Shown: positions 1-64,000, counted from the stretch's first letter. The stretch is DNA of 64,000 nt from Comamonadaceae bacterium (GCA_027485285.1 JAIXRH010000123.1:47632-111631), one strand, 5' to 3'. Program-made: numbers and translations. Notes: generated by a model not told the origin, from the letters alone.

Positions 1-1
1 C

Positions 2-265
2 GAGGATGTGAAAGAACGCTTGCTGTGTTTGTCAGACCACCGCATCACCAATGAGGGTGTGGTGGTCATCAAATCACAAGAGCACCGTAGCCAAGACATG
101 AACCGCATGGAGGCGTTTGCGCGTTTGCATGATTTGGTGCAAAGCGTGGCCAAACCGCCTAAAAAACGCAAACCCACCAAGCCCACGTATGCGTCTCAGT
201 TGCGTCGCTTAGACAGCAAGAAAAAGACCTCGGCGATCAAGTCAAACCGAGGTCGGGTGCTTTAG
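2..265 (+). CDS. arfB: Alternative ribosome-rescue factor ArfB-like (3' part only)
   Basis: This is the C-terminal part of a gene that begins before the window. The reading frame is open from base 2. The visible part resembles the end of the class I release-factor domain (SDHRITNEGVVVIKSQEHRS, then DMNRMEAFARLHDLVQ). It is followed by a lysine/arginine-rich tail (KPPKKRKPTKPT and RLDSKKK). That order is typical of ArfB/YaeJ, a peptidyl-tRNA hydrolase whose basic tail inserts into the empty mRNA channel of stalled ribosomes. The catalytic GGQ motif would lie upstream and cannot be seen. A release-factor-like protein of another subgroup is the alternative. Confidence 0.8.
   Translation, partial: EDVKERLLCLSDHRITNEGVVVIKSQEHRSQDMNRMEAFARLHDLVQSVAKPPKKRKPTKPTYASQLRRLDSKKKTSAIKSNRGRVL
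221..254 (-). terminator. Intrinsic terminator for the minus-strand spermidine-synthase-like gene
   Basis: An 8-bp perfect stem, GACCTCGG at 226-233 and CCGAGGTC at 247-254, encloses a 13-nt loop. Read on the minus strand the hairpin is followed directly by TTTTTCTT (225 to 218). This is the form of a rho-independent terminator for transcripts leaving the gene that ends at 285. It lies inside the 3' end of the arfB coding region. Confidence 0.6.
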
Positions 266-284
266 TCAGGTTCGCTGTTGTGTC

Positions 285-1163
285 TCAGCGATGCACCGGC
301 GCGAGTTCTTTCAACCATTTCTCTGCGGGCAAAGACCAACGGGTTTGAATCATTTGCGCCCGAGATCGCAAGGCTTGTGGGTCCCAAGCGCGAGGTGTGC
401 GAAACGCCAACACAATGGTGTTGCCGGCTGAGGTGGGCTTGAAGGCCCACACGGCTTCTTGGCCAAATGCTTTGGCGATGCGTTGCAAGCTGGTTTCTAA
501 GCTCGAACGGCGGCCATACAGATTGACGGTCATGCAGCCTTGGGGTGTGAGCAGTTGGTGGCAGTCGGCATAAAAAGCTTCGCTGTCCAGCGCAGGGCAG
601 GCGGCCTCTTGGTCATACAGGTCAACTTGCAACACATCGACTTTGCCCTGCCATGCCGCGCTCTTGGCGATGTCCGCAGCGTCGGCCAGTAGCACGTGCA
701 AGTTGACGTTGTCTTGGGGCAGATTGAACCAACGCCTGCAAGCGTCAATCACATGTGGGTTAAGTTCAACAGCCGTGGTGGGCATGCCCAATTGAAGATG
801 ACAAAACTTGGTCAGCGATGCAGCACCCAAGCCCAGTTGCATCGCTTGCAAGCGCGGTAGTTGATCCAAGTCGGTCACCAGCAACCAGGCCATCATGCGC
901 TGCACGTATTCAAGATGAATTTCAGTTGGCTGGCTGATTCTCATCGAGCCCTGCACCCAGGGGGTGCCCAAGTGCAAAAACCGCATGTCGCCGTAGTCCA
1001 CGTGGTTGACCCATGGCAGGTCACCTGGCTTGTGTGCGCCAATAACGCCTTGGGGGGTGAAGGTGCGTGCTTGTCGCCTGGCCAGCAAAGTCCCTATCCC
1101 AACCGCCAAGACGCAGGCCAACAGGCCGACGATCAGCTCCATGGAGGACAAACCAAGGTTCAT
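285..1163 (-). CDS. Spermidine-synthase-like methyltransferase-fold protein
   Basis: The protein has 292 residues from the ATG at 1163, which has a GAGAG ribosome-binding site; a TTG two codons upstream is less likely. An N-terminal hydrophobic helix (roughly residues 8-26) suggests a membrane anchor. The rest has the Rossmann core of the spermidine synthase family: LGLGAASLTKF as the nucleotide-binding loop, AVELNPHVI as the acidic end of strand 2, and DVLQVDLYD where the catalytic aspartate region lies. Anchored proteins of this group often lack polyamine synthase activity, so the substrate is unknown. It follows the Lrp gene by only 9 bp on the same strand, so the two are probably co-transcribed. 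Confidence 0.75.
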   Translation of the reverse strand: MNLGLSSMELIVGLLACVLAVGIGTLLARRQARTFTPQGVIGAHKPGDLPWVNHVDYGDMRFLHLGTPWVQGSMRISQPTEIHLEYVQRMMAWLLVTDLDQLPRLQAMQLGLGAASLTKFCHLQLGMPTTAVELNPHVIDACRRWFNLPQDNVNLHVLLADAADIAKSAAWQGKVDVLQVDLYDQEAACPALDSEAFYADCHQLLTPQGCMTVNLYGRRSSLETSLQRIAKAFGQEAVWAFKPTSAGNTIVLAFRTPRAWDPQALRSRAQMIQTRWSLPAEKWLKELAPVHR

Positions 1164-1172
1164 AGGCAACTC

Positions 1173-1637
1173 TCAGTGGGGCAAAGGTAGTGCGGTTTTG
1201 TAGCGCACTTGTTTGAGTGCAAAGCTAGAGCGAATTTTCTCGATGCCTGGAATGGGGGTGAGCTGTTCGAGAATGAATTTTTCAAGAGCCGTGATGTCAG
1301 CCACCGCGATACGAATTAAATAGTCGCTGTCTCCTGTCATGAGGTAGCACTCCATGACTTCGTCGTGTTCGGCAATGCGTTGTTCAAATTCCGCCAATGC
1401 CGATTTGGACTGCTCCTTCAAACTGATGGAGATAAACACCGATAAATTCAATCCCAATGCTTTGGGGTTGAGCAGGGTGACATAACGCGCAATGATGCCG
1501 TTCGCCTCTAAGGCTTTGACGCGCGTCAAGCACGGGGAAGGGGACAAGTGCACCCGCTTTGCCAGTTCAATATTGGTCAATGAACTGTCCTGCTGCAGCT
1601 CAGTCAATATGCGTAGATCAGTGCTGTCAAGTTTCAT
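1173..1637 (-). CDS. Lrp/AsnC-family transcriptional regulator
   Basis: The protein has 154 residues, the normal size for the family. An N-terminal winged helix-turn-helix ([20 protein letters not shown], then [20 protein letters not shown]) is followed by the RAM ligand-binding domain ([19 protein letters not shown]). Lrp proteins bind amino acids or related small molecules and act on neighbouring genes. It is divergent from the E1-type dehydrogenase at 1742 and the 104-bp gap holds a perfect inverted repeat, so it very likely controls that gene. In Pseudomonas putida an Lrp-type regulator, MdeR, controls mdeAB, and MdeB is an E1 homologue; the arrangement here is analogous. Confidence 0.88.
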
Positions 1638-1681
1638 TTATGCTTTAAAAGAGGAATTAATAACAATTTTATGCTGTTTTA

Positions 1682-1699
1682 TCTTCAATTCATTGAAGA
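1682..1699. promoter_or_regulatory. Candidate Lrp operator (perfect inverted repeat)
   Basis: TCTTCAATTCATTGAAGA is an inverted repeat with 8-bp arms and a 2-nt centre. It lies 43 bp before the E1 start codon and 45 bp before the Lrp start codon. The divergent position makes it the best candidate for the Lrp binding site. Confidence 0.5.
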
Positions 1700-1741
1700 A
1701 ACGATAGCCTATTTGGATCTGTTTTTTTTAAAGTCAGTGCG

Positions 1742-4372
1742 ATGACAGATCCCCACCTTACCCCTTTTTTAGCCATTCCCAGCGGCGACCTAGACCCGCT
1801 TGAAACCGCCGAGTGGCGAGACGCGTTTTTATCGCTTGTGGCCACCGAGGGCCCGTCGCGCGCTTGCTTCATTTTGGACGCCTTGGTGCAGCTGGCCTAT
1901 GCTGGCAATGTGCCATGGCAGCCTGAGTTAGCAACGCCTTACGTCAACAGTGTTGCGGTGGCACAGCAGCCCGCATTTCCCGGCGACTTGGCCATGGAAG
2001 AGCGTCTGGGCTCGCTGATACGCTGGAACGCGCTGGCCATGGTGGCGCGTGCCAATGCGGCCTATGGCGAGTTGGGTGGGCACATCTCAAGTTACGCCAG
2101 TGCGGCAGACTTGTTTGAGGTGGGCTTCAATCATTTTTTCCATGCGCGCAATGAACAGCATGGCGGAGACTTGGTCTTTTTTCAGCCCCATAGCGCGCCC
2201 GGTGTTTACGCACGCGCCTTTTTGGAGGGCCGTTTGAGTGAGGCCGATTTGTCGCATTACCGCCAAGAAATTACTGCACCCGAAGGCGTGCAGGGCTTGA
2301 GCAGTTACCCGCACCCTTGGCTGATGCCAGACTTTTGGCAGTTCCCCACGGGATCCATGGGCATCGGCCCTATCAGCTCCATCTATCACGCGCGTTTCAT
2401 GCGCTACCTGACCCACCGACAGCTGCAAAACTGCGATGGCCGAAAGGTGTGGGGTGTGTTTGGCGACGGCGAGATGGACGAGCCCGAGAGCATGAGCGCT
2501 TTGACATTGGCGTCGCGTGAAAAGCTTGACAACTTGGTGTGGGTGGTGAACTGCAATTTGCAGCGCTTGGATGGCCCCGTTCGAGGCAACGGGCGCATCA
2601 TTGACGAGTTGGAGCGCTTGTTCCGCGGCGCCGGATGGAACGTCATCAAACTGGTCTGGGGCAGCGATTGGGACGGCTTGTTTGCCCGTGATGTGACGGG
2701 TGCTTTGGTCAAGGCGTTTGCCCAAACCGTGGATGGTCAGATGCAAACCTTTGCTGCCAAAGATGGGCGCTTTAACAGAGACACATTTTTTGGACAAAAC
2801 GAAGCCTTGGCCCATTTGGCCCAAGGCATGACTGACGAACAGATTGACCGCCTCAAGCGCGGGGGCCATGATTTGGTGAAGATTTATGCCGCCTACGCTG
2901 CAGCGGCCAAGCACCAAGGGCAACCGACGGTGATCTTGGCGCACACCAAAAAAGGCTATGGCATGGGCGAGGCAGGTCAGGGAAAAATGACCACGCACAG
3001 CCAAAAGAAGCTCGACGAGACGGCCCTGATTGGATTTAGAAACCGTTTCAACCTACCGTTGACCGATGCCCAAGCGACGCAGCTGCAGTTCTTCAAACCT
3101 GCGGATGACAGCGATGAAATTCGTTACCTGAATGCCCAGCGCCAACGCTTGGGGGGCCACTTGCCTAAGCGATACACGCAAGCAGATGTTGTTCCTGTCC
3201 CCGCTGTCGCGGATTACGCCAGTTTTGCTGTGAACGCCGCTGGCAAAGACATGTCCACCACCATGGCCTTTGTGCGTTTGTTGGGCAACTTACTCAAAGA
3301 CTCTCAGTTGGGGCCGCGCATCGTGCCCATCGTGGCTGATGAGGCGCGAACATTTGGCATGGCCAACTTGTTCAAACAGGTTGGTATTTATTCCAGTGTG
3401 GGCCAACGATACGAGCCCGAGGATATTGGTTCTGTGTTGAGTTACCGCGAGGCCTTAGAGGGGCAAATTTTGGAAGAGGGCATCAGCGAAGCCGGCGCCA
3501 TCGCCAGTTGGACAGCTGCAGCTACCAGCTATAGCGTGCATGGTTTGGCCATGTTGCCGTTCTACATTTACTACTCTATGTTCGGCTTCCAACGTGTGGG
3601 TGACGCAATATGGGCCGCAGCAGATCAACGCGCGCGAGGTTTTTTGTTGGGTGCAACATCTGGACGCACCACTTTGGGCGGGGAAGGCTTGCAGCACCAA
3701 GACGGAAGCAGTCATTTGGTGGCTGCCACCATACCCAACTGCCGCGCCTATGACCCCGCCTATGCGGGTGAAATGGCAGTCATTGTTGACCATGGCATGC
3801 GTGAAATCCTGGTTGAGCAACGTGATGTTTTTTACTACGTGACCTTGATGAACGAAAACTATGCACAACCCGATTTGCCCGCGGGTGTTGCGTCTGAAGT
3901 GATCAAAGGTTGTTACAAGCTGAAGACGGTGGATGCTGCGCCATCAGAGCGGCAGCGCGTGACGTTGATGGGCTCGGGAGCCATCTTGACGGAGGTGGTG
4001 AAAGCCGCCGAACAACTGGCTGCACAAGGGATTGCCAGTGATGTGTTTAGCGTGACGAGTTGGAGCGAGTTGGCACGCGATGGCATGGCCTGCGAGATGT
4101 CTGCGTTGACGGGGCAGGGTATCTCCAGCGTGCCATTTGTTCAGCAGCAGTTGTCACGCAGCCAAGGCCCTATCGTGGCGGCCACCGATTACGTGCGGGC
4201 CGTTCCTGAAAGCGTTCGGGCCTACTTACCGCCAGGGCGACGTTACATGTGCTTGGGCACGGATGGGTTTGGCCGCAGCGACACGCGGGCTGCTTTGAGG
4301 GCGTTTTTTCAGGTGGATGCCGCCAGCATTGTGAAGGCGGCTTTGCACGCGCTGAGCAATGAACCCAAGTAG
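1742..4372 (+). CDS. Homodimeric pyruvate-dehydrogenase-type E1 component (AceE/MdeB-like)
   Basis: The 876-residue protein is collinear with AceE E1 along its whole length. It oxidatively decarboxylates a 2-oxo acid using thiamine diphosphate. Visible motifs are GGHISSYASA (His114, active-site histidine), FNHFFHARNEQHGGDL, the ThDP/Mg motif GDGEMDEPE from residue 241, and the C-terminal LGTDGFGRSDTR. No E2 or E3 gene is in the window, so it is not the usual aceEF operon and probably works as a paralogue. The divergent Lrp regulator matches the mde arrangement, where MdeB acts on 2-oxobutyrate from methionine. No methionine gamma-lyase is present here, so the 2-oxobutyrate role is inference. 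Confidence 0.88.
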   Translation: MTDPHLTPFLAIPSGDLDPLETAEWRDAFLSLVATEGPSRACFILDALVQLAYAGNVPWQPELATPYVNSVAVAQQPAFPGDLAMEERLGSLIRWNALAMVARANAAYGELGGHISSYASAADLFEVGFNHFFHARNEQHGGDLVFFQPHSAPGVYARAFLEGRLSEADLSHYRQEITAPEGVQGLSSYPHPWLMPDFWQFPTGSMGIGPISSIYHARFMRYLTHRQLQNCDGRKVWGVFGDGEMDEPESMSALTLASREKLDNLVWVVNCNLQRLDGPVRGNGRIIDELERLFRGAGWNVIKLVWGSDWDGLFARDVTGALVKAFAQTVDGQMQTFAAKDGRFNRDTFFGQNEALAHLAQGMTDEQIDRLKRGGHDLVKIYAAYAAAAKHQGQPTVILAHTKKGYGMGEAGQGKMTTHSQKKLDETALIGFRNRFNLPLTDAQATQLQFFKPADDSDEIRYLNAQRQRLGGHLPKRYTQADVVPVPAVADYASFAVNAAGKDMSTTMAFVRLLGNLLKDSQLGPRIVPIVADEARTFGMANLFKQVGIYSSVGQRYEPEDIGSVLSYREALEGQILEEGISEAGAIASWTAAATSYSVHGLAMLPFYIYYSMFGFQRVGDAIWAAADQRARGFLLGATSGRTTLGGEGLQHQDGSSHLVAATIPNCRAYDPAYAGEMAVIVDHGMREILVEQRDVFYYVTLMNENYAQPDLPAGVASEVIKGCYKLKTVDAAPSERQRVTLMGSGAILTEVVKAAEQLAAQGIASDVFSVTSWSELARDGMACEMSALTGQGISSVPFVQQQLSRSQGPIVAATDYVRAVPESVRAYLPPGRRYMCLGTDGFGRSDTRAALRAFFQVDAASIVKAALHALSNEPK

Positions 4373-4384
4373 GACCCAGATCTA

Positions 4385-4407
4385 ACTTTTGTGATGCTTC
4401 CAAAAGT
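4385..4407. other. Hairpin downstream of the E1 gene
   Basis: ACTTTTG (4385-4391) and CAAAAGT (4401-4407) form a 7-bp stem 12 bp after the E1 stop codon. No T-run follows on the plus strand, so a terminator role is weak. The rest of the gap to 4524 shows nothing else definite. Confidence 0.3.
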
Positions 4408-4523
4408 AGGTCATAAAAAATACACAAAGCCATAGTAAAAATGTGTGTCTTGGGTGACCCCTGAGGCATTCACGTGTGAAGTCTGAATGATTGAAAGTTG
4501 CACATTCCACAAGGAGGTTGCCA

Positions 4524-4844
4524 ATGGACACGTCAGTTATTTCTATCGAAGCATTGGCCAAAGAGTTTGGCCATTCCTTGTTTGAAAGAGGATTCTCCCG
4601 CGGCGTCCTCAGGAGCCTCAAGCCTCAGCAATGCAGTGGTGTATTGGAGAGTGAACACGCTGTACTTGGGTTGGTGCTCTCTGGAGAGCTCTTGATTGAG
4701 CTTCCCGAATGCCTATTGCTCAACGGGGTAGGCGACGAGTTTTTCCTGCCTCCCAACACCTACTTTCAAGCGACCGCTGGTGAGCAAGGCGCGCAGTTCT
4801 TGTTTGCCAAGCGAAGCGGTCTTGCCACTGTCTGTTCAGCTTAA
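4524..4844 (+). CDS. Small cupin-like protein of unknown role
   Basis: The protein has 106 residues from the ATG at 4524, which follows a perfect AAGGAGG ribosome-binding site by 6 bases; the in-frame codons upstream are not part of the gene. The middle (AVLGLVLSGELLIELPECLL, then VGDEFFLPPNTYFQATAG) has the alternating strand pattern of a single cupin barrel with the GDEFFLPP turn. There is no recognisable metal-binding HxH motif, so catalytic activity is doubtful and a sensor or binding role is as likely. It stands alone between the E1 gene and the convergent DedA gene. Confidence 0.6.
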   Translation: MDTSVISIEALAKEFGHSLFERGFSRGVLRSLKPQQCSGVLESEHAVLGLVLSGELLIELPECLLLNGVGDEFFLPPNTYFQATAGEQGAQFLFAKRSGLATVCSA

Positions 4845-4873
4845 GTCAGGGTTGGCTTGGCGAGGAATGAGGG

Positions 4874-5467
4874 TTAGGCCTTTTCCTCGGCCACACGCTC
4901 GAGTTTCCTGCTCAGGATCCACGAGAGTGCCAGGAAAACGATCAGCATCACCATGCCAAGACCAGAGAAGGCATTGCTCATGAGCTTTTCGGAGGCTTGG
5001 CCAAACGCATGGCCAGCTGAAAGAATCGCACCCGACCAAAGCCCTGCCGCAACGAAATTGAAAGCCATGAAGGTTGGCCACGGGAGTCGCGACATGCCGT
5101 AGGCAAAACCGGCGACGCCGCGAATGCCGTGTGGATAACGATGAAACAAAATCAGCCACACGTAGTAATGGTCCACTAACCGCACCACGATTTGGCTGGT
5201 GCGGTAAAGCCTTGGGAAAGGTGAAAGCCATTGGTTGCCAAAGCAACGTCCGATGACGAAGCGGATCGCATCACCCAGAAAACTGCCCGCCCAAACGACG
5301 GCGACGAGGGTGCCCAAATCAAGCGCCCCTGAACTGGAGGCGTATCCAGCAAACAGCGTGAGCAGCAGACTGTGGGAGGCCGCGAAGGCAAAGATCAGGC
5401 CATAGGCCTCATCACCATGCAGTCGCAACAGCTCGAGGAAAGAGGCCAAGTCGGTTGGATAGATCAC
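4874..5467 (-). CDS. DedA-family inner membrane protein
   Basis: The 197-residue protein has hydrophobic segments near residues 22-45, 52-74, 103-125, 131-150 and 165-186. It carries the family signature LILFHRYPHGIRGVAGFAYG around residues 106-124. DedA (VTT-domain) proteins are implicated in lipid scrambling, membrane homeostasis and resistance to dyes or polymyxin. The gene is monocistronic and convergent with the small cupin gene. Its promoter shares the 277-bp gap with the divergent M16 peptidase. Confidence 0.82.
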   Translation of the reverse strand: MIYPTDLASFLELLRLHGDEAYGLIFAFAASHSLLLTLFAGYASSSGALDLGTLVAVVWAGSFLGDAIRFVIGRCFGNQWLSPFPRLYRTSQIVVRLVDHYYVWLILFHRYPHGIRGVAGFAYGMSRLPWPTFMAFNFVAAGLWSGAILSAGHAFGQASEKLMSNAFSGLGMVMLIVFLALSWILSRKLERVAEEKA

Positions 5468-5744
5468 TTATAAACACCTAAATTGAGTCATCACAAGTTG
5501 CCGATTTTGTCCCATCGCTTGGCAATGGCGGGTATTGCACGATTTAAAGTGCTTCAAGTGTTGGGGGAACGCCAGTCGTATTTTTTCAAATGATTCGGCT
5601 GTCGCCGACCTTGGCTTGAACGGTGCCAATGTTTTTCTAAATAGCACCCCTTCATGTCGTCTGTGCGCTTACCAAGGTATTTGTGTGGTGTTCACCAAAA
5701 CCGCCCTGCGAGCGCCCCCGTCTATTTAAAGGTAAGCTGTTTCT
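5468..5744. other. Divergent intergenic region between the DedA and M16 peptidase genes
   Basis: These 277 bp hold no convincing gene. They presumably contain the two divergent promoters. A short stem, CGGC-GCCG, is present near 5598, but no strong operator or -10/-35 pair could be fixed. The peptidase ribosome-binding site (AAAGGTAAG) is rather distant from its ATG. Confidence 0.4.
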
Positions 5745-8459
5745 ATGAAAATTTTTACCAATTTCTGCATCGTCCTGTGTGTTGTTATGTCAGGCACTGT
5801 CTTTGCCGGGTCAGCCACCCCTCATCAAAAATTGATCGAAGAAAAGGCGGCAGGCATTGCCTCTTACAAGTTGGCAAACGGCTTCAAAATCATTCTTATT
5901 CCATATCCTTCAGCTGCCAATGCCCGCATTGAACTGATGGTGAGAACTGGCAGCAAACTTGAAGGTTATGGAGAGACAGGCATGGCGCACTTGCTTGAGC
6001 ACATGTTGTTCAAGGGGGCTGGTGAGCGTCAAAACATCAAAGATGATTTAACCAGGCTCGGTGCGCGTTACAACGGGACAACGTCGCAGGATCGAACAAA
6101 CTACTTTGAAACGGTAGACGCTGACCCGAAAAAGATTGACGAACTCTTAAAACTCGAAGCAGATCGTTTCATCCGTGCACGATTTACCGCGGCAGATTTA
6201 GCCAGTGAAATGACGGTGGTGCGGAATGAACTTGAGAACTCAGAGAAAGAACCCTCCCAACTTGTGCTCAGTGCGCTTGCCCGACATGGTTTTAACTGGC
6301 ACGGCTATTCGCGTTCAACCATTGGCGCGCGCAGCGATATCGAAGGCGCTTCTTTTGCAGCATTGCAAGCATTTCACAAAAAGCATTACCGTCCAGATAA
6401 CGCTGCGCTCATCGTCTCTGGTAACTTTGACTCGGCCAGAGTTTTGGCATTGGCTAGCAAGCTGTTTGCCGTCGCTCAAAACCCATCCACTGAAAAGCCA
6501 TCGAACTGGACTCTGGAGAGCCCGCAGGCAATGACCAACAAAACAGAGCTTGTTTCATCCGCTGGCACCACAGTTGTCGCAAGTGCTTGGAAACTGCCAG
6601 GCATGAAAGAGCGAGATGCGCATGCCCTTGCGCTTGCTGCAGCATCTATTTGCGATTCTGATTGGGGGAGTTTGCGAAAAGACATCGTGCTCGATCGCAA
6701 GTTGGCAGTGTCTGCCAATTGTTTCACTTGGCATCAGACCGACTATGGGCGGTTCATTGCGTTTGCACGCGCAGATCAAAAAGCTGATGCGCATGCGCTT
6801 TCCCATGAGGTGGTCAAACACATTCAAGAGGCTGCTGCGCGAGGTGTGTCAACGGCTCAACTCGAAAGAGCGCGTTTGTCTGAGCTCAACAGTTTTCAAA
6901 AATCCCTCGATTCGCATGAGGCTGTTGCTGGCTTGGTCTCTCGGTCTGAAGCCGCAGGTGATTGGCGTTTGTTTTTGTGGGAGCGTGATGTGGTGTCATC
7001 CGTCACGCTTGAAGAAGCCAATGACGCTTTAAAAAAGTGGGTGGTGTCGCTGAATAGAAATGATGTGGTTTTAAGGCACGTCGATAACGCTTCGCCTTTA
7101 GTGTTTCCTAAGCCGACTGACGCTGAATCAAGAGTCAAGGGGCAGGTGTGGGCGAACTTTATTTCTTCTGCCGATGCTGCGCCCACAAGTCTTTTGGCCA
7201 TCTCAACATCCACCGTGAAGTTCAATCTGAACAACGAAAGAGTCCAAGTTGCTTTGATCAAGAGGAAAACTCAGGGCGACAAGGTCTGGTTAGCGTTAGA
7301 AAACGACTATGGAAATCCTGCCCAACTGAAGCACAGAAAAGTCTCCTGTGATGCAGCTAGCGCCTTGATGGGCTTCGGCGGCAACGGATTGAGCCGTGAT
7401 GCGCTCAGTGCGCGCATGGAGGGGTTGCAAGCAATTTGGCAGATCAATCTCGCTGGTGTTTATCTTGAAGTCCCACGACAAAACTTCATGGAAGCATTCA
7501 ATGTTTTGATTTCAACATGGGCAAAGCCTCTGATGCCCGTCGTTGAGTTTGAGCGCTATAAAGCTTCCAGAATCGCCGCACTCGAGGCTGCCGTGACAGA
7601 TCCAATTCAGGTGTCAGCCAATGAGGTGCGATTGCGATTTGACAACTATCCCGAAGGTCACTGGGGTCAACCCAAGGCATTTTCTGAGTTGATGGCGCAG
7701 ACTCAAAACCTCGCTTATGAGGATGTGCTCAAGTGCAGCCAAGACTTCGCCAAACTGTCCCAGGTCCGAATGGGTGTGGTTGGAAACATCAATGCGGAAG
7801 TCATCCAGGACGCGTGGACCAAGGCTGATCTGGTCCATTCGGGGCCATCCACTTATGCGCGAGTGCCGACGCCTGTCGCACCTGTGAGCGTCGACACGAC
7901 CCCAATCCATGTCACGATCCCGGGAAAAACCAATGCAAGGGTGACGGGCACAACCGTTGTGCCTATCCACTCTAAGTCAGATGATTTTCCAGCGCTGCAA
8001 CTTGCTGTGTACGCTTTGGGTGGTAATTCAAGCAGTTTGATTTGGCTGCAGTTGCGTGAGACACAGGGGCTGGCTTACTCTTCAGGCATGCAGATTTCCC
8101 CATCTGCATTCGATGACCGCTCAACGATTCAGCTCTTTGCCACTGCCTCAAGTTCCAATGCTGACAAAGCGCTGGGTAGTCTTCAATCGGTGCTGATGAA
8201 GGTTCTTGCCGAGGGTTTCACACCTGAGCAGATTGACAGAGCCAAATCAGCTTGGATACAAAAACGCAAGGCCTCACTGGGGGATGAAAGGGGCTTTGCG
8301 TCAATTCTCGTCAACGCTTTGTACGACGGTCACGATTTTGAAGCGATGGAAGCGCTTGACCAAAAGATCAAAGCTGTCGATCACAAACTGGCCACTGCTG
8401 TTTTGAAAAAGTACGTGACCGAGTCCAACATTGTGTGGGCTGTAGGCAAAGGTCTTTGA
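5745..8459 (+). CDS. Exported M16-family zinc metallopeptidase (two-halves pitrilysin type)
   Basis: The 904-residue protein starts with a Sec signal peptide (FCIVLCVVMSGTVFAGSA, cleavage near residue 22), so it acts in the periplasm. The first half carries the inverted zinc motif HLLEH (His82, Glu85, His86) and the distal ligand Glu162 in RNELENSEKEP. The second half (from about residue 470) is the inactive M16 C-terminal lobe with ETQGLAYSSGMQI. The length fits tandem fused M16 peptidases of the PqqL/zinc-protease group, which cut small peptides. It is monocistronic, ending 19 bp before the convergent hydrolase gene. A 30-bp stretch near its 5' end recurs at 27960. Confidence 0.88.
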   Translation: MKIFTNFCIVLCVVMSGTVFAGSATPHQKLIEEKAAGIASYKLANGFKIILIPYPSAANARIELMVRTGSKLEGYGETGMAHLLEHMLFKGAGERQNIKDDLTRLGARYNGTTSQDRTNYFETVDADPKKIDELLKLEADRFIRARFTAADLASEMTVVRNELENSEKEPSQLVLSALARHGFNWHGYSRSTIGARSDIEGASFAALQAFHKKHYRPDNAALIVSGNFDSARVLALASKLFAVAQNPSTEKPSNWTLESPQAMTNKTELVSSAGTTVVASAWKLPGMKERDAHALALAAASICDSDWGSLRKDIVLDRKLAVSANCFTWHQTDYGRFIAFARADQKADAHALSHEVVKHIQEAAARGVSTAQLERARLSELNSFQKSLDSHEAVAGLVSRSEAAGDWRLFLWERDVVSSVTLEEANDALKKWVVSLNRNDVVLRHVDNASPLVFPKPTDAESRVKGQVWANFISSADAAPTSLLAISTSTVKFNLNNERVQVALIKRKTQGDKVWLALENDYGNPAQLKHRKVSCDAASALMGFGGNGLSRDALSARMEGLQAIWQINLAGVYLEVPRQNFMEAFNVLISTWAKPLMPVVEFERYKASRIAALEAAVTDPIQVSANEVRLRFDNYPEGHWGQPKAFSELMAQTQNLAYEDVLKCSQDFAKLSQVRMGVVGNINAEVIQDAWTKADLVHSGPSTYARVPTPVAPVSVDTTPIHVTIPGKTNARVTGTTVVPIHSKSDDFPALQLAVYALGGNSSSLIWLQLRETQGLAYSSGMQISPSAFDDRSTIQLFATASSSNADKALGSLQSVLMKVLAEGFTPEQIDRAKSAWIQKRKASLGDERGFASILVNALYDGHDFEAMEALDQKIKAVDHKLATAVLKKYVTESNIVWAVGKGL

Positions 8460-8478
8460 ACCGAATTGGCGCTGGTGT

Positions 8479-9498
8479 TTATTTGCTTTGACAAACAACC
8501 TGTTGTGCTTGTGATGGGTTTCGCAGATGTGTCTGAGGCATTTTTTGAATCCATTGGGTGATGTCTTCCAAAGTTTCTCGGGCGCTCAGTTGGCGCGTCA
8601 GCATATGCCAACCCTCTTTGTAAATGAGGGTGTCGGTTTGATGCGTCACAGATGCAGCGCCATTTAAGTGGGTCAACCAGTCGCACACCGGTTGCGGCGG
8701 AATTATTTTGTCGCGCAAACCGTACAACAACAAGGTGCGCTGAGGAGGGAATTTAGTTTGGTTTTGGGCGCGCCCCATGAGTTCGGTCAGCCCAGCCAAG
8801 CCGCTAACTCGGGCAGCTTTGATGACCAACGGGTCGCGGCTGAGATCGCGAGAGACTTCGGGGTCATCGGTGGGACGAATGCCTAGCGAGGGCAGGCCAC
8901 GGCCCGTCAAGCTCATGTCTGGTGCGATCAGATTCATGGTGTACAGGCTCAGGCGTTGGTACAAGGGCATGCTTTGAGCCCCCCAGACAGCAGGGGCTTT
9001 GAGGATGAGTTGGTCTGCCGCAAGGCCAGGTGTTTCGCTGGCCGCCACCAGCAACACAGCGCCTCCCATGCTTTCGCCGATCACCGTCAAAGGGAAATCA
9101 GGATGGCGCTCATGCAGTTGTGCGGCGATGTGGCGCAAATCGTCGACCAACGCTTGAGATCCAGGCCAAACTCCAGGCAGTCGGTTGGCACCAAAGCCGC
9201 GTTGATCATAGGCATACACCGTGGCCTGAGTTTCAGCGCTCAGGTGCTGCGCCAAGCGCTCAAACGATTTGCTGTAGTCGTTAAAGCCATGCACCCCAAG
9301 CACGATGTGCTGAGGCTTGTCGTGGTGCCAGATGCGTGCTGCCAGTTTGGAGCCATCCGCAACATTGAAGTGCGAGAGGCGAGGTGGCTGAGGACTGCTT
9401 GGTGTGGATTTGTCAGCAGCCAAGGCTTGCGATGAAGGCGCAAAGTAAACCGCCACCACAGAGATCAATGCTGTGGCGAACCAATGCTTGAGCCTCAT
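8479..9498 (-). CDS. Exported alpha/beta hydrolase (lysophospholipase/S33-like)
   Basis: The ATG at 9498 gives 339 residues with a good signal peptide (RLKHWFATALISVVAVYF, then SSQALAA), so the protein should be periplasmic or lipid-facing. A TTG 26 codons upstream would bury the signal and is rejected. The catalytic serine lies in VIGESMGGA (Ser143), the oxyanion-hole strand is LGVHGFNDYSKSF, and a late histidine occurs in KEGWHMLTRQ. This pattern matches the serine aminopeptidase/lysophospholipase group. The substrate is unknown. It lies 87 bp downstream of the Cox-type large subunit and may be read through from it. Confidence 0.8.
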   Translation of the reverse strand: MRLKHWFATALISVVAVYFAPSSQALAADKSTPSSPQPPRLSHFNVADGSKLAARIWHHDKPQHIVLGVHGFNDYSKSFERLAQHLSAETQATVYAYDQRGFGANRLPGVWPGSQALVDDLRHIAAQLHERHPDFPLTVIGESMGGAVLLVAASETPGLAADQLILKAPAVWGAQSMPLYQRLSLYTMNLIAPDMSLTGRGLPSLGIRPTDDPEVSRDLSRDPLVIKAARVSGLAGLTELMGRAQNQTKFPPQRTLLLYGLRDKIIPPQPVCDWLTHLNGAASVTHQTDTLIYKEGWHMLTRQLSARETLEDITQWIQKMPQTHLRNPSQAQQVVCQSK

Positions 9499-9585
9499 CC
9501 CCAAACGGGTTTGACACAAGCATTGGGGTCGTTTGCTCCGTTCTGTGTGCGGTGTTTGCTTCAATGCTGCGTTCAATGATGCCTA

Positions 9586-12003
9586 TCAGCGTAGCTTACC
9601 CAAAGCGCGCAGCACCTTTTGTGGTGTGATGGGCTGAGAGAACACATGTGCGTCAAAGGGTGACATCGCATCGTTGATGGCATTCATCACAGCTGCAGGC
9701 GCGCCGGCGGTGCCCGCTTCACCGGCGCCCTTGGCGCCTAGTTTGGATGTGGCAGTTGGGGTCTGAACGTGTGCCACCTCAATGTCGGGCATCTCTGCAG
9801 ACATGGGCACCAAATAATCGGCCATGCTGGCATTGACCATCAAACCGCTGTCATCGTAAAGACATTCCTCGAGCAATGCGCCGCCTATGCCTTGCACGAT
9901 CGCACCTCGCATTTGTTCATCAACCAGCATCGGGTTGAGTACGCGACCGCAGTCCTCGACGGCCCAGTGCTTGAGCAATTTGACAAAGCCTGTTTCCACG
10001 TCCACTTCAACGTAAGACGCCTGCACGCCGTTTGTAAAGATGAAAGGGAAGTCTCGCTGTGCGTAATGCCGCGTGACCATGAGCTCTGGCGTGAAGTCCG
10101 CCGGGAGGGTGTCGGATCGAAAATAGGCGACACGCCCCAACTCAGCCAAGGGTAGGAGATCTTGCCCACTGCTCGCGTCAACAACCCTGTCGCGTCGCAC
10201 CGCCAAAGTATTGCTGTCGCGCTTGAGGATGACGGCAGCCACTTTGAGAATGTTGTCTCTCAGCGCTTGCCCTGCTAGCAACACAGCTTCGCCTCCAATA
10301 CCGGCTCCGCGGGAGGCCCAAGTGCCGCCGCCATAAGGCGTGGCGTCCGTGTCGCCCGTGACCACGCGGACTTTGCTGATATCGACCCCGACGGCATCGG
10401 CAGCGATCTGCTGATAAATGCCCTCAGTGCCTTGGCCTTGCTCGCCCACACCAATCAGAACCGTGATGTGACCCTCTGGATCTAGGCGAATCGTCGCGCC
10501 GTCTTGGGAGGCAATGCGGGCACCACCGACGCCGTAAAAAGCAGCGCTCGGGTTGGTGAGCTCAATGACTGTGGCAAAGCCAATGCCTCTGAATACGCCT
10601 TGCTTGCGCAATGCGGCCTGTTCTACCCGAAGCGCGTCATAGTTCATGAGCTCACGAAGCTTTTGAAGGCAGGCCTCATGGGAAAGAATTTCCAACTTGA
10701 TGCCCGAGATACCAGCAGTTGGATAGGCATTGTCGGGAATCACATTGAGTTCACGAATCCGTAAGGGGTCCATGCCGATTTTTTGTGCTGCTAAGTCCAC
10801 CAGAGCTTCGGTCACCGCGCAGGCGATAGGGTGCCCCACGCCGCGGTACTGGCAGGTGGGCGTTTTGTTTTGGAACACGACATCGAGCTTGGCTCGGTAA
10901 TGCTTGTGCTTGTATGGCCCTCCCACCAGATTGACCACTTGGTTGCCTTCAATGGCGCTGGTGCGCGGGAACATGGAGTAGGGCCCAATGCCTGTGAGAT
11001 CCTGCATGTCAAAGCCCAAAATTTCACCGTCGCGGTTCACCGCAATGCGAGCTTGGATGAAGTGGTGCCTTGCATGTATATCGCTGGTAAAGCTTTCCAG
11101 TCGATCGGCCACAAATTTGACCGGACGGCCCAAGATGATGGAAAGCGCCACAGTCGCAAAATCGTCTGGATAAGCATGAACTTTGATGCCAAAGGAGCCG
11201 CCGACATCCTTGCACACGACGCGAATGGCGCTGGCGGGCAAATTGAATTGGCGACCGTAAAGGTCTTGCATCATGTGCGGGGCTTGGCACGAGTGGTACA
11301 CCGTCAAGCGCTGTTCCGCTGGACTCCAATGTGCGATTTGCGCGCGGGGTTCTAGCGTCACACCCGTGTGGCGTCCAAACTCAAAATCAATTGCCGCGAC
11401 GACGTCAGCCTTGGCAAAAGTCTCATCGACTTGACCCACATCGAGAGAGCGTGTGAAACACAGGTTATCGCCAAGCTCTGGATGGATCAAGGGCGTGGAA
11501 GGCTCCAAGGCGCGTTGCATGTCAGTGGCAGCTGGCAACTCTTCCCAGTCGACCTCCACATAAGCCAAAGCGTCCTCTGCTTGGGCTCGCGATTCTGCAA
11601 CCACCGCCACCACGGGCTCACCCTGCCAGCAGGCGCGTTCTAGCGCGAGAGGGTATTGCGGTGCCGATTTCATGCCGGCCAAGTGGCTCAGGGTTGCTAC
11701 CCAAGGTTGGCAGACCTTGGCCAAGTCTTGTCCGTCCGCCACCAGCAGCACGCCGGGCATGGCACGCGCAAACTCTGAGTTCACAGACTTGATCCGCATG
11801 TGCGCAACTGGGCTGCGCCAGAACACCACATGCCCCATGCGCGGTAACTCAATGTCGTCCAGGTACTGGCCCAAACCTTGGGTCAGCCGTTCAATGCCAC
11901 CTCGGGGAACTGAGGTACCGATGTAGCGCTGGTCATCACTGACAGGGGATAGCGGTGACGTGTGGTCCACGCTGGGTTCAAGGTTGACGGTATCGCGCTT
12001 CAT
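9586..12003 (-). CDS. Molybdopterin large subunit of a CoxL-type (form II) hydroxylase
   Basis: The 805-residue protein belongs to the xanthine oxidase family. It would bind Mo-molybdopterin cytosine dinucleotide. Motifs: GLGQYLDDIELPRMGHVVF at the N-terminal domain, VCKDVGGSFGIK, GVGEQGQGT, and the catalytic-base motif GAKGAGEAG with Glu about residue 762. The active-site loop reads QYRGVGHP (around residue 385) rather than the AYRCSFR of true CO dehydrogenase, so it is a form II-type hydroxylase of unknown organic substrate. It overlaps the [2Fe-2S] subunit by 4 bp and ends a CoxG-M-S-L gene order. Confidence 0.87.
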   Translation of the reverse strand: MKRDTVNLEPSVDHTSPLSPVSDDQRYIGTSVPRGGIERLTQGLGQYLDDIELPRMGHVVFWRSPVAHMRIKSVNSEFARAMPGVLLVADGQDLAKVCQPWVATLSHLAGMKSAPQYPLALERACWQGEPVVAVVAESRAQAEDALAYVEVDWEELPAATDMQRALEPSTPLIHPELGDNLCFTRSLDVGQVDETFAKADVVAAIDFEFGRHTGVTLEPRAQIAHWSPAEQRLTVYHSCQAPHMMQDLYGRQFNLPASAIRVVCKDVGGSFGIKVHAYPDDFATVALSIILGRPVKFVADRLESFTSDIHARHHFIQARIAVNRDGEILGFDMQDLTGIGPYSMFPRTSAIEGNQVVNLVGGPYKHKHYRAKLDVVFQNKTPTCQYRGVGHPIACAVTEALVDLAAQKIGMDPLRIRELNVIPDNAYPTAGISGIKLEILSHEACLQKLRELMNYDALRVEQAALRKQGVFRGIGFATVIELTNPSAAFYGVGGARIASQDGATIRLDPEGHITVLIGVGEQGQGTEGIYQQIAADAVGVDISKVRVVTGDTDATPYGGGTWASRGAGIGGEAVLLAGQALRDNILKVAAVILKRDSNTLAVRRDRVVDASSGQDLLPLAELGRVAYFRSDTLPADFTPELMVTRHYAQRDFPFIFTNGVQASYVEVDVETGFVKLLKHWAVEDCGRVLNPMLVDEQMRGAIVQGIGGALLEECLYDDSGLMVNASMADYLVPMSAEMPDIEVAHVQTPTATSKLGAKGAGEAGTAGAPAAVMNAINDAMSPFDAHVFSQPITPQKVLRALGKLR

Positions 12004-12485
12004 GCCAGTGCCTCCTGACGTTGCTGCAGGACGTCACAGATGGCGTCTACGATGGCTTGGTAGCCGGTACAGCGACAGTAATTGCCTGAAATCCAATCAC
12101 GCACCTCGCCGCGCGTGGCGTTTGGAAGGGTCTCCAGCAGCTCTTTGGCTGCCATCAGCATGCCCGATGTGCAAAAGCCACATTGCAAAGCGTTGCGACG
12201 GACAAAAGCTTCTTGCAGATCGCGGATGATGCCCGTCGCGCTCAGGCCCTCAATGGTCTGCACCTGCCCACCGTCGGCTTGGACGGCCAAGGTCAGGCAG
12301 CCACGCACAATCTTGCCGTCGAGTTCAACCGTGCAGGCGCCGCAAACGCCGTGTTCGCAGCCCAAGTGGCTGCCTTTGAGTCCCAGGTCATCGCGCAAGA
12401 AATCCACCAGATGGGTACGTGGCTGCACACTGCATTGGTGCGCTTTGCCGTTGACAGTGACTTTGATGGGGTAGAGATCAGCCAT
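12000..12485 (-). CDS. [2Fe-2S] small subunit of the CoxL-type hydroxylase
   Basis: The 161-residue protein has the two clusters of the xanthine oxidase small-subunit family. Cys43, Cys48, Cys51 and Cys63 (CEHGVCGACTV and RGC) form the plant-ferredoxin-type site. Cys102, Cys105, Cys137 and Cys139 (QCGFCTSGM and NYCRCTGYQ) form the helical site near the molybdenum cofactor. It passes electrons from the Mo centre to the FAD subunit. The gene is 18 bp after the FAD subunit and overlaps the large subunit (ATGA), which implies translational coupling. Confidence 0.92.
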   Translation of the reverse strand: MADLYPIKVTVNGKAHQCSVQPRTHLVDFLRDDLGLKGSHLGCEHGVCGACTVELDGKIVRGCLTLAVQADGGQVQTIEGLSATGIIRDLQEAFVRRNALQCGFCTSGMLMAAKELLETLPNATRGEVRDWISGNYCRCTGYQAIVDAICDVLQQRQEALA

Positions 12486-12503
12486 GGTTATTTCCTTGTC
12501 GGC

Positions 12504-13361
12504 TTAGACGTTAACGGAATGGGGCAGCATGCGCTGCAACAGCACACCGATCAGGTGACGTTTGGTGTCTGGCGTGTTGGTGAGGTCGGGCAGCGGATCG
12601 ACTTCCTCACGCAGGCATGCCACGGCATCCGCCACCAGGTTGGCGTCCAGCGCGCGGCCTTCAAGCAGCGCCTCGGTTTTGCGTGCACGCAGTGGGGTAG
12701 CGTCCAAACCCAGAAGCGCAATGCGTAAGCCGCGCAGCGCAGCGCCTTCACGGCGTGCCGTAGCGGCCATGCCAACGATGGCGTAATCGCCGTGGCGGCG
12801 CGCCAATTCGCTGAAGCCAAACCAATGGTCTTTTTGCGCCAACGGGAGTTCGCAAGCGATCAGCAGCTCGTCGGGCTGCAGGGCAGTGCTGTAGAGGCCC
12901 GTGAAAAAATCGTCAGACGCAATTCGGCGTTCGCCTTGCGGCCCTTGTGCGATCACGGTACCACCCAAAGCCAGCAAGCAGGTGGGCCATTCAGCGGCCG
13001 GGTCGGCATAGGCAATGGAGCCACCCCAAGTTCCGCTGTTGCGAATGGCACGGTGTGCAATGTGGGGCGCTGCCGCCTTCAAAAGAGGGGCGTGTTGCGC
13101 CACCAATTCGCTGAACTCAATCTCGGTATGCGTGACCAAGGCACCTATGCGCAGTGCATCGCCGTGCAAGCGGATCCCTTTCAGTGACTCAATACCCGTG
13201 ATATCAATCACCCACTGGGGCTCAGACAAGCGCATGTTGAGGGTGGCCATGAGCGTTTGGCCGCCGGCGAGCAGGCGGGCGTCATCGCCATGCGCTTGCA
13301 GCAAATCAATGACCTGACTGATTGCTTTGGGCTTGATGTAGTCAAAAGAAGCTGCTTTCAT
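12504..13361 (-). CDS. FAD-binding medium subunit (CoxM-type)
   Basis: The 285-residue protein is the normal size for the FAD subunit of CO dehydrogenase-type enzymes. FAD-binding signatures are LLAGGQTLMATLNMRL near residue 30 and NSGTWGGSIAYADPAAEWP near residue 110. The C-terminal domain (DLTNTPDTKRHLIGVLLQRM) is also typical. It accepts electrons from the [2Fe-2S] subunit. It follows the CoxG-like gene by 28 bp and precedes the small subunit by 18 bp in one operon. Confidence 0.9.
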   Translation of the reverse strand: MKAASFDYIKPKAISQVIDLLQAHGDDARLLAGGQTLMATLNMRLSEPQWVIDITGIESLKGIRLHGDALRIGALVTHTEIEFSELVAQHAPLLKAAAPHIAHRAIRNSGTWGGSIAYADPAAEWPTCLLALGGTVIAQGPQGERRIASDDFFTGLYSTALQPDELLIACELPLAQKDHWFGFSELARRHGDYAIVGMAATARREGAALRGLRIALLGLDATPLRARKTEALLEGRALDANLVADAVACLREEVDPLPDLTNTPDTKRHLIGVLLQRMLPHSVNV

Positions 13362-13389
13362 TGGGGCGCACTTTCAAGAAGTCAATAAA

Positions 13390-14025
13390 TCAGGAGCCGA
13401 GCAAGGAGCCTAGCCAAACGCCGAAACCTGTAGATAAGGCACCTAAAACAAACCACAGAACCCGTGTGGCCTCAATGCTAGACGCCGATGGGCTTGCAGC
13501 AGCGGGGGCAGGAGAGTTGGTGGCGACTGAAGCTGCTTCGCTCTTGGGGCCCGCTTGGCTCGCATGGGCCAAATCTGGGGCTGCACCGTCCGCCATCTGC
13601 TCATTGAAAGCCTTGAAAAACTGGTCGGCCATTTGTTTGGCCGCGGCGTCGATCATGCGGCCACCCACCAGACCCAGCTTTCCGCCAATTGCGGCCTGAG
13701 CGGTGTAGCGCAAACGCGTGCCGTCTGATTCGTCGGTCAGTTCAACATTGGAATGGCCCTTCGCCATGCCAGCTGCTCCCCCTGAGCCTTGGAAGCGCAA
13801 AACGCAGCCTTCATTGGGACGAATGTCTTCCATACGCACGTGACCCACAAAGCGAGCACGCACGGGACCAACTTTGACGGCTACACGTGCTGTCCGCTCG
13901 GTAGGGCTGGTGGCCTCCATGCCCTCACAACCTGGGATGCAACGCGTCAAGACAGCGGGGTCGTTAAGTCCAGCCCACACCTTGTCTCGTGGCGCATTGA
14001 TCAGAATGTCTCCACTTAATTCCAT
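13390..14025 (-). CDS. CoxG-like SRPBCC protein with C-terminal membrane anchor
   Basis: The 211-residue protein starts with the SRPBCC/CoxG fold (SGDILINAPRDKVWAGLNDP, PGCEGME, IGGKLGLVGGRMIDAAAKQM). An Ala/Ser-rich linker follows, and then a single hydrophobic segment (VLWFVLGALSTGFGVWLGSL) near residues 188-208. CoxG is known to recruit the mature hydroxylase to the membrane in CO-oxidising bacteria. Its place at the head of the subunit genes suggests the same docking role here. The start is supported by a GAGG site before ATG. Confidence 0.85.
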   Translation of the reverse strand: MELSGDILINAPRDKVWAGLNDPAVLTRCIPGCEGMEATSPTERTARVAVKVGPVRARFVGHVRMEDIRPNEGCVLRFQGSGGAAGMAKGHSNVELTDESDGTRLRYTAQAAIGGKLGLVGGRMIDAAAKQMADQFFKAFNEQMADGAAPDLAHASQAGPKSEAASVATNSPAPAAASPSASSIEATRVLWFVLGALSTGFGVWLGSLLGS

Positions 14026-14186
14026 GCCATCAATCCTCGAGTTTTCAGGTTTTTTTATTGATGCAACAGTTTAGTTTGTGAGGAGGCCCATCGCCATAGG
14101 TGTGTCCACTGAGCGTCCCTTGTTTTGAGGCTTGAGTTTCTCAAAAGTTGCGGGTAAAGCCCGATTAAATTACATAAATCATCATG

Positions 14187-15521
14187 TTAAGCGTCTACTT
14201 GATACGACTTGAGACGGTCTAGCGTTTTATGAAATCTCAACAAAAGCTCATGTACTTCGGCCTCAGAAATGATCAGTGGAGGGCAAAAGGCAATGGTGTC
14301 GCCAATGGCACGCACAATCAATCCTTCTGACTCTGCAATGCGCGCACATTCTCGACCATACTTTGGCAAAAGTTCGACCCCTGCTAACAGTCCGATCCCT
14401 CGAACCTCTTTGACCAAAGGGTGATTCTGAAGTTGTTTCAGCCCGTTCAATAGGCTTGGACCCACCTGTTGCACATGAGCGACGATATTGAGTTCTTCAT
14501 AGATTTTGAGGGTCTCTAAGGCGACGGCTGACGCTACCGGATGGCCTGAATAAGTCATGGTCAATCCAAACAGACCTAGCTCACCACTTTGGCGCTCAAT
14601 GGCCTCATAAACACGGGGGCCGATCATGAGTGCCGAAATGGGAATGTAGGCACTTGATAAGGCTTTTGCGCAGATCAAAAGATCCGGTTGAAGCTTCATG
14701 GTGGTCGAGCCAAACATCTCCCCGGTTCGCCCAAATGCTGTGACGACCTCGTCGCACACCAACAAGATGTCGTGTTTTTTCAAAAGTAATTGCAGTTGCT
14801 CGTAATAACGAGCGGGCGGCACAACAATGCCCCCTGCGGCCATCACGGGCTCAACAAAAAATGCCGCGATGGTGTTGGCACCTTCCGTATCGATGAGGCG
14901 TTCAATATCGGCAATCAGCCGATCGCTGAAGGTTTCTTCGGATTCACCTTGTGTCGCATTGCGCGTGAAGTGCGGCGTTGTCACATGCAAAAAACCTGGC
15001 AACGGTAGATTGAATTTGTCATGTGCGTAGCTAGCCCCTGTCAGGCTTGCTGCAGCAATCGTGTTGCCGTGATAAGCCAGATGGTGAGAGATAAATTTCT
15101 TTTTTGCAGGCTGCCCCAATGCGTTCCAAAAATACCAACTGAGACGCGCCGCACAGTCAATAGCCTCAGACCCAGTGCTCGCAAACCAAATTCTGGACAT
15201 GGGCGCTGGCGCCATAGATAAAAGCTTTTCGGCCAAAGCGATCACTGGCGGGTGACTCTTATGGTTCGTCAGTGGGTAATAAGCGAGCGTCATCATTTGT
15301 TGATGAGCCACATCGGCAAGACGTTGATTGCCATACCCCAGAGCGATGCACCACAAGCCAGACATGGCCTCGATGTATTCGCGCCCATGAATATCTCGAA
15401 CCCATACGCCTTTGCCAGACTCAATCACGCTGGCGCCGCGCTTGGCATGCAACGATAGATCCGTCAGACCATGCACAACGGCCTGGGCATCTCTGGCTTG
15501 AAGAGAGTCGATGTCCGACAT
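14187..15521 (-). CDS. Class III (omega) aminotransferase
   Basis: The 444-residue PLP enzyme matches fold-type I class III transaminases that move amino groups from omega-amino acids or amines. Visible motifs are the N-terminal VIESGKGVWVRDIHGREYIE, the cofactor-binding STGSEAIDCA, the strand LLVCDEVVTAFGRTG with the pyridine-binding Asp, and the Schiff-base Lys in ICAKALSSAYIPISA. It lies 61 bp after the reductase gene and downstream of hyuAB, so it may act on an amino acid released by that enzyme. Beta-alanine/omega-amino-acid:pyruvate aminotransferase is the nearest described type. Confidence 0.88.
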   Translation of the reverse strand: MSDIDSLQARDAQAVVHGLTDLSLHAKRGASVIESGKGVWVRDIHGREYIEAMSGLWCIALGYGNQRLADVAHQQMMTLAYYPLTNHKSHPPVIALAEKLLSMAPAPMSRIWFASTGSEAIDCAARLSWYFWNALGQPAKKKFISHHLAYHGNTIAAASLTGASYAHDKFNLPLPGFLHVTTPHFTRNATQGESEETFSDRLIADIERLIDTEGANTIAAFFVEPVMAAGGIVVPPARYYEQLQLLLKKHDILLVCDEVVTAFGRTGEMFGSTTMKLQPDLLICAKALSSAYIPISALMIGPRVYEAIERQSGELGLFGLTMTYSGHPVASAVALETLKIYEELNIVAHVQQVGPSLLNGLKQLQNHPLVKEVRGIGLLAGVELLPKYGRECARIAESEGLIVRAIGDTIAFCPPLIISEAEVHELLLRFHKTLDRLKSYQVDA

Positions 15522-15582
15522 GAGCGGCCTTTCAATATTGGCTATGTTTTAGAACTTTTTTAAGTTTAGGGTCGTCAAAAAT

Positions 15583-16476
15583 TTAGCTTTTGGAGCGTGT
15601 GATGCCGTTGCGGTGTTCCATCACTGCACAGACCGAAGCGGTGTCTTGCATTTCAAACCCTTGCTCAATCGCTTCGTCATGGATCTTGGCGGCCAGATGA
15701 AACAAGGGCGTATCTGCTGCAAGCGTGTCGATGTACCCACTGATGATCGAAATGTCTTTGTGCATCAGGCGGTGGGTGGCCGAGAGCCCAGTTTGGTAAT
15801 CCCCAGCCACCATCATTGGCCCCCTCACTTCTAGGATGCGTGAGCTGCCGGCACCGCCAAAGAGCGCCTTGTAGGCTGACTCTGGCGTGATGCCAGCCTT
15901 CTGCGCAAAGGCAAACGCTTCAGCGGTGGACACATTGTGGATGGTCACCAGCAGGTTGGCGACGTACTTCATCTTTGAGCCGTTGCCAAAAGCCCCCAGA
16001 TCATGGGTGAGGCGACCAATGCCTGCGAAGACCGGCATCATCCTCTCCACGCCCTGTGCGTCACCGCTGGCAAACACAATCAGGTCGCCCTTGGCCGCTT
16101 GCGCACCGGTTCCACTGACGGGGGAGTCCAGCAAGGTGCCGCCCGCCGCTTGCAGGGTTTGCATGGCCTGCACTTTGTCTTTCATGGCCAGCGTGCAGGT
16201 GTCAGCCACCACAATTTCCCGAAGTCGCGGACCCAGCCCCGCCAACTCGGTCATCACTTGATGCAAAGCCTGTGGACTTGGTAATGACGTGATGATTTCT
16301 GTGCACAGTGATGCCACGTCTACCGCTGATTTTCCGGGCTGCATGCCCTCAGCCTGAAGCTCTTGAACTCGCGCGGTGTCCAGGTCATAGCCGACCACCT
16401 GAAAGCCATTTTTTAATAAATTACGGACATAGGCTGAGCCCATGATTCCCAGACCGATGACGCCGACTGTTTTCAA
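15583..16476 (-). CDS. 3-hydroxyisobutyrate-dehydrogenase-like NAD(P) oxidoreductase
   Basis: The family motif TVGVIGLGIMGSA should sit right at the N-terminus. A TTG at 16476 has an AAGGAG ribosome-binding site exactly 6 bases upstream and gives 297 residues, so it is preferred over the GTG at 16491 that the site itself overlaps. Other motifs are the substrate loop DSPVSGTGAQAAKG and the catalytic Lys in NGSKMKYVANLLV. The family interconverts beta-hydroxyacids and semialdehydes (hydroxyisobutyrate, tartronate semialdehyde, succinic semialdehyde). Next to an aminotransferase it could reduce or oxidise the semialdehyde product. Confidence 0.85.
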   Translation of the reverse strand: MKTVGVIGLGIMGSAYVRNLLKNGFQVVGYDLDTARVQELQAEGMQPGKSAVDVASLCTEIITSLPSPQALHQVMTELAGLGPRLREIVVADTCTLAMKDKVQAMQTLQAAGGTLLDSPVSGTGAQAAKGDLIVFASGDAQGVERMMPVFAGIGRLTHDLGAFGNGSKMKYVANLLVTIHNVSTAEAFAFAQKAGITPESAYKALFGGAGSSRILEVRGPMMVAGDYQTGLSATHRLMHKDISIISGYIDTLAADTPLFHLAAKIHDEAIEQGFEMQDTASVCAVMEHRNGITRSKS

Positions 16477-16532
16477 TTGAAGCTCCTTCACGGTTGCCAG
16501 TTTTACAAGTTAAATCTTAAGCAAGGGCAACA

Positions 16533-18845
16533 TCAGACCTTGATCTCGATGTCGCACAGCAACGGGTCGCCCGCCAGCGCCACTTCGTTTTCAATGAGAC
16601 GGCCACAGCCTGGGCAGAAAAACTGTCGGAACACGGGCTCGTCATCAATGTAGCGGCGATAGTCGCCCACCAAGGGGTTCGATGCGGTGATCGGTGACGT
16701 CTCCATGGCGCAGCCCAACTTGTAGTTTTGCTGCAGCGGGCCGAGGTCGGTGGCGCAGCCAAGGCAGCACCAACGCTTGCGATCTTTCGCTGGCGCCTTA
16801 GGGTCCAGTCGAACGCCCAGATTGGCGGTGGCCTCGCGCAGCAATTTGCCATCCAGTTGTCGCAGTGCAGGGGCTTTCGCGCTTCGCGGATGCTTCTTGC
16901 GCGCCTGCTGCCGCTTGCTGCGCAGTTGCTCGGTTGCTGGCGCATCAAGGCTGCCATCTGCCGCGATGACGACGCCGTAGATCTGGTGCGCAGCCTCGGC
17001 AGAGACGGCCATGTTTTCGGTCACGTCGAACGCCACTTGGGCGGGGTCTCGTTCGAGCGGATCGCCAAAACCGCCGCCGCCTGTCCAAGTCACCGAATAC
17101 ACATCCTTGGGGTTTTGGGTGAAGTTCTGCTGGCGCAGTCCCAGTGTTTCTTCGCGACCGCCAACTTCGTTGATGTCACCCGGCAAGGTGCTGCGCTTGA
17201 ACATTTGATCAATGTCGCTGTCGCGGTGGAACTTATAAATGTTGACCGACGCGGGGTAGCCGCCCATCATGCCGGTGGATGTGGGAATCGCATTGCCCGA
17301 CGACAACGTGTCATGGGTGATGGCCGTTGTGCCGTGCGGAATGAAACACGATTCGGCCGACATGCCCCCACGGAACTGTCCCGCGCCACCCGAGTCAACC
17401 ACTTCTTTGCGGTAGAGGAACAGCAGGGGGAAGGTTTGCTCGGTGTGCTCGATGTTGGGCAGTTTGCAAATCGGGGTGCGCGACTGGCCGCCGGTAGAAA
17501 TGCCATCTGCGCCGGCAAAAGCCCCAATGGCGCCGCCAATCGGGTCAACCAATATGTAGCCATAGGGGTCACCCCATTGGTCGGTCCCACGAAAGATCGT
17601 CGCAGGCCACTGGCTGGTGCCACCAATACACATGATGTCATGGCGCATTTTTTCATCGCCAAAGATCATTTTGCTCAGCACGTTGTAGGTGGGGTAGAGT
17701 GAAATCTCCATCGCTTGCACGGGTGCGGTGGACACCGATGCCGGAAAGTTTGCGCTGTTCATGGTGCCTGGCGTCGCATCGTAAGTGACATGTCGCAAGG
17801 CCCCGCCGATGGCAAAGTACTGATCCCAGCACAACAGCTGGTTGAGCGCCACCATGATCGAGCCTCGCCAACCTGAGAAGGTGGCGTTCATGGCCCCATC
17901 TTGTTCGGCGGTTCCTTCATTGCGGAAAATCAGTTGGTCACCCTTTTTTTCCAGGCTCAGCATGACCCGGTGCGAGCGGCGGTCGCCAGGCCGACAGCAC
18001 TCCACATAGGTTCGATCGCGCCAGATGCCATCAGGCAGACGTTTCATTTTTTCCAAAAATGCGTGCTCGCCATCGTTGAGAATTTTGCGCATCACCGCTT
18101 TCACAACGTCAGCGCCGTAGCGTTTGAGGAGCGCCTCTACGCGCGCTTTGGCGGTGTTGTTGCCCGCCAGCTGTGCGCGGAAATCCAGCGCCACGGCTTC
18201 AGGCTTGCGTGAGGCACGCAGATACAGCTCTTCGATGTCACGGCGAATTTCCCCACCCTCGATGATCTTGACAGGGGGCAGCAAGATGCCTTCTTCGTAG
18301 GCACTTTCCGCCGCCAAACAAAAGCTGGAGGGAGTGATGCCACCAATGTCGTACTGGTGCAGACAGTTGGTGACCCAGCAAAACAGCTCGCCCTCGTGGA
18401 AGACTGGGCAAATCAGCATCACGTCTTGCTGGTGTGCCGCACCCACCCAAGGATCGTTGGCCAAAAACATGTCGCCGTCGCGGATACCCGGGTTGTCCGA
18501 TCGGTTCTCCAAGATCCACTTCACCTGCGTGTCAGTGACGCCGGACATGTACTGCATGTAGGGGCCGAAAAAGACAAACTCACCGTCTTCGGTCAGGATG
18601 GACGGGTTGAGGTCGAGCGCATACATGGCCACCGGTGAACCCGACAAACGTTGGATGGTGGCGCCATGCTCCTCATTGATGTTCCACAGGCTGTGGCGCA
18701 CCACCTCGTAGGTGATAGGGTCAACCTTGTTGCTGGCCTTGCGGTGCAGCTTGAGCTTGGGCGAGATGGTGAGTTTTTCGGGCGGAATGTAGCCGCCCTT
18801 GATGGCATCAAAGCCGCGACGTTGGGTGCTGGTGCTCTGGGTCAT
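16533..18845 (-). CDS. HyuB-family subunit with fused acetone-carboxylase-gamma-like zinc domain
   Basis: The 770-residue protein has the hydantoinase B/oxoprolinase domain from about residue 40 (DPITYEVVRHSLWNINEEHG) to 600 (VTWTGGGGFGDPLERDP). After a basic linker, the C-terminal 80 residues hold a cysteine-rich unit: Cys693, Cys694, Cys697, Cys712, Cys744, Cys747 and Cys764 (WCCLGCATDLG, FFCPGCGRLIENEV). This tail resembles the separate zinc-binding gamma subunit of acetone carboxylase. Plain HyuB proteins, like the one at 34175, have about 570 residues. The pair with HyuA could be an ATP-dependent carboxylase or lactamase. The gene lies 3 bp after hyuA. Confidence 0.83.
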   Translation of the reverse strand: MTQSTSTQRRGFDAIKGGYIPPEKLTISPKLKLHRKASNKVDPITYEVVRHSLWNINEEHGATIQRLSGSPVAMYALDLNPSILTEDGEFVFFGPYMQYMSGVTDTQVKWILENRSDNPGIRDGDMFLANDPWVGAAHQQDVMLICPVFHEGELFCWVTNCLHQYDIGGITPSSFCLAAESAYEEGILLPPVKIIEGGEIRRDIEELYLRASRKPEAVALDFRAQLAGNNTAKARVEALLKRYGADVVKAVMRKILNDGEHAFLEKMKRLPDGIWRDRTYVECCRPGDRRSHRVMLSLEKKGDQLIFRNEGTAEQDGAMNATFSGWRGSIMVALNQLLCWDQYFAIGGALRHVTYDATPGTMNSANFPASVSTAPVQAMEISLYPTYNVLSKMIFGDEKMRHDIMCIGGTSQWPATIFRGTDQWGDPYGYILVDPIGGAIGAFAGADGISTGGQSRTPICKLPNIEHTEQTFPLLFLYRKEVVDSGGAGQFRGGMSAESCFIPHGTTAITHDTLSSGNAIPTSTGMMGGYPASVNIYKFHRDSDIDQMFKRSTLPGDINEVGGREETLGLRQQNFTQNPKDVYSVTWTGGGGFGDPLERDPAQVAFDVTENMAVSAEAAHQIYGVVIAADGSLDAPATEQLRSKRQQARKKHPRSAKAPALRQLDGKLLREATANLGVRLDPKAPAKDRKRWCCLGCATDLGPLQQNYKLGCAMETSPITASNPLVGDYRRYIDDEPVFRQFFCPGCGRLIENEVALAGDPLLCDIEIKV

Positions 18846-18848
18846 GGT

Positions 18849-20972
18849 TCATTTCCCGAAGTGAAGTTCAAAATTACCCAGTGCATCGACCTGCAGCACT
18901 TGCTGCGGTTGCACCACGATGTTGGTGTCGGTGGTTTCCACCACCGCTGGTCCTTTGACCTCTTGGCCAAAGCTGATTTGGGCACCGTCATAAATCGGTG
19001 TCTTGACAGACTTGCCCAGGTCGCTCCAGTACACCGTTCGGTGACCGGTGCGTGCCGCCGATGCATCGGCGGGCTTGCGCTTGACTTTTCGGCGTAACTT
19101 GAGCGATTGGGTCGCGCTGCGAGCTCGCACGCGGAAGGTCACCATCTCCAAGCGGGCATCGCCATAAGACGAGCCCTTGCCGTAAATGGTTTCGTAGCGT
19201 GTGTAGAACGCCTGCTCCAGTTGTGCCAGCAGGGCCAAGGTGAGGCGGGGCGAGCTGCGGTCGACCGCGGTGGGCAATTCGACCTCCACCTCGTTCATCT
19301 GGCCGCGGTGGCGCATGTCGATCGAGAAACGCAGCTGTACCGCCGCGGGCTTGATACCGTCGCGTTTCATCTGGTCCATGGCCCGCTTGCTCAGACCGGT
19401 CAGCACGCGGTTCACTCGGGCCAGCTCGAAGGTGGAGCTCTGGATTTCTACCTGCTCATGCACGTGCAGGATGTCAGCCGTGGCCGCGCCAAAAGCACAC
19501 CAGGTCGACGCGATGCGGTTCAAGGGAATCAGCACTTTTTGAACGCCCAATTCGCGGGCAAACACACCCGCGTGAACGGGCCCAGCGCCACCAAAAGCAA
19601 ACACGGTGAAGTCGCGTGGGTCCAGGCCTTTTTCCACTGTGGTTTTGCGGATGATGTCGGCCATCTTGAACTCAGCGATCTTGGCAATACCCGCCGCCGT
19701 CTGCATCAGGCTCAGTCCGATCTCGCGGGCGACCTTTTCGACGGCTTGTACCGACTTTTCGCGGTCTAGCTTGATGCGTCCACCCAAGAAATTATCTGGA
19801 TCGATATAGCCCAGCACCACATCGGCATCGGTCACGGTAGGCACGGTGTTGCCCTTGCCATAACAGGCGGGGCCTGGGTCGGCGCCCGCCGATTCAGGAC
19901 CCACCCGCAAGGTGTGCGTCACCGCATCGACCCGCGCTAGCGAACCGCCGCCCGAGCCGATGGCCTGGATGTCGACCTTGGGAATGAAATATTCATACTG
20001 CGCCACATTCGCCACGGAGTTGTAAGCGGGTCTGCCTCCGGCGATCACGCCCACGTCAAAGCTGGTGCCCCCCATGTCGGTGGTGATGATGTCGGGACAG
20101 CCAATCAGTTGGCCCAAGTACTGCGAAGCAGTCACGCCTGAAACTGGGCCTGAGTCGAGCGTGAGCAGGGGTGCTTCAATCGCACGGTCTACCGAAATTG
20201 AGCCGCCGCCGCACGAGGTGATTTGCAAAGGATGGCGGTAGCCGGCCTTTTTGAGCTGTTCGACCAATTGGCGCAAATAATTGGAGGTGACAGGGCCGAT
20301 ATAGGCATTCAATGCGGCGGCTGTCAACCGCTCGTACTCACCCCACTTGGGTGCCAGCTCCACCGAGCAGCTGATGAAGGCATGCGGTGCGCGCTTTTGA
20401 ATGATCTGCTTGATACGTAGCTCGTGTTCTGGGTGCTTGAACGACCACAGCAAGCATACGGCGAAGGACTCCACGCCCAAAGCGAGCAACTCGTCCACGC
20501 AGCGTTCGACCTCTTTTTCGTTCAACTCAACCACCACATCGCCCATGCAGTCAACACGCTCGGAAACCCCTCGGATGTAACGCTTGGGCACGATGGGTAT
20601 GGGTTTTTGACTTTCTGGGAAATGCACCAATTGGTTCAGATGGCGAGAGTCAATCCCCCGCGAACCCCGCATGATGTGAATGATGTCCTCATGGCCCTTC
20701 GTCGTGATCAGTCCTACTCGGGCCCCACGACGCTGGATCAAGGCGTTGGTGCCCACCGTGGTACCGTGGGTCAACAGCCGTATGCGGCTGCAAAACTCGG
20801 CAAAGGGCAGACCTAGGCGCTCGGCCACGGCTGCCATCGAATTCAGCATGCCCTGGGCAAAATGGGGGGGTGTTGAGGGTGATTTTGCCGCCACCAACTC
20901 ACCGGCGTCAGTGATCACGACGCAATCGGTGAAGGTACCGCCAATGTCTACCCCGACTTGGAAACTCTCCAT
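18849..20972 (-). CDS. HyuA-family ATP-dependent hydantoinase/oxoprolinase subunit
   Basis: The 707-residue protein has the ASKHA ATPase pattern: phosphate loop VGVDIGGTFTDCVV at residues 7-20, HGTTVGTNALIQRRG, the second phosphate loop TTDMGGTSFDVG, and FGGAGPVHAG. HyuA subunits phosphorylate a carbonyl of a lactam, imide or ketone so the partner HyuB can complete ring opening or carboxylation. It is the first gene of the pair. Two palindromes lie in the 180-bp gap before it, downstream of the LysR gene on the same strand, which is the likely regulator. Confidence 0.88.
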   Translation of the reverse strand: MESFQVGVDIGGTFTDCVVITDAGELVAAKSPSTPPHFAQGMLNSMAAVAERLGLPFAEFCSRIRLLTHGTTVGTNALIQRRGARVGLITTKGHEDIIHIMRGSRGIDSRHLNQLVHFPESQKPIPIVPKRYIRGVSERVDCMGDVVVELNEKEVERCVDELLALGVESFAVCLLWSFKHPEHELRIKQIIQKRAPHAFISCSVELAPKWGEYERLTAAALNAYIGPVTSNYLRQLVEQLKKAGYRHPLQITSCGGGSISVDRAIEAPLLTLDSGPVSGVTASQYLGQLIGCPDIITTDMGGTSFDVGVIAGGRPAYNSVANVAQYEYFIPKVDIQAIGSGGGSLARVDAVTHTLRVGPESAGADPGPACYGKGNTVPTVTDADVVLGYIDPDNFLGGRIKLDREKSVQAVEKVAREIGLSLMQTAAGIAKIAEFKMADIIRKTTVEKGLDPRDFTVFAFGGAGPVHAGVFARELGVQKVLIPLNRIASTWCAFGAATADILHVHEQVEIQSSTFELARVNRVLTGLSKRAMDQMKRDGIKPAAVQLRFSIDMRHRGQMNEVEVELPTAVDRSSPRLTLALLAQLEQAFYTRYETIYGKGSSYGDARLEMVTFRVRARSATQSLKLRRKVKRKPADASAARTGHRTVYWSDLGKSVKTPIYDGAQISFGQEVKGPAVVETTDTNIVVQPQQVLQVDALGNFELHFGK

Positions 20973-21024
20973 CCTTGGTACTCCTGGTGATTGTCGAGAC
21001 GCCCCGCCCGGCGGGCGTTTGGCT

Positions 21025-21036
21025 TGACTCGAGTCA
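21025..21036. promoter_or_regulatory. Palindrome upstream of hyuA
   Basis: TGACTCGAGTCA is a perfect 12-bp palindrome 52 bp before the hyuA start codon. It is a candidate operator for the LysR protein encoded just upstream or for another dimeric regulator. Confidence 0.4.
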
Positions 21037-21042
21037 CTTCAT

Positions 21043-21064
21043 TTGAGCGTATGCTTGCGCTCAA
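21043..21064. promoter_or_regulatory. Inverted repeat upstream of hyuA
   Basis: TTGAGCG (21043-21049) and CGCTCAA (21058-21064) are 7-bp arms with an 8-nt spacer. It sits directly next to the 12-bp palindrome at 21025, so the two may form a two-part operator for hyuAB. Confidence 0.35.
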
Positions 21065-21152
21065 GATCATGTCCAAGAGGCATAGGTCCCATGCCATCGT
21101 TGTCATGCCTCAGCGGATGACGTTGGTGCTCAGAGGCTCAAAAATCGCATCC

Positions 21153-22076
21153 TCAGGGCAGGCAGCGGGCGCCGGGCCATTGGCCAGATCGGACTTGAGT
21201 GCCACAGATTTCAGCAAGTTTGTCGCGCAGTTTGTGCCCGGCCAACGACAGGCTTTGATCCCGTTGCGTCACCAGTGTCCAAGTGATAGACAAATTTTCA
21301 ATCGGTGCGATGGTCACCCTACCTTGCCGATGGGCCAGGGCCACGGCGCTGAAGGGAAGCACGGTGAACCCCTGTCCTTCCACGACCAATTCCAGCAGCA
21401 TGCGCGCCGAGTTGGTTTCTAAGGCCGGCAACAACTTGCGCTGTAATTGCGCCAGTGACTGGTCGATGATCCGGCGCATCGCATTGGGTCGGCTGGTCAA
21501 GATCATGCGACGCTCAAGCAAGCACTCGGCGCTGACCGGTTTGTCCGCACTGAGGCGGCCCTTGGCTGGCCCCACCAGTAACAGTGGTTCTTGCAAAACG
21601 GGTCGGCTGATCAACATGTCCAAGGGCTCGGCATCGGAGACTAAAGCCGTATCGAGTCGGCCGGTCAGCACACCTTCGTGAAGCCAGGCGCTCAGGCCTT
21701 CTTGCACATGAACTCTGACCTCGGGGTAGCTGCGGCAATAGGCGTCTACCAGGGGCACACTCACAAGCTCAAAAAGTGACGGGGGCAAACCCAGTCGCAG
21801 CTCGCCTTGAGGCCGGTGCGCATACATACCAATGTCATCCTGCAACTGACGCATTTGCTGCAACACCGTACGCGAGCGTTCCAGCAGCGCTATTCCAGCA
21901 GGTGTCAATTGCACGCCCTTGTCAGAACGCAGAAAAAGCAAAACGCCAAGCTCTTTTTCAAGCGCTTGCATTTGCCTTGTCAACAAGGGTTGGGAGACGT
22001 GCAGCACGCTGGCTGCACGGGTCATGCTGCCCAGCTCCGCGATGTGCTGAAACAGCGTCAGTTGCTTGAGATTCAA
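21153..22076 (-). CDS. LysR-family transcriptional regulator
   Basis: The 307-residue protein has the N-terminal winged helix (LKQLTLFQHIAELGSMTRAA, then SVLHVSQPLLTRQMQALEKE) and the periplasmic-binding-like effector domain from about residue 90. It is sandwiched between the Liv importer genes and hyuAB on one strand, so it probably controls one or both. Translation appears to begin at TTG (22076-22074), as no ATG fits the domain start; the ribosome-binding site is weak, which would keep its level low. Confidence 0.88.
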   Translation of the reverse strand: MNLKQLTLFQHIAELGSMTRAASVLHVSQPLLTRQMQALEKELGVLLFLRSDKGVQLTPAGIALLERSRTVLQQMRQLQDDIGMYAHRPQGELRLGLPPSLFELVSVPLVDAYCRSYPEVRVHVQEGLSAWLHEGVLTGRLDTALVSDAEPLDMLISRPVLQEPLLLVGPAKGRLSADKPVSAECLLERRMILTSRPNAMRRIIDQSLAQLQRKLLPALETNSARMLLELVVEGQGFTVLPFSAVALAHRQGRVTIAPIENLSITWTLVTQRDQSLSLAGHKLRDKLAEICGTQVRSGQWPGARCLP

Positions 22077-22109
22077 CGTCTACTGCCTTGTGTGAAAAGT
22101 CAAATCAGT

Positions 22110-22125
22110 ATGGCATGTGCGCCAT
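22110..22125. promoter_or_regulatory. Weak inverted repeat upstream of the LysR gene
   Basis: ATGGC (22110-22114) and GCCAT (22121-22125) flank a 6-nt spacer, 34 bp before the LysR start. Autoregulation would be usual for the family. The short arms keep the confidence low. Confidence 0.25.
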
Positions 22126-22190
22126 CCCAAAAAGTCAGTGAATTCCCCAGTCTATGAGGGATACGACTTGATCACTGCAAGGCAATTCGC

Positions 22191-22925
22191 TTAATGGCTG
22201 CCGCCTAAGTAGAAGCTCTTGACAAGATCGTTTTCTTTCAAAGCAGCGACATCGCTGTGAAACACGATCTCTCCATGAACAATGATGTAGCCGTAATCAG
22301 CCACGCGCATCGCTTGGTTGAAATTTTGTTCGGCCATCAATACTGTCAACTGATAGCGGTCTTTGAGCTCTTTGAGTTTGGTGATGGTTTGAGACACCAA
22401 CAGAGGCGACAAACCTACCGAAGGCTCATCCACCAACAACAAACGCGGCGAGGACATCAGAGCGCGCGCAATGGCCAACATTTGTTGTTGCCCACCAGAC
22501 ATCGAGCCCGCTAACTGCTTGCGCCGCTCAGCCAAAACTGGAAATGCTTCAAAACTGAAGGCCAAGTTGTCGGCGATCTGTGAGCGAGCCTGTTCGCGAT
22601 AAGCGCCTAAAAGCAGGTTCTCCTCCACTGTCAGCTTGGGGAACAAACGACGACCCTCAGGCACCAAGGCAACGCCTAAGTTGACAATTTCTTGGGTAGA
22701 AAGTTGGGTCAGATCATGTGTTTGACCATCGATCTCTAAATGGATAGAGCCACGCGAAGGACGAACCATGCCCATCACACACTTCATGAGCGTGCTTTTG
22801 CCATTGCCATTGGTACCGAGCAACGCCACGGTTTGTCCTTGGCTGAGATTCAAGCTCACGCTGTGAAGCGCGCGCACTGCACCATAGCTGGCAGCAATAT
22901 CTTTGATGTCTAATTTAATCGCCAA
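22191..22925 (-). CDS. livF: Branched-chain-type ABC importer ATPase (LivF)
   Basis: The 244-residue cytoplasmic ATPase has Walker A (GTNGNGKST), the signature SGGQQQMLAIARAL, and Walker B (RLLLVDEPSVGLSP). The short form and the VPEGRRLFPKLTVEENL stretch are diagnostic of LivF rather than LivG. It overlaps livG by 11 bp and seems to start at TTG. It is the last gene of the livKHMGF set here. Substrates of such importers in Burkholderiales extend to aromatic acids, amides and other small carboxylates. Confidence 0.92.
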   Translation of the reverse strand: MAIKLDIKDIAASYGAVRALHSVSLNLSQGQTVALLGTNGNGKSTLMKCVMGMVRPSRGSIHLEIDGQTHDLTQLSTQEIVNLGVALVPEGRRLFPKLTVEENLLLGAYREQARSQIADNLAFSFEAFPVLAERRKQLAGSMSGGQQQMLAIARALMSSPRLLLVDEPSVGLSPLLVSQTITKLKELKDRYQLTVLMAEQNFNQAMRVADYGYIIVHGEIVFHSDVAALKENDLVKSFYLGGSH

Positions 22926-23631
22926 GGTAAGCCCTTTGAACTTGTGGATTAGCTACAACGGATTTAGGGTCACCATCACAGATGATTTGCCCTGCGTCCA
23001 AACACACGAGACGTTCTGAGAAGCGCATCACGGCCTGCATGATGTGCTCAATCATGATGATGGTGATGCCTTGCTTGTTCAGCTTGATCAAGATGTCCAA
23101 CACGTCATCGCATTCGCTGCCTGACAGACCTGCCATGGCTTCGTCAGAAATCAGCAGTTGCGGTTTGGCGGCCATGGCACGTGCCAACTCCATCTTTCGC
23201 AACTCGACTTGCGACAGCGACGAGGAACCGGCGTGCGCTTTGTCTGCCAAACCCATTTCAGTCAAAATCTCAAGCGCCTGATCACGTGCTTTGGCACCAC
23301 TGACGCCTCCTACATAGGCCAAGGGCACCATGAGATTTTCTAAAACGGTCATGCTGTGAAATGGACGTGGGATCTGAAAACTACGCGCTATCCCCAGACG
23401 TGTACGCGCATAGGCAGGCAAGCTGTGAATGGCTTTGCCGTTGAACACAATATCGCCCAAGTCATTTTGCAAGGCACCAGAGATGCAACTGATCAAGGTG
23501 GTTTTTCCAGAACCATTGGGGCCAATCAGGCCTAGGCGCTCACCTTTGCGAATGGACAAGTTCACCCCGCTGAGCGCGGTGAAGCCACCAAAGTTTTTGC
23601 CTACGCCCTTTACTTCGAGGATGTTTTCCAT
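22915..23631 (-). CDS. livG: Branched-chain-type ABC importer ATPase (LivG)
   Basis: The 238-residue ATPase carries Walker A (GPNGSGKTTLI), the signature SLSQVELRKMELARAMA and Walker B (LLISDEAMAGLSGSE). The signature begins with SLSQVE, a variation of LSGGQ that is common in LivG. The ARSFQIPRPFHSMTVLENLM segment is characteristic. The gene overlaps livM by 22 bp and livF by 11 bp, so the permease and ATPases are translated together. Confidence 0.92.
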   Translation of the reverse strand: MENILEVKGVGKNFGGFTALSGVNLSIRKGERLGLIGPNGSGKTTLISCISGALQNDLGDIVFNGKAIHSLPAYARTRLGIARSFQIPRPFHSMTVLENLMVPLAYVGGVSGAKARDQALEILTEMGLADKAHAGSSSLSQVELRKMELARAMAAKPQLLISDEAMAGLSGSECDDVLDILIKLNKQGITIIMIEHIMQAVMRFSERLVCLDAGQIICDGDPKSVVANPQVQRAYLGD

Positions 23632-24542
23632 TTTTTAATCAATCCAATCACGCCATCAGGGGCGGCAACCACGAACACAACAAGCAAGACACCGACCACC
23701 AACACGTTGAGCTCACTCGAAATAGTGACCGTCACGATTTGCTGCAAGGTTCCCAAAATCAAAGCGCCAATCAAGGGCCCCGACCAATGAGAAGTACCCC
23801 CAATGATCGGCATGGCAAGCGCAATCACTGCGTAGTGCAAATTGAATGTGGATGCAGGTTCGATATAGCTCAAATACATGGGCATCGGGGCACCTGCGAC
23901 GCCCAACAGCGCACCAGAAATGGCACATGCAATCAGTTTGAGTTTCAACGTCGGCACACCTGAACAGTCAGCGGCTTCTTCAGAATCACGCACCGCGCGC
24001 AAACCTTGACCGATGTGAGAGTTTTGTACATAACGTGCAATGGAAACGGCCAACACTGCCATCAAGGTCATGACGACAAACAACATGCGCGTGTAGGAGT
24101 CAAACAACCAAACCTCGCCGGGTCGCGTGAGCTGTAAACCAGTGGCGCCTCCCAAGAAGCGTGTGTTCATCACAACCGCTTCAAGGATGAAGACCACCGC
24201 CACAGTGGCGATAGAGAAGAAAATACCTCGCAGACGCAGTGTCAGCATACCCACTGCCAATCCGAGCAAGCCAGCCATGACCGCCCCTGCCAAAATCTGC
24301 ACCATGATGGGCGCGTTGAACAGCAGGTGAACAGCGAGTGCACTGTAAGCACCCACCCCCACAAAGCCAGGAACGCCGAAGTTCACGTAGCCGGCGTAAC
24401 CCCCCAAGATATTCCATGCTGTGGCCAAAACAATGGCTTGAAGAACCACAAAGCCAGCAAAAAAAACATACTCATTGACACCCGAGAGTGCCAACGCAGT
24501 GGCCGCCACAATTGCCAAAGCCGAAACAAACCAGTATTTCAT
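23610..24542 (-). CDS. livM: Branched-chain-type ABC importer permease (LivM)
   Basis: The ATG at 24542, with an AGGTAAG site inside the end of livH, gives 310 residues; a GTG two codons earlier is less likely. There are about nine hydrophobic segments and the permease EAA-like loop ARYVQNSHIGQGLRAVRDSE, followed by AADCSGVPTLKLKLIACAIS. LivM forms the second half of the membrane channel. It follows livH with no gap. Confidence 0.9.
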   Translation of the reverse strand: MKYWFVSALAIVAATALALSGVNEYVFFAGFVVLQAIVLATAWNILGGYAGYVNFGVPGFVGVGAYSALAVHLLFNAPIMVQILAGAVMAGLLGLAVGMLTLRLRGIFFSIATVAVVFILEAVVMNTRFLGGATGLQLTRPGEVWLFDSYTRMLFVVMTLMAVLAVSIARYVQNSHIGQGLRAVRDSEEAADCSGVPTLKLKLIACAISGALLGVAGAPMPMYLSYIEPASTFNLHYAVIALAMPIIGGTSHWSGPLIGALILGTLQQIVTVTISSELNVLVVGVLLVVFVVAAPDGVIGLIKKWKTSSK

Positions 24543-24548
24543 GTTCAC

Positions 24549-25424
24549 TTACCTGCCAAAAAGGCCTTGTGGCCGAATCCCGAGCATCAATAGCAACAAA
24601 CCGAATGCGACGGCAGTTGCCCAAGATGCACCAAACATTGTGAGCACAATTGACTCTGCCACACCCAAAACCAAACCAGCAACCAAGGTGCCGCTCATGC
24701 TGCCCATACCCGCCAGCACCACCACACAAAACGTTCGACCAATATAAATGCGGTCCATCGTGGGATCGACGGGGCTGACAATAATCAACATCGCACCGGC
24801 CAGCGCATTCACCGAAGTTGCAATGCCAAATGCAAGTTGCTTGATCTTGACGGGGTCAGCGCCCATCAAGCGCAGTGCACCTTCGTCTTGACCGACGGCT
24901 TTGATGGCGCGGCCAACAAAGGTGCGAGAGAAAAAGTTTGTCAATACCACGGTCAATAACAAAGCCACCGCAGCAGCCACTACCAAACGGTAAGGAATAC
25001 GCAGCTCACCGACGCGCAAACTTGCACCAATGTAGTCGGCCTCCGCAGAACGCTGGTCAACACCGAAAGCGAGCACCAGCAAAACTTCCACAATGAAAGC
25101 AATGCCAAAGAAAAAGGCCAGCCCGTTGACACCTGACGCGCTGCCACGACTCTCAAAGGTTTCGTAGTAAAAGCGATACAGCAACATGCCAACCAGAAAA
25201 AATACCGGCATGAGCAGCAATCCTGAAATCAAGGGATCAAGACCCCAGCCGCCCAGTAAATAAGCCCCATATGAGCCAACTATCAGCAACGCTGGGTGCG
25301 CCACATGAGGCACATCTAGCAAACCAAAAGCCACTGATAACCCTAAGCTGACAGCGGCGTAAAAACACCCCAGCAGCAGGCCAAATATGACTGCTTCATA
25401 CAGAAGCTCGAATGAGAACATCAT
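24549..25424 (-). CDS. livH: Branched-chain-type ABC importer permease (LivH)
   Basis: The 291-residue protein begins FELLYEAVIFGLLLGCFYAA, the typical first helix of LivH. It has about eight hydrophobic segments and the conserved loop SRTFVGRAIKAVGQDEGALR. It pairs with LivM as the inner-membrane channel. It lies 72 bp downstream of the binding-protein gene. Confidence 0.9.
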   Translation of the reverse strand: MMFSFELLYEAVIFGLLLGCFYAAVSLGLSVAFGLLDVPHVAHPALLIVGSYGAYLLGGWGLDPLISGLLLMPVFFLVGMLLYRFYYETFESRGSASGVNGLAFFFGIAFIVEVLLVLAFGVDQRSAEADYIGASLRVGELRIPYRLVVAAAVALLLTVVLTNFFSRTFVGRAIKAVGQDEGALRLMGADPVKIKQLAFGIATSVNALAGAMLIIVSPVDPTMDRIYIGRTFCVVVLAGMGSMSGTLVAGLVLGVAESIVLTMFGASWATAVAFGLLLLMLGIRPQGLFGR

Positions 25425-25496
25425 TGTTTATCAACCAAAACGAGTCGAGGGTTGTGGTGCACAACCCTCGACATGGGCCAAACCAAGCTGAGCAAG

Positions 25497-26753
25497 TTAC
25501 TTTGCTTCGGCTGCTTTTAGATAAGGCGAAATAAAGTCGCCTGTTTTGTCTGCAACTGGTGAAAGAATCACTTGTCTGGCTGGACTGCGGAACTGCTCTT
25601 GGTCCTTGTCTTTCAGACCACGGAACTGAGCTGTGACCAAACGCACGTTGGCACGTTCACCGTTTTCGTCAAAACGAATTGGCCCCACGATGGTTTTCAT
25701 TTCATTCTTACGCAAGTAATCCGCCAGTTTGCGGTCGTCAATGCTCTTCGTGGCATTGATGGCCTGCTCCAGCATTTCACCAATCGCGTAGTTGAAAGGG
25801 GACAGGTAGAAGCCGAGTTCGTCTGTGTTTTCAGCCTTCGCGCGGACGGTGTAGCGCTTCAAGAAAGCTTCCACACCTGGCAATGGCATACCAGGCACAT
25901 AAGAGTGGAAGTTGGTGATGCCGTTGAGCTTGCTACCCAAGTTCACAGCGATGGGCGTGAATTGCAAGCCCACCATGGCGCCACCCACGATCTTCACCTG
26001 AGAACCCAAACCGATCTCGCTGATCGAGTTGACGATGGCCGCTGATGCGCCAGGGTAAGAAGCCACGAAGACGATCTCAGCATTCGAGGCACGAATGGCG
26101 CGGATCAAAGATGAGAAGTCTTTGGTGGTAGGGGGGTAGTTTTGATCGTAAACAATGTTCAAGCCCAATGACTTGAAATAAGGGCGAGCACCATCAGCCA
26201 AGTTTTGTGCAAACTCGCCGTCTTCTGCCAAGATCGCAACTGTTTTGGCACCTGTGGAGCGTCCAGCCTCCATGAAGCCCTTGGCCCAACCTTCAGCCGT
26301 ATTCCAAGGCGCATTGTTGAACCACATGTCGTGTTTGGTTTTCGCATTGACTTGGAATGAGAAGTTACCCATCAACAGTTTTTGTCTTTGCTTGACCAGC
26401 GGCATGATTGGCGCGGTCGGGCCAGTGGCGTAAGGCGCAATCAACAAATCAACTTTGTCCACGTCGAGCAGTTTGGTGTAGATGCCGGGTGTGTTTGCAG
26501 GGTTGCTTTGGTCGTCGTAATAAATGAATTCAACTTTACGGCCAAGCAATCCACCTTTGGCGTTGACATCTTCAACCCACATGCGAATGGCCAAAAGCGC
26601 AGCTTTGCCGCCACCTCCCAAGCCACCCGTTTGGGGCATGCTCATACCGATTTTGATAGGGTCAGCGGCAATGGCATTTCCACTTGCGGCCAGACCTCCA
26701 GTCAACGCAACTGCCGATGCAGTGCCCAACAGTTTGCGACGAATTGAATCCAT
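25497..26753 (-). CDS. Branched-chain-type ABC substrate-binding protein (LivK-like)
   Basis: The ATG at 26753 has an AAGGAG ribosome-binding site and starts a signal sequence with twin arginines (MDSIRRKLLGTASAVALTGG), giving 418 residues; longer reading frames are discarded. The mature part begins DPIKIGMSMPQTGGLGGGGK and has the periplasmic-binding type I fold (LLIAPYATGPTAPIMPLV, AEIVFVASYPGASAAIV). The RR pair suggests possible Tat export. It leads the livKHMGF operon, whose substrate is probably linked to the adjacent hyuAB, reductase and aminotransferase genes. Confidence 0.88.
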   Translation of the reverse strand: MDSIRRKLLGTASAVALTGGLAASGNAIAADPIKIGMSMPQTGGLGGGGKAALLAIRMWVEDVNAKGGLLGRKVEFIYYDDQSNPANTPGIYTKLLDVDKVDLLIAPYATGPTAPIMPLVKQRQKLLMGNFSFQVNAKTKHDMWFNNAPWNTAEGWAKGFMEAGRSTGAKTVAILAEDGEFAQNLADGARPYFKSLGLNIVYDQNYPPTTKDFSSLIRAIRASNAEIVFVASYPGASAAIVNSISEIGLGSQVKIVGGAMVGLQFTPIAVNLGSKLNGITNFHSYVPGMPLPGVEAFLKRYTVRAKAENTDELGFYLSPFNYAIGEMLEQAINATKSIDDRKLADYLRKNEMKTIVGPIRFDENGERANVRLVTAQFRGLKDKDQEQFRSPARQVILSPVADKTGDFISPYLKAAEAK

Positions 26754-26805
26754 GGTTGTCTCCTTAAGATTTTTTTGATCGATCATTTTGCTAACGCAAA
26801 CCGAG

Positions 26806-26819
26806 TATTCCGTAGAATA
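26806..26819. promoter_or_regulatory. Inverted repeat in the livK upstream region
   Basis: TATTC (26806-26810) and GAATA (26815-26819) flank CGTA, 53 bp before the livK start codon, in an AT-rich stretch that should hold the promoter. The size suits a LysR-type site, but the arms are short. Confidence 0.3.
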
Positions 26820-26965
26820 TTTTTTAGTTTGTAACGTGTGTGACATTCCATGAAAAATATAGGTCTAATTTCATTCGTCATGCACTCGCGGATCATGGTT
26901 TGTCGGCATCAAAACGTCTATGCATGGAAACCCTTAAGCGTCGTTTGCTTAGCAGAATGAGCGCT

Positions 26966-27880
26966 TTATTTTTTTACCATTTGACGGCCAGGTATGAGAA
27001 CAATGGCCATTGCCAAGATGATCAACAACAACGCCACGATGTCAGCGACCGCCACCACCTCGTCGAGCATCCAGTAGCCGCCGATGAGCCCCATCATGGG
27101 CACCAACATGATTGACAAACCGCTTGCCACGGGCGTCAATTTTCGAGCGACGTGAATCCATGCCACATAGCTGATGGCGAAGGTGACAGAACCTGCATAA
27201 AAAATAGCTGCAAATTGAATCCAAGTTGGCCAAGTCCAGCGTTCTTGTTCAAAAACAAGCGCCAAAACGATGAAACAAATGGAGGCCAACAACAGCATCC
27301 AAAAGGTCAATGTCAAGCTGGAAATACTGATCTTGCAGTTTTTCAGCATGGCGTTGCCCACGCCCCAAGACATGGCCGCGGCGAGGGTGCAGACCAGGCC
27401 AAGCGGATGTCCTGCAAAATTTGTCACCTCGTCTCTTGCCAATAAAAACGTGGCTAACAAAGAGCAGATCACACCCAGCATGCCGCGCAGCGTGAATGCA
27501 TTTTTGAACATCACAACACTTGCCAAAAGCGCCCAAACTGGCATGGTGTAACCCACAATGGCTGCTCGACCTGAGTTGAGCAAGGTCAACCCATAAATCA
27601 AACCAAGATGCCACAGCACCATGTTGGGCATGCCCAATTTAAAAACCAGCCAACGCTCGGCCACTGGAATGTGCAGGGACTCGCCACGTCGCAGCGCATA
27701 AGCGCCCAGCAGCACACAACCAATGGTGAAGGTGAAGGCTCGAAATGTCAGAGGTGGATAAGAAGTGATCACAAATTTCATGATTGGATAATTCAATCCC
27801 CATGAAACCGTGACCAACACAATCAAGAACAGGTCTAAGCTATTGATTTCACTCGCGGTAGATGCTTCGCTTTTAGACAT
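26966..27880 (-). CDS. EamA/DMT-family transporter
   Basis: The 304-residue protein has ten predicted membrane helices arranged as two EamA repeats (first from LFLIVLVTVSWGLNYPIMKF; second from LGLVCTLAAAMSWGVGNAML). Members of the drug/metabolite transporter superfamily export amino acids, amines and metabolites. It is monocistronic between the livK promoter and the peroxiredoxin gene, so its substrate cannot be inferred from context. Confidence 0.88.
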   Translation of the reverse strand: MSKSEASTASEINSLDLFLIVLVTVSWGLNYPIMKFVITSYPPLTFRAFTFTIGCVLLGAYALRRGESLHIPVAERWLVFKLGMPNMVLWHLGLIYGLTLLNSGRAAIVGYTMPVWALLASVVMFKNAFTLRGMLGVICSLLATFLLARDEVTNFAGHPLGLVCTLAAAMSWGVGNAMLKNCKISISSLTLTFWMLLLASICFIVLALVFEQERWTWPTWIQFAAIFYAGSVTFAISYVAWIHVARKLTPVASGLSIMLVPMMGLIGGYWMLDEVVAVADIVALLLIILAMAIVLIPGRQMVKK

Positions 27881-27959
27881 TGTTTTGCAACTTCGGCATT
27901 TTTATTTTCAGCATGGTACTGGGCCCGCGCCCTAGACAGCAGCGTGGGAAGCTCACCCG

Positions 27960-27989
27960 CAAGTTGGCAAACGGCTTCAAGATCATTCT
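27960..27989 (+). pseudogene. Short remnant of an M16 peptidase gene
   Basis: These 30 bases match 5867-5896 of the M16 peptidase gene with a single mismatch, including a 21-base exact run. Read in frame they give KLANGFKIIL, the first strand of the M16 domain. The sequence lies in the 123-bp gap between the EamA and peroxiredoxin genes. The flanking bases do not continue the match. I read it as debris of a lost M16 gene copy or of a local rearrangement. Confidence 0.5.
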
Positions 27990-28003
27990 GAAATATGAGC
28001 CCA

Positions 28004-28552
28004 CTAGATGTCGCCGGTGTACTCGCCACGCGCGGGGTAGTCTTTCTGGATGGCGAAGTCAACAGCAGCCAGCAGATCGGTGAATGAAGGTCGCGCAAAT
28101 GGCATAGTTTGCGTTGAACCATAGTAGAGCGTTTGATCAGGTTTGATCAGAAAGACCCCGGGCTCGCTGAACAGCGCTGGTTCTTCTAGTCCGATGGATG
28201 TCTTTCCTTTCGATGCGCTGATGTACAAACCCCATCGCCTCGCCATGCCCAAATCCAGTCCGTATGCAAATTCAATGCGTTGGGCTTTGACCTTGTCAGC
28301 CATGGCCTGGCCACGCGTGACTTCATCGCTGCTGATGGCGATGATCCGAACACCTCGCTTTTTGAAATCTTCGCCCAAGCGTTCGAGCTCTGACAAATAT
28401 TTGGCGCAGATAGGGCAATGCAAGCCACGATAAAAAACCAATAAATCGAAACTCTCTCCCGGCTGCTGACCTCCAACATAGCGACCACCAGTTGTCAAAG
28501 GCAGGTCGAGTGAAGGCACTTGTTGACGAGGCATCAGCGTTAAAGGGTGCAT
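28004..28552 (-). CDS. Peroxiredoxin-like (AhpC/TSA family) protein
   Basis: The ATG at 28552 with a GGAG site gives 182 residues; a longer in-frame start is less likely. The thioredoxin fold carries the peroxidatic region LVFYRGLHCPICAKYLSEL (Cys46 and Cys49) and RIIAISSDEVTRG. This belongs to the redoxin group with a CPxC motif, usually annotated as peroxiredoxin-like. It probably reduces peroxides in the cytoplasm. It is divergent from the small gene at 28827. Confidence 0.8.
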   Translation of the reverse strand: MHPLTLMPRQQVPSLDLPLTTGGRYVGGQQPGESFDLLVFYRGLHCPICAKYLSELERLGEDFKKRGVRIIAISSDEVTRGQAMADKVKAQRIEFAYGLDLGMARRWGLYISASKGKTSIGLEEPALFSEPGVFLIKPDQTLYYGSTQTMPFARPSFTDLLAAVDFAIQKDYPARGEYTGDI

Positions 28553-28826
28553 GGCAACTCCAGATTCTTTGTGAATACAGTCAAAAGTCAAAGTGATGAA
28601 GGACCGATTTAAACCGCTTTAGGGGCTGGTTTGCAATCGGTTCATTCGAACGAAGAAAAGGTGAAGACATCATTCGAGGTGAAAACCATGCATTTGATTG
28701 TCTAATTGGGCGCACTTCTTAGGCTGCTGCTAAGGTGTGAACGACGCGACTCGGAGCCACGCTGGCGTTTTGGATTAATTTAAAATTAAACACAAACAGC
28801 AGGCCGCACCTCTCTTTGGAGTTCAG
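28553..28826. promoter_or_regulatory. Divergent promoter region with an AT-rich inverted repeat
   Basis: This 274-bp gap separates two divergent genes. TTAATTT (28775-28781) and AAATTAA (28783-28789) form 7-bp arms around a single base, 37 bp before the small gene, and could be an operator or upstream promoter element. CTTAG and CTAAG near 28720 form a smaller stem. No gene was recognised here. Confidence 0.35.
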
Positions 28827-29135
28827 ATGAAAAAACTATTTGTGACTTACCAGGTGAAAGATGCTGACTGGTGGCTTTTGAACAATAAGCTTGAAGAAAC
28901 CGTGGGTCATTTGGGTTGGCGGTTTGAATTTTTCAGAAAACAAAATAGCAATCTAGTTGGCTACATCGTCGACATACCAAATGAAGATGATTTGAAAGAT
29001 ATTTTGCTCAACTCAGCACTTGTTTCGACAAGGTTAAAAGAGCACGGCGTTCTCTTTGAAACCATTGAGGTGCTTGAGGCCGTGACTGACAGGGTCAAAC
29101 CAGAGGTGACTCAGTTACTCAAAAATTTTTCCTGA
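28827..29135 (+). CDS. Small conserved-looking protein of unknown function
   Basis: The 102-residue reading frame has a GGAG ribosome-binding site 7 bases before ATG and balanced, soluble composition. It begins KKLFVTYQVKDADWWLLNNK and ends with VTDRVKPEVTQLLKNFS. The alternating strand/helix pattern with two similar halves might be a ferredoxin-like (dimeric alpha/beta barrel) fold. No catalytic motif or signal was found. I do not recognise the family. It is alone, divergent from the peroxiredoxin gene. Confidence 0.6.
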   Translation: MKKLFVTYQVKDADWWLLNNKLEETVGHLGWRFEFFRKQNSNLVGYIVDIPNEDDLKDILLNSALVSTRLKEHGVLFETIEVLEAVTDRVKPEVTQLLKNFS

Positions 29136-29196
29136 AGTAGAGAAGGCGCTTTGCCGCGGAGTTCACTGTCCGTAGGATTCAACCATTCATCTCTGG

Positions 29197-30054
29197 TCAT
29201 GACTCGTATTGCTGTCCTCGGGTTAGCAATTCTGGCGTCCCAATGACAGCGTTCAAGCCATCAAAGTCAAGCATCTGGTGTTGCCAAGGTAAGGTGGTTT
29301 GGTGCTGGTGCAGACTTGCATAGTAGCGTTGGAGAGTACTTGCAACAGCACGCGTAGTCCCCCCTGGAAAAATCACAATCTTGTAGCCGCGATGTCCTAA
29401 GGCATCAGCACCTTGCACTGGCGTTTTTCCGCCCTCTACCATGTTGGCCAACATGGGCACGCGGTGCGCAAACTGTTGACAAGCGATGTCCATGTGTTCG
29501 GGCGTGCGAACGGCCTCAATGAACAAAGCATCCACCCCGCACGCCAAGTAACGCTCAGCACGGTGCAGTGCTGCTTCAAAGCCCTCGACAGCCACCGCAT
29601 CGGTGCGCGCCAAGATCAAGGTGTTGGATGAGTGTCGTGCATCCAGCGCTGCGCGCAATTTGCCCTCCATCTCCGCAACCGGCACCACCCCCTTGCCATC
29701 TAAATGGCCACAGCGTTTGGGAAAGGTCTGGTCCTCCAGCTGAATCATCGCGGCCCCCGCACGCTCAAAGTCACGCACTGTGCGTTGCGTGTTCAAGGCA
29801 TTGCCAAAGCCGGTGTCCGCATCCACGATGACCGGTACCTGCACGCGATCGGTGATGCGCGCCAAGGTTGTCGCCACCTCGGTGGCTGTGGTCAAACCAA
29901 TGTCCGAACGCCCCAATGCTGTGTAAGCAATCGACGCACCTGACAAATACAGCGCCTCAAAACCTGCCTGTTCGGCGATCAATGCGCTGAAGGCATCGTA
30001 CACCCCGGGTGCCAGCAACACCTCGGGTTGGTTCAAACGGTCTTTCAAATTCAT
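29197..30054 (-). CDS. Isocitrate lyase/PEP mutase superfamily malate-type lyase
   Basis: The 285-residue TIM barrel carries the metal site VDADTGFGN (Asp78, Asp80), QLEDQ (Glu107, Asp108) and the loop PKRCGHLDGK with catalytic Cys115. A Cys-containing loop marks carbon-carbon lyases (methylisocitrate lyase, 2,3-dimethylmalate lyase, oxaloacetate hydrolase) rather than phosphonate mutases. The PKRCGHLxGK form is closest to the dimethylmalate lyase/petal-death/oxaloacetate hydrolase group as I recall it. It is the last gene of the long GntR operon, 10 bp after the FAD dehydrogenase. With the upstream hydratase it would split a substituted malate into two oxo/carboxylic acids. Confidence 0.85.
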   Translation of the reverse strand: MNLKDRLNQPEVLLAPGVYDAFSALIAEQAGFEALYLSGASIAYTALGRSDIGLTTATEVATTLARITDRVQVPVIVDADTGFGNALNTQRTVRDFERAGAAMIQLEDQTFPKRCGHLDGKGVVPVAEMEGKLRAALDARHSSNTLILARTDAVAVEGFEAALHRAERYLACGVDALFIEAVRTPEHMDIACQQFAHRVPMLANMVEGGKTPVQGADALGHRGYKIVIFPGGTTRAVASTLQRYYASLHQHQTTLPWQHQMLDFDGLNAVIGTPELLTRGQQYES

Positions 30055-30064
30055 GGGGTGTCCC

Positions 30065-31465
30065 TCAGGTTTGGGTCGCGGTCAAGGGGGCAGAGTGGGC
30101 TGCAGTATGTGCGGCGATGTAACCCCCTGCAATGGCACTCAACAAACCATTGCCTGACAAATAGCCCCAGACTGCATCGCCAGACACACCGCGTGCTGCG
30201 CCACCTGCTGCCAGCAAATTGGGCAAGCAAGTGCCATCTGGGCGTAGCACTTGACACTGGGCATTGATGTCCAGTCCGCCTTGTGTATGGAACAAAGCAC
30301 CCGTCACGCGAATGGCATGAAACGGGGCCATCAAGCTGCGTTTGAAATGGCGGCCTGTGGTCGGCTCCAATCCCTCTTGCACGCTGGCCAAGGTTTGGCG
30401 CAGGGCATCCTCCGCGCAACCGATGTGCTGTGCCAACGACGCCACGTCGGAAAAACTGTGCACCGCCCCCGTGGCTTGTGCGTCACAAAAGTCTGGGAAC
30501 TCTTGGGCGAAGGTGAGCAAGGTGTTGTCAAACACATTCCACGCGGTGCCACCTTGCTGCGCCAGCACATGCACAGCGGCTTCTGAGTAGCCTTGGGTTT
30601 CGTCGTGAAAGCGTTGTCCTTGGGCGTTGATTTGCACCGCACCTTCCATCATCAAGGCCCACGAAATCAACGCGCCCTGTGGCACGGCCCAAGAGCCATG
30701 GCCCTGGTAGCCGCCCAAATCGGCCAACTGGGCACCGAGTTGTTGGCCCCACGCAATGGCGCTGCCATCATTGCCCGTGTGACCCGCATACAAAGCATCA
30801 GCCATCTCAGGCAGCAAGGTGCGCACCAACGACGTATTGCCGCCAAAACCATTGCACGCGAGCAACACGGCGTCGCAGCTGAGTTGCTCCAACTGCCCAT
30901 CAGGTCGCACAAACCCGAGGCCCAAAATTTGATCGGAAGGGGTCACATACAGCACGCTCACCTGTGCTTCGGTCAGCACCACCACGCCTGCAGCTTCGGC
31001 CGCATTGTGCAAACGCATCATCAAGCCAGCACCGGTTTTTTCAGGCACAGCATGCATGCGGTGCACGCTGTGGCCAGGGTACAAAAACGTGTCGAGCACC
31101 TGCCAAGGCACACCGTGGTGTTGCCCCAAGGCGTCCATGGCGGGGCCAATGGCACGGCTGTAGGCCTCGACCAACACGGGCGAAGCGCGGCCATGGGCCT
31201 TGGCCTGAATGTCTTGTGCGAACAGAGCAGCCGAATCGCTGATGCCTTGCACCTGCTGGGCTTGCGTGCTCGCAGCGGGCACAAAGCCAGACGACAAAGC
31301 GGTCGATCCTGTGGGCAACGCATCGCGCTCCAACACCACGCAGTCCACACCCAACTGGCTCAGGGTCAGCGCCGCTGTCAAGCCACAGGCGCCGCCTCCC
31401 ACGATTGCGACCGCCGTGTGAACGGGGGCGCTGAAACTGACCACACGTTCAACCGTGGGTTTCAT
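30065..31465 (-). CDS. FAD-dependent dehydrogenase (fumarate reductase/tricarballylate dehydrogenase-like)
   Basis: The 466-residue flavoprotein has the N-terminal dinucleotide motif VAIVGGGACGLTAALTLSQL and the C-terminal FAD motif GGLDINAQCQVL. It ends with AAGGAARGVSGDAVWGYLSG. The capping domain between them places it in the succinate dehydrogenase/fumarate reductase flavoprotein family, which includes tricarballylate, ketosteroid and urocanate-type enzymes. It probably introduces or removes a carbon-carbon double bond next to a carboxylate or carbonyl. It overlaps the isochorismatase-fold gene by 4 bp within the operon. Confidence 0.83.
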   Translation of the reverse strand: MKPTVERVVSFSAPVHTAVAIVGGGACGLTAALTLSQLGVDCVVLERDALPTGSTALSSGFVPAASTQAQQVQGISDSAALFAQDIQAKAHGRASPVLVEAYSRAIGPAMDALGQHHGVPWQVLDTFLYPGHSVHRMHAVPEKTGAGLMMRLHNAAEAAGVVVLTEAQVSVLYVTPSDQILGLGFVRPDGQLEQLSCDAVLLACNGFGGNTSLVRTLLPEMADALYAGHTGNDGSAIAWGQQLGAQLADLGGYQGHGSWAVPQGALISWALMMEGAVQINAQGQRFHDETQGYSEAAVHVLAQQGGTAWNVFDNTLLTFAQEFPDFCDAQATGAVHSFSDVASLAQHIGCAEDALRQTLASVQEGLEPTTGRHFKRSLMAPFHAIRVTGALFHTQGGLDINAQCQVLRPDGTCLPNLLAAGGAARGVSGDAVWGYLSGNGLLSAIAGGYIAAHTAAHSAPLTATQT

Positions 31466-32076
31466 AGCGTGGCTAAGAATTGGGCGCAGGTCATCACCTC
31501 GGCCACCGACGCCATGTCGGTCAGCGCGGCTTGGTGAGCAGCGTCAGAAAAAGTTGCGCAGCCATCGCTCAGCACCACGGTGTGGTAGTCACGCATGTGG
31601 GCATCGCGCACCGTGCTGGCGACACCCCCGTTGGTGACGATGCCGCACACGACCACCGTGTCTACGCCAGCGCGACGCAGCACCCAGTCGAGTTGGGTGT
31701 TGAAGAAAGCCGAATACGCCACCTTGCACACCGACACATCCACCCAAGGCGCGATGCCGTCCACATTGGCTTGCCCCCAACTGCCAGGCGCAAAATCACC
31801 CGCGCGAAGAAATGGACGACGCGCCAGCAGGTGTGGAGAAATCATGGGCTGACCGTCGGCATCGGGCCACAAAGTGAACAAGCTCGCAGCCACCAAACCC
31901 TGTTGGTGCTTGACCGCTTCGGCCACCGGTGCCACACGCGCGGGCAACAGCAAGGCCTCAGGGCTGACAGTTTGGCCACGCGCATACGCGCCCTCAGGGG
32001 ACAAAAAGTCGTTTTGTAAATCCACGATCACCAAGCCTACGCGTCGTGGTTTGGCCAATGTTGGGCTCACGCTCAT
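31462..32076 (-). CDS. Isochorismatase-fold protein lacking the catalytic cysteine
   Basis: The 204-residue protein has the isochorismatase-like hydrolase fold, with Asp19 in VIVDLQNDFLSPEGAYARG. The nucleophile motif normally reads T-N-x-Cys-V; here it is VTNGGVAST, so position 151 is glycine. Such Gly variants include isochorismatase itself and, as I recall, the YecD group. It is therefore unlikely to be a classical cysteine amidohydrolase. It may hydrolyse by another mechanism or have lost activity. It is joined to both neighbours by 4-bp overlaps. Confidence 0.82.
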   Translation of the reverse strand: MSVSPTLAKPRRVGLVIVDLQNDFLSPEGAYARGQTVSPEALLLPARVAPVAEAVKHQQGLVAASLFTLWPDADGQPMISPHLLARRPFLRAGDFAPGSWGQANVDGIAPWVDVSVCKVAYSAFFNTQLDWVLRRAGVDTVVVCGIVTNGGVASTVRDAHMRDYHTVVLSDGCATFSDAAHQAALTDMASVAEVMTCAQFLATL

Positions 32077-34178
32077 GACGACGCCCTTTCCACCAGCAAG
32101 TTACCCAGCGTGTCAACGCGGGCGATGAAGCCTGGCTCTAGCCACACGGTGGTGTCGGCCTGCTCCAAAATGGCGGGGCCTTGTACTTGCGCACCAACCG
32201 GCAATTCCAAACGCGCATAGCGCAGGGCGTCCCACCATTGACCGGCGTGGTACACACGCTGTACACCCAACGACATGGTGCTGCCTGAGCCCTTCGGGGC
32301 CAGGACGGCCAAATCAAATTTAGGGCGCACACCAATGCGCGCGTAACGCAAGTTCATCACCCGAATCGTCAGGCCTGTGAGCACGCGGCCAAACGAAGCG
32401 GCATAAGCTTTTTCAAACGCGGCTTGAATGCTGTCTCGGCTGATGTCAGACGGATTCAAAGGCACTTGCAAGGTGTGTGTCTGCCCCAGGTAGAGCATGT
32501 CCAGCGCCAGCAGTTCTTGCACACGTTCAAAACGCACGCCGGCGGAGTCGAGGCGCTTTTGGCACGCTTGTGCCAAGTCACCCAAACGCGAGTTGAGCTG
32601 CGCCAAGTCCAAGTCGACCAAGGACTTGTTCAAGGTCTGCACCGCGTCATGGCGCATGTCGGCCATCACGCAGCCCAGCGCGGAGGTCACGCCGGGGTAA
32701 CGCGGCACGATGCCGGTGGTCACACCCACCTCACGCATCATGGCGCACACATGCAAGGCACCACCGCCACCAAAAGGCATGTAAGCAAACTGACGGGGGT
32801 CATGGCCGCGCTCGATCGACACCACGCGAATGGCACCCGCCATCTTGGCGTTGGCCACCGTCAACATTGCCTCGGCGGCGGCCAAGGCAGTTAGGCCCAA
32901 AGGTGTGGCCACATGGGTTTGAATGGCCAGCTCAGCCGCCTTGGCGTCCAAGGCTTGCAACAAGCCGCCACCCAAAGGACGGTCTGCGGCAATGCGGCCC
33001 AAGACCACATTGGCATCGGTCACCGTGGGTCGGGTGTTGCCACGGCCGTAACACACAGGGCCCGGGTTGCTGCCCGCCGACTCGGGGCCGACTTGCAACA
33101 TGCCACTGGCATCCACCGAGGCAATCGAGCCGCCACCCGCACCGATGGTTTCAATTTGAATCATGGGCGAGCGCACCACCAAGCCAAACTCGATCGAAGT
33201 TTGGGCCGCCAGCGAAGCTTCGCCCTCGGCCACCAGCGACACGTCAAACGAGGTGCCGCCCATGTCGCCCGTGATCACATTGGGGTATCCCGACGCGCGT
33301 GCCACCGCGGCACAGGCAATCACGCCAGCGGCAGGGCCCGACAACGCGGTGCGCACAGGCACATCGCAGGCGGTCTCGCGCGACATCACGCCGCCGTTGC
33401 TTTGCACAATCAGGAGTTCACCGCGAAAGCCTTGGCTGCGCAAATCGTTTTCCAACTTGGCCAAATAGCTGCCTACCACGGGTTGCAGCGCCGCATTCAA
33501 GGTGGCGGTGGAGCAGCGCTCGAACTCACGAATCTCGGGCAAGACCTCGCAGGCCGAGGTCACATAGGGGTTGGGCCACATGGCGCGCACGGCGGCCACG
33601 GCCTGTTGTTCGTTCACGGGGTTGGCATAGGCGTTGATGAAAAACACACACACCGCTTCGCAGCCCGCGTCCAACAGCGCTTGAGTTTGGGCGCGCACTT
33701 GCTCCAAGTCGACGGCCGTATGCAAACTGCCATCGGCCAGCACCCGCTCGTCTACTTCGAGGCGCAGGTCACGAGGCACCACAGGGCTGAAGCTGCCACG
33801 CAGGCCCCATGTTTGAGGCCGGTCGCGACGACGCATTTCCAGCACATCGCGAAAACCACGCGTGGTGATGATGCCGGTGCGTGCCACCTTGCGCTCTAAC
33901 AAAGCGTTGGTGCCCACGGTGGTGCCATGCACGATGGTGGCCAACGTAGACGCCACGCCTTGAGTTGGCGCTTCACTTGCGGCTGAGTCAGAGACCTGGC
34001 CTTCGCTGACCCGAACCACGCCATTCATGAAACCACGTGCCTCTTCTCCACGGGTCGACGGCACTTTGACAATGCGAACCGAACCATCGCGCTCGTCCAG
34101 CACAAACAAATCGGTGAACGTACCGCCCACGTCCACACCGACCACCAAATGGGGCGTCACAGGGTGTTGCGTACTCAT
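32073..34178 (-). CDS. HyuA-family ATP-dependent hydantoinase/oxoprolinase subunit (second set)
   Basis: The 701-residue protein has VVGVDVGGTFTDLFV near residue 13, HGTTVGTNALLERKV, GDMGGTSFDVSLV and FGGGGALHVCA. These are the phosphate-binding and ATPase motifs of the ASKHA-fold HyuA family. With HyuB it should open a lactam, hydantoin or cyclic imide using ATP. It overlaps hyuB and the isochorismatase-fold gene by 4 bp each. It is clearly diverged from the HyuA at 18849, so the two systems probably use different substrates. Confidence 0.9.
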   Translation of the reverse strand: MSTQHPVTPHLVVGVDVGGTFTDLFVLDERDGSVRIVKVPSTRGEEARGFMNGVVRVSEGQVSDSAASEAPTQGVASTLATIVHGTTVGTNALLERKVARTGIITTRGFRDVLEMRRRDRPQTWGLRGSFSPVVPRDLRLEVDERVLADGSLHTAVDLEQVRAQTQALLDAGCEAVCVFFINAYANPVNEQQAVAAVRAMWPNPYVTSACEVLPEIREFERCSTATLNAALQPVVGSYLAKLENDLRSQGFRGELLIVQSNGGVMSRETACDVPVRTALSGPAAGVIACAAVARASGYPNVITGDMGGTSFDVSLVAEGEASLAAQTSIEFGLVVRSPMIQIETIGAGGGSIASVDASGMLQVGPESAGSNPGPVCYGRGNTRPTVTDANVVLGRIAADRPLGGGLLQALDAKAAELAIQTHVATPLGLTALAAAEAMLTVANAKMAGAIRVVSIERGHDPRQFAYMPFGGGGALHVCAMMREVGVTTGIVPRYPGVTSALGCVMADMRHDAVQTLNKSLVDLDLAQLNSRLGDLAQACQKRLDSAGVRFERVQELLALDMLYLGQTHTLQVPLNPSDISRDSIQAAFEKAYAASFGRVLTGLTIRVMNLRYARIGVRPKFDLAVLAPKGSGSTMSLGVQRVYHAGQWWDALRYARLELPVGAQVQGPAILEQADTTVWLEPGFIARVDTLGNLLVERASS

Positions 34179-35893
34179 GGTTTGACCTTTGAAGAAGTGG
34201 TGATCGCATCGCTGACATAACCCAAGGCCACGTCATGTTGACGCAAGGCCTTGTCACGTCCTGTCGCAGGGCCCCAGCCGCCACCGCCGGGTGTTTCCAA
34301 GCGCACGCGCTCGCCTTTTTTGAGATGGATGCCCAACATCTTGGACACCATCGGTGGCTTGCACCATTGGCCGTTGTGCTGGTAGGAGAACACGTTGGGC
34401 AAAGCCTCGCTGCCGCCCGCAATGCCCTTGGGTGCGGCTTTGCCACGCTCACCAAAGATGAAGGCTTCTGCACTGTTTTCCAGCAACTCAATTTCATAGA
34501 CCGCACCCAAGCCGCCTCGGTGTGTGCCATCGCCGCCCGAGTTGGGGCGCAAGGACCATTCGGTGAAACGCACCGGGTAGGCCGCTTCCAAAATTTCCAA
34601 AGGGGGAATGGTGGCGGTTGAAATGGGCGCGTTGCTGTGGCTCAAGCCGTCGCCCGTGCTGTGGCCGCCATGACCGCCGCCAAAGAAGCTGAACATCACC
34701 CAGCGCTGGCCTTTGCGTGCGGCATCGGTGCGGTGGCCAGCGATGGACAAGGCATTGATGGTGCCGTAGGCATGGGCCACCGCACGGTTCGGATCGGCCA
34801 AGGCGGTGGCGCTGAAGATCACATCAATCATGCGCAAAATGGTTTCGGTGTAACCCCCCACCGGACGCGGGCGCTCGGCAGTGATGACCAAGCCCTCGGG
34901 CATCACAAAGTCCACCGCATCCAACACACCGGCGTTGGCTGGCACATCGGGGAACACATGTTTGAGGGCCACATAGCAAGCCGCGACCGCCGTGGCACGC
35001 GAAATATTCACAGGCCCCGCGCACTGCGGGGAGGTGCGAGAAAAGTCGAGCGTCATGCGGTCACCGTGTACCGTCATGTCCAAGGCGATGCTCAGCAACT
35101 CGTCTTTCACACCGTCGTTGTCGAGCACGTCTTCAAAGCTGTAGCAGCCATCGGGCAAGTTCTGAATGTGGGCGCGCATCAACACCAAAGCACGTTTGCG
35201 CAACTCGCCCATGGCTTGCAGCACCACGGCGTCGCCGTATTCATCGAGCAAGCCGTCCAGCCGTTTCACGCCCAATTCCAAGGCGGCGAGCTGGCCGTTC
35301 AAGTCGCCCCACAAGCTGTCGGGCAAACGCGTGTTCGCACGCAAGATGGCTAGCACGTCGCCATCCAATTGGCCTTGACGCACGATGCGCACCGGCGGAA
35401 TTTGTACCGCCTCTTGCCAACATTCTGTGGCGGCGGGGTTGTAATTGCCGGGCACGGCACCGCCCACGTCATGCCAATGCGCGGCAGAGGCCAAGTAACA
35501 AAACAACTGTCCGTGACGGAAGAAGGGGCGTACCAGCTTGAAGTCGTTGGCGTGGGTGCCGCCTTCGTAGGGGTCATTGAACAACCAGGTGTCGCCATCG
35601 ACCATGCCACCGCGCTCTTGTGCCACACGCGCTGCCGCGCGCACGGCAAACGCCATGGCCCCCACAAACACGGGCAAGCCCGATTTGCCTTGCACCAAGG
35701 TGTCACCACTTTGGGCATCGTACAAACCGTGGCAAGCGTCGTGTGCCTCGGCAATGATGGGGTTGAACGCGCTGCGGTAGAGCGTGGCGTCCATCTCGTC
35801 GGCAATTTGTTCCAGTCGCCCTTTGAGCACGGCCAGCGTGACAGGGTCTAAGGTGACGGGTTTTGGGGTGGCAGCGGCGAGGGCGTCACTCAT
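34175..35893 (-). CDS. HyuB-family hydantoinase/oxoprolinase subunit (second set)
   Basis: The 572-residue protein has the normal HyuB length without the zinc tail seen at 16533. Motifs include LDPVTLAVLKGRLEQIADEM, WLFNDPYEGGTHANDFKLVR, FSRTSPQCAGPVNISRATAV and the C-terminal ETPGGGGWGPATGRD. HyuB completes the ATP-dependent ring opening begun by HyuA. The gene is coupled to the LeuD-like gene upstream and hyuA downstream by 4-bp overlaps. Confidence 0.9.
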   Translation of the reverse strand: MSDALAAATPKPVTLDPVTLAVLKGRLEQIADEMDATLYRSAFNPIIAEAHDACHGLYDAQSGDTLVQGKSGLPVFVGAMAFAVRAAARVAQERGGMVDGDTWLFNDPYEGGTHANDFKLVRPFFRHGQLFCYLASAAHWHDVGGAVPGNYNPAATECWQEAVQIPPVRIVRQGQLDGDVLAILRANTRLPDSLWGDLNGQLAALELGVKRLDGLLDEYGDAVVLQAMGELRKRALVLMRAHIQNLPDGCYSFEDVLDNDGVKDELLSIALDMTVHGDRMTLDFSRTSPQCAGPVNISRATAVAACYVALKHVFPDVPANAGVLDAVDFVMPEGLVITAERPRPVGGYTETILRMIDVIFSATALADPNRAVAHAYGTINALSIAGHRTDAARKGQRWVMFSFFGGGHGGHSTGDGLSHSNAPISTATIPPLEILEAAYPVRFTEWSLRPNSGGDGTHRGGLGAVYEIELLENSAEAFIFGERGKAAPKGIAGGSEALPNVFSYQHNGQWCKPPMVSKMLGIHLKKGERVRLETPGGGGWGPATGRDKALRQHDVALGYVSDAITTSSKVKP

Positions 35894-36375
35894 GGCTTTT
35901 TTCCTTGGCTGCGTTGTTTCAAGACATTCATCAAACCTCCAGCATGGACCATGTCCATCAAAAAATCGGGGATCGGTTGGCAGGGCAGCACGGTGCCGTC
36001 GGCGACTTGCACCCCTGCGGGCACGAGCGTCACCGCATCGCCTTCTTGCAATTGCTCAGCCTTGGCACAGGTCAGCAACAGCAGCCCGAGGTTGAAGGCA
36101 TTGCGGAAAAACAAACCGCTGAACGACGGCGCAATGACGGCGCGCACACCCAAGTGCACCAGCGCTCCGGCGGCCTGTTCGCGCGAGGAGCCAATGCCAA
36201 AGTTGGGGCCAGCCACCAACACGTCGCCGAATTGCACACCGGCGGCAAAGTCGGGACGCAAGGCTTCAAGGCAGTGCTGGGCAATCACGTCAATGCCGTT
36301 TTTCATGAAGGCCCCGGGTGCCAGCGCATCGGTGTCCACATCGGCTCCGAGTTTCCACACACGTGAGGTCGTCAT
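35890..36375 (-). CDS. Aconitase-family hydratase small subunit (LeuD-like)
   Basis: The ATG at 36375 overlaps the stop codon of the large-subunit gene (ATGA) and gives 161 residues; a longer frame runs back into that gene. It begins VWKLGADVDTDALAPGAF and has the swivel-domain motif AGPNFGIGSSREQAAGAL. This is the small subunit of isopropylmalate isomerase-like heterodimers, which include citraconase, homoaconitase and dimethylmaleate hydratase. Being outside any leucine operon, it probably serves a catabolic hydratase. Confidence 0.88.
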   Translation of the reverse strand: MTTSRVWKLGADVDTDALAPGAFMKNGIDVIAQHCLEALRPDFAAGVQFGDVLVAGPNFGIGSSREQAAGALVHLGVRAVIAPSFSGLFFRNAFNLGLLLLTCAKAEQLQEGDAVTLVPAGVQVADGTVLPCQPIPDFLMDMVHAGGLMNVLKQRSQGKKP

Positions 36376-37664
36376 AGCAACTCCCGCACATCGCTGATGC
36401 GGCCGCGCAAGGCGGAGGCGGCCACGGTCCAAGGGGATGCCAAATAAACTTGCACACTGGCGGGGCCCATGCGGCCTTTGAAATTGCGTGCGGTGCTGGA
36501 GATGACGCGTGCGCCTTCATCAAAAGTCCCGCCATACCCCGCGCAGGCGCCACAGCTGTTGGGCAAGACTTGCGCGCCCGCGTCGCGCAGCACTTGCATC
36601 ACGCCTTCGCGTTCGGCCTGAGCTTGGTCGCGAGCGCTGGCTGGGGCCACCAACAAACGCATGCCTTGCGCCACGCGTTGGCCGCGCAGCACCTGGGCGG
36701 CCGCCCGCAAGTCTTCGAGTTTGGCACCGGTGCAAGCACCAATGTAGGCCACATCCAAGGCCACGTCGGCATAGTCACCCACCGCGCGCGTGTTGGCAGG
36801 GCTGTGGGGTGCGGCCACTTGGGGGCTCAAGCTGGTGGCGTCAAAGTCAAAGTCTTCGCAGTCAGCGCCGGCATCGGTGTGCCAGCTGAGTGCGTGTTGC
36901 AAAGCGTCTTGGGGGACACCCACGCTGCGCAGGTAATCGCACGTGGTGTTGTCCGCCGCAATCAGGCCCGCTTGGGCGCCCATTTCGGCGCTCATGTTGG
37001 AGAGCGTCATGCGCTCTTGCATGCCCAAGGCCATCACTGCCTCACCGGCAAACTCCACCGCTTGGTATTGGCCACCGTTCATGCCAAAGCGCGCAATCAT
37101 GTGCAGCATCATGTCTTTGGCGCACACACCGGCAGCCAACTGTCCAGACCACCGCATGCGCAAGGTACGGGGCACCTGTACCCAAATCTCGCCCGTCACC
37201 ACCACGCCCAGCATTTCGGTGGCGCCAATACCAAACATGTAAGTGCCAAACGCACCGCCCGTGGGCGAGTGCGAGTCACCCCCCACGCACAACATGCCGG
37301 GGCGCAAATGGCCCCGCTCTGGCAACACCACATGGCAAATGCCCTCGGAGTCAATCACGTGAGGGAGTCGCCATTCGCGTGCGGTGTCGCGCGCCATTTG
37401 CACAATGCGTTGGGCATCGGCGTCTTGCGCGGGCACATAGTGGTCCATCACCAGCACGACTTTGGTCGGGTTCCAAATCTGGGCTCCCAAGTCGTCGAGC
37501 ATGGGCTTTAAGCGGCGCGGGCCCGAGGAGTCGTGGAACATGGCCAAATCGACTTGGCAGGTCACCACGTCGCCCACCGCCACCTGGGCACGGCCAGCAG
37601 CACGAGCGATCAGTTTTTGTGCCAGCGTTTGGGGCTCATGCACCGTCGAAACAATGGCGGTCAT
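36372..37664 (-). CDS. Aconitase-family hydratase large subunit (LeuC-like)
   Basis: The ATG at 37664 gives 430 residues, starting before the conserved TLAQKLIARAAGR. Three [4Fe-4S] cysteines are visible: Cys311 (YIGACTGAKLEDL) and Cys371 and Cys374 (NSCGACAGYGG). GGDSHSPTGGAFGTYMFGIG is the family core. It adds or removes water across the double bond of an unsaturated dicarboxylate. Co-occurrence with the lyase at 29197 suggests a maleate-type acid is hydrated to a malate-type acid. The gene follows livF after a 103-bp gap, the largest in the operon. Confidence 0.88.
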   Translation of the reverse strand: MTAIVSTVHEPQTLAQKLIARAAGRAQVAVGDVVTCQVDLAMFHDSSGPRRLKPMLDDLGAQIWNPTKVVLVMDHYVPAQDADAQRIVQMARDTAREWRLPHVIDSEGICHVVLPERGHLRPGMLCVGGDSHSPTGGAFGTYMFGIGATEMLGVVVTGEIWVQVPRTLRMRWSGQLAAGVCAKDMMLHMIARFGMNGGQYQAVEFAGEAVMALGMQERMTLSNMSAEMGAQAGLIAADNTTCDYLRSVGVPQDALQHALSWHTDAGADCEDFDFDATSLSPQVAAPHSPANTRAVGDYADVALDVAYIGACTGAKLEDLRAAAQVLRGQRVAQGMRLLVAPASARDQAQAEREGVMQVLRDAGAQVLPNSCGACAGYGGTFDEGARVISSTARNFKGRMGPASVQVYLASPWTVAASALRGRISDVRELL

Positions 37665-37767
37665 TTGGGTTGGGTTCTCGCGTGCTGAACCACATTCCGC
37701 CAGCGCAGCATGTTGGCCGAACACACAAAAGAATCACTCACAAAAGATTGGCGTCGCATCTGTGAAC

Positions 37768-38478
37768 TCAAACGCCCAAGTAGGCTTGACGCAAGGTATC
37801 GCTGGCCAATAGCTCAGCAGACGTGCCCGAAAAGCGGATGCTGCCGTTCTCCATCACGTAGGCGCGGTCGGCGATCTCCAGCGACTGTCCGACGTTTTGT
37901 TCTACCAACAACACGGCCAAGCCATCCGCACGCAACTGCGCAATGAGGGCGAACAGTTCTTCCACCAACAGGGGCGACAGCCCCAGCGAAGGCTCATCCA
38001 AGATTAACAGCTTGGGCTCGGCCATCAGGCCACGGCCAATTGCCAGCATTTGCTGTTCGCCGCCGCTCATGGTGCCCGCGAGTTGCGCCTGGCGTTCGCG
38101 CAAACGGGGAAAGGTGTCAAACACACGCACCAAGTTTTCGGCACGGCGTGCGCGAGCGCGGGTGAAGGCACCGAGTTCTAAATTTTCAAGCACGCTGAGG
38201 TTGGGGAAGACCTTGCGGCCTTCGGGCACTTGAATCAAACCCGCTTGCACCACGCGTCGGTAGTGAGAGCCGGTGAGGTCTTGTCCGTCAAACAACACGC
38301 GCCCAGCCCACGCAGGAACCAAACCTGAGATGACCGAGTTGAGGGTGGTTTTGCCAGCGCCGTTGCTGCCGAGCAAGGCCACCAATTCGCCTGGGGCGAT
38401 GTGCAAATCGACGCCACGCAAGACCTCCACAGCACCATAGCCTGCGCGCAGACCTTCAAGCGAAAGCAAATGGGTCAT
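37768..38478 (-). CDS. livF: Branched-chain-type ABC importer ATPase (LivF, second set)
   Basis: The 236-residue ATPase has Walker A (GSNGAGKTTL), the signature SGGEQQMLAIGRGLMA, Walker B (LLILDEPSLGLSP) and the LivF-typical VPEGRKVFPNLSVLENL. It overlaps livG by 4 bp. Its operon continues into catabolic genes, so the imported compound should be the substrate or an intermediate of those enzymes. Confidence 0.92.
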   Translation of the reverse strand: MTHLLSLEGLRAGYGAVEVLRGVDLHIAPGELVALLGSNGAGKTTLNSVISGLVPAWAGRVLFDGQDLTGSHYRRVVQAGLIQVPEGRKVFPNLSVLENLELGAFTRARARRAENLVRVFDTFPRLRERQAQLAGTMSGGEQQMLAIGRGLMAEPKLLILDEPSLGLSPLLVEELFALIAQLRADGLAVLLVEQNVGQSLEIADRAYVMENGSIRFSGTSAELLASDTLRQAYLGV

Positions 38479-39227
38479 GTGTCCTCCTGCTGGGCTTTGC
38501 GCAAACGCGCAGCGGTGCCGTGGCCCAAGTAGGCTTCAATCACCTGCGGGTTTTGCGTCACCTCGTTGGGTGCGCCTTGGGCGATCAGCTGTCCTTGAGC
38601 CAACACCCACACATGCTCGGCCAAGTTCATCACGGCTTGCATGACGTGCTCAATCATGAGGACCGTCACACCACCCGCCACCAAGCCGCGTACCACGGGC
38701 AACATGTCTTGAATTTCTTGCGGGTTCAAACCTGCCAGCACCTCGTCAAGCAGCAGCAGCTTGGGCTGGGTGGCCAAGGCACGCGCCAATTCCAAGCGTT
38801 TGCGGCCTGCCACGGTCAAGTCACCCGCTGGTTTGTCGAGCTGCGCATACAAGCCCACGCGCTCGGCCACGGCCTCGGCAGCATGAAGGGCATCGCGCCG
38901 TTTGGCGTGCTTCAGATGCGCCCCGACCGCGATGTTTTCACGCACGGTTTGGGACGCAAAGGGTTGCACGATTTGGAACGTCCGTGTCAGACCGACAGCC
39001 GCGTTGAGGTGTGGTGCGCGACCCGTGATGTCCAGACCGTCAAAAGTGACACGTCCTGCATCGGGCACGAGAAAGCCTGACATCAAGGCAAAGAGCGTGG
39101 TTTTGCCGGCGCCATTGGGGCCAATCAGGGCCGTCAAACTGCCAGCAGGCACCTCCAAGCTCACATCTTGCACCGCACGCAAGCCCCCAAAGGCACGCGA
39201 CACATGGCTGATCTGTAACAAGCTCAT
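38475..39227 (-). CDS. livG: Branched-chain-type ABC importer ATPase (LivG, second set)
   Basis: The 250-residue ATPase has Walker A (GPNGAGKTTLFALMSGF), the helix LTRTFQIVQPFASQTVRENI, a signature region LTVAGRKRLELARALA and Walker B (LLLLDEVLAGLNPQE). The signature begins TVAGRK rather than LSGGQ, which is normal for LivG. Both ends overlap the neighbouring genes by 4 bp. Confidence 0.92.
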   Translation of the reverse strand: MSLLQISHVSRAFGGLRAVQDVSLEVPAGSLTALIGPNGAGKTTLFALMSGFLVPDAGRVTFDGLDITGRAPHLNAAVGLTRTFQIVQPFASQTVRENIAVGAHLKHAKRRDALHAAEAVAERVGLYAQLDKPAGDLTVAGRKRLELARALATQPKLLLLDEVLAGLNPQEIQDMLPVVRGLVAGGVTVLMIEHVMQAVMNLAEHVWVLAQGQLIAQGAPNEVTQNPQVIEAYLGHGTAARLRKAQQEDT

Positions 39228-40201
39228 GCACCCTCCTTGTTGTTCGGTGCACTTGCCTTGCCACGCTTGAGCCAGCGCTGCCCAATGCCGCCCACGCCGC
39301 GGGGTAAGAACATCACGATCAACACCAACACGCCGCCGTAAACCACCATGTTGATGCCTGGCAATTGGCCAAACAAATTGCGTGTCACATCAGCCAACAC
39401 ATGCAAGGCCAAGGCGCCCACGACAGGACCCCACAGCGTTCCCATGCCGCCCACAATGGCACCGACCAAGGCCTCCACCGAGGTGTGTGGCCCAAACGCC
39501 AGACCCGGGTCGATATACTGAAACACCTGCACATAAAACGCACCACCCGCGCCCATCAAACCGCCAGAGAGTAAGGTGGCCCAGAGCTTGACCCAAAAGG
39601 GGTTGACGCCAATGGCGCGTGCAGCGTCTTCGTTGTCACGCACAGCCTGCAAATAAGCGCCAAAGCGTGAGTGACGCAGCCACGCAGTGACGCACAAGGC
39701 GACCGTCACCAAACCCAAAATCAACCACAGATAGCCAGCCCGCGAGGCAAACTGCATATTGCTCACCGACTCTTGCAGCGGCAGCATCAAGCCCACGCCA
39801 GCCCCTGTGAAGGGGACCGAGAGCGCGACGATGCGAAATACCTCCGCAAATGCCAAGGTCACCAAGGCAAAGTAAGACCCCTTGAGGCCATAGCGAAATG
39901 ACAAAGCGCCCACAAACCCGCCAACTGCTGCGCTCACGGCGATGGCCAACACGAGGGTGAACCAAGGGTTCCAACCAGCATGTACTTGGGCCATGACTTG
40001 AACATAAGCGCCGGTACCAAAAAACAGCGCATGGCCAAACGAAAACTGGCCCCCAAACCCACCTAACACGTTCCATGCTTGCGCCAACAAGCAGGCGTAC
40101 AAAGCCATCATCACAAAGTTCAGCACAACACCCGAATCGGTCAAAACCGGGATGCTGCCCACCAAAAGCACAAACAACGCAATGGCGCGGATATCTCTCA
40201 T
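39224..40201 (-). CDS. livM: Branched-chain-type ABC importer permease (LivM, second set)
   Basis: The 325-residue membrane protein has about nine hydrophobic segments. It carries the conserved loop LRHSRFGAYLQAVRDNEDAA and the following ARAIGVNPFWVKLWATLLSG. It forms the channel with LivH and contacts the ATPases. It overlaps livH and livG by 4 bp each. Confidence 0.9.
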   Translation of the reverse strand: MRDIRAIALFVLLVGSIPVLTDSGVVLNFVMMALYACLLAQAWNVLGGFGGQFSFGHALFFGTGAYVQVMAQVHAGWNPWFTLVLAIAVSAAVGGFVGALSFRYGLKGSYFALVTLAFAEVFRIVALSVPFTGAGVGLMLPLQESVSNMQFASRAGYLWLILGLVTVALCVTAWLRHSRFGAYLQAVRDNEDAARAIGVNPFWVKLWATLLSGGLMGAGGAFYVQVFQYIDPGLAFGPHTSVEALVGAIVGGMGTLWGPVVGALALHVLADVTRNLFGQLPGINMVVYGGVLVLIVMFLPRGVGGIGQRWLKRGKASAPNNKEGA

Positions 40202-41070
40202 GCGCGTGCCCCAAAGAAACCTTGTGGACGGAACAACAGCACCGCAATAAAGATGGCAAAAATGCCAACTTGCCCTAAAGACTCACCCAAATACAAACCG
40301 CCGATAGACTCGACCACGCCAATCAGCAAACCGCCCACCAACGCGCCAACAAAACTGCCCATGCCGCCCAACACCACGATGGTGAAAGCCACCAGCACAA
40401 AACCACTGCCCACCAAGGGGTTGACGTAATAGGCGGGTAACAAGAAGCACGCGGCAGCCCCCAAGCAGGCCAAGCCGATGCCAAAGCACATGGCATACAC
40501 ATGGTCCACATCAATGCCCATCAATCGGGCGCCGTGTTTTTCTTTAGCCACGGCGCGGATTGCGCGTCCGAGGTCGGTGTAGCGCATCACCGCCAAAAGC
40601 ACAGCAGACACCACCAGCGCGCCAACAAACGACACCAGTTTGGGCAGCGAAATCATGGCGGGGCCAATGCTCACGGTGGTCAAGGTGTAAGCGGTCTCTA
40701 TGTTGCGCGTGTCAGATTTGAAAAAGAGCAAGGCTAAGTTTTCCAAAATGATGGACAGGCCAAGTGTGACCAACAGAATGTTCTCGTCTTTGCCGTGGCT
40801 GGCGCGGTTGATCACACCGCGCTGCAACATGTAACCCAATGCAAACATGGACGGCACCATGATGGGCAAGGCCAAGTAGGGATCAATGCCCAGCTTTTCT
40901 TTTAAAAAATACACACCATACAAAGCCACCATCAACGACGCCCCGTGGGCGAAGTTGATGATGTGCAGCACGCCATAGATCAAGGTCAGCCCCAGCGCGA
41001 TCAACGCATAGACAGCACCCGTGGTGATGCCGTTGAGGACTGAGGCAAATAAGATAGACAGATCAAACAT
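40198..41070 (-). CDS. livH: Branched-chain-type ABC importer permease (LivH, second set)
   Basis: The 290-residue protein starts LFASVLNGITTGAVYALIAL, the usual first helix of LivH, and has about eight hydrophobic segments. The loop MRYTDLGRAIRAVAKEKHGA is the permease-ATPase contact region. It lies 21 bp after the binding-protein gene and overlaps livM. Confidence 0.9.
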   Translation of the reverse strand: MFDLSILFASVLNGITTGAVYALIALGLTLIYGVLHIINFAHGASLMVALYGVYFLKEKLGIDPYLALPIMVPSMFALGYMLQRGVINRASHGKDENILLVTLGLSIILENLALLFFKSDTRNIETAYTLTTVSIGPAMISLPKLVSFVGALVVSAVLLAVMRYTDLGRAIRAVAKEKHGARLMGIDVDHVYAMCFGIGLACLGAAACFLLPAYYVNPLVGSGFVLVAFTIVVLGGMGSFVGALVGGLLIGVVESIGGLYLGESLGQVGIFAIFIAVLLFRPQGFFGARA

Positions 41071-41091
41071 GGCGTGTGTCGAAGGGCCAGC

Positions 41092-42294
41092 TTAGGCTTT
41101 TAAGGGGAAGATGGGTTCGACTTCACGGTAATCGCGAGGAATGATCACCTTGATGTCGCCCTTCACCACTTGGGTCATCAAAGGCTGAGCACCCATGTTT
41201 TGGCCATTCACAAACTGAGTGGTGCCGTACGGCATGATGTGGTCTGAGAAGGTGCTCTTGCCCAAGGCGTCGATGATGGCGGCACGGTCAGTCGACTTGG
41301 CGTTCTCAATGGCATCACCCAACAATCGCATCGCCGTGTAAGCCATGAACACTTCGTAGCTGAAGAACAAGCCTTTGGCTTCCACACGCTTTTTGAGTTC
41401 AATCGAACGCTTGTCACGCGGGTTGAACCAGTGGTTGCAGTCGATGATGCCGTTGGCCGCGTCTGGGAACTCTTTGACAAACTTGTAGCTCGACGCTGCA
41501 CCACCCAATACCGAATAAATTGCTTTGGGTGTGACCTTTTGCTGCTGCATGGTGCGCACCAACAGGGCGTACTCGTTGTAGTAATTGGCCGGAATCACGA
41601 TGTCCGGGTTGATTTGTTTCATGCGCAACACAATGTTGTTGAAGTCACGCGTTGGGTTGGCATGTTTGACCACTTCTTTGACCTCGTAGCCATAGCCGGG
41701 TAGCTCGCGGGACAACAAGTTGGCAGTGCCTGTGCCAAACAAAGACTCTTCGTGGATGATCATCACTGTGCGCGCTGGCTTGCCTGCCGCAGTGTTGAGC
41801 ACATGCAAGTTGGCGACCGCAATTTCCGCGCATTTCTTGTAGCCTGGTCCAAAGCGGAAGGTATTTTTCAAACCGCGTTCGACAATTTGATCCGCCACAC
41901 CCACATCCACGACGTGAGGCAAGTTGTATTTGGCCGCCGCTTGCGTGGTGGCCAAGCAAATGGCGGAAGCAAAAGCGCCGACGATGGCGCTCACGCCAGC
42001 TTCGTTCATTTTTTCAACTTCAGCGGCACCTGCTTGTGGGGTGGACTGTGCGTCACCCAGCAAAGCTTCTATCTTGGCACCCCCCAGCGACTTGATGCCA
42101 CCGGCTTTGTTGATGTCTTCAATCGCCATCATCACGCCTTCGCGGCATTGTTGGCCTGAATAGGCCAAAGCACCCGTGACAGGGTGCAATACGCCCACCT
42201 TCACGGGTTTAGGCTGTGCGCCTCCTACCAAGGGAAATGCCAAAGCCGAAGCTGCGGCAGCCGATTGACCCATAAACTGACGACGTGAAGTCAT
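41092..42294 (-). CDS. Branched-chain-type ABC substrate-binding protein (second set)
   Basis: The ATG at 42294 follows an AAAGGAG site and gives 400 residues with a twin-arginine signal (TSRRQFMGQSAAAASALAFP). The mature protein begins KPVKVGVLHPVTGALAYSGQ and contains YKKCAEIAVANLHVL and IIHEESLFGTG, typical of the LivK/amide-binding (AmiC, urea-binding) fold type I. It begins the importer genes 19 bp after the GntR regulator. The Tat-type signal fits export of a folded protein. Confidence 0.88.
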   Translation of the reverse strand: MTSRRQFMGQSAAAASALAFPLVGGAQPKPVKVGVLHPVTGALAYSGQQCREGVMMAIEDINKAGGIKSLGGAKIEALLGDAQSTPQAGAAEVEKMNEAGVSAIVGAFASAICLATTQAAAKYNLPHVVDVGVADQIVERGLKNTFRFGPGYKKCAEIAVANLHVLNTAAGKPARTVMIIHEESLFGTGTANLLSRELPGYGYEVKEVVKHANPTRDFNNIVLRMKQINPDIVIPANYYNEYALLVRTMQQQKVTPKAIYSVLGGAASSYKFVKEFPDAANGIIDCNHWFNPRDKRSIELKKRVEAKGLFFSYEVFMAYTAMRLLGDAIENAKSTDRAAIIDALGKSTFSDHIMPYGTTQFVNGQNMGAQPLMTQVVKGDIKVIIPRDYREVEPIFPLKA

Positions 42295-42313
42295 GATGTG
42301 CTCCTTTAAAAAA

Positions 42314-43111
42314 TCAATGAAAGTTGGCTGATAACTCTTTGCTGACCCAAACCTTGGCATCAATGCTGCCAACGCGTGACAACTGCATTTGGTATTCGTA
42401 ACGGTCCGGACGGTAAAGTCCGTGCAACCACTGGATGGGTTTGTCTTCAGTGTCGTAAATCAGGCGATTGACCGACAGCAACGCTGACCCAACAGAGACG
42501 TCCAAATGTTGGGCCATATTGGCATCGGTCAATTTGGCAGAAATGCTTTGTTGGGCTCGACCTACTTTGACGCCTGATTCTTCCAGCAGCAACAGGATAG
42601 GTTTTTTTGCCAATTCTTTCGGGCCAAAACCTTTGGCGATGCGCTCAGGAACCCAAGTGGTGATGTGGGACAGAGGCCCTTCGTTTGTGTAACGAACACG
42701 CTGGGCTTTTTGCACCATGTCACGCTCTTGCAGTTGCAGCGACATGGCCACATCATGCGGGGCCAGCATGCGTTCGACTGACAGCACTTTGACGGTGGTC
42801 CGTAGACCCATGCTGACTAGGTTTTCCAACAAACCGGTCAGGCGTGCGCGTTGTGCTTTAGGTGCCGCAGCATCTACCTTTATCGCCCCATGCTGCAACA
42901 ACGAACGTGTGCCACGTCCAGGTTCGCGACTGATTAAACCTTCTTGTGCCAATTGGGCTAACGCATGACGCACCGTGACGCGAGCGACTGAGAATTGCTG
43001 CATCAATGCCAGTTCACCAGGCAGACCTTTTGAAAACATGCCTTCGAGCAACTGCTCACGCAGCACCAAATAAACTTGGTGATATTTAGGAAGGGGCATG
43101 ACGCTGCTCAT
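42314..43111 (-). CDS. GntR-family regulator (HutC subfamily with UTRA domain)
   Basis: The 265-residue protein has an N-terminal winged helix (PKYHQVYLVLREQLLEGMFS, then LMQQFSVARVTVRHALAQLA) and a C-terminal UTRA ligand-binding domain from about residue 95 (RYTNEGPLSHITTWVPERIA; ending near LHGLYRPDRYEYQMQLSRVG). HutC-type members repress catabolic genes until a pathway compound binds. It is the first gene of the 13-gene series. A strong inverted repeat 19 bp before its start codon is the probable operator. Confidence 0.88.
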   Translation of the reverse strand: MSSVMPLPKYHQVYLVLREQLLEGMFSKGLPGELALMQQFSVARVTVRHALAQLAQEGLISREPGRGTRSLLQHGAIKVDAAAPKAQRARLTGLLENLVSMGLRTTVKVLSVERMLAPHDVAMSLQLQERDMVQKAQRVRYTNEGPLSHITTWVPERIAKGFGPKELAKKPILLLLEESGVKVGRAQQSISAKLTDANMAQHLDVSVGSALLSVNRLIYDTEDKPIQWLHGLYRPDRYEYQMQLSRVGSIDAKVWVSKELSANFH

Positions 43112-43130
43112 GAGAAAGAATGGTGAATTA

Positions 43131-43154
43131 GTTCTATTGACCTGTCAATAGGAC
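43131..43154. promoter_or_regulatory. Candidate GntR operator of the long operon
   Basis: CTATTGAC (43134-43141) and GTCAATAG (43144-43151) form perfect 8-bp arms around CT. With the outer bases the arms reach 11 bp with a single mismatch. It ends 19 bp before the GntR start codon, an expected place for an autoregulating repressor covering the whole operon. Confidence 0.6.
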
Positions 43155-43241
43155 AAATACCAGTGCAATCACATATGGGACTTTTTCTGCGACATGAATT
43201 TTTTTACATTACATCCATCGTCGAAATTTATATCAATTGAA

Positions 43242-44144
43242 CTATGGGCGTGTGCTGTGTTCTAACAGCCAAGCCTTGAAATGCTGGAGTATCTCGCGCG
43301 GTTGATCGACTTGAGGCTCAATCAAATAATAGGCACGTAGCCCAGTAATTGGACGTTCGCACGCCACCACCAGTTCTCCGCTTTTGAGTTCGGCTGAAAT
43401 GAACAGCCTGGGCATCAACGAGACACCCATGCCGCATCGCGCCGCAGCCACCTGCATTGAGAAAAGCTCATACCTAGAGCCTGCCATCGCACGCGGCGCA
43501 TCTTGGCCTTGTGCATCAAACCACTGACGCCAAGCTTCTGGACGGGTAGATTGTTGAAGCAGGGGCAGCTCCATCAACTGCTTGGGCGTCAGGGCCTTGT
43601 TTTTCTTGAGCAATGCCGGGCTGCAGACGGGGATGACTTCCTCGTCAAACAATTTCGTTGCTTGGGTTCCTGCCCATTGGCTCACTTGTGCTGGAGTTCC
43701 GGCATACAGCGCTGCATCGATGCCGGTGTCGCTGAACATGAACGGACGGGTGCGAGTTTCGATGTGAACTTGGGTTTGAGGAAATCTTTGTGTGAATGAA
43801 GGCAGGCGAGGAATCAGCCACTGTGATGAAAATGTTGGCACTGCGGCTAGGACAAGACTTTCGCCTTGTCCTTGGTTGCCAATTAAATCGAGTGCGTCAC
43901 GCTCCAAGCTGTCAAGTCTGGCGCGAACTTGCCGTGCATAGCTTTGTCCAGAGGCCGTGAGTTGTATGCCGTGCTGCCCACGCTTGAAGAGGGACACGCC
44001 AAGCATGTCCTCGAGCGCTGCGACTTGGCGCGAGACAGCCCCTTGGGTTAAGGCAAGTTCTTGTGCGGCTTTGGTGAAGCTGGCTTGTCGCGCAGCTGCT
44101 TCAAAGCAGATCAAGGATTGCGTGGATGGGAGTCTGCGACGCAT
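43242..44144 (-). CDS. LysR-family regulator of the glutaryl-CoA genes (GcvA/GcdR-like)
   Basis: The 300-residue protein has the LysR winged helix in the GcvA-like form (LICFEAAARQASFTKAAQEL, then ALTQGAVSRQVAALEDMLGV). The effector domain starts near residue 90 (SLVLAAVPTFSSQWLIPRLP). It is divergent from the glutaryl-CoA dehydrogenase gene with a 132-bp gap. In other proteobacteria a LysR protein, GcdR, controls gcdH in just this arrangement, so the same role is likely. Confidence 0.87.
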   Translation of the reverse strand: MRRRLPSTQSLICFEAAARQASFTKAAQELALTQGAVSRQVAALEDMLGVSLFKRGQHGIQLTASGQSYARQVRARLDSLERDALDLIGNQGQGESLVLAAVPTFSSQWLIPRLPSFTQRFPQTQVHIETRTRPFMFSDTGIDAALYAGTPAQVSQWAGTQATKLFDEEVIPVCSPALLKKNKALTPKQLMELPLLQQSTRPEAWRQWFDAQGQDAPRAMAGSRYELFSMQVAAARCGMGVSLMPRLFISAELKSGELVVACERPITGLRAYYLIEPQVDQPREILQHFKAWLLEHSTRP

Positions 44145-44164
44145 GAGAAGTTACCAATGGATGA

Positions 44165-44178
44165 ATTGTCTAGATAAT
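44165..44178. promoter_or_regulatory. Candidate LysR box between the regulator and glutaryl-CoA dehydrogenase
   Basis: ATTGTCTAGATAAT has the ATT-N8-AAT form of a LysR box with the palindromic core TCTAGA. It lies 20 bp from the regulator start and 98 bp from the dehydrogenase start, fitting the usual recognition site of a divergent LysR pair. Confidence 0.4.
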
Positions 44179-44276
44179 ACAAAAATGCATAACTGAGTGC
44201 GAAACAATCGTTTGATGGTGAAGGCTTTCGCATTTAAGATTTTGTTATCTAATTTTTGTCATTGAAAGAAATCACC

Positions 44277-45461
44277 ATGAGTTCTAGCCATCCTTTTTCT
44301 TGGTCTGACCCGTTTCAACTGGATTCGCAATTGACTGCCGACGAGCGTCAGATCAAAGATGCTGCCGCTGCCTATTGCCAAGATCGCTTGGCCCCGCGTG
44401 TGCTGGAGGCGTTCCGACATGAAAAAACAGACGTCACCATCTTTCGTGAAATGGGGGAGTTGGGGTTGTTGGGCCCCACCATCCCAGAAGCCTACGGCGG
44501 CGCTGGCCTGAATTACGTGAGCTACGGACTGGTAGCCCGCGAAGTGGAGCGCGTGGACTCGGGTTACCGCTCCATGATGAGCGTGCAGTCCTCGCTGGTG
44601 ATGCTGCCGATTTTTGAGTTTGGCAGCGAAGCGCAAAAGCAAAAGTACCTGCCCAAGCTGGCCACGGGTGAGTGGATTGGTTGCTTTGGTTTGACCGAAC
44701 CCAACTATGGCTCAGACCCCGGCAGCATGATCACGCGTGCCAAAAAAGTGGCAGGCGGCTATTCACTCTCAGGCTCAAAGATGTGGATCACCAACAGCCC
44801 CATTGCCGATGTGTTTGTGGTGTGGGCCAAAGACGACGAGGGCGCGATTCGCGGCTTTGTGTTGGAGAAAGGCTGGAGAGGCTTGAGCGCCCCCGCCATT
44901 CACGGCAAGGTGGGTTTGCGCGCGTCCATCACGGGCGAGATTGTCATGGATGAGGTGTTTGTGCCAGAAGACAACGCTTTTCCTGAGGTGCGTGGACTCA
45001 AAGGCCCATTCACTTGTTTGAACAGCGCACGCTACGGGATTGCATGGGGGACCTTGGGCGCTGCTGAAGATTGCTTTAGCCGCGCACGCCAATACGTGAT
45101 GGATCGCCAGCAGTTTGGCCGACCGCTCGCTGCCAACCAGTTGATTCAAAAGAAACTGGCCGACATGATGACGGATATTTCGTTGGGTCTGCAAGGCTGC
45201 TTGCGCTTGGGCCGCATGAAAGACGAGGGGACGGCTTCGGTGGACATCACGTCTATCTTGAAGCGCAACAGTTGCGGCAAAGCGCTGGACATTGCACGCA
45301 TGGCGCGTGACATGATGGGTGGCAATGGCATTTCGGATGAGTTTGGTGTGGCCCGGCATTTGGTCAATTTGGAGGTGGTCAACACTTATGAGGGCACGCA
45401 CGATGTGCATGCCTTGATCTTGGGGCGAGCCATCACGGGTATTGCCGCGTTTTCAAACTGA
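44277..45461 (+). CDS. gcdH: Glutaryl-CoA dehydrogenase
   Basis: The ATG at 44277 gives 394 residues. This acyl-CoA dehydrogenase family flavoenzyme oxidises and decarboxylates glutaryl-CoA to crotonyl-CoA. Motifs are [13 protein letters not shown] (the Arg that binds the gamma-carboxylate), [16 protein letters not shown], the FAD region [14 protein letters not shown] and [20 protein letters not shown] with the catalytic Glu. That last motif is typical of this subtype. It is followed after 16 bp by a class III CoA-transferase, which would activate glutarate. Glutarate arises from lysine, aromatic or cyclic-compound breakdown. Confidence 0.92.
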
Positions 45462-45477
45462 TCTTGGGGTAAGCGCC

Positions 45478-46665
45478 GTGGCTGCATTTCCTAACCCAAC
45501 GCCACCAAAGCCTTTGGCTGGTGTTCGTGTGCTTGATTTGTCTCGGGTATTGGCGGGACCTTGGGCTGGCCAGATGCTGGCAGATTACGGCGCTGACGTG
45601 ATCAAAGTAGAGCGTCCTGGCGTAGGTGATGACACGCGCACGTGGGGGCCGCCTTGGTGGGGTGAGGGCGATCAGCGTGTGGCTGCTTACTTTTTGTGTG
45701 CGAATCGCGGTAAACGTTCAATTGCCGTAGACATTGCGAGCGCTGAAGGTATTGCACAGATCAAGCAGTTGGCTGCTGAAGCGGATGTGTTGATCGAAAA
45801 CTACAAAGTGGGTCAGTTGGCTAAATATGGTCTTGACGCAGTCAGTTTGCAAAAATTAAATCCTGGTTTGATTTACTGCTCCATCACTGGTTATGGGCAG
45901 CAAGGTCCGCTTTCTCACAAAGCAGGTTACGACTTTGCGATTCAGGCCGAAGCTGGGTTGATGAGCGTTACTGGCGAAAAAGGTGGAGAGCCTCAAAAAG
46001 TCGGTGTTGCCGTGACCGACCTCATGACTGGCGTTTATGCGACCACCGCGATTCTTGCAGCAATGCATGAACGAAACAGCTCAGGTTTAGGCCGCCACAT
46101 CGATGCATCATTGTTTGATGTGCAGGTTGCGATGCTCGCCAATCAAGCCAGTAATGAGTTGGTGGGGCATACGCACCCCACGCGCATGGGTAATGCACAC
46201 CCCAACATCGTGCCGTATCAGGTTTTTCCAACACGTGATGGTCACATCGTGCTGGCTGTGGGTAACGATGCTCAGTTTGAGCGTTTCTGTCTCGCTGCTG
46301 GACATCCGGAAGTTGCTGCTGATCCAGCTTACAAAACGAATCCGGCGCGTGTACAAAACCGTCAAGCCTTGGTGCTGACGCTCACGAGTTGGATGATGCG
46401 GCTTGATACAGCCGAATGGGGTCGGTTACTAGACAGTGCGAATGTGCCGTGCTCTCCCATTTTGGATGTAGAGCAGGTGATGGAGCACCCACATTTGCTG
46501 GCAAGAGGAATGAAGCTCACTTCTAGCGATCCGAACGTGCCACCCATGATTGCGCAGCCAATGCTGATGGATGGCCAGCGCATGACTTCAGAACTTGCGC
46601 CTCCTGCTTTGGGAGCTTTCGAGGCTGCGTGGCATGAGAAAAGTGGAGTGCCTGAGATTTTTTAG
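45478..46665 (+). CDS. CaiB/BaiF class III CoA-transferase (probable glutarate CoA-transferase)
   Basis: The GTG at 45478 with a GGGGTAAG site begins 395 residues; the upstream TTG overlaps the preceding gene and is less likely. Family motifs are LAGVRVLDLSRVLAGPWAGQ, ADYGADVIKVERPG, CANRGKRSIAVDI and VAVTDLMTGVYATTA with the Asp that becomes the mixed anhydride. It moves CoA from a donor such as succinyl-CoA to an organic acid. Next to glutaryl-CoA dehydrogenase the acceptor is most likely glutarate, as for mammalian SUGCT. Confidence 0.87.
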   Translation: MAAFPNPTPPKPLAGVRVLDLSRVLAGPWAGQMLADYGADVIKVERPGVGDDTRTWGPPWWGEGDQRVAAYFLCANRGKRSIAVDIASAEGIAQIKQLAAEADVLIENYKVGQLAKYGLDAVSLQKLNPGLIYCSITGYGQQGPLSHKAGYDFAIQAEAGLMSVTGEKGGEPQKVGVAVTDLMTGVYATTAILAAMHERNSSGLGRHIDASLFDVQVAMLANQASNELVGHTHPTRMGNAHPNIVPYQVFPTRDGHIVLAVGNDAQFERFCLAAGHPEVAADPAYKTNPARVQNRQALVLTLTSWMMRLDTAEWGRLLDSANVPCSPILDVEQVMEHPHLLARGMKLTSSDPNVPPMIAQPMLMDGQRMTSELAPPALGAFEAAWHEKSGVPEIF

Positions 46666-46753
46666 CGATCCCTATCAAGTGAAACACTAGATGGATGAAG
46701 ATTTATTTTTAGACAGAGTCACTCAATCCATCAATATCTAAAAAGGATTTTGG

Positions 46754-47299
46754 ATGCCAGTTATTTCAGTCACTTTGTTACCCGGCTATCCAACTGAGGT
46801 TCAAGAGCGGTTGGTTCAAAGAATTGCAATTGCCGCTCGCTCAGTCATTTCCGCTGCACCCGCCGGAACGACAGTCTTTGTCAACGAAGCCAGCACCTAT
46901 CAACGCGACAATCAGTCTTTTACGAAGGGCGGTCCATCGAGACCTGTTGCATCGGAATTGGTGCTTTCTTTTCTAAGCGCAATCCAAGAAAGAAATTTAG
47001 AAAAAGCAAAAAATTTTTTAGCACCTGATTTTTCTATGTGTTTTCCGACTGGTGTGCGGATGACCCAATTGCATGAATTGATTCAATGGGGACAGTCACG
47101 TTATAAAAAAATCGAAAAAATTTTTGAAACAATCGATGAATGCTGGACAGGTGAAGGCGCCGTCGTTTTTTGCTCTGGCACTTTAAGTGGAGTTTTTAAT
47201 GACGATCAACCATTTGAAAAAATACGATTTATAGATCGCTTTGAAGTGGTTGATGGACTTATCTTGAAGCAAGATGTTTGGAATGATCTACGACCTTAA
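46754..47299 (+). CDS. Fusion of a tautomerase-like domain and an NTF2-like (SnoaL) domain
   Basis: The 181-residue protein starts PVISVTLLPGYPTEVQERLV, the 4-oxalocrotonate tautomerase pattern in which Pro1 is the catalytic base after Met removal. That domain ends near residue 60. From about residue 65 (ASELVLSFLSAIQERNLEKA) to the end (FIDRFEVVDGLILKQDVWND) it has a SnoaL/ketosteroid-isomerase-like cone fold. The AAAAAGGA site supports the start. The gene is distinctly AT-rich compared with its neighbours, a sign of transfer. It stands alone between the glutarate genes and the aromatic cluster, so the substrate is unknown; an isomerase is likely. Confidence 0.65.
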   Translation: MPVISVTLLPGYPTEVQERLVQRIAIAARSVISAAPAGTTVFVNEASTYQRDNQSFTKGGPSRPVASELVLSFLSAIQERNLEKAKNFLAPDFSMCFPTGVRMTQLHELIQWGQSRYKKIEKIFETIDECWTGEGAVVFCSGTLSGVFNDDQPFEKIRFIDRFEVVDGLILKQDVWNDLRP

Positions 47300-47440
47300 T
47301 TTTTTCAGAGCGAGTTCTTCGTAAACGGCCAGGACTTTGCGATGCCTGGGGTCACTGAGGCGGCGCAGGTGAGCTTTTTTTCATCTGTTGAACCAAGCGT
47401 CCAGCTCTGGACGGGCAGGGGGCGTTAAGAATCTTGACGG
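47293..47440 (-). other. Possible remnant of a coding sequence in the intergenic gap
   Basis: On the minus strand one frame reads as protein-like from 47440 to a stop near 47293: PSRFLTPPARPELDAWFNR, then an in-frame TGA, then LRRLSDPRHRKVLAVYEELA. No start codon and no family were identified. It could be a decayed gene end or chance. The rest of the 180-bp gap up to 47480 shows nothing further. Confidence 0.25.
47404..47440. repeat. 37-bp hairpin repeat, copy 1
   Basis: This stretch matches 56010-56046 at 33 of 37 positions. The first 17 bases (GCTCTGGACGGGCAGGG) are identical. The last part, CGTTAAG-AAT-CTTGACG, folds as a 7-bp hairpin with one G-T pair. Both copies are in intergenic gaps at the ends of the aromatic operon region. 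It may be a REP-type element or a mobile-element remnant. Confidence 0.55.
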
Positions 47441-47479
47441 TCGGTAGTGACTGACTCAAGACTTCAATTCCATGCCTAG

Positions 47480-48430
47480 TTAAGTGTGAGCTTTGACGAT
47501 GGTCGTGGTCAATGTTTTATCCAATGTTCCCTGGCTAAAAAGTTGATGGATCACCTGCCGAAGCCAAATGTGTGCTGAATCTTTGTGAAATCTCTGATGC
47601 CAGAAAAGATGTACATCGATGATGGGTGATTTCATGGGTGTAGGGACATAACGCACTTCACCGTGTTGAACGAAGAAATCAGCGAGATCTTTCGGGACCG
47701 TAGCAATCAAGTTGGACGTTTCGATGATTGGCAATAAGCTCATGAAGTGAGAGAGCTCCACGACAACGCGTCTTTTGATTTTTTTGCTTTGCAAAAATTG
47801 TTCGAATACATGCTCTCTGCCATCTGGCTTGACAACTGCATGTGATGCTTTTGCAAACTGCGCCAGTGTTAGTTTTTCTGCGACATCTGGATGGTTTTTT
47901 CGAATCAAACAAACATGCGAGCTGCTAATTAACTTCTGTTGAAAGAATCCTGCCTTGTGCAAATCTGGAAAGTAACCAATTGCCATCTCTGCACTGCCTG
48001 CCTCTAGTGCGTTGGCTGCCGCCTCTCTAGGCATGGCAAGGGTCTTCAGGCTAATGTGGGGAGATTTTTCAGCAAGCGTCGACAGCAATCGAGGCAAAAA
48101 ATTCACCTCAGCAATGTCTGGTGTCACCAACGTGAATATGCGATCGCTACGAGACGGATCAAAACTCTTCGGTTGCAGGATGTCGTTTTGGATAGTTTGG
48201 ACAACCGATCGAATGCTCAGGCTCAAAGCTTGCGCTTTGGGTGTGGGTGCCATGCCAGCACCTGTGCGAACAAATAATGGGTCGTCAAAGAGTGTCCTGA
48301 GTCTTGAAATGGCGGCACTCATCGCAGGCTGACTCAACTTGATTGCTTCGGCTGCCTTGGTGACATTCTGGTGTTTGAGCATGGCGTCAAACACGACCAA
48401 CAAATTCAAGTCTAAAGATCGAATATCCAT
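47480..48430 (-). CDS. LysR-family regulator of the aromatic operon
   Basis: The 316-residue protein has a NodD/LinR-type LysR N-terminus (DIRSLDLNLLVVFDAMLKHQ, then EAIKLSQPAMSAAISRLRTL) and an effector domain from about residue 90 (IFTLVTPDIAEVNFLPRLLS). It is divergent from the seven-gene operon starting at 48550 with a 119-bp gap, the normal arrangement for an activator of a catabolic operon. A 21-bp inverted repeat covers its own start codon, which suggests autorepression. Confidence 0.88.
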   Translation of the reverse strand: MDIRSLDLNLLVVFDAMLKHQNVTKAAEAIKLSQPAMSAAISRLRTLFDDPLFVRTGAGMAPTPKAQALSLSIRSVVQTIQNDILQPKSFDPSRSDRIFTLVTPDIAEVNFLPRLLSTLAEKSPHISLKTLAMPREAAANALEAGSAEMAIGYFPDLHKAGFFQQKLISSSHVCLIRKNHPDVAEKLTLAQFAKASHAVVKPDGREHVFEQFLQSKKIKRRVVVELSHFMSLLPIIETSNLIATVPKDLADFFVQHGEVRYVPTPMKSPIIDVHLFWHQRFHKDSAHIWLRQVIHQLFSQGTLDKTLTTTIVKAHT

Positions 48431-48442
48431 ATGGTGGATATT
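48422..48442. promoter_or_regulatory. Candidate LysR operator overlapping the regulator start codon
   Basis: AATATCCA (48422-48429) and TGGATATT (48435-48442) are 8-bp perfect arms with a 5-nt spacer. The first arm includes the regulator start codon (48430-48428 on the minus strand). Binding here would block its own transcription or initiation. Confidence 0.5.
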
Positions 48443-48549
48443 ATGTATTCAAATAATTATCTAGACGAATGGTTGCCTGATCCCTAGACTCGCTCACACA
48501 AAACACATCAAGCGCCTCAGAGCTTGATAAGTACACCGGAGACGAAGTC

Positions 48550-49602
48550 ATGCAACAGATGTATTGCGGCCAAAGCACAGTGATGCCTTGTTGCTGTGGT
48601 GTTGACGTTCATGCGCACGTCATTCCGGGAGAGTTTCCAAAATACCTAGGGGGTGCGACGCCCTCTGGATGGCCCTCGATGGCTCCGGCTGATGCTTGCC
48701 ATCGTCATGTCATGATTGATGGGAAGAACTACAGAACAGTGTCTGACAAGTGTTGGACCCCATCGCATCGATTGGCAGATTTTCAAGAGATGGGCTTGCA
48801 ACTGCAGGCCATTTCGCCCATGCCTGAGTTGCTGTCTTATTGGCTTTCTCCCGCCGATGGTTCCCAGTTGGTTAGATTCTTGAATGAACAAATTGCTTCC
48901 ATGGTCAACGAGTCCGGAGGCAAGATCGTGGGCCTTGGTGCCGTTCCATTACAAGATTTGACACTTGCCATCAAAGAGTTGCACTACATCAAGCACACCT
49001 TGGGTCTTTGCGGTGTGGAAGTAGGAAGCAACATCAATGGCGTCGTGATTGGAGACCCCAAGCTTGATCCATTTTTTGAAGCTTGCGTTGCGCTGGATAT
49101 GCCGGTGTTTGTGCATGCCTTGAGGCCTGTTGGCATGGATCGGTTGGTGGGGCCTGCACCCTTGCAACAGGTGTTGGCGTATCCCACCGATGTAGGTTTG
49201 GCTGCGGCATCGGTCTTGACTGGCAACCTGATGCATCGTTATCCTAAGTTGCGAATTGCATTCAGTCATGGTGGCGGAACTTTGGCCATGCTGTTGCCTC
49301 GGTTGCAACAAGCCATGTCTGTTTTTCCGGCCCTGCGGGAGAGTGTGCATTCATCTCCGTTCGAACAAGTCAGGGCGTTGTATTTCGATACCTTGGTTTT
49401 TGATACGCAGACCCTGCGTCATCTGGTTCATACATTTGGCTCGTCGCAGTTGATGATCGGGACCGATTACCCGTTTAACTTTCATGACAAACACCCTGTT
49501 GAGCGAATCAAAGAAGCTGGATTTGACGCCCAGGTCACCGAGCAATTGACGTCTACAAATGCCAAAAGATTTCTTGGTATTGAAAACATGAATTTGGAGT
49601 AA
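48550..49602 (+). CDS. Amidohydrolase-family decarboxylase (ACMSD-like), first copy
   Basis: The 350-residue protein has the metal-binding HxH at His21 and His23 (VDVHAHVIPGEFP), then PVFVHALRPVGMDRLVG, RIAFSHGGGTLAML and the catalytic Asp in MIGTDYPFNF. This set fits the amidohydrolase-2 group, which includes aminocarboxymuconate-semialdehyde decarboxylase and gamma-resorcylate decarboxylase. It is the first gene of the operon, with a GGAGA site, and lies 3 bp before the extradiol dioxygenase. It could decarboxylate an aromatic acid or a ring-cleavage product. Confidence 0.84.
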   Translation: MQQMYCGQSTVMPCCCGVDVHAHVIPGEFPKYLGGATPSGWPSMAPADACHRHVMIDGKNYRTVSDKCWTPSHRLADFQEMGLQLQAISPMPELLSYWLSPADGSQLVRFLNEQIASMVNESGGKIVGLGAVPLQDLTLAIKELHYIKHTLGLCGVEVGSNINGVVIGDPKLDPFFEACVALDMPVFVHALRPVGMDRLVGPAPLQQVLAYPTDVGLAAASVLTGNLMHRYPKLRIAFSHGGGTLAMLLPRLQQAMSVFPALRESVHSSPFEQVRALYFDTLVFDTQTLRHLVHTFGSSQLMIGTDYPFNFHDKHPVERIKEAGFDAQVTEQLTSTNAKRFLGIENMNLE

Positions 49603-49605
49603 AAC

Positions 49606-50508
49606 ATGACGCATTCATCTTCACTTGTAAGCGCTTTGCGCAGCGTTTCGCTCACCGTTCCTGATTTGGTGGCTGCTGAACATTTCTACACATCGATTTG
49701 GCATTTGGATGTAGTTGCCAAGACCGAGCAGGCCATTTATTTGCGCGGTACAGGGGCCGATCATCACTTGCTTGAACTGCATCAAGCGGATGGGTCGGCG
49801 AAGATTCGATGCGTCACTTTGCGTGTCCGAGATCTGTCTGCTTTGGAAAAAGTTGCAACCGCAGCGGTTGTTGCTGGAGGCAAAGTGCTCAAGCCCATTG
49901 CCGAAGTCACTGAGCCTGGGGGAGGGCAATCCGTGACGGTGATCGATCCCGACGGTCGCGTGTTTCAACTGGTCTTCGGGGATGCCATACATGCAGATGC
50001 CCATGAGGCGCAGGACAGACCCATTCGATTGGCCCATGCTGTGCTGAATAGTCATGATGTGGAATCCACCCGTACTTTCATGGAGTCTGTGCTTGATTTT
50101 TCGTTGTCTGACCGGACACGCATCATGGCCTTTATGCGTTGTAACAGTGATCATCACAGCATTGCGCTTGGTGATTCAGACAACAACGCACTTAACCATA
50201 TTGCATTTTTGATGCCTGATGTGGATTCGGTCATGCGAGGCGGGGGGCGTATGCGTGATGCGGGCTACGGCATTGAGTGGGGTCCCGGCCGTCATGGCCC
50301 AGGCGACAACGCTTTCAACTATTTTGTTGGCCCCTTTGATGTCGTCATTGAGTACACCGCCGAGGTTCAGCAGATCGATGACAGCTACAAATCAGGTCAG
50401 CCCACTGATTGGACCTGGCCCCCTGGTCGCGTTGATCAATGGGGCATTTCTGCGCCACCGAGTCCTCGACTCAAAGATGCGCAAAAAGCAGTTGTTTTTG
50501 TTTCTTAA
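49606..50508 (+). CDS. Type I extradiol ring-cleavage dioxygenase (VOC family)
   Basis: The 300-residue protein has two vicinal-oxygen-chelate domains. In the second the iron ligands are visible: His144 (IRLAHAVLNSHD), His198 (ALNHIAFLMPD) and Glu249 (FDVVIEYTAE). The signature around residues 223-250 (GIEWGPGRHGPGDNAFNYFV) is that of catechol 2,3-dioxygenase/biphenyl-diol dioxygenases. It opens a catechol next to one hydroxyl group. A flavin hydroxylase two genes downstream and an FAH hydrolase directly downstream complete a meta-cleavage logic. Confidence 0.88.
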   Translation: MTHSSSLVSALRSVSLTVPDLVAAEHFYTSIWHLDVVAKTEQAIYLRGTGADHHLLELHQADGSAKIRCVTLRVRDLSALEKVATAAVVAGGKVLKPIAEVTEPGGGQSVTVIDPDGRVFQLVFGDAIHADAHEAQDRPIRLAHAVLNSHDVESTRTFMESVLDFSLSDRTRIMAFMRCNSDHHSIALGDSDNNALNHIAFLMPDVDSVMRGGGRMRDAGYGIEWGPGRHGPGDNAFNYFVGPFDVVIEYTAEVQQIDDSYKSGQPTDWTWPPGRVDQWGISAPPSPRLKDAQKAVVFVS

Positions 50509-50518
50509 AGGATTCAGT

Positions 50519-51382
50519 ATGAAATTCACGACATTTCACAAAGATGGACAAGATCGATTTGGATTGATCGATGGCGATCACGTGATCGACTTCAACAAAG
50601 CGCAGCCCCAAGTCGATGCAGATCTTCGTTTGGCATTGAAGTCGGGTGTGGATTTGGCAGCTGCGGCTCAAAATGCGCTGAGTTCAAACGCTGAACGTTT
50701 GCCCATGGCGAGCTTGCAAATCTCAGCCCTCATTCCAGAACCTGGAAAGATCATTTGTTTGGGCTTGAATTATTTTGATCACGCGAAAGAGGGGGGGCGT
50801 GATAAACCTGAATACCCGTGGTTTTTTCTGCGCTCTGCCACGTCTTTGCTTGCACCTAATGAGGACGCCATTCTTCCGAAAGTCTCAGAGCGTTTGGATT
50901 ACGAAGCCGAGTTAGCTGTTGTGATTGGCAAGACCGTCAAGCATGCAACGATTGAAAACGCGTTGGACTGTGTGTTTGGCTACAGTTGTTTTAACGATAT
51001 TTCAGTCCGCGACTATCAAAAGAAAACGCCACAGTGGTCGATTGGTAAAAACTTTGACAAGACCGGTGGATTTGGCCCTGTGCTGGTCACAGCCGATGAG
51101 TTGCCCGCTGGTGCAGAGGGTTTATTGATTCAATCGCGTCTCAATGGCCAGGTGATGCAAAGCGCAAACACGCGCGACATGATTTGGGGTGTCGCTGAAA
51201 CCATCCAGTTGTTGACTGAATGTGTGACGCTTGAACCTGGTGACGTGATCGCTATGGGTACGCCCGCTGGCGTTGGTCAGGCGCGAACGCCTCCAGTTTG
51301 GATGAGGCACGATGACACCATTGAAATCGAAATTGAAAATATTGGCTTGCTTCGTAACAAGATCAAGGCTGAGGTCAACTGA
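50519..51382 (+). CDS. Fumarylacetoacetate hydrolase (FAH) family enzyme
   Basis: The ATG at 50519, with an AAAGGA site, gives 287 residues; a longer frame merely overlaps the dioxygenase gene. The core starts IPEPGKIICLGLNYFDHAKE. Metal ligands lie in RLDYEAELAVVIGK, with GYSCFNDISVRDYQKKTPQW and LEPGDVIAMGTPAGVGQARTP following. The family includes acylpyruvate hydrolases, 2-hydroxymuconate decarboxylases and hydratases. Following an extradiol dioxygenase, it probably hydrolyses or decarboxylates the ring-cleavage product. Confidence 0.88.
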   Translation: MKFTTFHKDGQDRFGLIDGDHVIDFNKAQPQVDADLRLALKSGVDLAAAAQNALSSNAERLPMASLQISALIPEPGKIICLGLNYFDHAKEGGRDKPEYPWFFLRSATSLLAPNEDAILPKVSERLDYEAELAVVIGKTVKHATIENALDCVFGYSCFNDISVRDYQKKTPQWSIGKNFDKTGGFGPVLVTADELPAGAEGLLIQSRLNGQVMQSANTRDMIWGVAETIQLLTECVTLEPGDVIAMGTPAGVGQARTPPVWMRHDDTIEIEIENIGLLRNKIKAEVN

Positions 51383-51384
51383 TC

Positions 51385-52974
51385 ATGGGTTCAGAGATCA
51401 GTCCAGAACTGTTCGACGTTGCCATTGTTGGATTTGGTCCAACTGGCGCTATCGCCGCGGGCTTGCTGGGTAAGCAAGGCATTCGAACCTTTGTGTGCGA
51501 GAAGTCGCATGAGGTCTATGACAAACCCCGTGCGATTGCCTTAGACCACGAGATTTCGCGTGTGTTTCAGCAAATGGGGGTGGCTAAAAAAATAAAGCCC
51601 TTCCTTGAACCCTTCACCGACTCGGTTTTTTACGGGGTGGACGGGCAGGTGATTAAACGCATGTCTACGGTGGCCGCTCCTTACCCGCTTTCACATACCC
51701 CATCCGTGGTGTTTACCCAACCGCCAGTCGAAGAGATTTTGCGAGACTACGCTGGCTCTCACCCGTCAGTCACCTGTCAACTGGGTATGACGGTGACGGA
51801 CTTGACGCAAGACGCGGACCTCGCTACCTTGACCCTTCATAACGAACAAGGCCAACCCTCACAGGTCAAGGCGCGTTACGTGATCGGGTGTGACGGGGCC
51901 AGCAGCGCAATTCGGTCTTTGGCAGGCATTCAGCTTGAAGACTTAGGATTTGATGAGCCTTGGCTTGTGGTGGATGTGCGTGTGAACGAACATGGACTGG
52001 CCAAATTGCCGATCACGAGCGTGCAGTATTGCAACCCTGAGCGGCCTTCGACGTATGTGATTGGCCCTGGCAACCACAGGCGCTGGGAGATCTCGATCAA
52101 TGAAGGTGAAGACCCCAAAGTGCTGGCTACGCCAGAGGGTACATGGAAACTCTTAGCGCCTTGGTTGACACCCGCGGATGGCGAACTGTGGCGTCAAGCC
52201 ACTTACCGCTTTCATGCCTTGGTCGCTGACCATTGGCGCAAAGGGCGCGTTTTTGTTGCTGGTGATGCTGCCCATCAGCAACCACCGTTTCTCGGTCAAG
52301 GCATGTGTCAAGGCGTGCGTGATGCCGTCAACCTGTGCTGGCGTTTGACGTCGGTGTTGCAAGAGGGGGCGGCAGAGACGCTGCTTGACTCATACGGCAC
52401 AGAGCGCAAAGCCCATGTGACGGAATTAACCACACGCATCAAGGGCATTGGCAAGATCATCACCGAACGCGATGTGGCGAAAGCCCGTGCGCGCGATGAA
52501 AAACTTTTGGCCGATGCTGGAGGTGTGGTTAAACCCATGCCACGCCAAGATGTTCAGCCCGCTTTGTCTGTTGGCTTGTTGGGTTCGGTGGTCCATCCAG
52601 CGAGAGGCACGATCTTTCCGCAACCGTTGCTGATGCTCAGTAATGGAGAGAAGGTGCGCATGGATGACATCCATCATGCGGGCTGGAAGATCGTGTTCAG
52701 CGCTACTGCAAACGATGAATTCGCACAAGCTGCAAAACACCACCATTTGCCAGCTCTGCTGTCCTTGAAACTGGGGACATTGGCTTTAACGGAGGCCGAG
52801 GGCGTCTTGCAGCTGTGGTTTGAAAAGCATGGCATACAGGCAGCCATTGTTCGTCCAGATCATTACATCTATGGTGTTTGTCTAACACCACAAGATGTTT
52901 CGCATCAACTCGGTTTGTTGAAATTGGTTGAAAGCAAGTCATCCCTCATCACTGGAGATACACATGGAACGTAG
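51385..52974 (+). CDS. FAD-dependent aromatic hydroxylase (MhpA-like)
   Basis: The 529-residue protein is a class A flavoprotein monooxygenase. It has the dinucleotide motif VAIVGFGPTGAIAAGLLGKQ at residues 11-30, the NADPH/FAD motif GCDGASSAIR and GDAAHQQPPFLGQGMCQGVR from residue 293. The PPFLGQGM form and the length are typical of 3-(3-hydroxyphenyl)propionate hydroxylases and relatives. It adds an ortho hydroxyl to a phenol to make the catechol for the dioxygenase. The exact phenolic substrate is not known. Confidence 0.88.
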   Translation: MGSEISPELFDVAIVGFGPTGAIAAGLLGKQGIRTFVCEKSHEVYDKPRAIALDHEISRVFQQMGVAKKIKPFLEPFTDSVFYGVDGQVIKRMSTVAAPYPLSHTPSVVFTQPPVEEILRDYAGSHPSVTCQLGMTVTDLTQDADLATLTLHNEQGQPSQVKARYVIGCDGASSAIRSLAGIQLEDLGFDEPWLVVDVRVNEHGLAKLPITSVQYCNPERPSTYVIGPGNHRRWEISINEGEDPKVLATPEGTWKLLAPWLTPADGELWRQATYRFHALVADHWRKGRVFVAGDAAHQQPPFLGQGMCQGVRDAVNLCWRLTSVLQEGAAETLLDSYGTERKAHVTELTTRIKGIGKIITERDVAKARARDEKLLADAGGVVKPMPRQDVQPALSVGLLGSVVHPARGTIFPQPLLMLSNGEKVRMDDIHHAGWKIVFSATANDEFAQAAKHHHLPALLSLKLGTLALTEAEGVLQLWFEKHGIQAAIVRPDHYIYGVCLTPQDVSHQLGLLKLVESKSSLITGDTHGT

Positions 52975-53941
52975 ACAATTTATTGAAATGGTGGCAGTCG
53001 GTGCTGTTTCTGTTGGCACCCCTGCATGGGCACAGAACAGCGTTTGGCCCGACAAAGCTATCAAGTTTATTTTGTCGCAGCCCGCTGGTTCGGGGCCTGA
53101 CAATGTGGCGCGCTTGTTAGGAGACCGTTTAGGCACTGCATTGGGGCAGCCCGTGGTGATTGACAACAAGCCTGGCGGTCAAAACGTGATTGGGGCCCAA
53201 GCCGCAGCCCGATCGGCACCTGATGGCTACACATTTTATTTTGCAACAACTGCCGCTCTGATAACCAACACCTTGCTGTTCAAGCAGTTGGCCTACGATG
53301 TGCAAAAAGACTTTGTGCCTGTGGCTTTCATTGCGCGCAGCCCGTTTGCCATTTTGGTGGATGCCAATTCACCCATTCAAAGCATTGACGATTTGATTGC
53401 GAAATCCAAAGCGTCCAACGGTCAGTTTTCGATCGGTAACGAAGGCCCGCGGACCTTCAGCGGCATGATCGCGCGTTTATTCAACGCCAGGTCCAAAGCA
53501 GCCGCCAATCTGGTTCCCTATGCCAACGTGGGCGTGGGCTCACAGAACTTAATGGGCGGCCATGTGGATGCCCTGGTGGCTGATTTGGCCTCCACCGCGC
53601 AGTTGGCTAAACAGGGCAAGCTGCGTGTCATCGCCACAACAGCAGCCAAGCGTGTGCCTGGGTGGGAAAACGTGCCCGCTCTGTCTGAAAAACTGGGCGT
53701 CTTCGACATGGTGGGTTGGTTTGCGATTGTGGCGCCCAGGGGGACGCCAGCGCAGGCCATCACCAAGCTCAACCGGGAGGTAAATGTGCTGTTGGCGGAT
53801 AAAGAGCTCTCTGGGCGTATTGCCAGCATTGGGCCTTTGACGGATGCCACGATGTCTGAAGAGGATGTACGCAAGTTCTTATTAGCCGAGCTCGCACGCT
53901 GGACCGAGGTGACCAAAGAAATCGGTGTGTTGCCCGAATAA
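52964..53941 (+). CDS. Bug/TctC-family periplasmic binding protein
   Basis: The ATG at 52964 overlaps the hydroxylase end by 11 bp and has a GGAG site. The 325-residue protein has a twin-arginine-like signal (MERRQFIEMVAVGAVSVGTP, then AWA). Family motifs are VIDNKPGGQNVIGAQAAARS, APDGYTFYFATTA and GWFAIVAPRGTPAQAI. Such proteins feed tripartite tricarboxylate transporters (TctAB) and bind carboxylates, often aromatic. No TctAB genes are in the window. Confidence 0.9.
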   Translation: MERRQFIEMVAVGAVSVGTPAWAQNSVWPDKAIKFILSQPAGSGPDNVARLLGDRLGTALGQPVVIDNKPGGQNVIGAQAAARSAPDGYTFYFATTAALITNTLLFKQLAYDVQKDFVPVAFIARSPFAILVDANSPIQSIDDLIAKSKASNGQFSIGNEGPRTFSGMIARLFNARSKAAANLVPYANVGVGSQNLMGGHVDALVADLASTAQLAKQGKLRVIATTAAKRVPGWENVPALSEKLGVFDMVGWFAIVAPRGTPAQAITKLNREVNVLLADKELSGRIASIGPLTDATMSEEDVRKFLLAELARWTEVTKEIGVLPE

Positions 53942-53959
53942 CGTTCATTTCAGGAGTCA

Positions 53960-54934
53960 ATGATGCAGCATATGTATAAAGTTTTGCTCAGCCTTTTGCT
54001 CGGTGTGCAATCTGTGTCTGTTTTTGCGCAAGTGGCCGACTTCCCCTCAAAGCCCATCCGGGTCTATGTGGGGCAGGGGGCTGGCGGCGGCATGGACACA
54101 CAGGCACGTATCGTGGCTCAACGCTTGAGTGAAAAACTCGGGCAGGCGGTGGTGGTGGAAAACAAAGTTGGCGCTGGCGGCATCATCGCGACCGAATTTG
54201 TGGCCCGCGCAGCACCGGACGGTTATAGCTTGTTGATGGCACCCATCGGCAATATGGTCTTCACCCCCATTCTGAATCCCAAGTTGAAGTATTCGCCCAC
54301 CAAAGACTTTGTCCCCGTGTCCTTGGTGGCCACGTTCCCTTTGGTGTTGGTGGTCAATTCCAAGTCCAAAATTAATACGGTGGCTGATCTGGTGGCCTTC
54401 ATGAAAACCAATCCTGAGAAGTCCAACTATGGCGGGTCAGGCGCGGCTTTTCAGTTCGCTAACGAATTGTTTAAATTACAGACAGGTGCACCTGGCGAGT
54501 TCATTCAATACAAAAGCATGAGCGAAACCATCACCGCTTTGTTATCCGGTGACTTGGTGATGTCCATGGTCGACACAGGACCTGCCACCTCGCACATCAA
54601 TTCAGGCAGTTTGCGTGCCTTGGCTGTGACGTCGCCTCAGCGATTGGCCAGCATGCCGCAGGTGCCTACGATGACGGAGTTGGGCTTTCGCGACATTGAG
54701 TTTCGTTATTGGAGTGGGTTCTTTGCGCCTGCAGGCACGCCTAAGCCAGTGATTAAAAAGTTGGAGGCTGACATGAATCAAATTTTGAAGCAGCCCGATG
54801 TCATTGCACAAATGGCGACTAATCAGGTTGCGGCGACTGGCAGCACCTCAGAGGAACTCAGCAAGCTGGTCGCTACCGATCTGGTGCGTTGGGGTGCCGT
54901 CGCGGACAGCGCCAAGATGCCTAAGCAAGATTGA
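53960..54934 (+). CDS. Bug/TctC-family periplasmic binding protein (second in operon)
   Basis: The 324-residue protein has a Sec signal (VLLSLLLGVQSVSVFAQVA) and the motifs YVGQGAGGGMDTQARIVAQR, VENKVGAGGIIATEFVARAA, PDGYSLLMAPIG and the late SGFFAPAGTPKPVIKKL. It lies 18 bp after the preceding family member, and the two are clearly diverged, so they may recognise different aromatic acids. A shared unlinked TctAB membrane component is presumed. Confidence 0.9.
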   Translation: MMQHMYKVLLSLLLGVQSVSVFAQVADFPSKPIRVYVGQGAGGGMDTQARIVAQRLSEKLGQAVVVENKVGAGGIIATEFVARAAPDGYSLLMAPIGNMVFTPILNPKLKYSPTKDFVPVSLVATFPLVLVVNSKSKINTVADLVAFMKTNPEKSNYGGSGAAFQFANELFKLQTGAPGEFIQYKSMSETITALLSGDLVMSMVDTGPATSHINSGSLRALAVTSPQRLASMPQVPTMTELGFRDIEFRYWSGFFAPAGTPKPVIKKLEADMNQILKQPDVIAQMATNQVAATGSTSEELSKLVATDLVRWGAVADSAKMPKQD

Positions 54935-54948
54935 TCGGTAGAAAAGCC

Positions 54949-55926
54949 ATGCATTCAAAAAGTCCGGTGATTGATTTCCATGTTCATGCCTTGGAGCCCA
55001 CGGTCTTTCAAAGTTCGACCAACAAAACAGTCTTTACTGGGTTTGGTGCGAATCCGGTCACCGAGCCCAGGCCGGGTGCCAAGGCCTTGATTGACCGCAT
55101 GTTTGATGCGAAAACCATCATCGAGGACATGGATGTGCGAGGTATCGATAGATCGGTGGTGACCTCCAGCACGGTGTTGCAAGGTACCTCTTGGGCAGAA
55201 GCTCAATTGGATTTGTCGTTGTGCCAGCGTTGCAATGACCAAGCGGCTGCTTGGGTGACAGCGCATCCCACACGCATGGTCGGCAGCATGGTGTTGCCGC
55301 TGCAAGATGTGGGTCTGGCGTTGCAAGAGTTACGACGCGCACACGAGCAGTTGGGCTTGCAAGTCGTCAATGCCTCGTCGAGCTACAAAGGGATCTACTT
55401 GGGTGATGCACAGTTCGATGCTTTTTGGGATGAAGTCGCGGGAAGAGGCCTGACCGTTTGGGTACATCCGGAGGGGGTGGAAGACCCTTGGTTTCAAAGT
55501 TACGGCTTATGGAATTCCTTGGGTCAGTCAATTGAAGAAACCAAATGCATGGCTTCGCTGATTTACAGCGGCGTGATGGCCCGGTATGACAGCTTGAAAG
55601 TGGTGATGGCACATGGTGGTGGTTATTTTCCGCACTACCTTGGACGAATTGATCGCAATGCCGTGAACCGTCCGGATACCGTTAAAAACTTGGATGGCAA
55701 GACGCCGCGTGACTTTTTGAAGAGCTTCTACTACGACACCTGCGTGTATGACCCGCGCGTGCTGGAAGCACTGATCTCGCTGGTGGGGACAGAGCGATTG
55801 GTCATGGGCAGCGACTACCCCGTAGGCGAGAAAACCCCCGTACAGTGGCTTCAGCAGGCGGGGTTAGAAGGTGAGGCCTTGGCCGCAGTTGCGGGTGGGA
55901 ATGCCGCCAATTTATTGGGTCTCTAA
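54949..55926 (+). CDS. Amidohydrolase-family decarboxylase (ACMSD-like), second copy
   Basis: The ATG at 54949 gives 325 residues; the upstream TTG is less likely. HxH ligands are His11 and His13 (VIDFHVHALEPTVF). LTVWVHPEGVEDPWF, VVMAHGGGYFPHYLGRID and the catalytic Asp in VMGSDYPVGEKTPVQW follow. It belongs to the same amidohydrolase-2 group as the gene at 48550 but is only distantly similar. Two decarboxylase-type genes in one operon suggest two carboxyl-removing or hydrolytic steps. A 7-bp stem follows its stop codon. Confidence 0.84.
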   Translation: MHSKSPVIDFHVHALEPTVFQSSTNKTVFTGFGANPVTEPRPGAKALIDRMFDAKTIIEDMDVRGIDRSVVTSSTVLQGTSWAEAQLDLSLCQRCNDQAAAWVTAHPTRMVGSMVLPLQDVGLALQELRRAHEQLGLQVVNASSSYKGIYLGDAQFDAFWDEVAGRGLTVWVHPEGVEDPWFQSYGLWNSLGQSIEETKCMASLIYSGVMARYDSLKVVMAHGGGYFPHYLGRIDRNAVNRPDTVKNLDGKTPRDFLKSFYYDTCVYDPRVLEALISLVGTERLVMGSDYPVGEKTPVQWLQQAGLEGEALAAVAGGNAANLLGL

Positions 55927-55951
55927 CTCAATCGCCAATTTGCTATTGAGT
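55926..55951 (+). terminator. Possible terminator hairpin at the end of the aromatic operon
   Basis: ACTCAAT (55926-55932) and ATTGAGT (55945-55951) form a 7-bp stem with a 12-nt loop right at the stop codon of the last gene. No clear T-run follows, so it may only stabilise the transcript end. Confidence 0.3.
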
Positions 55952-56009
55952 CCATGTGTATTTAAAAGGCGCTGCTCTTGACTATTAACTTAGTCCGGAC
56001 GCTCGCTGT

Positions 56010-56046
56010 GCTCTGGACGGGCAGGGAGCGTCAAGAGCCTTGACGG
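56010..56046. repeat. 37-bp hairpin repeat, copy 2
   Basis: This matches 47404-47440 at 33 of 37 positions and contains the perfect hairpin CGTCAAG-AGC-CTTGACG (56029-56045). The differences within the stem keep pairing, which hints that the fold is selected. It lies in the 146-bp gap between the aromatic operon and the next, convergent gene. Confidence 0.55.
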
Positions 56047-56072
56047 TTGAAGCTGCATTTAATCTAAAAACT

Positions 56073-56441
56073 TTAAGGTTTTAGAGGACTGGGAGCTATC
56101 GTTAAACCATTGATCTTCATTAGCAAATAAATATATTGAAGTTCTGCTTTCTCGCAGTCTGGAGCGCCAACCCAACGGGCTAAAGAATGAGCTGGAATTT
56201 GTAAGCGCTTTCCTTCTATTTCAACTTCTACGCGGAAATAGCAGGGATTATGTTCGTGGAATGCAATGACTTTGCCCCACCGACCAATTGGCCAAGGTTT
56301 ACGGATTACAACAACTTGCTCTCCCGGGCGTGCCAAGCAATCTAAGTTGTCCTCATAGGCTTGCTGGATTTCAACGCTAGAAGTTTTTGCATTCGCTTTG
56401 GCAAATTCATTCGCAGATTCTATAAATTGTTCAGCTTTCAT
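56073..56441 (-). CDS. Protein of unknown function
   Basis: The ATG at 56441 gives 122 residues; a TTG start 13 codons earlier is possible. The N-terminal half (MKAEQFIESANEFAKANAKT) is helical, the middle (ARPGEQVVVIRKPWPIGRWG, then KVIAFHEHNPCYFRVEVEIE) looks like a small beta-barrel, and a Trp/Cys-containing segment follows. No signal peptide or known catalytic motif is seen. It is the last gene of the operon from 59206, after an 87-bp gap, and may be independent. Confidence 0.5.
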   Translation of the reverse strand: MKAEQFIESANEFAKANAKTSSVEIQQAYEDNLDCLARPGEQVVVIRKPWPIGRWGKVIAFHEHNPCYFRVEVEIEGKRLQIPAHSLARWVGAPDCEKAELQYIYLLMKINGLTIAPSPLKP

Positions 56442-56528
56442 ACCTATAGATTCGGCTCGAAGTTGTCTATGCTTTAGCAATTACAAATCTTTATCTTCAC
56501 CTTTCCTGACGTTTTTCGGCTGGAATTT

Positions 56529-56819
56529 TTAAACACCTTCAATGATTCGGATGTCTCGATCGGCGCCATCGCCGAGAGCAGCCAAGGCTGCCTGGTAAGC
56601 GGGGCAGTCATGGGCAGCCACTGCCTGTTCAACACTATCAAATTCGAGCAATACGGTGCGTTGCTTCAATCCAAGTTCATAGGCCATATAGGGTTCACCA
56701 CGCGCTAGGAATCGACCACCTGCTGCTGTTAGCGCAGGCCCTGCGAGCTTTGCATAGGCTGCAACCTTTTGTTCATCCTTGATTGCGCGATATGTGGAAA
56801 TCCAATAACTTTTAGACAT
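56529..56819 (-). CDS. DUF1330-family protein
   Basis: The ATG at 56819 gives 96 residues; a longer in-frame start has no support. The protein begins SKSYWISTYRAIKDEQKVAA and contains ARGEPYMAYELGLKQRTVLL and the DCPAYQAALAALGDGADRDI end typical of DUF1330. The family adopts a dimeric ferredoxin-like fold; its activity is not established, though related proteins act on small organic substrates. It lies 63 bp after the alpha/beta hydrolase gene. Confidence 0.83.
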   Translation of the reverse strand: MSKSYWISTYRAIKDEQKVAAYAKLAGPALTAAGGRFLARGEPYMAYELGLKQRTVLLEFDSVEQAVAAHDCPAYQAALAALGDGADRDIRIIEGV

Positions 56820-56882
56820 GTGCTCTTTCTTGTGTGAGTGATGATCTTTTTTATTCAAAAAACTTAGATGCAAAAACAGGAC

Positions 56883-57740
56883 TTAATTTGGAGAACCACT
56901 CTTTTTTAAAACGCTAGTCATGAAATCACTCAACACGACGGCAAGTGTTTCTTCATGTGGTTCCCAGTCCGAGAACGGAAGCAATGCAATATCTTGGTCC
57001 TCGATCGGCAATTTATACAAAATGCTATTGGGGATTAAATTAGCAGCAGCGATGCCATTGGCTGAAGCGTGAGTATTGTCGTTTCCTGGAACTACGATGG
57101 TGGGCACTCGAATTGCGCGCAACACATCGTCTTCCATTCCAAGTACCGGTTTGCGTGGTCCTTTCAAGAAAATGGACAACCAGTGCTCCATGACTCGGAT
57201 GTATTCTTTGGGGTCCATTGCCATGAGTCGAGGCAAATTTGAGGGATTTGCTTGTATTCGCTCAAGGTACTGCTCGGTTTCACAAACAGCTTTCATACCA
57301 CCTTGCTGGGCGGCGCGAATAAATTGCCCGTAATACATTTCGGGTAGACGACCCGCTGCAAAGTCGCCGCCAGTCACGCGCATCAACATCAGTCCTTTGA
57401 CTTTTTCTGGGTGTCGTTGGTTGTAGAGCATTGACAACCGAGCACCAGAGGAAGTGCCCCCAATGAATGCTGAGGTTGCACCAAGTTCATCAAGCAGTAT
57501 GTCCAAGTCATCAGCCCAAATCTCTTCCTCGCCATCTTGTCCAGCAATCAGAACATCTGATGCGCCTGTGTTACGGCGGTCATGAAGTAAAACTTGAAAC
57601 CCCTTGGCGGCAATTTTCTCTGCAAATCCAATGAACTCATTGAATCCACGACGTCCCCCTGTGATCAGGACTAGCCATGGGCCTGTTTCGCCAAAAACGC
57701 GGTAATGAATGTTGACATCGCGGATCTTGATAAGTGGCAT
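56883..57740 (-). CDS. Cytosolic alpha/beta hydrolase
   Basis: The 285-residue protein has the oxyanion-hole strand LVLITGGRRGFNEFIGFAEK, the nucleophile elbow IGGTSSGARLS (Ser near residue 95) and the acid-containing strand RVPTIVVPGNDNTHASANGI. The final His is less clear (DWEPHEETLAVVL). No signal peptide is present, so it works in the cytoplasm. It may hydrolyse an ester, lactone or a carbon-carbon bond of a cleavage product. It is 21 bp after the cupin gene and is probably co-transcribed. Confidence 0.84.
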   Translation of the reverse strand: MPLIKIRDVNIHYRVFGETGPWLVLITGGRRGFNEFIGFAEKIAAKGFQVLLHDRRNTGASDVLIAGQDGEEEIWADDLDILLDELGATSAFIGGTSSGARLSMLYNQRHPEKVKGLMLMRVTGGDFAAGRLPEMYYGQFIRAAQQGGMKAVCETEQYLERIQANPSNLPRLMAMDPKEYIRVMEHWLSIFLKGPRKPVLGMEDDVLRAIRVPTIVVPGNDNTHASANGIAAANLIPNSILYKLPIEDQDIALLPFSDWEPHEETLAVVLSDFMTSVLKKSGSPN

Positions 57741-57761
57741 GTTGTTCTCTTTGTATATCGA

Positions 57762-58247
57762 TTAACCAAAGGCCGTTAAAACCTTACCGCCAGCTTCAAC
57801 TGGGTTCGAGTGGATAAGAATGACAGCCAATACGCAAGACTCAGTGCCTCTGTTGATCCAGTTGTGAACTGTGCCGCGTTGCACCATGACATCCCCTGCT
57901 TTGAGGTGAACTTCATTGCCAGCCTCAAGCTCCATGTCAATCTCTCCCGACATCACCACGATGTAATCAATCGTGTCTGTCCGGTGAACGCGCTGTTCAA
58001 CCCCAGGTTTAAATTCAATGATTCGAAAAACGCTACCGTTTTCGATCATTGTGAATTTGCCCTCACGCTTGCCATCATCGTTCTGTCCTGAATTGTTAGC
58101 AGGTGCAGAGTCTGTCGTCCAAACATTGCAAATCTGCGCGCCAGGTCGTCCTTCTCTGAAGTGGTTGCAAGTCTCGTCAATTTTTACAATCGCTTTACCT
58201 TCAGCGTCATGACCTGTGATGACGCGGCGAATCGTGGGAGTAGTCAT
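57762..58247 (-). CDS. Cupin-domain protein (possible small-molecule dioxygenase or isomerase)
   Basis: The ATG at 58247 gives 161 residues; a GTG three codons earlier overlaps the preceding stop codon. The cupin barrel has VEQRVHRTDTIDYIVVMSGE and VHLKAGDVMVQRGTVHNWIN, with His residues at the first motif and at TVHNW. These could bind a metal ion. Family relatives include oxidoreductases and isomerases of organic acids. It is coupled to the Bug protein gene upstream, so it may act on the same substrate. Confidence 0.8.
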   Translation of the reverse strand: MTTPTIRRVITGHDAEGKAIVKIDETCNHFREGRPGAQICNVWTTDSAPANNSGQNDDGKREGKFTMIENGSVFRIIEFKPGVEQRVHRTDTIDYIVVMSGEIDMELEAGNEVHLKAGDVMVQRGTVHNWINRGTESCVLAVILIHSNPVEAGGKVLTAFG

Positions 58248-58252
58248 GTTTA

Positions 58253-59206
58253 TCACTCAGGTTTGATGTTGAGTTGCTTGATGAGTTTTGCTTTCTCGTC
58301 GAAGTCAGCTCGTAACCTCTTATCGAAATCTCGTCGACCCAAAAAAGAGACCCTCTGGTTTAAACGTGAGGCTGCAGTGCGAAAACCTTCTGAGGATGTC
58401 ACTTCAGCGCAGGTTTTTTCCAAGCTGGCCAACACCGGCTCAGGTGTACCTCGGGGAGCGAACATGCCGTTTAAGCCGGGTACGCCTGCAGAGTGTCCGA
58501 GTTCAGCCATTGTTGGGACATCCGGGTAGGCGAAGTGGCGCTGTTCCGCAAACACTGCCAGTGGGCGAACGCCTTTGCCAGCCATGCCTGAGATTGATGC
58601 AGCTGAAAAAGTGATTTCGTTGCTAATTAATTGAGGCAAGATCTGCGGCTCGCCCCTGAACGGCACGTGAACTGCGTCAAGCCCAGCGGTTGCCAACCAA
58701 GCTGATGCTGAAAGATGCGGAACCGATCCAACACCAGTTGTCCCCCAACTGAGTTTGCCGGGCTGCGATTTGCCTGCTGCCACCAATTCTTGATAGGTTT
58801 TATAAGGTGATGCAGATCCAACAAACAGAGCCATCACGTTTTCAAAGCTCTGACAAACAGGGACAAATGAATCGTATGTGTATGCAACGCTTTTGATGAT
58901 GTGAGGAGCAATCGTCAATGGGGTATTGGGCGAGATCGCTACCGTATAACCATCCGGTTTTGCAGCAGCCAAAGCAGCAAAACCAATTGTTGCAGCAGCA
59001 CCTTCACGGTTGACGATTGGAAAGGCTTGACCTGTAACTTTTGAAAACTCAGATGCCAAAGCTCTTGCCATGAGATCAACACCATGTCCTGCTTGAAATG
59101 GCACGATCACAGTCACTGCGCGTGACGGATAAGCATCCTGTGAAAGAGCTGAAAAATTGATAAAACCGACGCATGCAGTCATAAATGTGGTTAGCAGTTT
59201 CGTCAT
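58253..59206 (-). CDS. Bug/TctC-family periplasmic binding protein (third)
   Basis: The 317-residue protein has a Sec signal (LLTTFMTACVGFINFSALSQ) and the family motifs VTVIVPFQAGHGVDLMARAL, IVNREGAAATIGFAALAAAK, PDGYTVAISPNTPL and LNGMFAPRGTPEPVLASL. It should bind an organic acid for a tripartite tricarboxylate transporter. It is the first gene of its operon and is divergent from a fourth family member at 59616. Confidence 0.9.
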   Translation of the reverse strand: MTKLLTTFMTACVGFINFSALSQDAYPSRAVTVIVPFQAGHGVDLMARALASEFSKVTGQAFPIVNREGAAATIGFAALAAAKPDGYTVAISPNTPLTIAPHIIKSVAYTYDSFVPVCQSFENVMALFVGSASPYKTYQELVAAGKSQPGKLSWGTTGVGSVPHLSASAWLATAGLDAVHVPFRGEPQILPQLISNEITFSAASISGMAGKGVRPLAVFAEQRHFAYPDVPTMAELGHSAGVPGLNGMFAPRGTPEPVLASLEKTCAEVTSSEGFRTAASRLNQRVSFLGRRDFDKRLRADFDEKAKLIKQLNIKPE

Positions 59207-59280
59207 AGAAAATCCTTGTTTTGAATTGATCTCACTTTACCCATGAACGTGTAATTCTTCATGTGACTCACCGACAGTAT

Positions 59281-59294
59281 CAGATTGCAATCTG
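59281..59294. promoter_or_regulatory. Perfect 14-bp palindrome
   Basis: CAGATTGCAATCTG reads the same on both strands. It lies 75 bp before the start codon of the minus-strand binding-protein gene (59206) and is a candidate operator. Confidence 0.45.
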
Positions 59295-59477
59295 CACATC
59301 ACTTTAGTGGATTTTGCTCTCAGCGCTGTCATCGTGCAGGTCAACAGTTAGGCGCTGGCTTGGGGCCCGAACTGAAAAGGCAAATGCTCGCGTACATGCA
59401 CTGACCGTGACGGCCCAAAATGTTCAAGATCAATTTTGGTCGTCGAATGGCATGATTTTTCCAACGGTTAAAGATTT

Positions 59478-59493
59478 AGCAGTAAATACTGCT
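59478..59493. promoter_or_regulatory. 16-bp inverted repeat
   Basis: AGCAGTA and TACTGCT flank AA (7-bp perfect arms). It lies 122 bp before the start codon of the plus-strand binding-protein gene and is a candidate operator different from the palindrome at 59281. Confidence 0.45.
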
Positions 59494-59615
59494 TATAGGT
59501 TTGGGCCATCCCATCTGCTAGGTCAACAAAGTATGGACTTTTGTAGGTTTTCTCTTAACAATAAAACCAATTCAATGGTGTTTTTTAAATTTTTTTAGGA
59601 ACAAGGAGACACGTC

Positions 59616-60593
59616 ATGTTGACAAATTTTTCTAAAGGACTTGCCATTGTTTTGGCTCTTGGGTTGTCTTCAGCGACTTGGGCGCAGGGGGCGTATCCTC
59701 AAAAACCTGTCACCTTGATCGTGCCATTTCCTGCCGGTGGTATCGCTGATTTGTCGGCCCGTGCCCTCAAGCCCTCTTTAGATAAAGCTTTGGGCCAACC
59801 GGTTTTGATCGTGAACCGGCCAGGTGCCTCCGGCGCCATTGGTGCGGTTGCAGTCGCCAATGCCAGTGCCGACGGTTACACACTGATGTACACCCTGTCG
59901 AGTGTGGCCAGCGTTCCAGAACAAGCGGTGCTCAATGGTCAAAAGCCACCCTTCACGCTGGACCAATTCGTGCCCGTGGCTCGGGTCACCGTGGATGTGG
60001 TCAGCTTGGTGGTGCGTGCGGACAGCCCTTACAAAACCTATCAGGACTTTGCGGCTGCTTTGAAGGCCAACCCCAAAGGCATGACGTATTCCTCCAGCGG
60101 CAACTACGGCATCAGCCATTTCCCCGCCGAGATGCTGCTGGCGGCCACGCAAACCGAGGCGCGTCACATTCCTTACGCGGGTGGGGCGCCCATGTTGACG
60201 GCTTTGATGGGCGGGCAGGTTGATTTCAACATACCCGTTCGCACGCTCGCCTTGCCGCACGTGCAAAGCGGTCGCCTGCGTTATTTGGCCATGTACGGTG
60301 CCAAGCGCTGGGCTCAGGCACCAGATGTACCGACGCTCTCGGAATTGGGTGTGTCGATCGACTTTGTGCCTTGGACGGGTTTGTTTGCACCTGCAGGCAC
60401 ACCCGCAGATGTTCTGGCCACTTTGCGTCGGGCCTTGCGTGCGGCATCTCAGGACAACCAATTCGTCGAGACGGTCGGTAAAAGCTCCGCCGGAGAAATT
60501 GCTTACCTGGATGGCAGCGAACTGGAGGCCTTCTGGAAGGCCGATCTGGCCCGCACATCCGTCACCATTCAGCGCATCGGACGCATCCAATGA
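59616..60593 (+). CDS. Bug/TctC-family periplasmic binding protein (fourth)
   Basis: The 325-residue protein has an AAGGAG site, a Sec signal (LAIVLALGLSSATWAQGAYP) and the motifs VTLIVPFPAGGIADLSARAL, IVNRPGASGAIGAVAVANAS, ADGYTLMYTLS and GLFAPAGTPADVLATLRRAL. Its stop codon overlaps the start of the molybdenum-enzyme gene (ATGA), so uptake and oxidation genes are coupled. The natural guess is that it binds the substrate of that enzyme, such as an N-heteroaromatic acid. Confidence 0.9.
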   Translation: MLTNFSKGLAIVLALGLSSATWAQGAYPQKPVTLIVPFPAGGIADLSARALKPSLDKALGQPVLIVNRPGASGAIGAVAVANASADGYTLMYTLSSVASVPEQAVLNGQKPPFTLDQFVPVARVTVDVVSLVVRADSPYKTYQDFAAALKANPKGMTYSSSGNYGISHFPAEMLLAATQTEARHIPYAGGAPMLTALMGGQVDFNIPVRTLALPHVQSGRLRYLAMYGAKRWAQAPDVPTLSELGVSIDFVPWTGLFAPAGTPADVLATLRRALRAASQDNQFVETVGKSSAGEIAYLDGSELEAFWKADLARTSVTIQRIGRIQ

Positions 60594-62779
60594 CGGCAGC
60601 GGCCCCGCGAGGGTTTACCTTTGACCGCAATGACGGTCGTGCGGTGCTGCCCGGCAATTTGCACACCAACCGCCAATTGGCGCAATGGCTTGATTTTTCG
60701 CTGCCAGGTCAGGTGCGTGTTTTCACAGGCAAGGTGGAATTGGGGCAGGGCATTTTGACGGCCTTGTCCATCATTGCGGCCGATGAACTCGATGTGGGGT
60801 TGGATCAGGTGCACATCGTCAGTGCCAGCACCGTGGAAGGTCCTGATGAGGGCATGACCAGCAGCAGCATTTCAGTCCAGGATTCCGGATCGGCCATTCG
60901 CCACGCCTGTGCCGAAGTGCGTTTTTTGGCCCTCCAGCAAGCGGCCCGTCACCATGGCTTGCCCGCCGACGCCTTGCGCGTTGAGCAAGGGCGATTCACC
61001 GACGCCCAAGGGCGCGCGCTGGGGGATTATTGGGATTGGCTCAAGGGCATCAGTCTGGACCGGGAATACGAGGGATTGGCTCAGCCCAAGCCTGTGGGGG
61101 CGCTCAAGCTGCACGGTCACGGCAAGGTCCGCCGCATTGACCTGTCTGAAAAGATCATGGGGCAGCCCCGATTCATCCACGATTTGCGCATGCCTCACAT
61201 GCGCCATGGGCGGGTCCTGCGTGCACCCTCGTTGACGGCCCAATTGGCCCATCCCGATCAACCCGTGCCGATGGATGTGTTGGATGCCATGTCCCAGTCG
61301 GGCATTGACTTGGTGGTGGATGGGCGCTTTATTGGCGTCGTGGCCGCCTCCGAGCGCGAGGCGGATGCCGCACTGGCTCGGCTGCAAGCGCAAGTGGCCT
61401 GGCGCGAGTCGGCTGCTTTGCCCGACATGCATGCCTTGGCCGACTTCCTGCGCAGCGCCCCGCATGAAACCACTTACCCCATTCAAAAAGGGGAAGACCT
61501 TGGCGATGACGCTGACGGGGTGAGCCTGTCGCACGAGTACCTCAAGCCTTACATTGCCCACGCCTCGATTGGTCTTTGCTGCGCACTGGCCCAATGGGAT
61601 GGCCAGACCTTGCAGGTCTGGACCCACAGCCAAGGCATCCAGAATCTGCGCGATGACCTGACCAAGGCATTGGGTCTGCACAAGCAGGCGATCGTGATGC
61701 GGCATGTGGAAGGGGCCGGTTGTTATGGTCACAACGGTGCCGACGATGTGGCGTTTGATGCGGCCCTGTTGGCGATGGCCCAGCCGGGTGACCCTGTGCG
61801 GGTCGTCTGGTCTCGGGCGGACGAGCTGTCGCAAGCGCCGTTGGGCAGCGCCCACTTGGTCTCGCTCAGGGCCCGTTTGAACGACCAGGGGCGCATCAGC
61901 CACTGGCACCACGAGCTGTGGGCCAACGGGTACAGCTCCCGGCCGGGTCGCTCCTTGATTCCCACCTTGTTGGGTGCGTCGCAGCGCGCCCAAGGGCAGC
62001 CCGCGCCTATTGCCATCAACCCGCCGCTGGCCGCTGGCGGGGGCTCGGACCGCAATGCCATTCCAGGTTATTCGTTTGACAACGCCCATGTGGTGAACCA
62101 CCGGCTGACGGTTATGCCGATTCGAACCTCGGCCATGCGGGCACTGGGGGCATTTGCCAATGTGTTCGCCATCGAGTCCTTCATGGACGAGCTGGCCCAT
62201 GCCAGTGGACAAGACCCCTTGCAGTTTCGAAAATTGCACATCGAGGACCCCAGAAGTCTGGCCGTTTTGAATGCCGTGGTCGACCGCAGCACCTGGTGGC
62301 ACCAGCCCAAAGCCGAGGGCGTGGGCCACGGCGTGGCCTGGGCCCGCTACAAAAACACTTCTGCTTGGTGCGCTGTGCTGGCACGCGTGCAAGCAGGCGA
62401 GACGCTGCGTGTGTTGCAGCTCGATGTGGCCGTCGATGTGGGCCGTGTGGTGGACTTGGACGGTGTGATCAACCAGACCGAAGGCGGTGCCTTACAAGGC
62501 ATGAGCTGGGCCCTGAAAGAGGCCGTTCAGTTTGACCGCACGCGCATCACGACCCAGAGCTGGACAGATTATCCGATCTTGCGTTTCAGCGAAGTGCCCG
62601 AATTGACCATCCATGTGCTGGACCAGCCAGAGCAGCCGTCGCTGGGGGCGGGCGAATCGGTGCAAGCCCCCGTGGCCGCCGCTTTGGGCAATGCCTTGTT
62701 CGATGCCCTTGGGGTGCGTGTTCGCCACTTGCCCTTGTCGCAAGACCACATCCTTCAGGCGCTGAACGCGTTGCAATGA
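60590..62779 (+). CDS. Molybdopterin large subunit (isoquinoline 1-oxidoreductase/nicotinate dehydrogenase B-like)
   Basis: The 729-residue protein starts with the IorB-type FTGKVELGQGILTALSIIAA, DELDVGLDQVHIVSASTVEG and DEGMTSSSISVQDSG. It has the GHNGADDVAFDAALLAM and ALGAFANVFAIESFMDELAH motifs, and the catalytic base in LGAGESVQAPVAAALGNALF. These hydroxylases use a two-subunit Mo/[2Fe-2S] form without a FAD subunit. It has no Tat signal and lacks the C-terminal cytochrome c domains of NicB. It would hydroxylate a ring carbon of an N-heterocycle. It sits between a binding protein and a ModA-like gene. Confidence 0.87.
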   Translation: MTAAAPRGFTFDRNDGRAVLPGNLHTNRQLAQWLDFSLPGQVRVFTGKVELGQGILTALSIIAADELDVGLDQVHIVSASTVEGPDEGMTSSSISVQDSGSAIRHACAEVRFLALQQAARHHGLPADALRVEQGRFTDAQGRALGDYWDWLKGISLDREYEGLAQPKPVGALKLHGHGKVRRIDLSEKIMGQPRFIHDLRMPHMRHGRVLRAPSLTAQLAHPDQPVPMDVLDAMSQSGIDLVVDGRFIGVVAASEREADAALARLQAQVAWRESAALPDMHALADFLRSAPHETTYPIQKGEDLGDDADGVSLSHEYLKPYIAHASIGLCCALAQWDGQTLQVWTHSQGIQNLRDDLTKALGLHKQAIVMRHVEGAGCYGHNGADDVAFDAALLAMAQPGDPVRVVWSRADELSQAPLGSAHLVSLRARLNDQGRISHWHHELWANGYSSRPGRSLIPTLLGASQRAQGQPAPIAINPPLAAGGGSDRNAIPGYSFDNAHVVNHRLTVMPIRTSAMRALGAFANVFAIESFMDELAHASGQDPLQFRKLHIEDPRSLAVLNAVVDRSTWWHQPKAEGVGHGVAWARYKNTSAWCAVLARVQAGETLRVLQLDVAVDVGRVVDLDGVINQTEGGALQGMSWALKEAVQFDRTRITTQSWTDYPILRFSEVPELTIHVLDQPEQPSLGAGESVQAPVAAALGNALFDALGVRVRHLPLSQDHILQALNALQ

Positions 62780-62780
62780 C

Positions 62781-63542
62781 ATGGCTGCATTGACCTCGAC
62801 CCTGGTGGACATTTGCAGTGCTGGCGCTGGGCGCGTTTGGCTAGACCAATGCCTGGCCCTGCCGCAGTGGGCGCAAATGGCGCAGTACCGCACACGCTTT
62901 GCGGCTTTGCAAAGCACGCTCGATGAAGTGAACCGCCGCCTGGAAGAGGGGCAAGACTGTCACCTGTGCGTGCTCACCCCCGATGCCATCCGCAGTCTGC
63001 AAAGCCGCTGGCCTGCGCGCATCGACTGGATTGGGTCTTTAGGCCAAGCCGAGACCGGCTGGGTAAGTCTGGCCGGCGATGGCCAGTCCTACAGTGTCGC
63101 CACCGTCCAAGCTTTGCGCCAGACCCTCATGTCCCTCGACGTGTTGCTGGTGCCGGATCTGCAGCAGTCTTCTGGCGGGCGGCACTTGCAGCGTGTGCTC
63201 GACCAACTGGCTATTCCTGAAGCGGACATGCCCGCCGTGCAGTCCTACGCCGGCGGCGCGCAAGCGGTGGCAGCCTTGTCTGCCCATACCGGTCAGCGTG
63301 TGATGGCCTGCGCCCAGTCCACCGAGGTTCAAGCGGCGTCTCACGCCCTTTACCTCGGCCCTTTTCCGGCCCCGCATGGGCTGTTCACCGAATACGCTGT
63401 GGCAGCTGTGCGACCTCATCCAGACAACCAAGACCCCGAGGCACAAACGGCCTGGTCGCTGGCCTGCGATTTGGCACGTTACCTGTGCGCCCCGAGTCAG
63501 CAAGCCCAGCGCCTAGCGCTGGGATTTGTTGGATTGTCCTGA
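62781..63542 (+). CDS. Cytosolic ModA-like substrate-binding domain protein
   Basis: The 253-residue protein has no signal peptide. Its sequence order resembles the binding-protein fold of ModA-type proteins: CHLCVLTPDAIRSLQ, RVLDQLAIPEADMPAVQSYA and the late LYLGPFPAPHGLFTEYAVAA, ending in SLACDLARYLCAPSQQAQRL. This is a weak, eye-made match. The gene lies 1 bp after the molybdenum subunit and 18 bp before the [2Fe-2S] subunit. Involvement in molybdenum cofactor supply or maturation of that enzyme is inference. Confidence 0.5.
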   Translation: MAALTSTLVDICSAGAGRVWLDQCLALPQWAQMAQYRTRFAALQSTLDEVNRRLEEGQDCHLCVLTPDAIRSLQSRWPARIDWIGSLGQAETGWVSLAGDGQSYSVATVQALRQTLMSLDVLLVPDLQQSSGGRHLQRVLDQLAIPEADMPAVQSYAGGAQAVAALSAHTGQRVMACAQSTEVQAASHALYLGPFPAPHGLFTEYAVAAVRPHPDNQDPEAQTAWSLACDLARYLCAPSQQAQRLALGFVGLS

Positions 63543-63560
63543 CAGAAACCGAGACAGACC

Positions 63561-64000
63561 ATGATCACCATCAATGCCAAGAACATCGCCCTAACAGCGC
63601 CCGACAAAACCCCTTTGCTCAGCCTCTTACGCGATGAGTTGGGCTTGTCGGGTCCCAAATTGGGCTGCGGTGAAGGCGAATGCGGCGCTTGCATGGTGCT
63701 GGTGGATGGGCGTCCGCAAACGTCCTGCAATTTGCCACTGTGGGCGGTGAAAGGACATGACGTGACCACGCTCGAAGGCTTGGGCACGGCGGGACAACCT
63801 CATGCTTTGCAACAAGCTTTTATAGAAGAAAACGCAGGCCAGTGCGGCTATTGCCTTAGTGGCATTTTGGTCAGTGCCAGTGCCTTGTTGGCGCACACCC
63901 CCGAGCCGACTCGGGCACAGATTTGTGAGGCCTTGGACAAACACCTATGCCGCTGCGGGGCGCATGATCGCATCATCCGCGCTGTCCTTCGTGCCTCAGC
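63561..64000 (+). CDS. [2Fe-2S] subunit of the molybdenum hydroxylase (truncated at the window end)
   Basis: An open frame starts at the ATG at 63561 and runs past the edge with no stop. The visible 146 residues carry both clusters: Cys36, Cys41, Cys44 and Cys56 (GCGEGECGACMV and TSC), and Cys95, Cys98, Cys130 and Cys132 (QCGYCLSG and LCRCG). This matches IorA/NicA-type small subunits and is the partner of the large subunit at 60590. It is 18 bp after the ModA-like gene. Only a few C-terminal residues appear to be missing. Confidence 0.88.
   Translation, partial: MITINAKNIALTAPDKTPLLSLLRDELGLSGPKLGCGEGECGACMVLVDGRPQTSCNLPLWAVKGHDVTTLEGLGTAGQPHALQQAFIEENAGQCGYCLSGILVSASALLAHTPEPTRAQICEALDKHLCRCGAHDRIIRAVLRAS

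Follow-up and report, generated by a model that had tools for sequence, protein, structure and literature searches.

The seven-gene operon that we resolve in a 64,000-nucleotide stretch of Comamonadaceae DNA (hereafter, the window) is an extended local version of an operon that is widespread in soil and freshwater Proteobacteria. On the basis of ORF and domain calls, all seven genes are intact and lie on the plus strand (Table 1), and they comprise the full set named in the initial annotation: an MhpA-like hydroxylase (FMO), an extradiol dioxygenase (EDO), a FAH-family hydrolase (FAH), two amidohydrolase-2 proteins (AH2a and AH2b), and two Bug proteins (Bug1 and Bug2). From AH2a to AH2b, the successive intergenic distances are 3, 10, 2, −11, 18, and −4 bp, such that the widest gap is 18 bp and two pairs overlap. 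The earlier ORFs, starts, and domains are correct with the exception of two starts: that of FAH is the ATG at 50519, the longer ORF from 50219 starting too early, and that of Bug1 is probably at 52964. In pairwise comparison, AH2a and AH2b are 29% identical, which bears out their claimed divergence, and Bug1 and Bug2 are 31% identical; thus, neither pair is a recent duplicate.

Table 1. Features of the operon and its divergent regulator, with window coordinates and the supporting match or observation.
Feature	Coordinates	Strand	Basis
LysR-type regulator	47480..48430	-	Pfam PF00126/PF03466; orthologue in many loci, likewise divergent from AH2a
Putative LysR operator and promoter	48446..48490		Block TATTC..GAAT (48446-48470) and CCTAGACT (48483-48490)
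AH2a, ACMSD-like amidohydrolase-2	48550..49602	+	PDB best match ACMSD, 186.7 bits
EDO, two-domain type I (VOC) extradiol dioxygenase	49606..50508	+	PDB 3b59, 158.7 bits
FAH-family hydrolase, acylpyruvase type (predicted)	50519..51382	+	PF01557, E 3.7e-65
FMO, MhpA-like FAD monooxygenase (aromatic ortho-hydroxylase)	51385..52974	+	NF004829, 490 bits
Bug1, TctC-type periplasmic solute receptor	~52964..53941	+	PF03401
Bug2, TctC-type receptor paired with AH2b	53960..54934	+	PF03401
AH2b, second amidohydrolase-2, rare lineage-specific addition	54931..55926	+	PF04909

The host genome (2.35 Mb) contains twelve amidohydrolase-2 matches, a high number for such a small genome. Beyond the operon, the minus strand at 56883-59206 encodes an alpha/beta hydrolase (56883-57740), a cupin, and a third Bug protein. 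Upstream, the plus strand at 46754-47299 encodes a small protein combining a SnoaL-like domain with an N-terminus resembling 4-oxalocrotonate tautomerase with Pro-2, adjoining acyl-CoA dehydrogenase and CaiB-like genes; it is possibly a tautomerase-SnoaL fusion, with the Pfam Tautomerase match (E 0.18) falling below cut-off.

When named genomes are scanned with an AH2a alignment, 80 loci are recovered at a threshold of at least 60% identity, spanning Comamonadaceae, Oxalobacteraceae, Azoarcus, Paraburkholderia, Azospirillum, Nitrospirillum, Tardiphaga, Bosea, Pseudomonas, and Pokkaliibacter. EDO lies immediately 3′ of AH2a in 68 of the 71 named-genome loci with room for it, an adjacency far above chance. 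In the majority of the loci that are fully covered, with at least 5.5 kb downstream of AH2a (44/62), the order is AH2a-EDO-FAH-FMO with or without Bug1, which is how the genes are usually arranged in Beta-, Alpha-, and Gammaproteobacteria; AH2a-EDO-FMO-FAH is the second order. The four core genes are also found on Massilia, Rhizobium, and Agrobacterium plasmids, accompanied by transport genes of the MFS or TRAP type and a LysR or GntR regulator. In these plasmid loci and in that of Falsirhodobacter, FAH and FMO occur in other orders, and the Falsirhodobacter plasmid has AH2a divergent from EDO, FAH, and FMO. Within the order of the host, EDO is detected at E <1e-40 in 14 of 399 genomes. The conserved order and the conserved catalytic residues described below place the window operon in a conserved operon family. 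The gene order, which the initial annotation had taken to be unusual, is kept for the four-gene core in dozens of genomes and plasmids, and only the Bug2-AH2b tail is rare. Its related statement that no operon with this order has been described stands insofar as we find no description in open-licence papers, the only literature covered and thus weak evidence of absence, but the core order itself is common.

Two features of the homologous loci vary. No FAH is found nearby in L047, L053, L054, L056, L059, and L115, which counts against a pathway dependent on FAH. An HbpS-like protein (PF03928) is encoded near the core in 51 examined loci, mostly directly upstream of AH2a, and is missing at the corresponding place in the window operon. 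The closest copy in the host genome is on contig C114, adjoining another FAH gene: there, the HbpS-like gene lies directly upstream of the FAH gene (L149, 1049-2185), in the surroundings of a partial FAD monooxygenase gene and a carboxymuconolactone-decarboxylase-like gene. This locus is a second aromatic cluster in which the HbpS gene is retained.

The intergenic block between the LysR gene and AH2a can be aligned between the window and 14 related loci, with shared …TATnC…GAAT and CCTAGACT-like elements, and in L060 and L090, it contains perfect dyads of the form ATTTATCC-N10-GGATAAAT. This block resembles a probable LysR operator with a −10 element. Separate promoters inside the operon, which the initial annotation had named as evidence against a single unit, are unsupported by a crude sigma-70 scan, in which two promoter-like sites fall within the operon and a third lies past its end (a regional total of 3 vs 7.8 in shuffles), a scan too crude for exclusion. 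Overall, promoter and terminator scans of the region give no excess over chance.

In an alignment with human ACMSD, AH2a retains the metal ligands (H21, H23, H189, and D306) and the catalytic H240, while R62 and R251 are the counterparts of Arg51/Arg239 in the Pseudomonas fluorescens enzyme and Arg47/Arg235 in the human enzyme; all seven residues are present in 85/85 homologues. In ACMSD, these two arginines bind both carboxylates of the ring-cleavage product ACMS, and arginine mutants are inactive (PMC11650718). The predicted model of AH2a (pLDDT 86) likewise has ACMSD as its best structural match (E 3e-28 vs 2e-16 or worse for non-ACMSD folds), and in both sequence and predicted fold, AH2a is well nearer to ACMSD than to gamma-resorcylate, 5-carboxyvanillate, or other aromatic decarboxylases. 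It differs from the ACMSD of the kynurenine and 2-nitrobenzoate (NbaD) pathways in two respects: Trp194 (human Trp191), a residue in contact with the carboxylate of the substrate, aligns with Gln207, so that the substrate would not be ACMS itself, and its partner is a VOC enzyme rather than a cupin-type 3-hydroxyanthranilate dioxygenase. AH2a is therefore predicted to work like ACMSD without being classed as ACMSD itself.

A published precedent for such a pairing is the opa system of Pseudomonas sp. PTH10, in which o-phthalate is degraded via meta-cleavage of 2,3-dihydroxybenzoate by OpaC, a 2,3-dihydroxybenzoate 3,4-dioxygenase, followed by the ACMSD-like CHMS decarboxylase OpaD (PMC6362003). 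Because ACMSD is the closest relative in sequence and fold, both arginines are invariant, and the OpaC/OpaD pairing is published, we place AH2a after EDO, as the proposed decarboxylase of its ring-cleavage product. DhbB of P. reinekei, considered as a further relative of ACMSD, is a class II aldolase instead, and OpaD is the ACMSD-like enzyme (PMC6362003).

The other core enzymes each fall within a known family. In EDO, the type I residues H144, H183-H184, H198, H230, Y239, and E249 are at least 97% conserved (n = 80); on the basis of motif and family, they comprise two His and one Glu as metal ligands together with the catalytic His/Tyr. The NCBIfam HpaD and catechol-2,3-dioxygenase profiles are below cut-off, and the next match after PDB 3b59 is homoprotocatechuate dioxygenase. 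FMO exceeds the MhpA-subfamily cut-off of 390 bits and has conserved FAD motifs (n = 74), with no substrate-specific NCBIfam equivalog being reached. In FAH, the motif N84-Y-x-x-H88-x-x-E91 (NYxxHxxE) and E129/E131/D160 are at least 97% conserved (n = 69), and this His/Glu dyad with acidic metal ligands points to the acylpyruvase type. An ORF and domain search of the operon yields no gene for an alpha/beta hydrolase, hydratase, aldolase, acylating dehydrogenase, or ferredoxin, confirming the absence of an MhpC-type hydrolase, MhpD-F, and ferredoxin noted earlier. The 4-hydroxy-2-oxovalerate aldolase TIGR03217 is also not above cut-off anywhere in the host genome (a draft of 132 contigs, 98% complete), and FAH thus probably yields pyruvate directly. 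A CoA-acylating (methyl)malonate-semialdehyde dehydrogenase is above cut-off in the same genome.

Together, we propose that the operon is under LysR control and serves the catabolism of an aromatic carboxylic acid with a meta-hydroxyl group, probably of plant-phenolic origin, with Bug2-AH2b being peripheral, a reading to which we give an even chance. The acid would be captured by Bug1 or another uptake system and hydroxylated by FMO beside its existing hydroxyl group; the resulting diol would be of the 2,3-dihydroxybenzoate type and carry an additional hydroxyl. Cleavage of the ring beside the diol by EDO would then give a 3-carboxy-2-hydroxymuconate-6-semialdehyde-type product, from which AH2a would remove the 3-carboxyl by zinc chemistry of the ACMSD/OpaD type, and FAH would hydrolyze the resulting acylpyruvate to pyruvate and a short acid, such as malonate semialdehyde. 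With acylpyruvate hydrolysis by FAH, the MhpC-F route would be unneeded. Gene content, order, conservation, and co-occurrence, as well as the predicted fold and active-site residues of AH2a, are what we observe; all of the individual reactions, their sequence, and the identity of the substrate we infer from homology and context. On chemical grounds, an acylpyruvate product would require an extra ring hydroxyl next to the lost carboxyl, and a 2,6-dihydroxybenzoate-type substrate would fit all steps, giving pyruvate and malonate semialdehyde.

Genes neighboring the homologous loci suggest plant phenolics and no single compound. A lignostilbene-type (stilbene-cleaving) dioxygenase, matching lignostilbene dioxygenase at ~372 bits, is found near five loci from separate lineages, and other neighbors include aldehyde dehydrogenases (11), esterases (11), aromatic-acid MFS transporters (7), glucosidases of GH1 (7) and GH3 (2), and maleylacetoacetate-isomerase-like GSTs (3). 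A stilbene dioxygenase is not found in the host genome, which counts against the proposed reading. Furthermore, stilbene-derived 3,5-dihydroxybenzoate would give no acylpyruvate by exactly the steps proposed above, and thus, the substrate and step order may differ.

In one such alternative order, AH2a would be the first or second enzyme and act before the ring is opened. Its substrate would be a resorcylate, orsellinate, or trihydroxybenzoate, decarboxylated as by gamma-resorcylate decarboxylase; FMO would give a trihydroxybenzene, EDO a 2,4,6-trioxo acid, and FAH pyruvate and a beta-keto acid, which parallels the classical orcinol pathway. In that pathway of Pseudomonas putida, to which we liken the window operon by description, hydroxylation and extradiol cleavage are followed by the hydrolysis of a trioxo acid, with no lower pathway; no ACMSD-like gene is known from it. 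Exactly four enzymes complete the chemistry of this scheme without a lower pathway, and the scheme agrees with the hydrolase motif of FAH, the stilbene-dioxygenase, glucosidase, and esterase neighbors, the presence of AH2a in a lichen-derived strain, and the intermediates of a Burkholderia symbiont, which include 2,4,6-trioxoheptanoate and trihydroxytoluene. However, AH2a resembles ACMSD much more closely than it does the gamma-resorcylate or 5-carboxyvanillate decarboxylases, and it retains both arginines for a two-carboxylate substrate, which argues for decarboxylation after ring cleavage, and we consider action on the intact ring unlikely.

When compared to known meta-cleavage systems, the operon is a variant of the opa, mhp, and fde/ifc designs that has the full definition of none, with each enzyme coming from a known family. 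The likeness to opa, which we draw by description, lies in a type I extradiol dioxygenase and an ACMSD-like amidohydrolase in one operon, and the corresponding adjacency in the 68/71 loci is of the opa type. Unlike opa, where entry is through a Rieske dioxygenase plus a diol dehydrogenase and opaE-K supply a full lower pathway, the window operon has entry by an MhpA-like FMO and exit by FAH, and opaE-K are absent from it. With mhp (3-hydroxyphenylpropionate), it shares an MhpA-subfamily FMO followed by extradiol cleavage, whereas MhpC, D, E, and F are missing, the dioxygenase is VOC rather than LigB-type, and amidohydrolases and FAH are added; given also the genome-wide result for TIGR03217, this is not an mhp-type operon.

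The combination of an FAD monooxygenase and a VOC extradiol dioxygenase is likewise found in fde (naringenin, Herbaspirillum) and ifc (isoflavone, Variovorax), the nearest described A-ring pathways of this kind. By analogy, FMO and EDO could hydroxylate and cleave a flavonoid or isoflavone A ring, with AH2a and FAH processing the fragments, and one Massilia plasmid does have an FAD oxidoreductase-VOC-Rieske set adjoining the core. Yet fde uses the Rieske protein FdeD and ifc the cupins IfcD1/D2, neither type of partner is present in the window operon, and the fde and ifc descriptions covered here report no ACMSD-like and FAH pair. The FdeC-like VOC protein of the plasmid aligns with part of EDO at only ~35% identity and lies near only two loci, and the small-acid uptake genes of the family (Bug, TRAP, and aromatic-acid MFS) suggest a small substrate. 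We therefore reject the fde naringenin operon as the identity of the core, and A-ring degradation in general is very improbable. The plasmid trio itself, in Massilia putida (L038, 15594-18048), lies just beyond the core and is fde-like in composition.

Bug1 is found 3′ of FMO or FAH in about half of the full loci and belongs to the usual operon in Comamonadaceae, whereas for Bug2-AH2b, the same placement behind the core is seen only at L046 (82-90% identity) and, without FAH, at L059. At the latter (5620-6625), the AH2b homologue is split into two adjacent matches in different frames, which suggests a frameshift or assembly error. In L053 and L056, AH2b is on the opposite strand. Within the order of the host, AH2b occurs in 5/399 genomes, and EDO is present in every one of the five (hypergeometric p 2e-8 when counted by genome and 1e-4 by genus, with no correction for descent in either case). 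In the remaining four genomes, AH2b is on another contig than EDO, with a Bug gene (46-49% identical) just upstream in three. AH2b is thus tied to the pathway by co-occurrence, yet it is a separable module. On plasmids, the best AH2b match is 34% identical over most of its length, and thus, no close relative is found there.

The metal ligands of AH2b (H17, H19, H179, H228, and D295) are kept in full-length homologues, and the position of ACMSD Arg51 is occupied by K51 in the window and L046 and by Q or another residue in further homologues; its model, built from only four usable sequences, has a pLDDT of 45. Hence, the earlier description of both amidohydrolases as ACMSD-like fits AH2a in sequence, predicted fold, and active site, but AH2b is without one of the two essential arginines. 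The accompanying suggestion of a carboxylated phenolic that loses one or two carboxyl groups fares similarly: one loss is supported by AH2a and the OpaC/OpaD precedent, and the second is unproven given the missing arginine equivalent. An alternative role for AH2b is that of a LigY-type C–C hydrolase or a hydratase after ring cleavage, able to replace FAH, as LigY and LigJ are also amidohydrolase-2 enzymes and AH2b is linked in L053, L056, and L059, where FAH is absent nearby. Since the match of AH2b to LigY or LigJ (38 bits) is far weaker than to ACMSD (126 bits) or 5-carboxyvanillate decarboxylase (96 bits), and since the window and L046, as well as four genomes from another family, have FAH and AH2b together, we regard this role as quite unlikely. 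AH2b as a straight FAH replacement is not required, several genomes having both. We instead favor, with weak support, Bug2-AH2b as an added peripheral module that would import and decarboxylate a more carboxylated precursor, from which AH2b probably supplies the pathway.

Present annotations of the core genes read amidohydrolase, VOC protein, FAH protein, and 3-hydroxyphenylpropionate hydroxylase; for FMO, this final label is probably misleading. As the core occurs in many cultured strains, including Variovorax, Massilia, Duganella, Azospirillum, Nitrospirillum, Bosea, Pseudomonas, and on Rhizobium plasmids, one growth and enzyme study could assign function to a widespread gene block. Our tentative proposal, held at less than even confidence, is that this block encodes a widespread, hitherto undescribed four-enzyme route (FMO, EDO, AH2a, and FAH) from a plant hydroxybenzoate to pyruvate and a short acid without the classic lower meta pathway, onto which an ACMSD-related AH2b of new specificity was grafted in freshwater Comamonadaceae. 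A functional assignment of the core would extend the known amidohydrolase-2 specificities and provide a short design for meta-cleavage.
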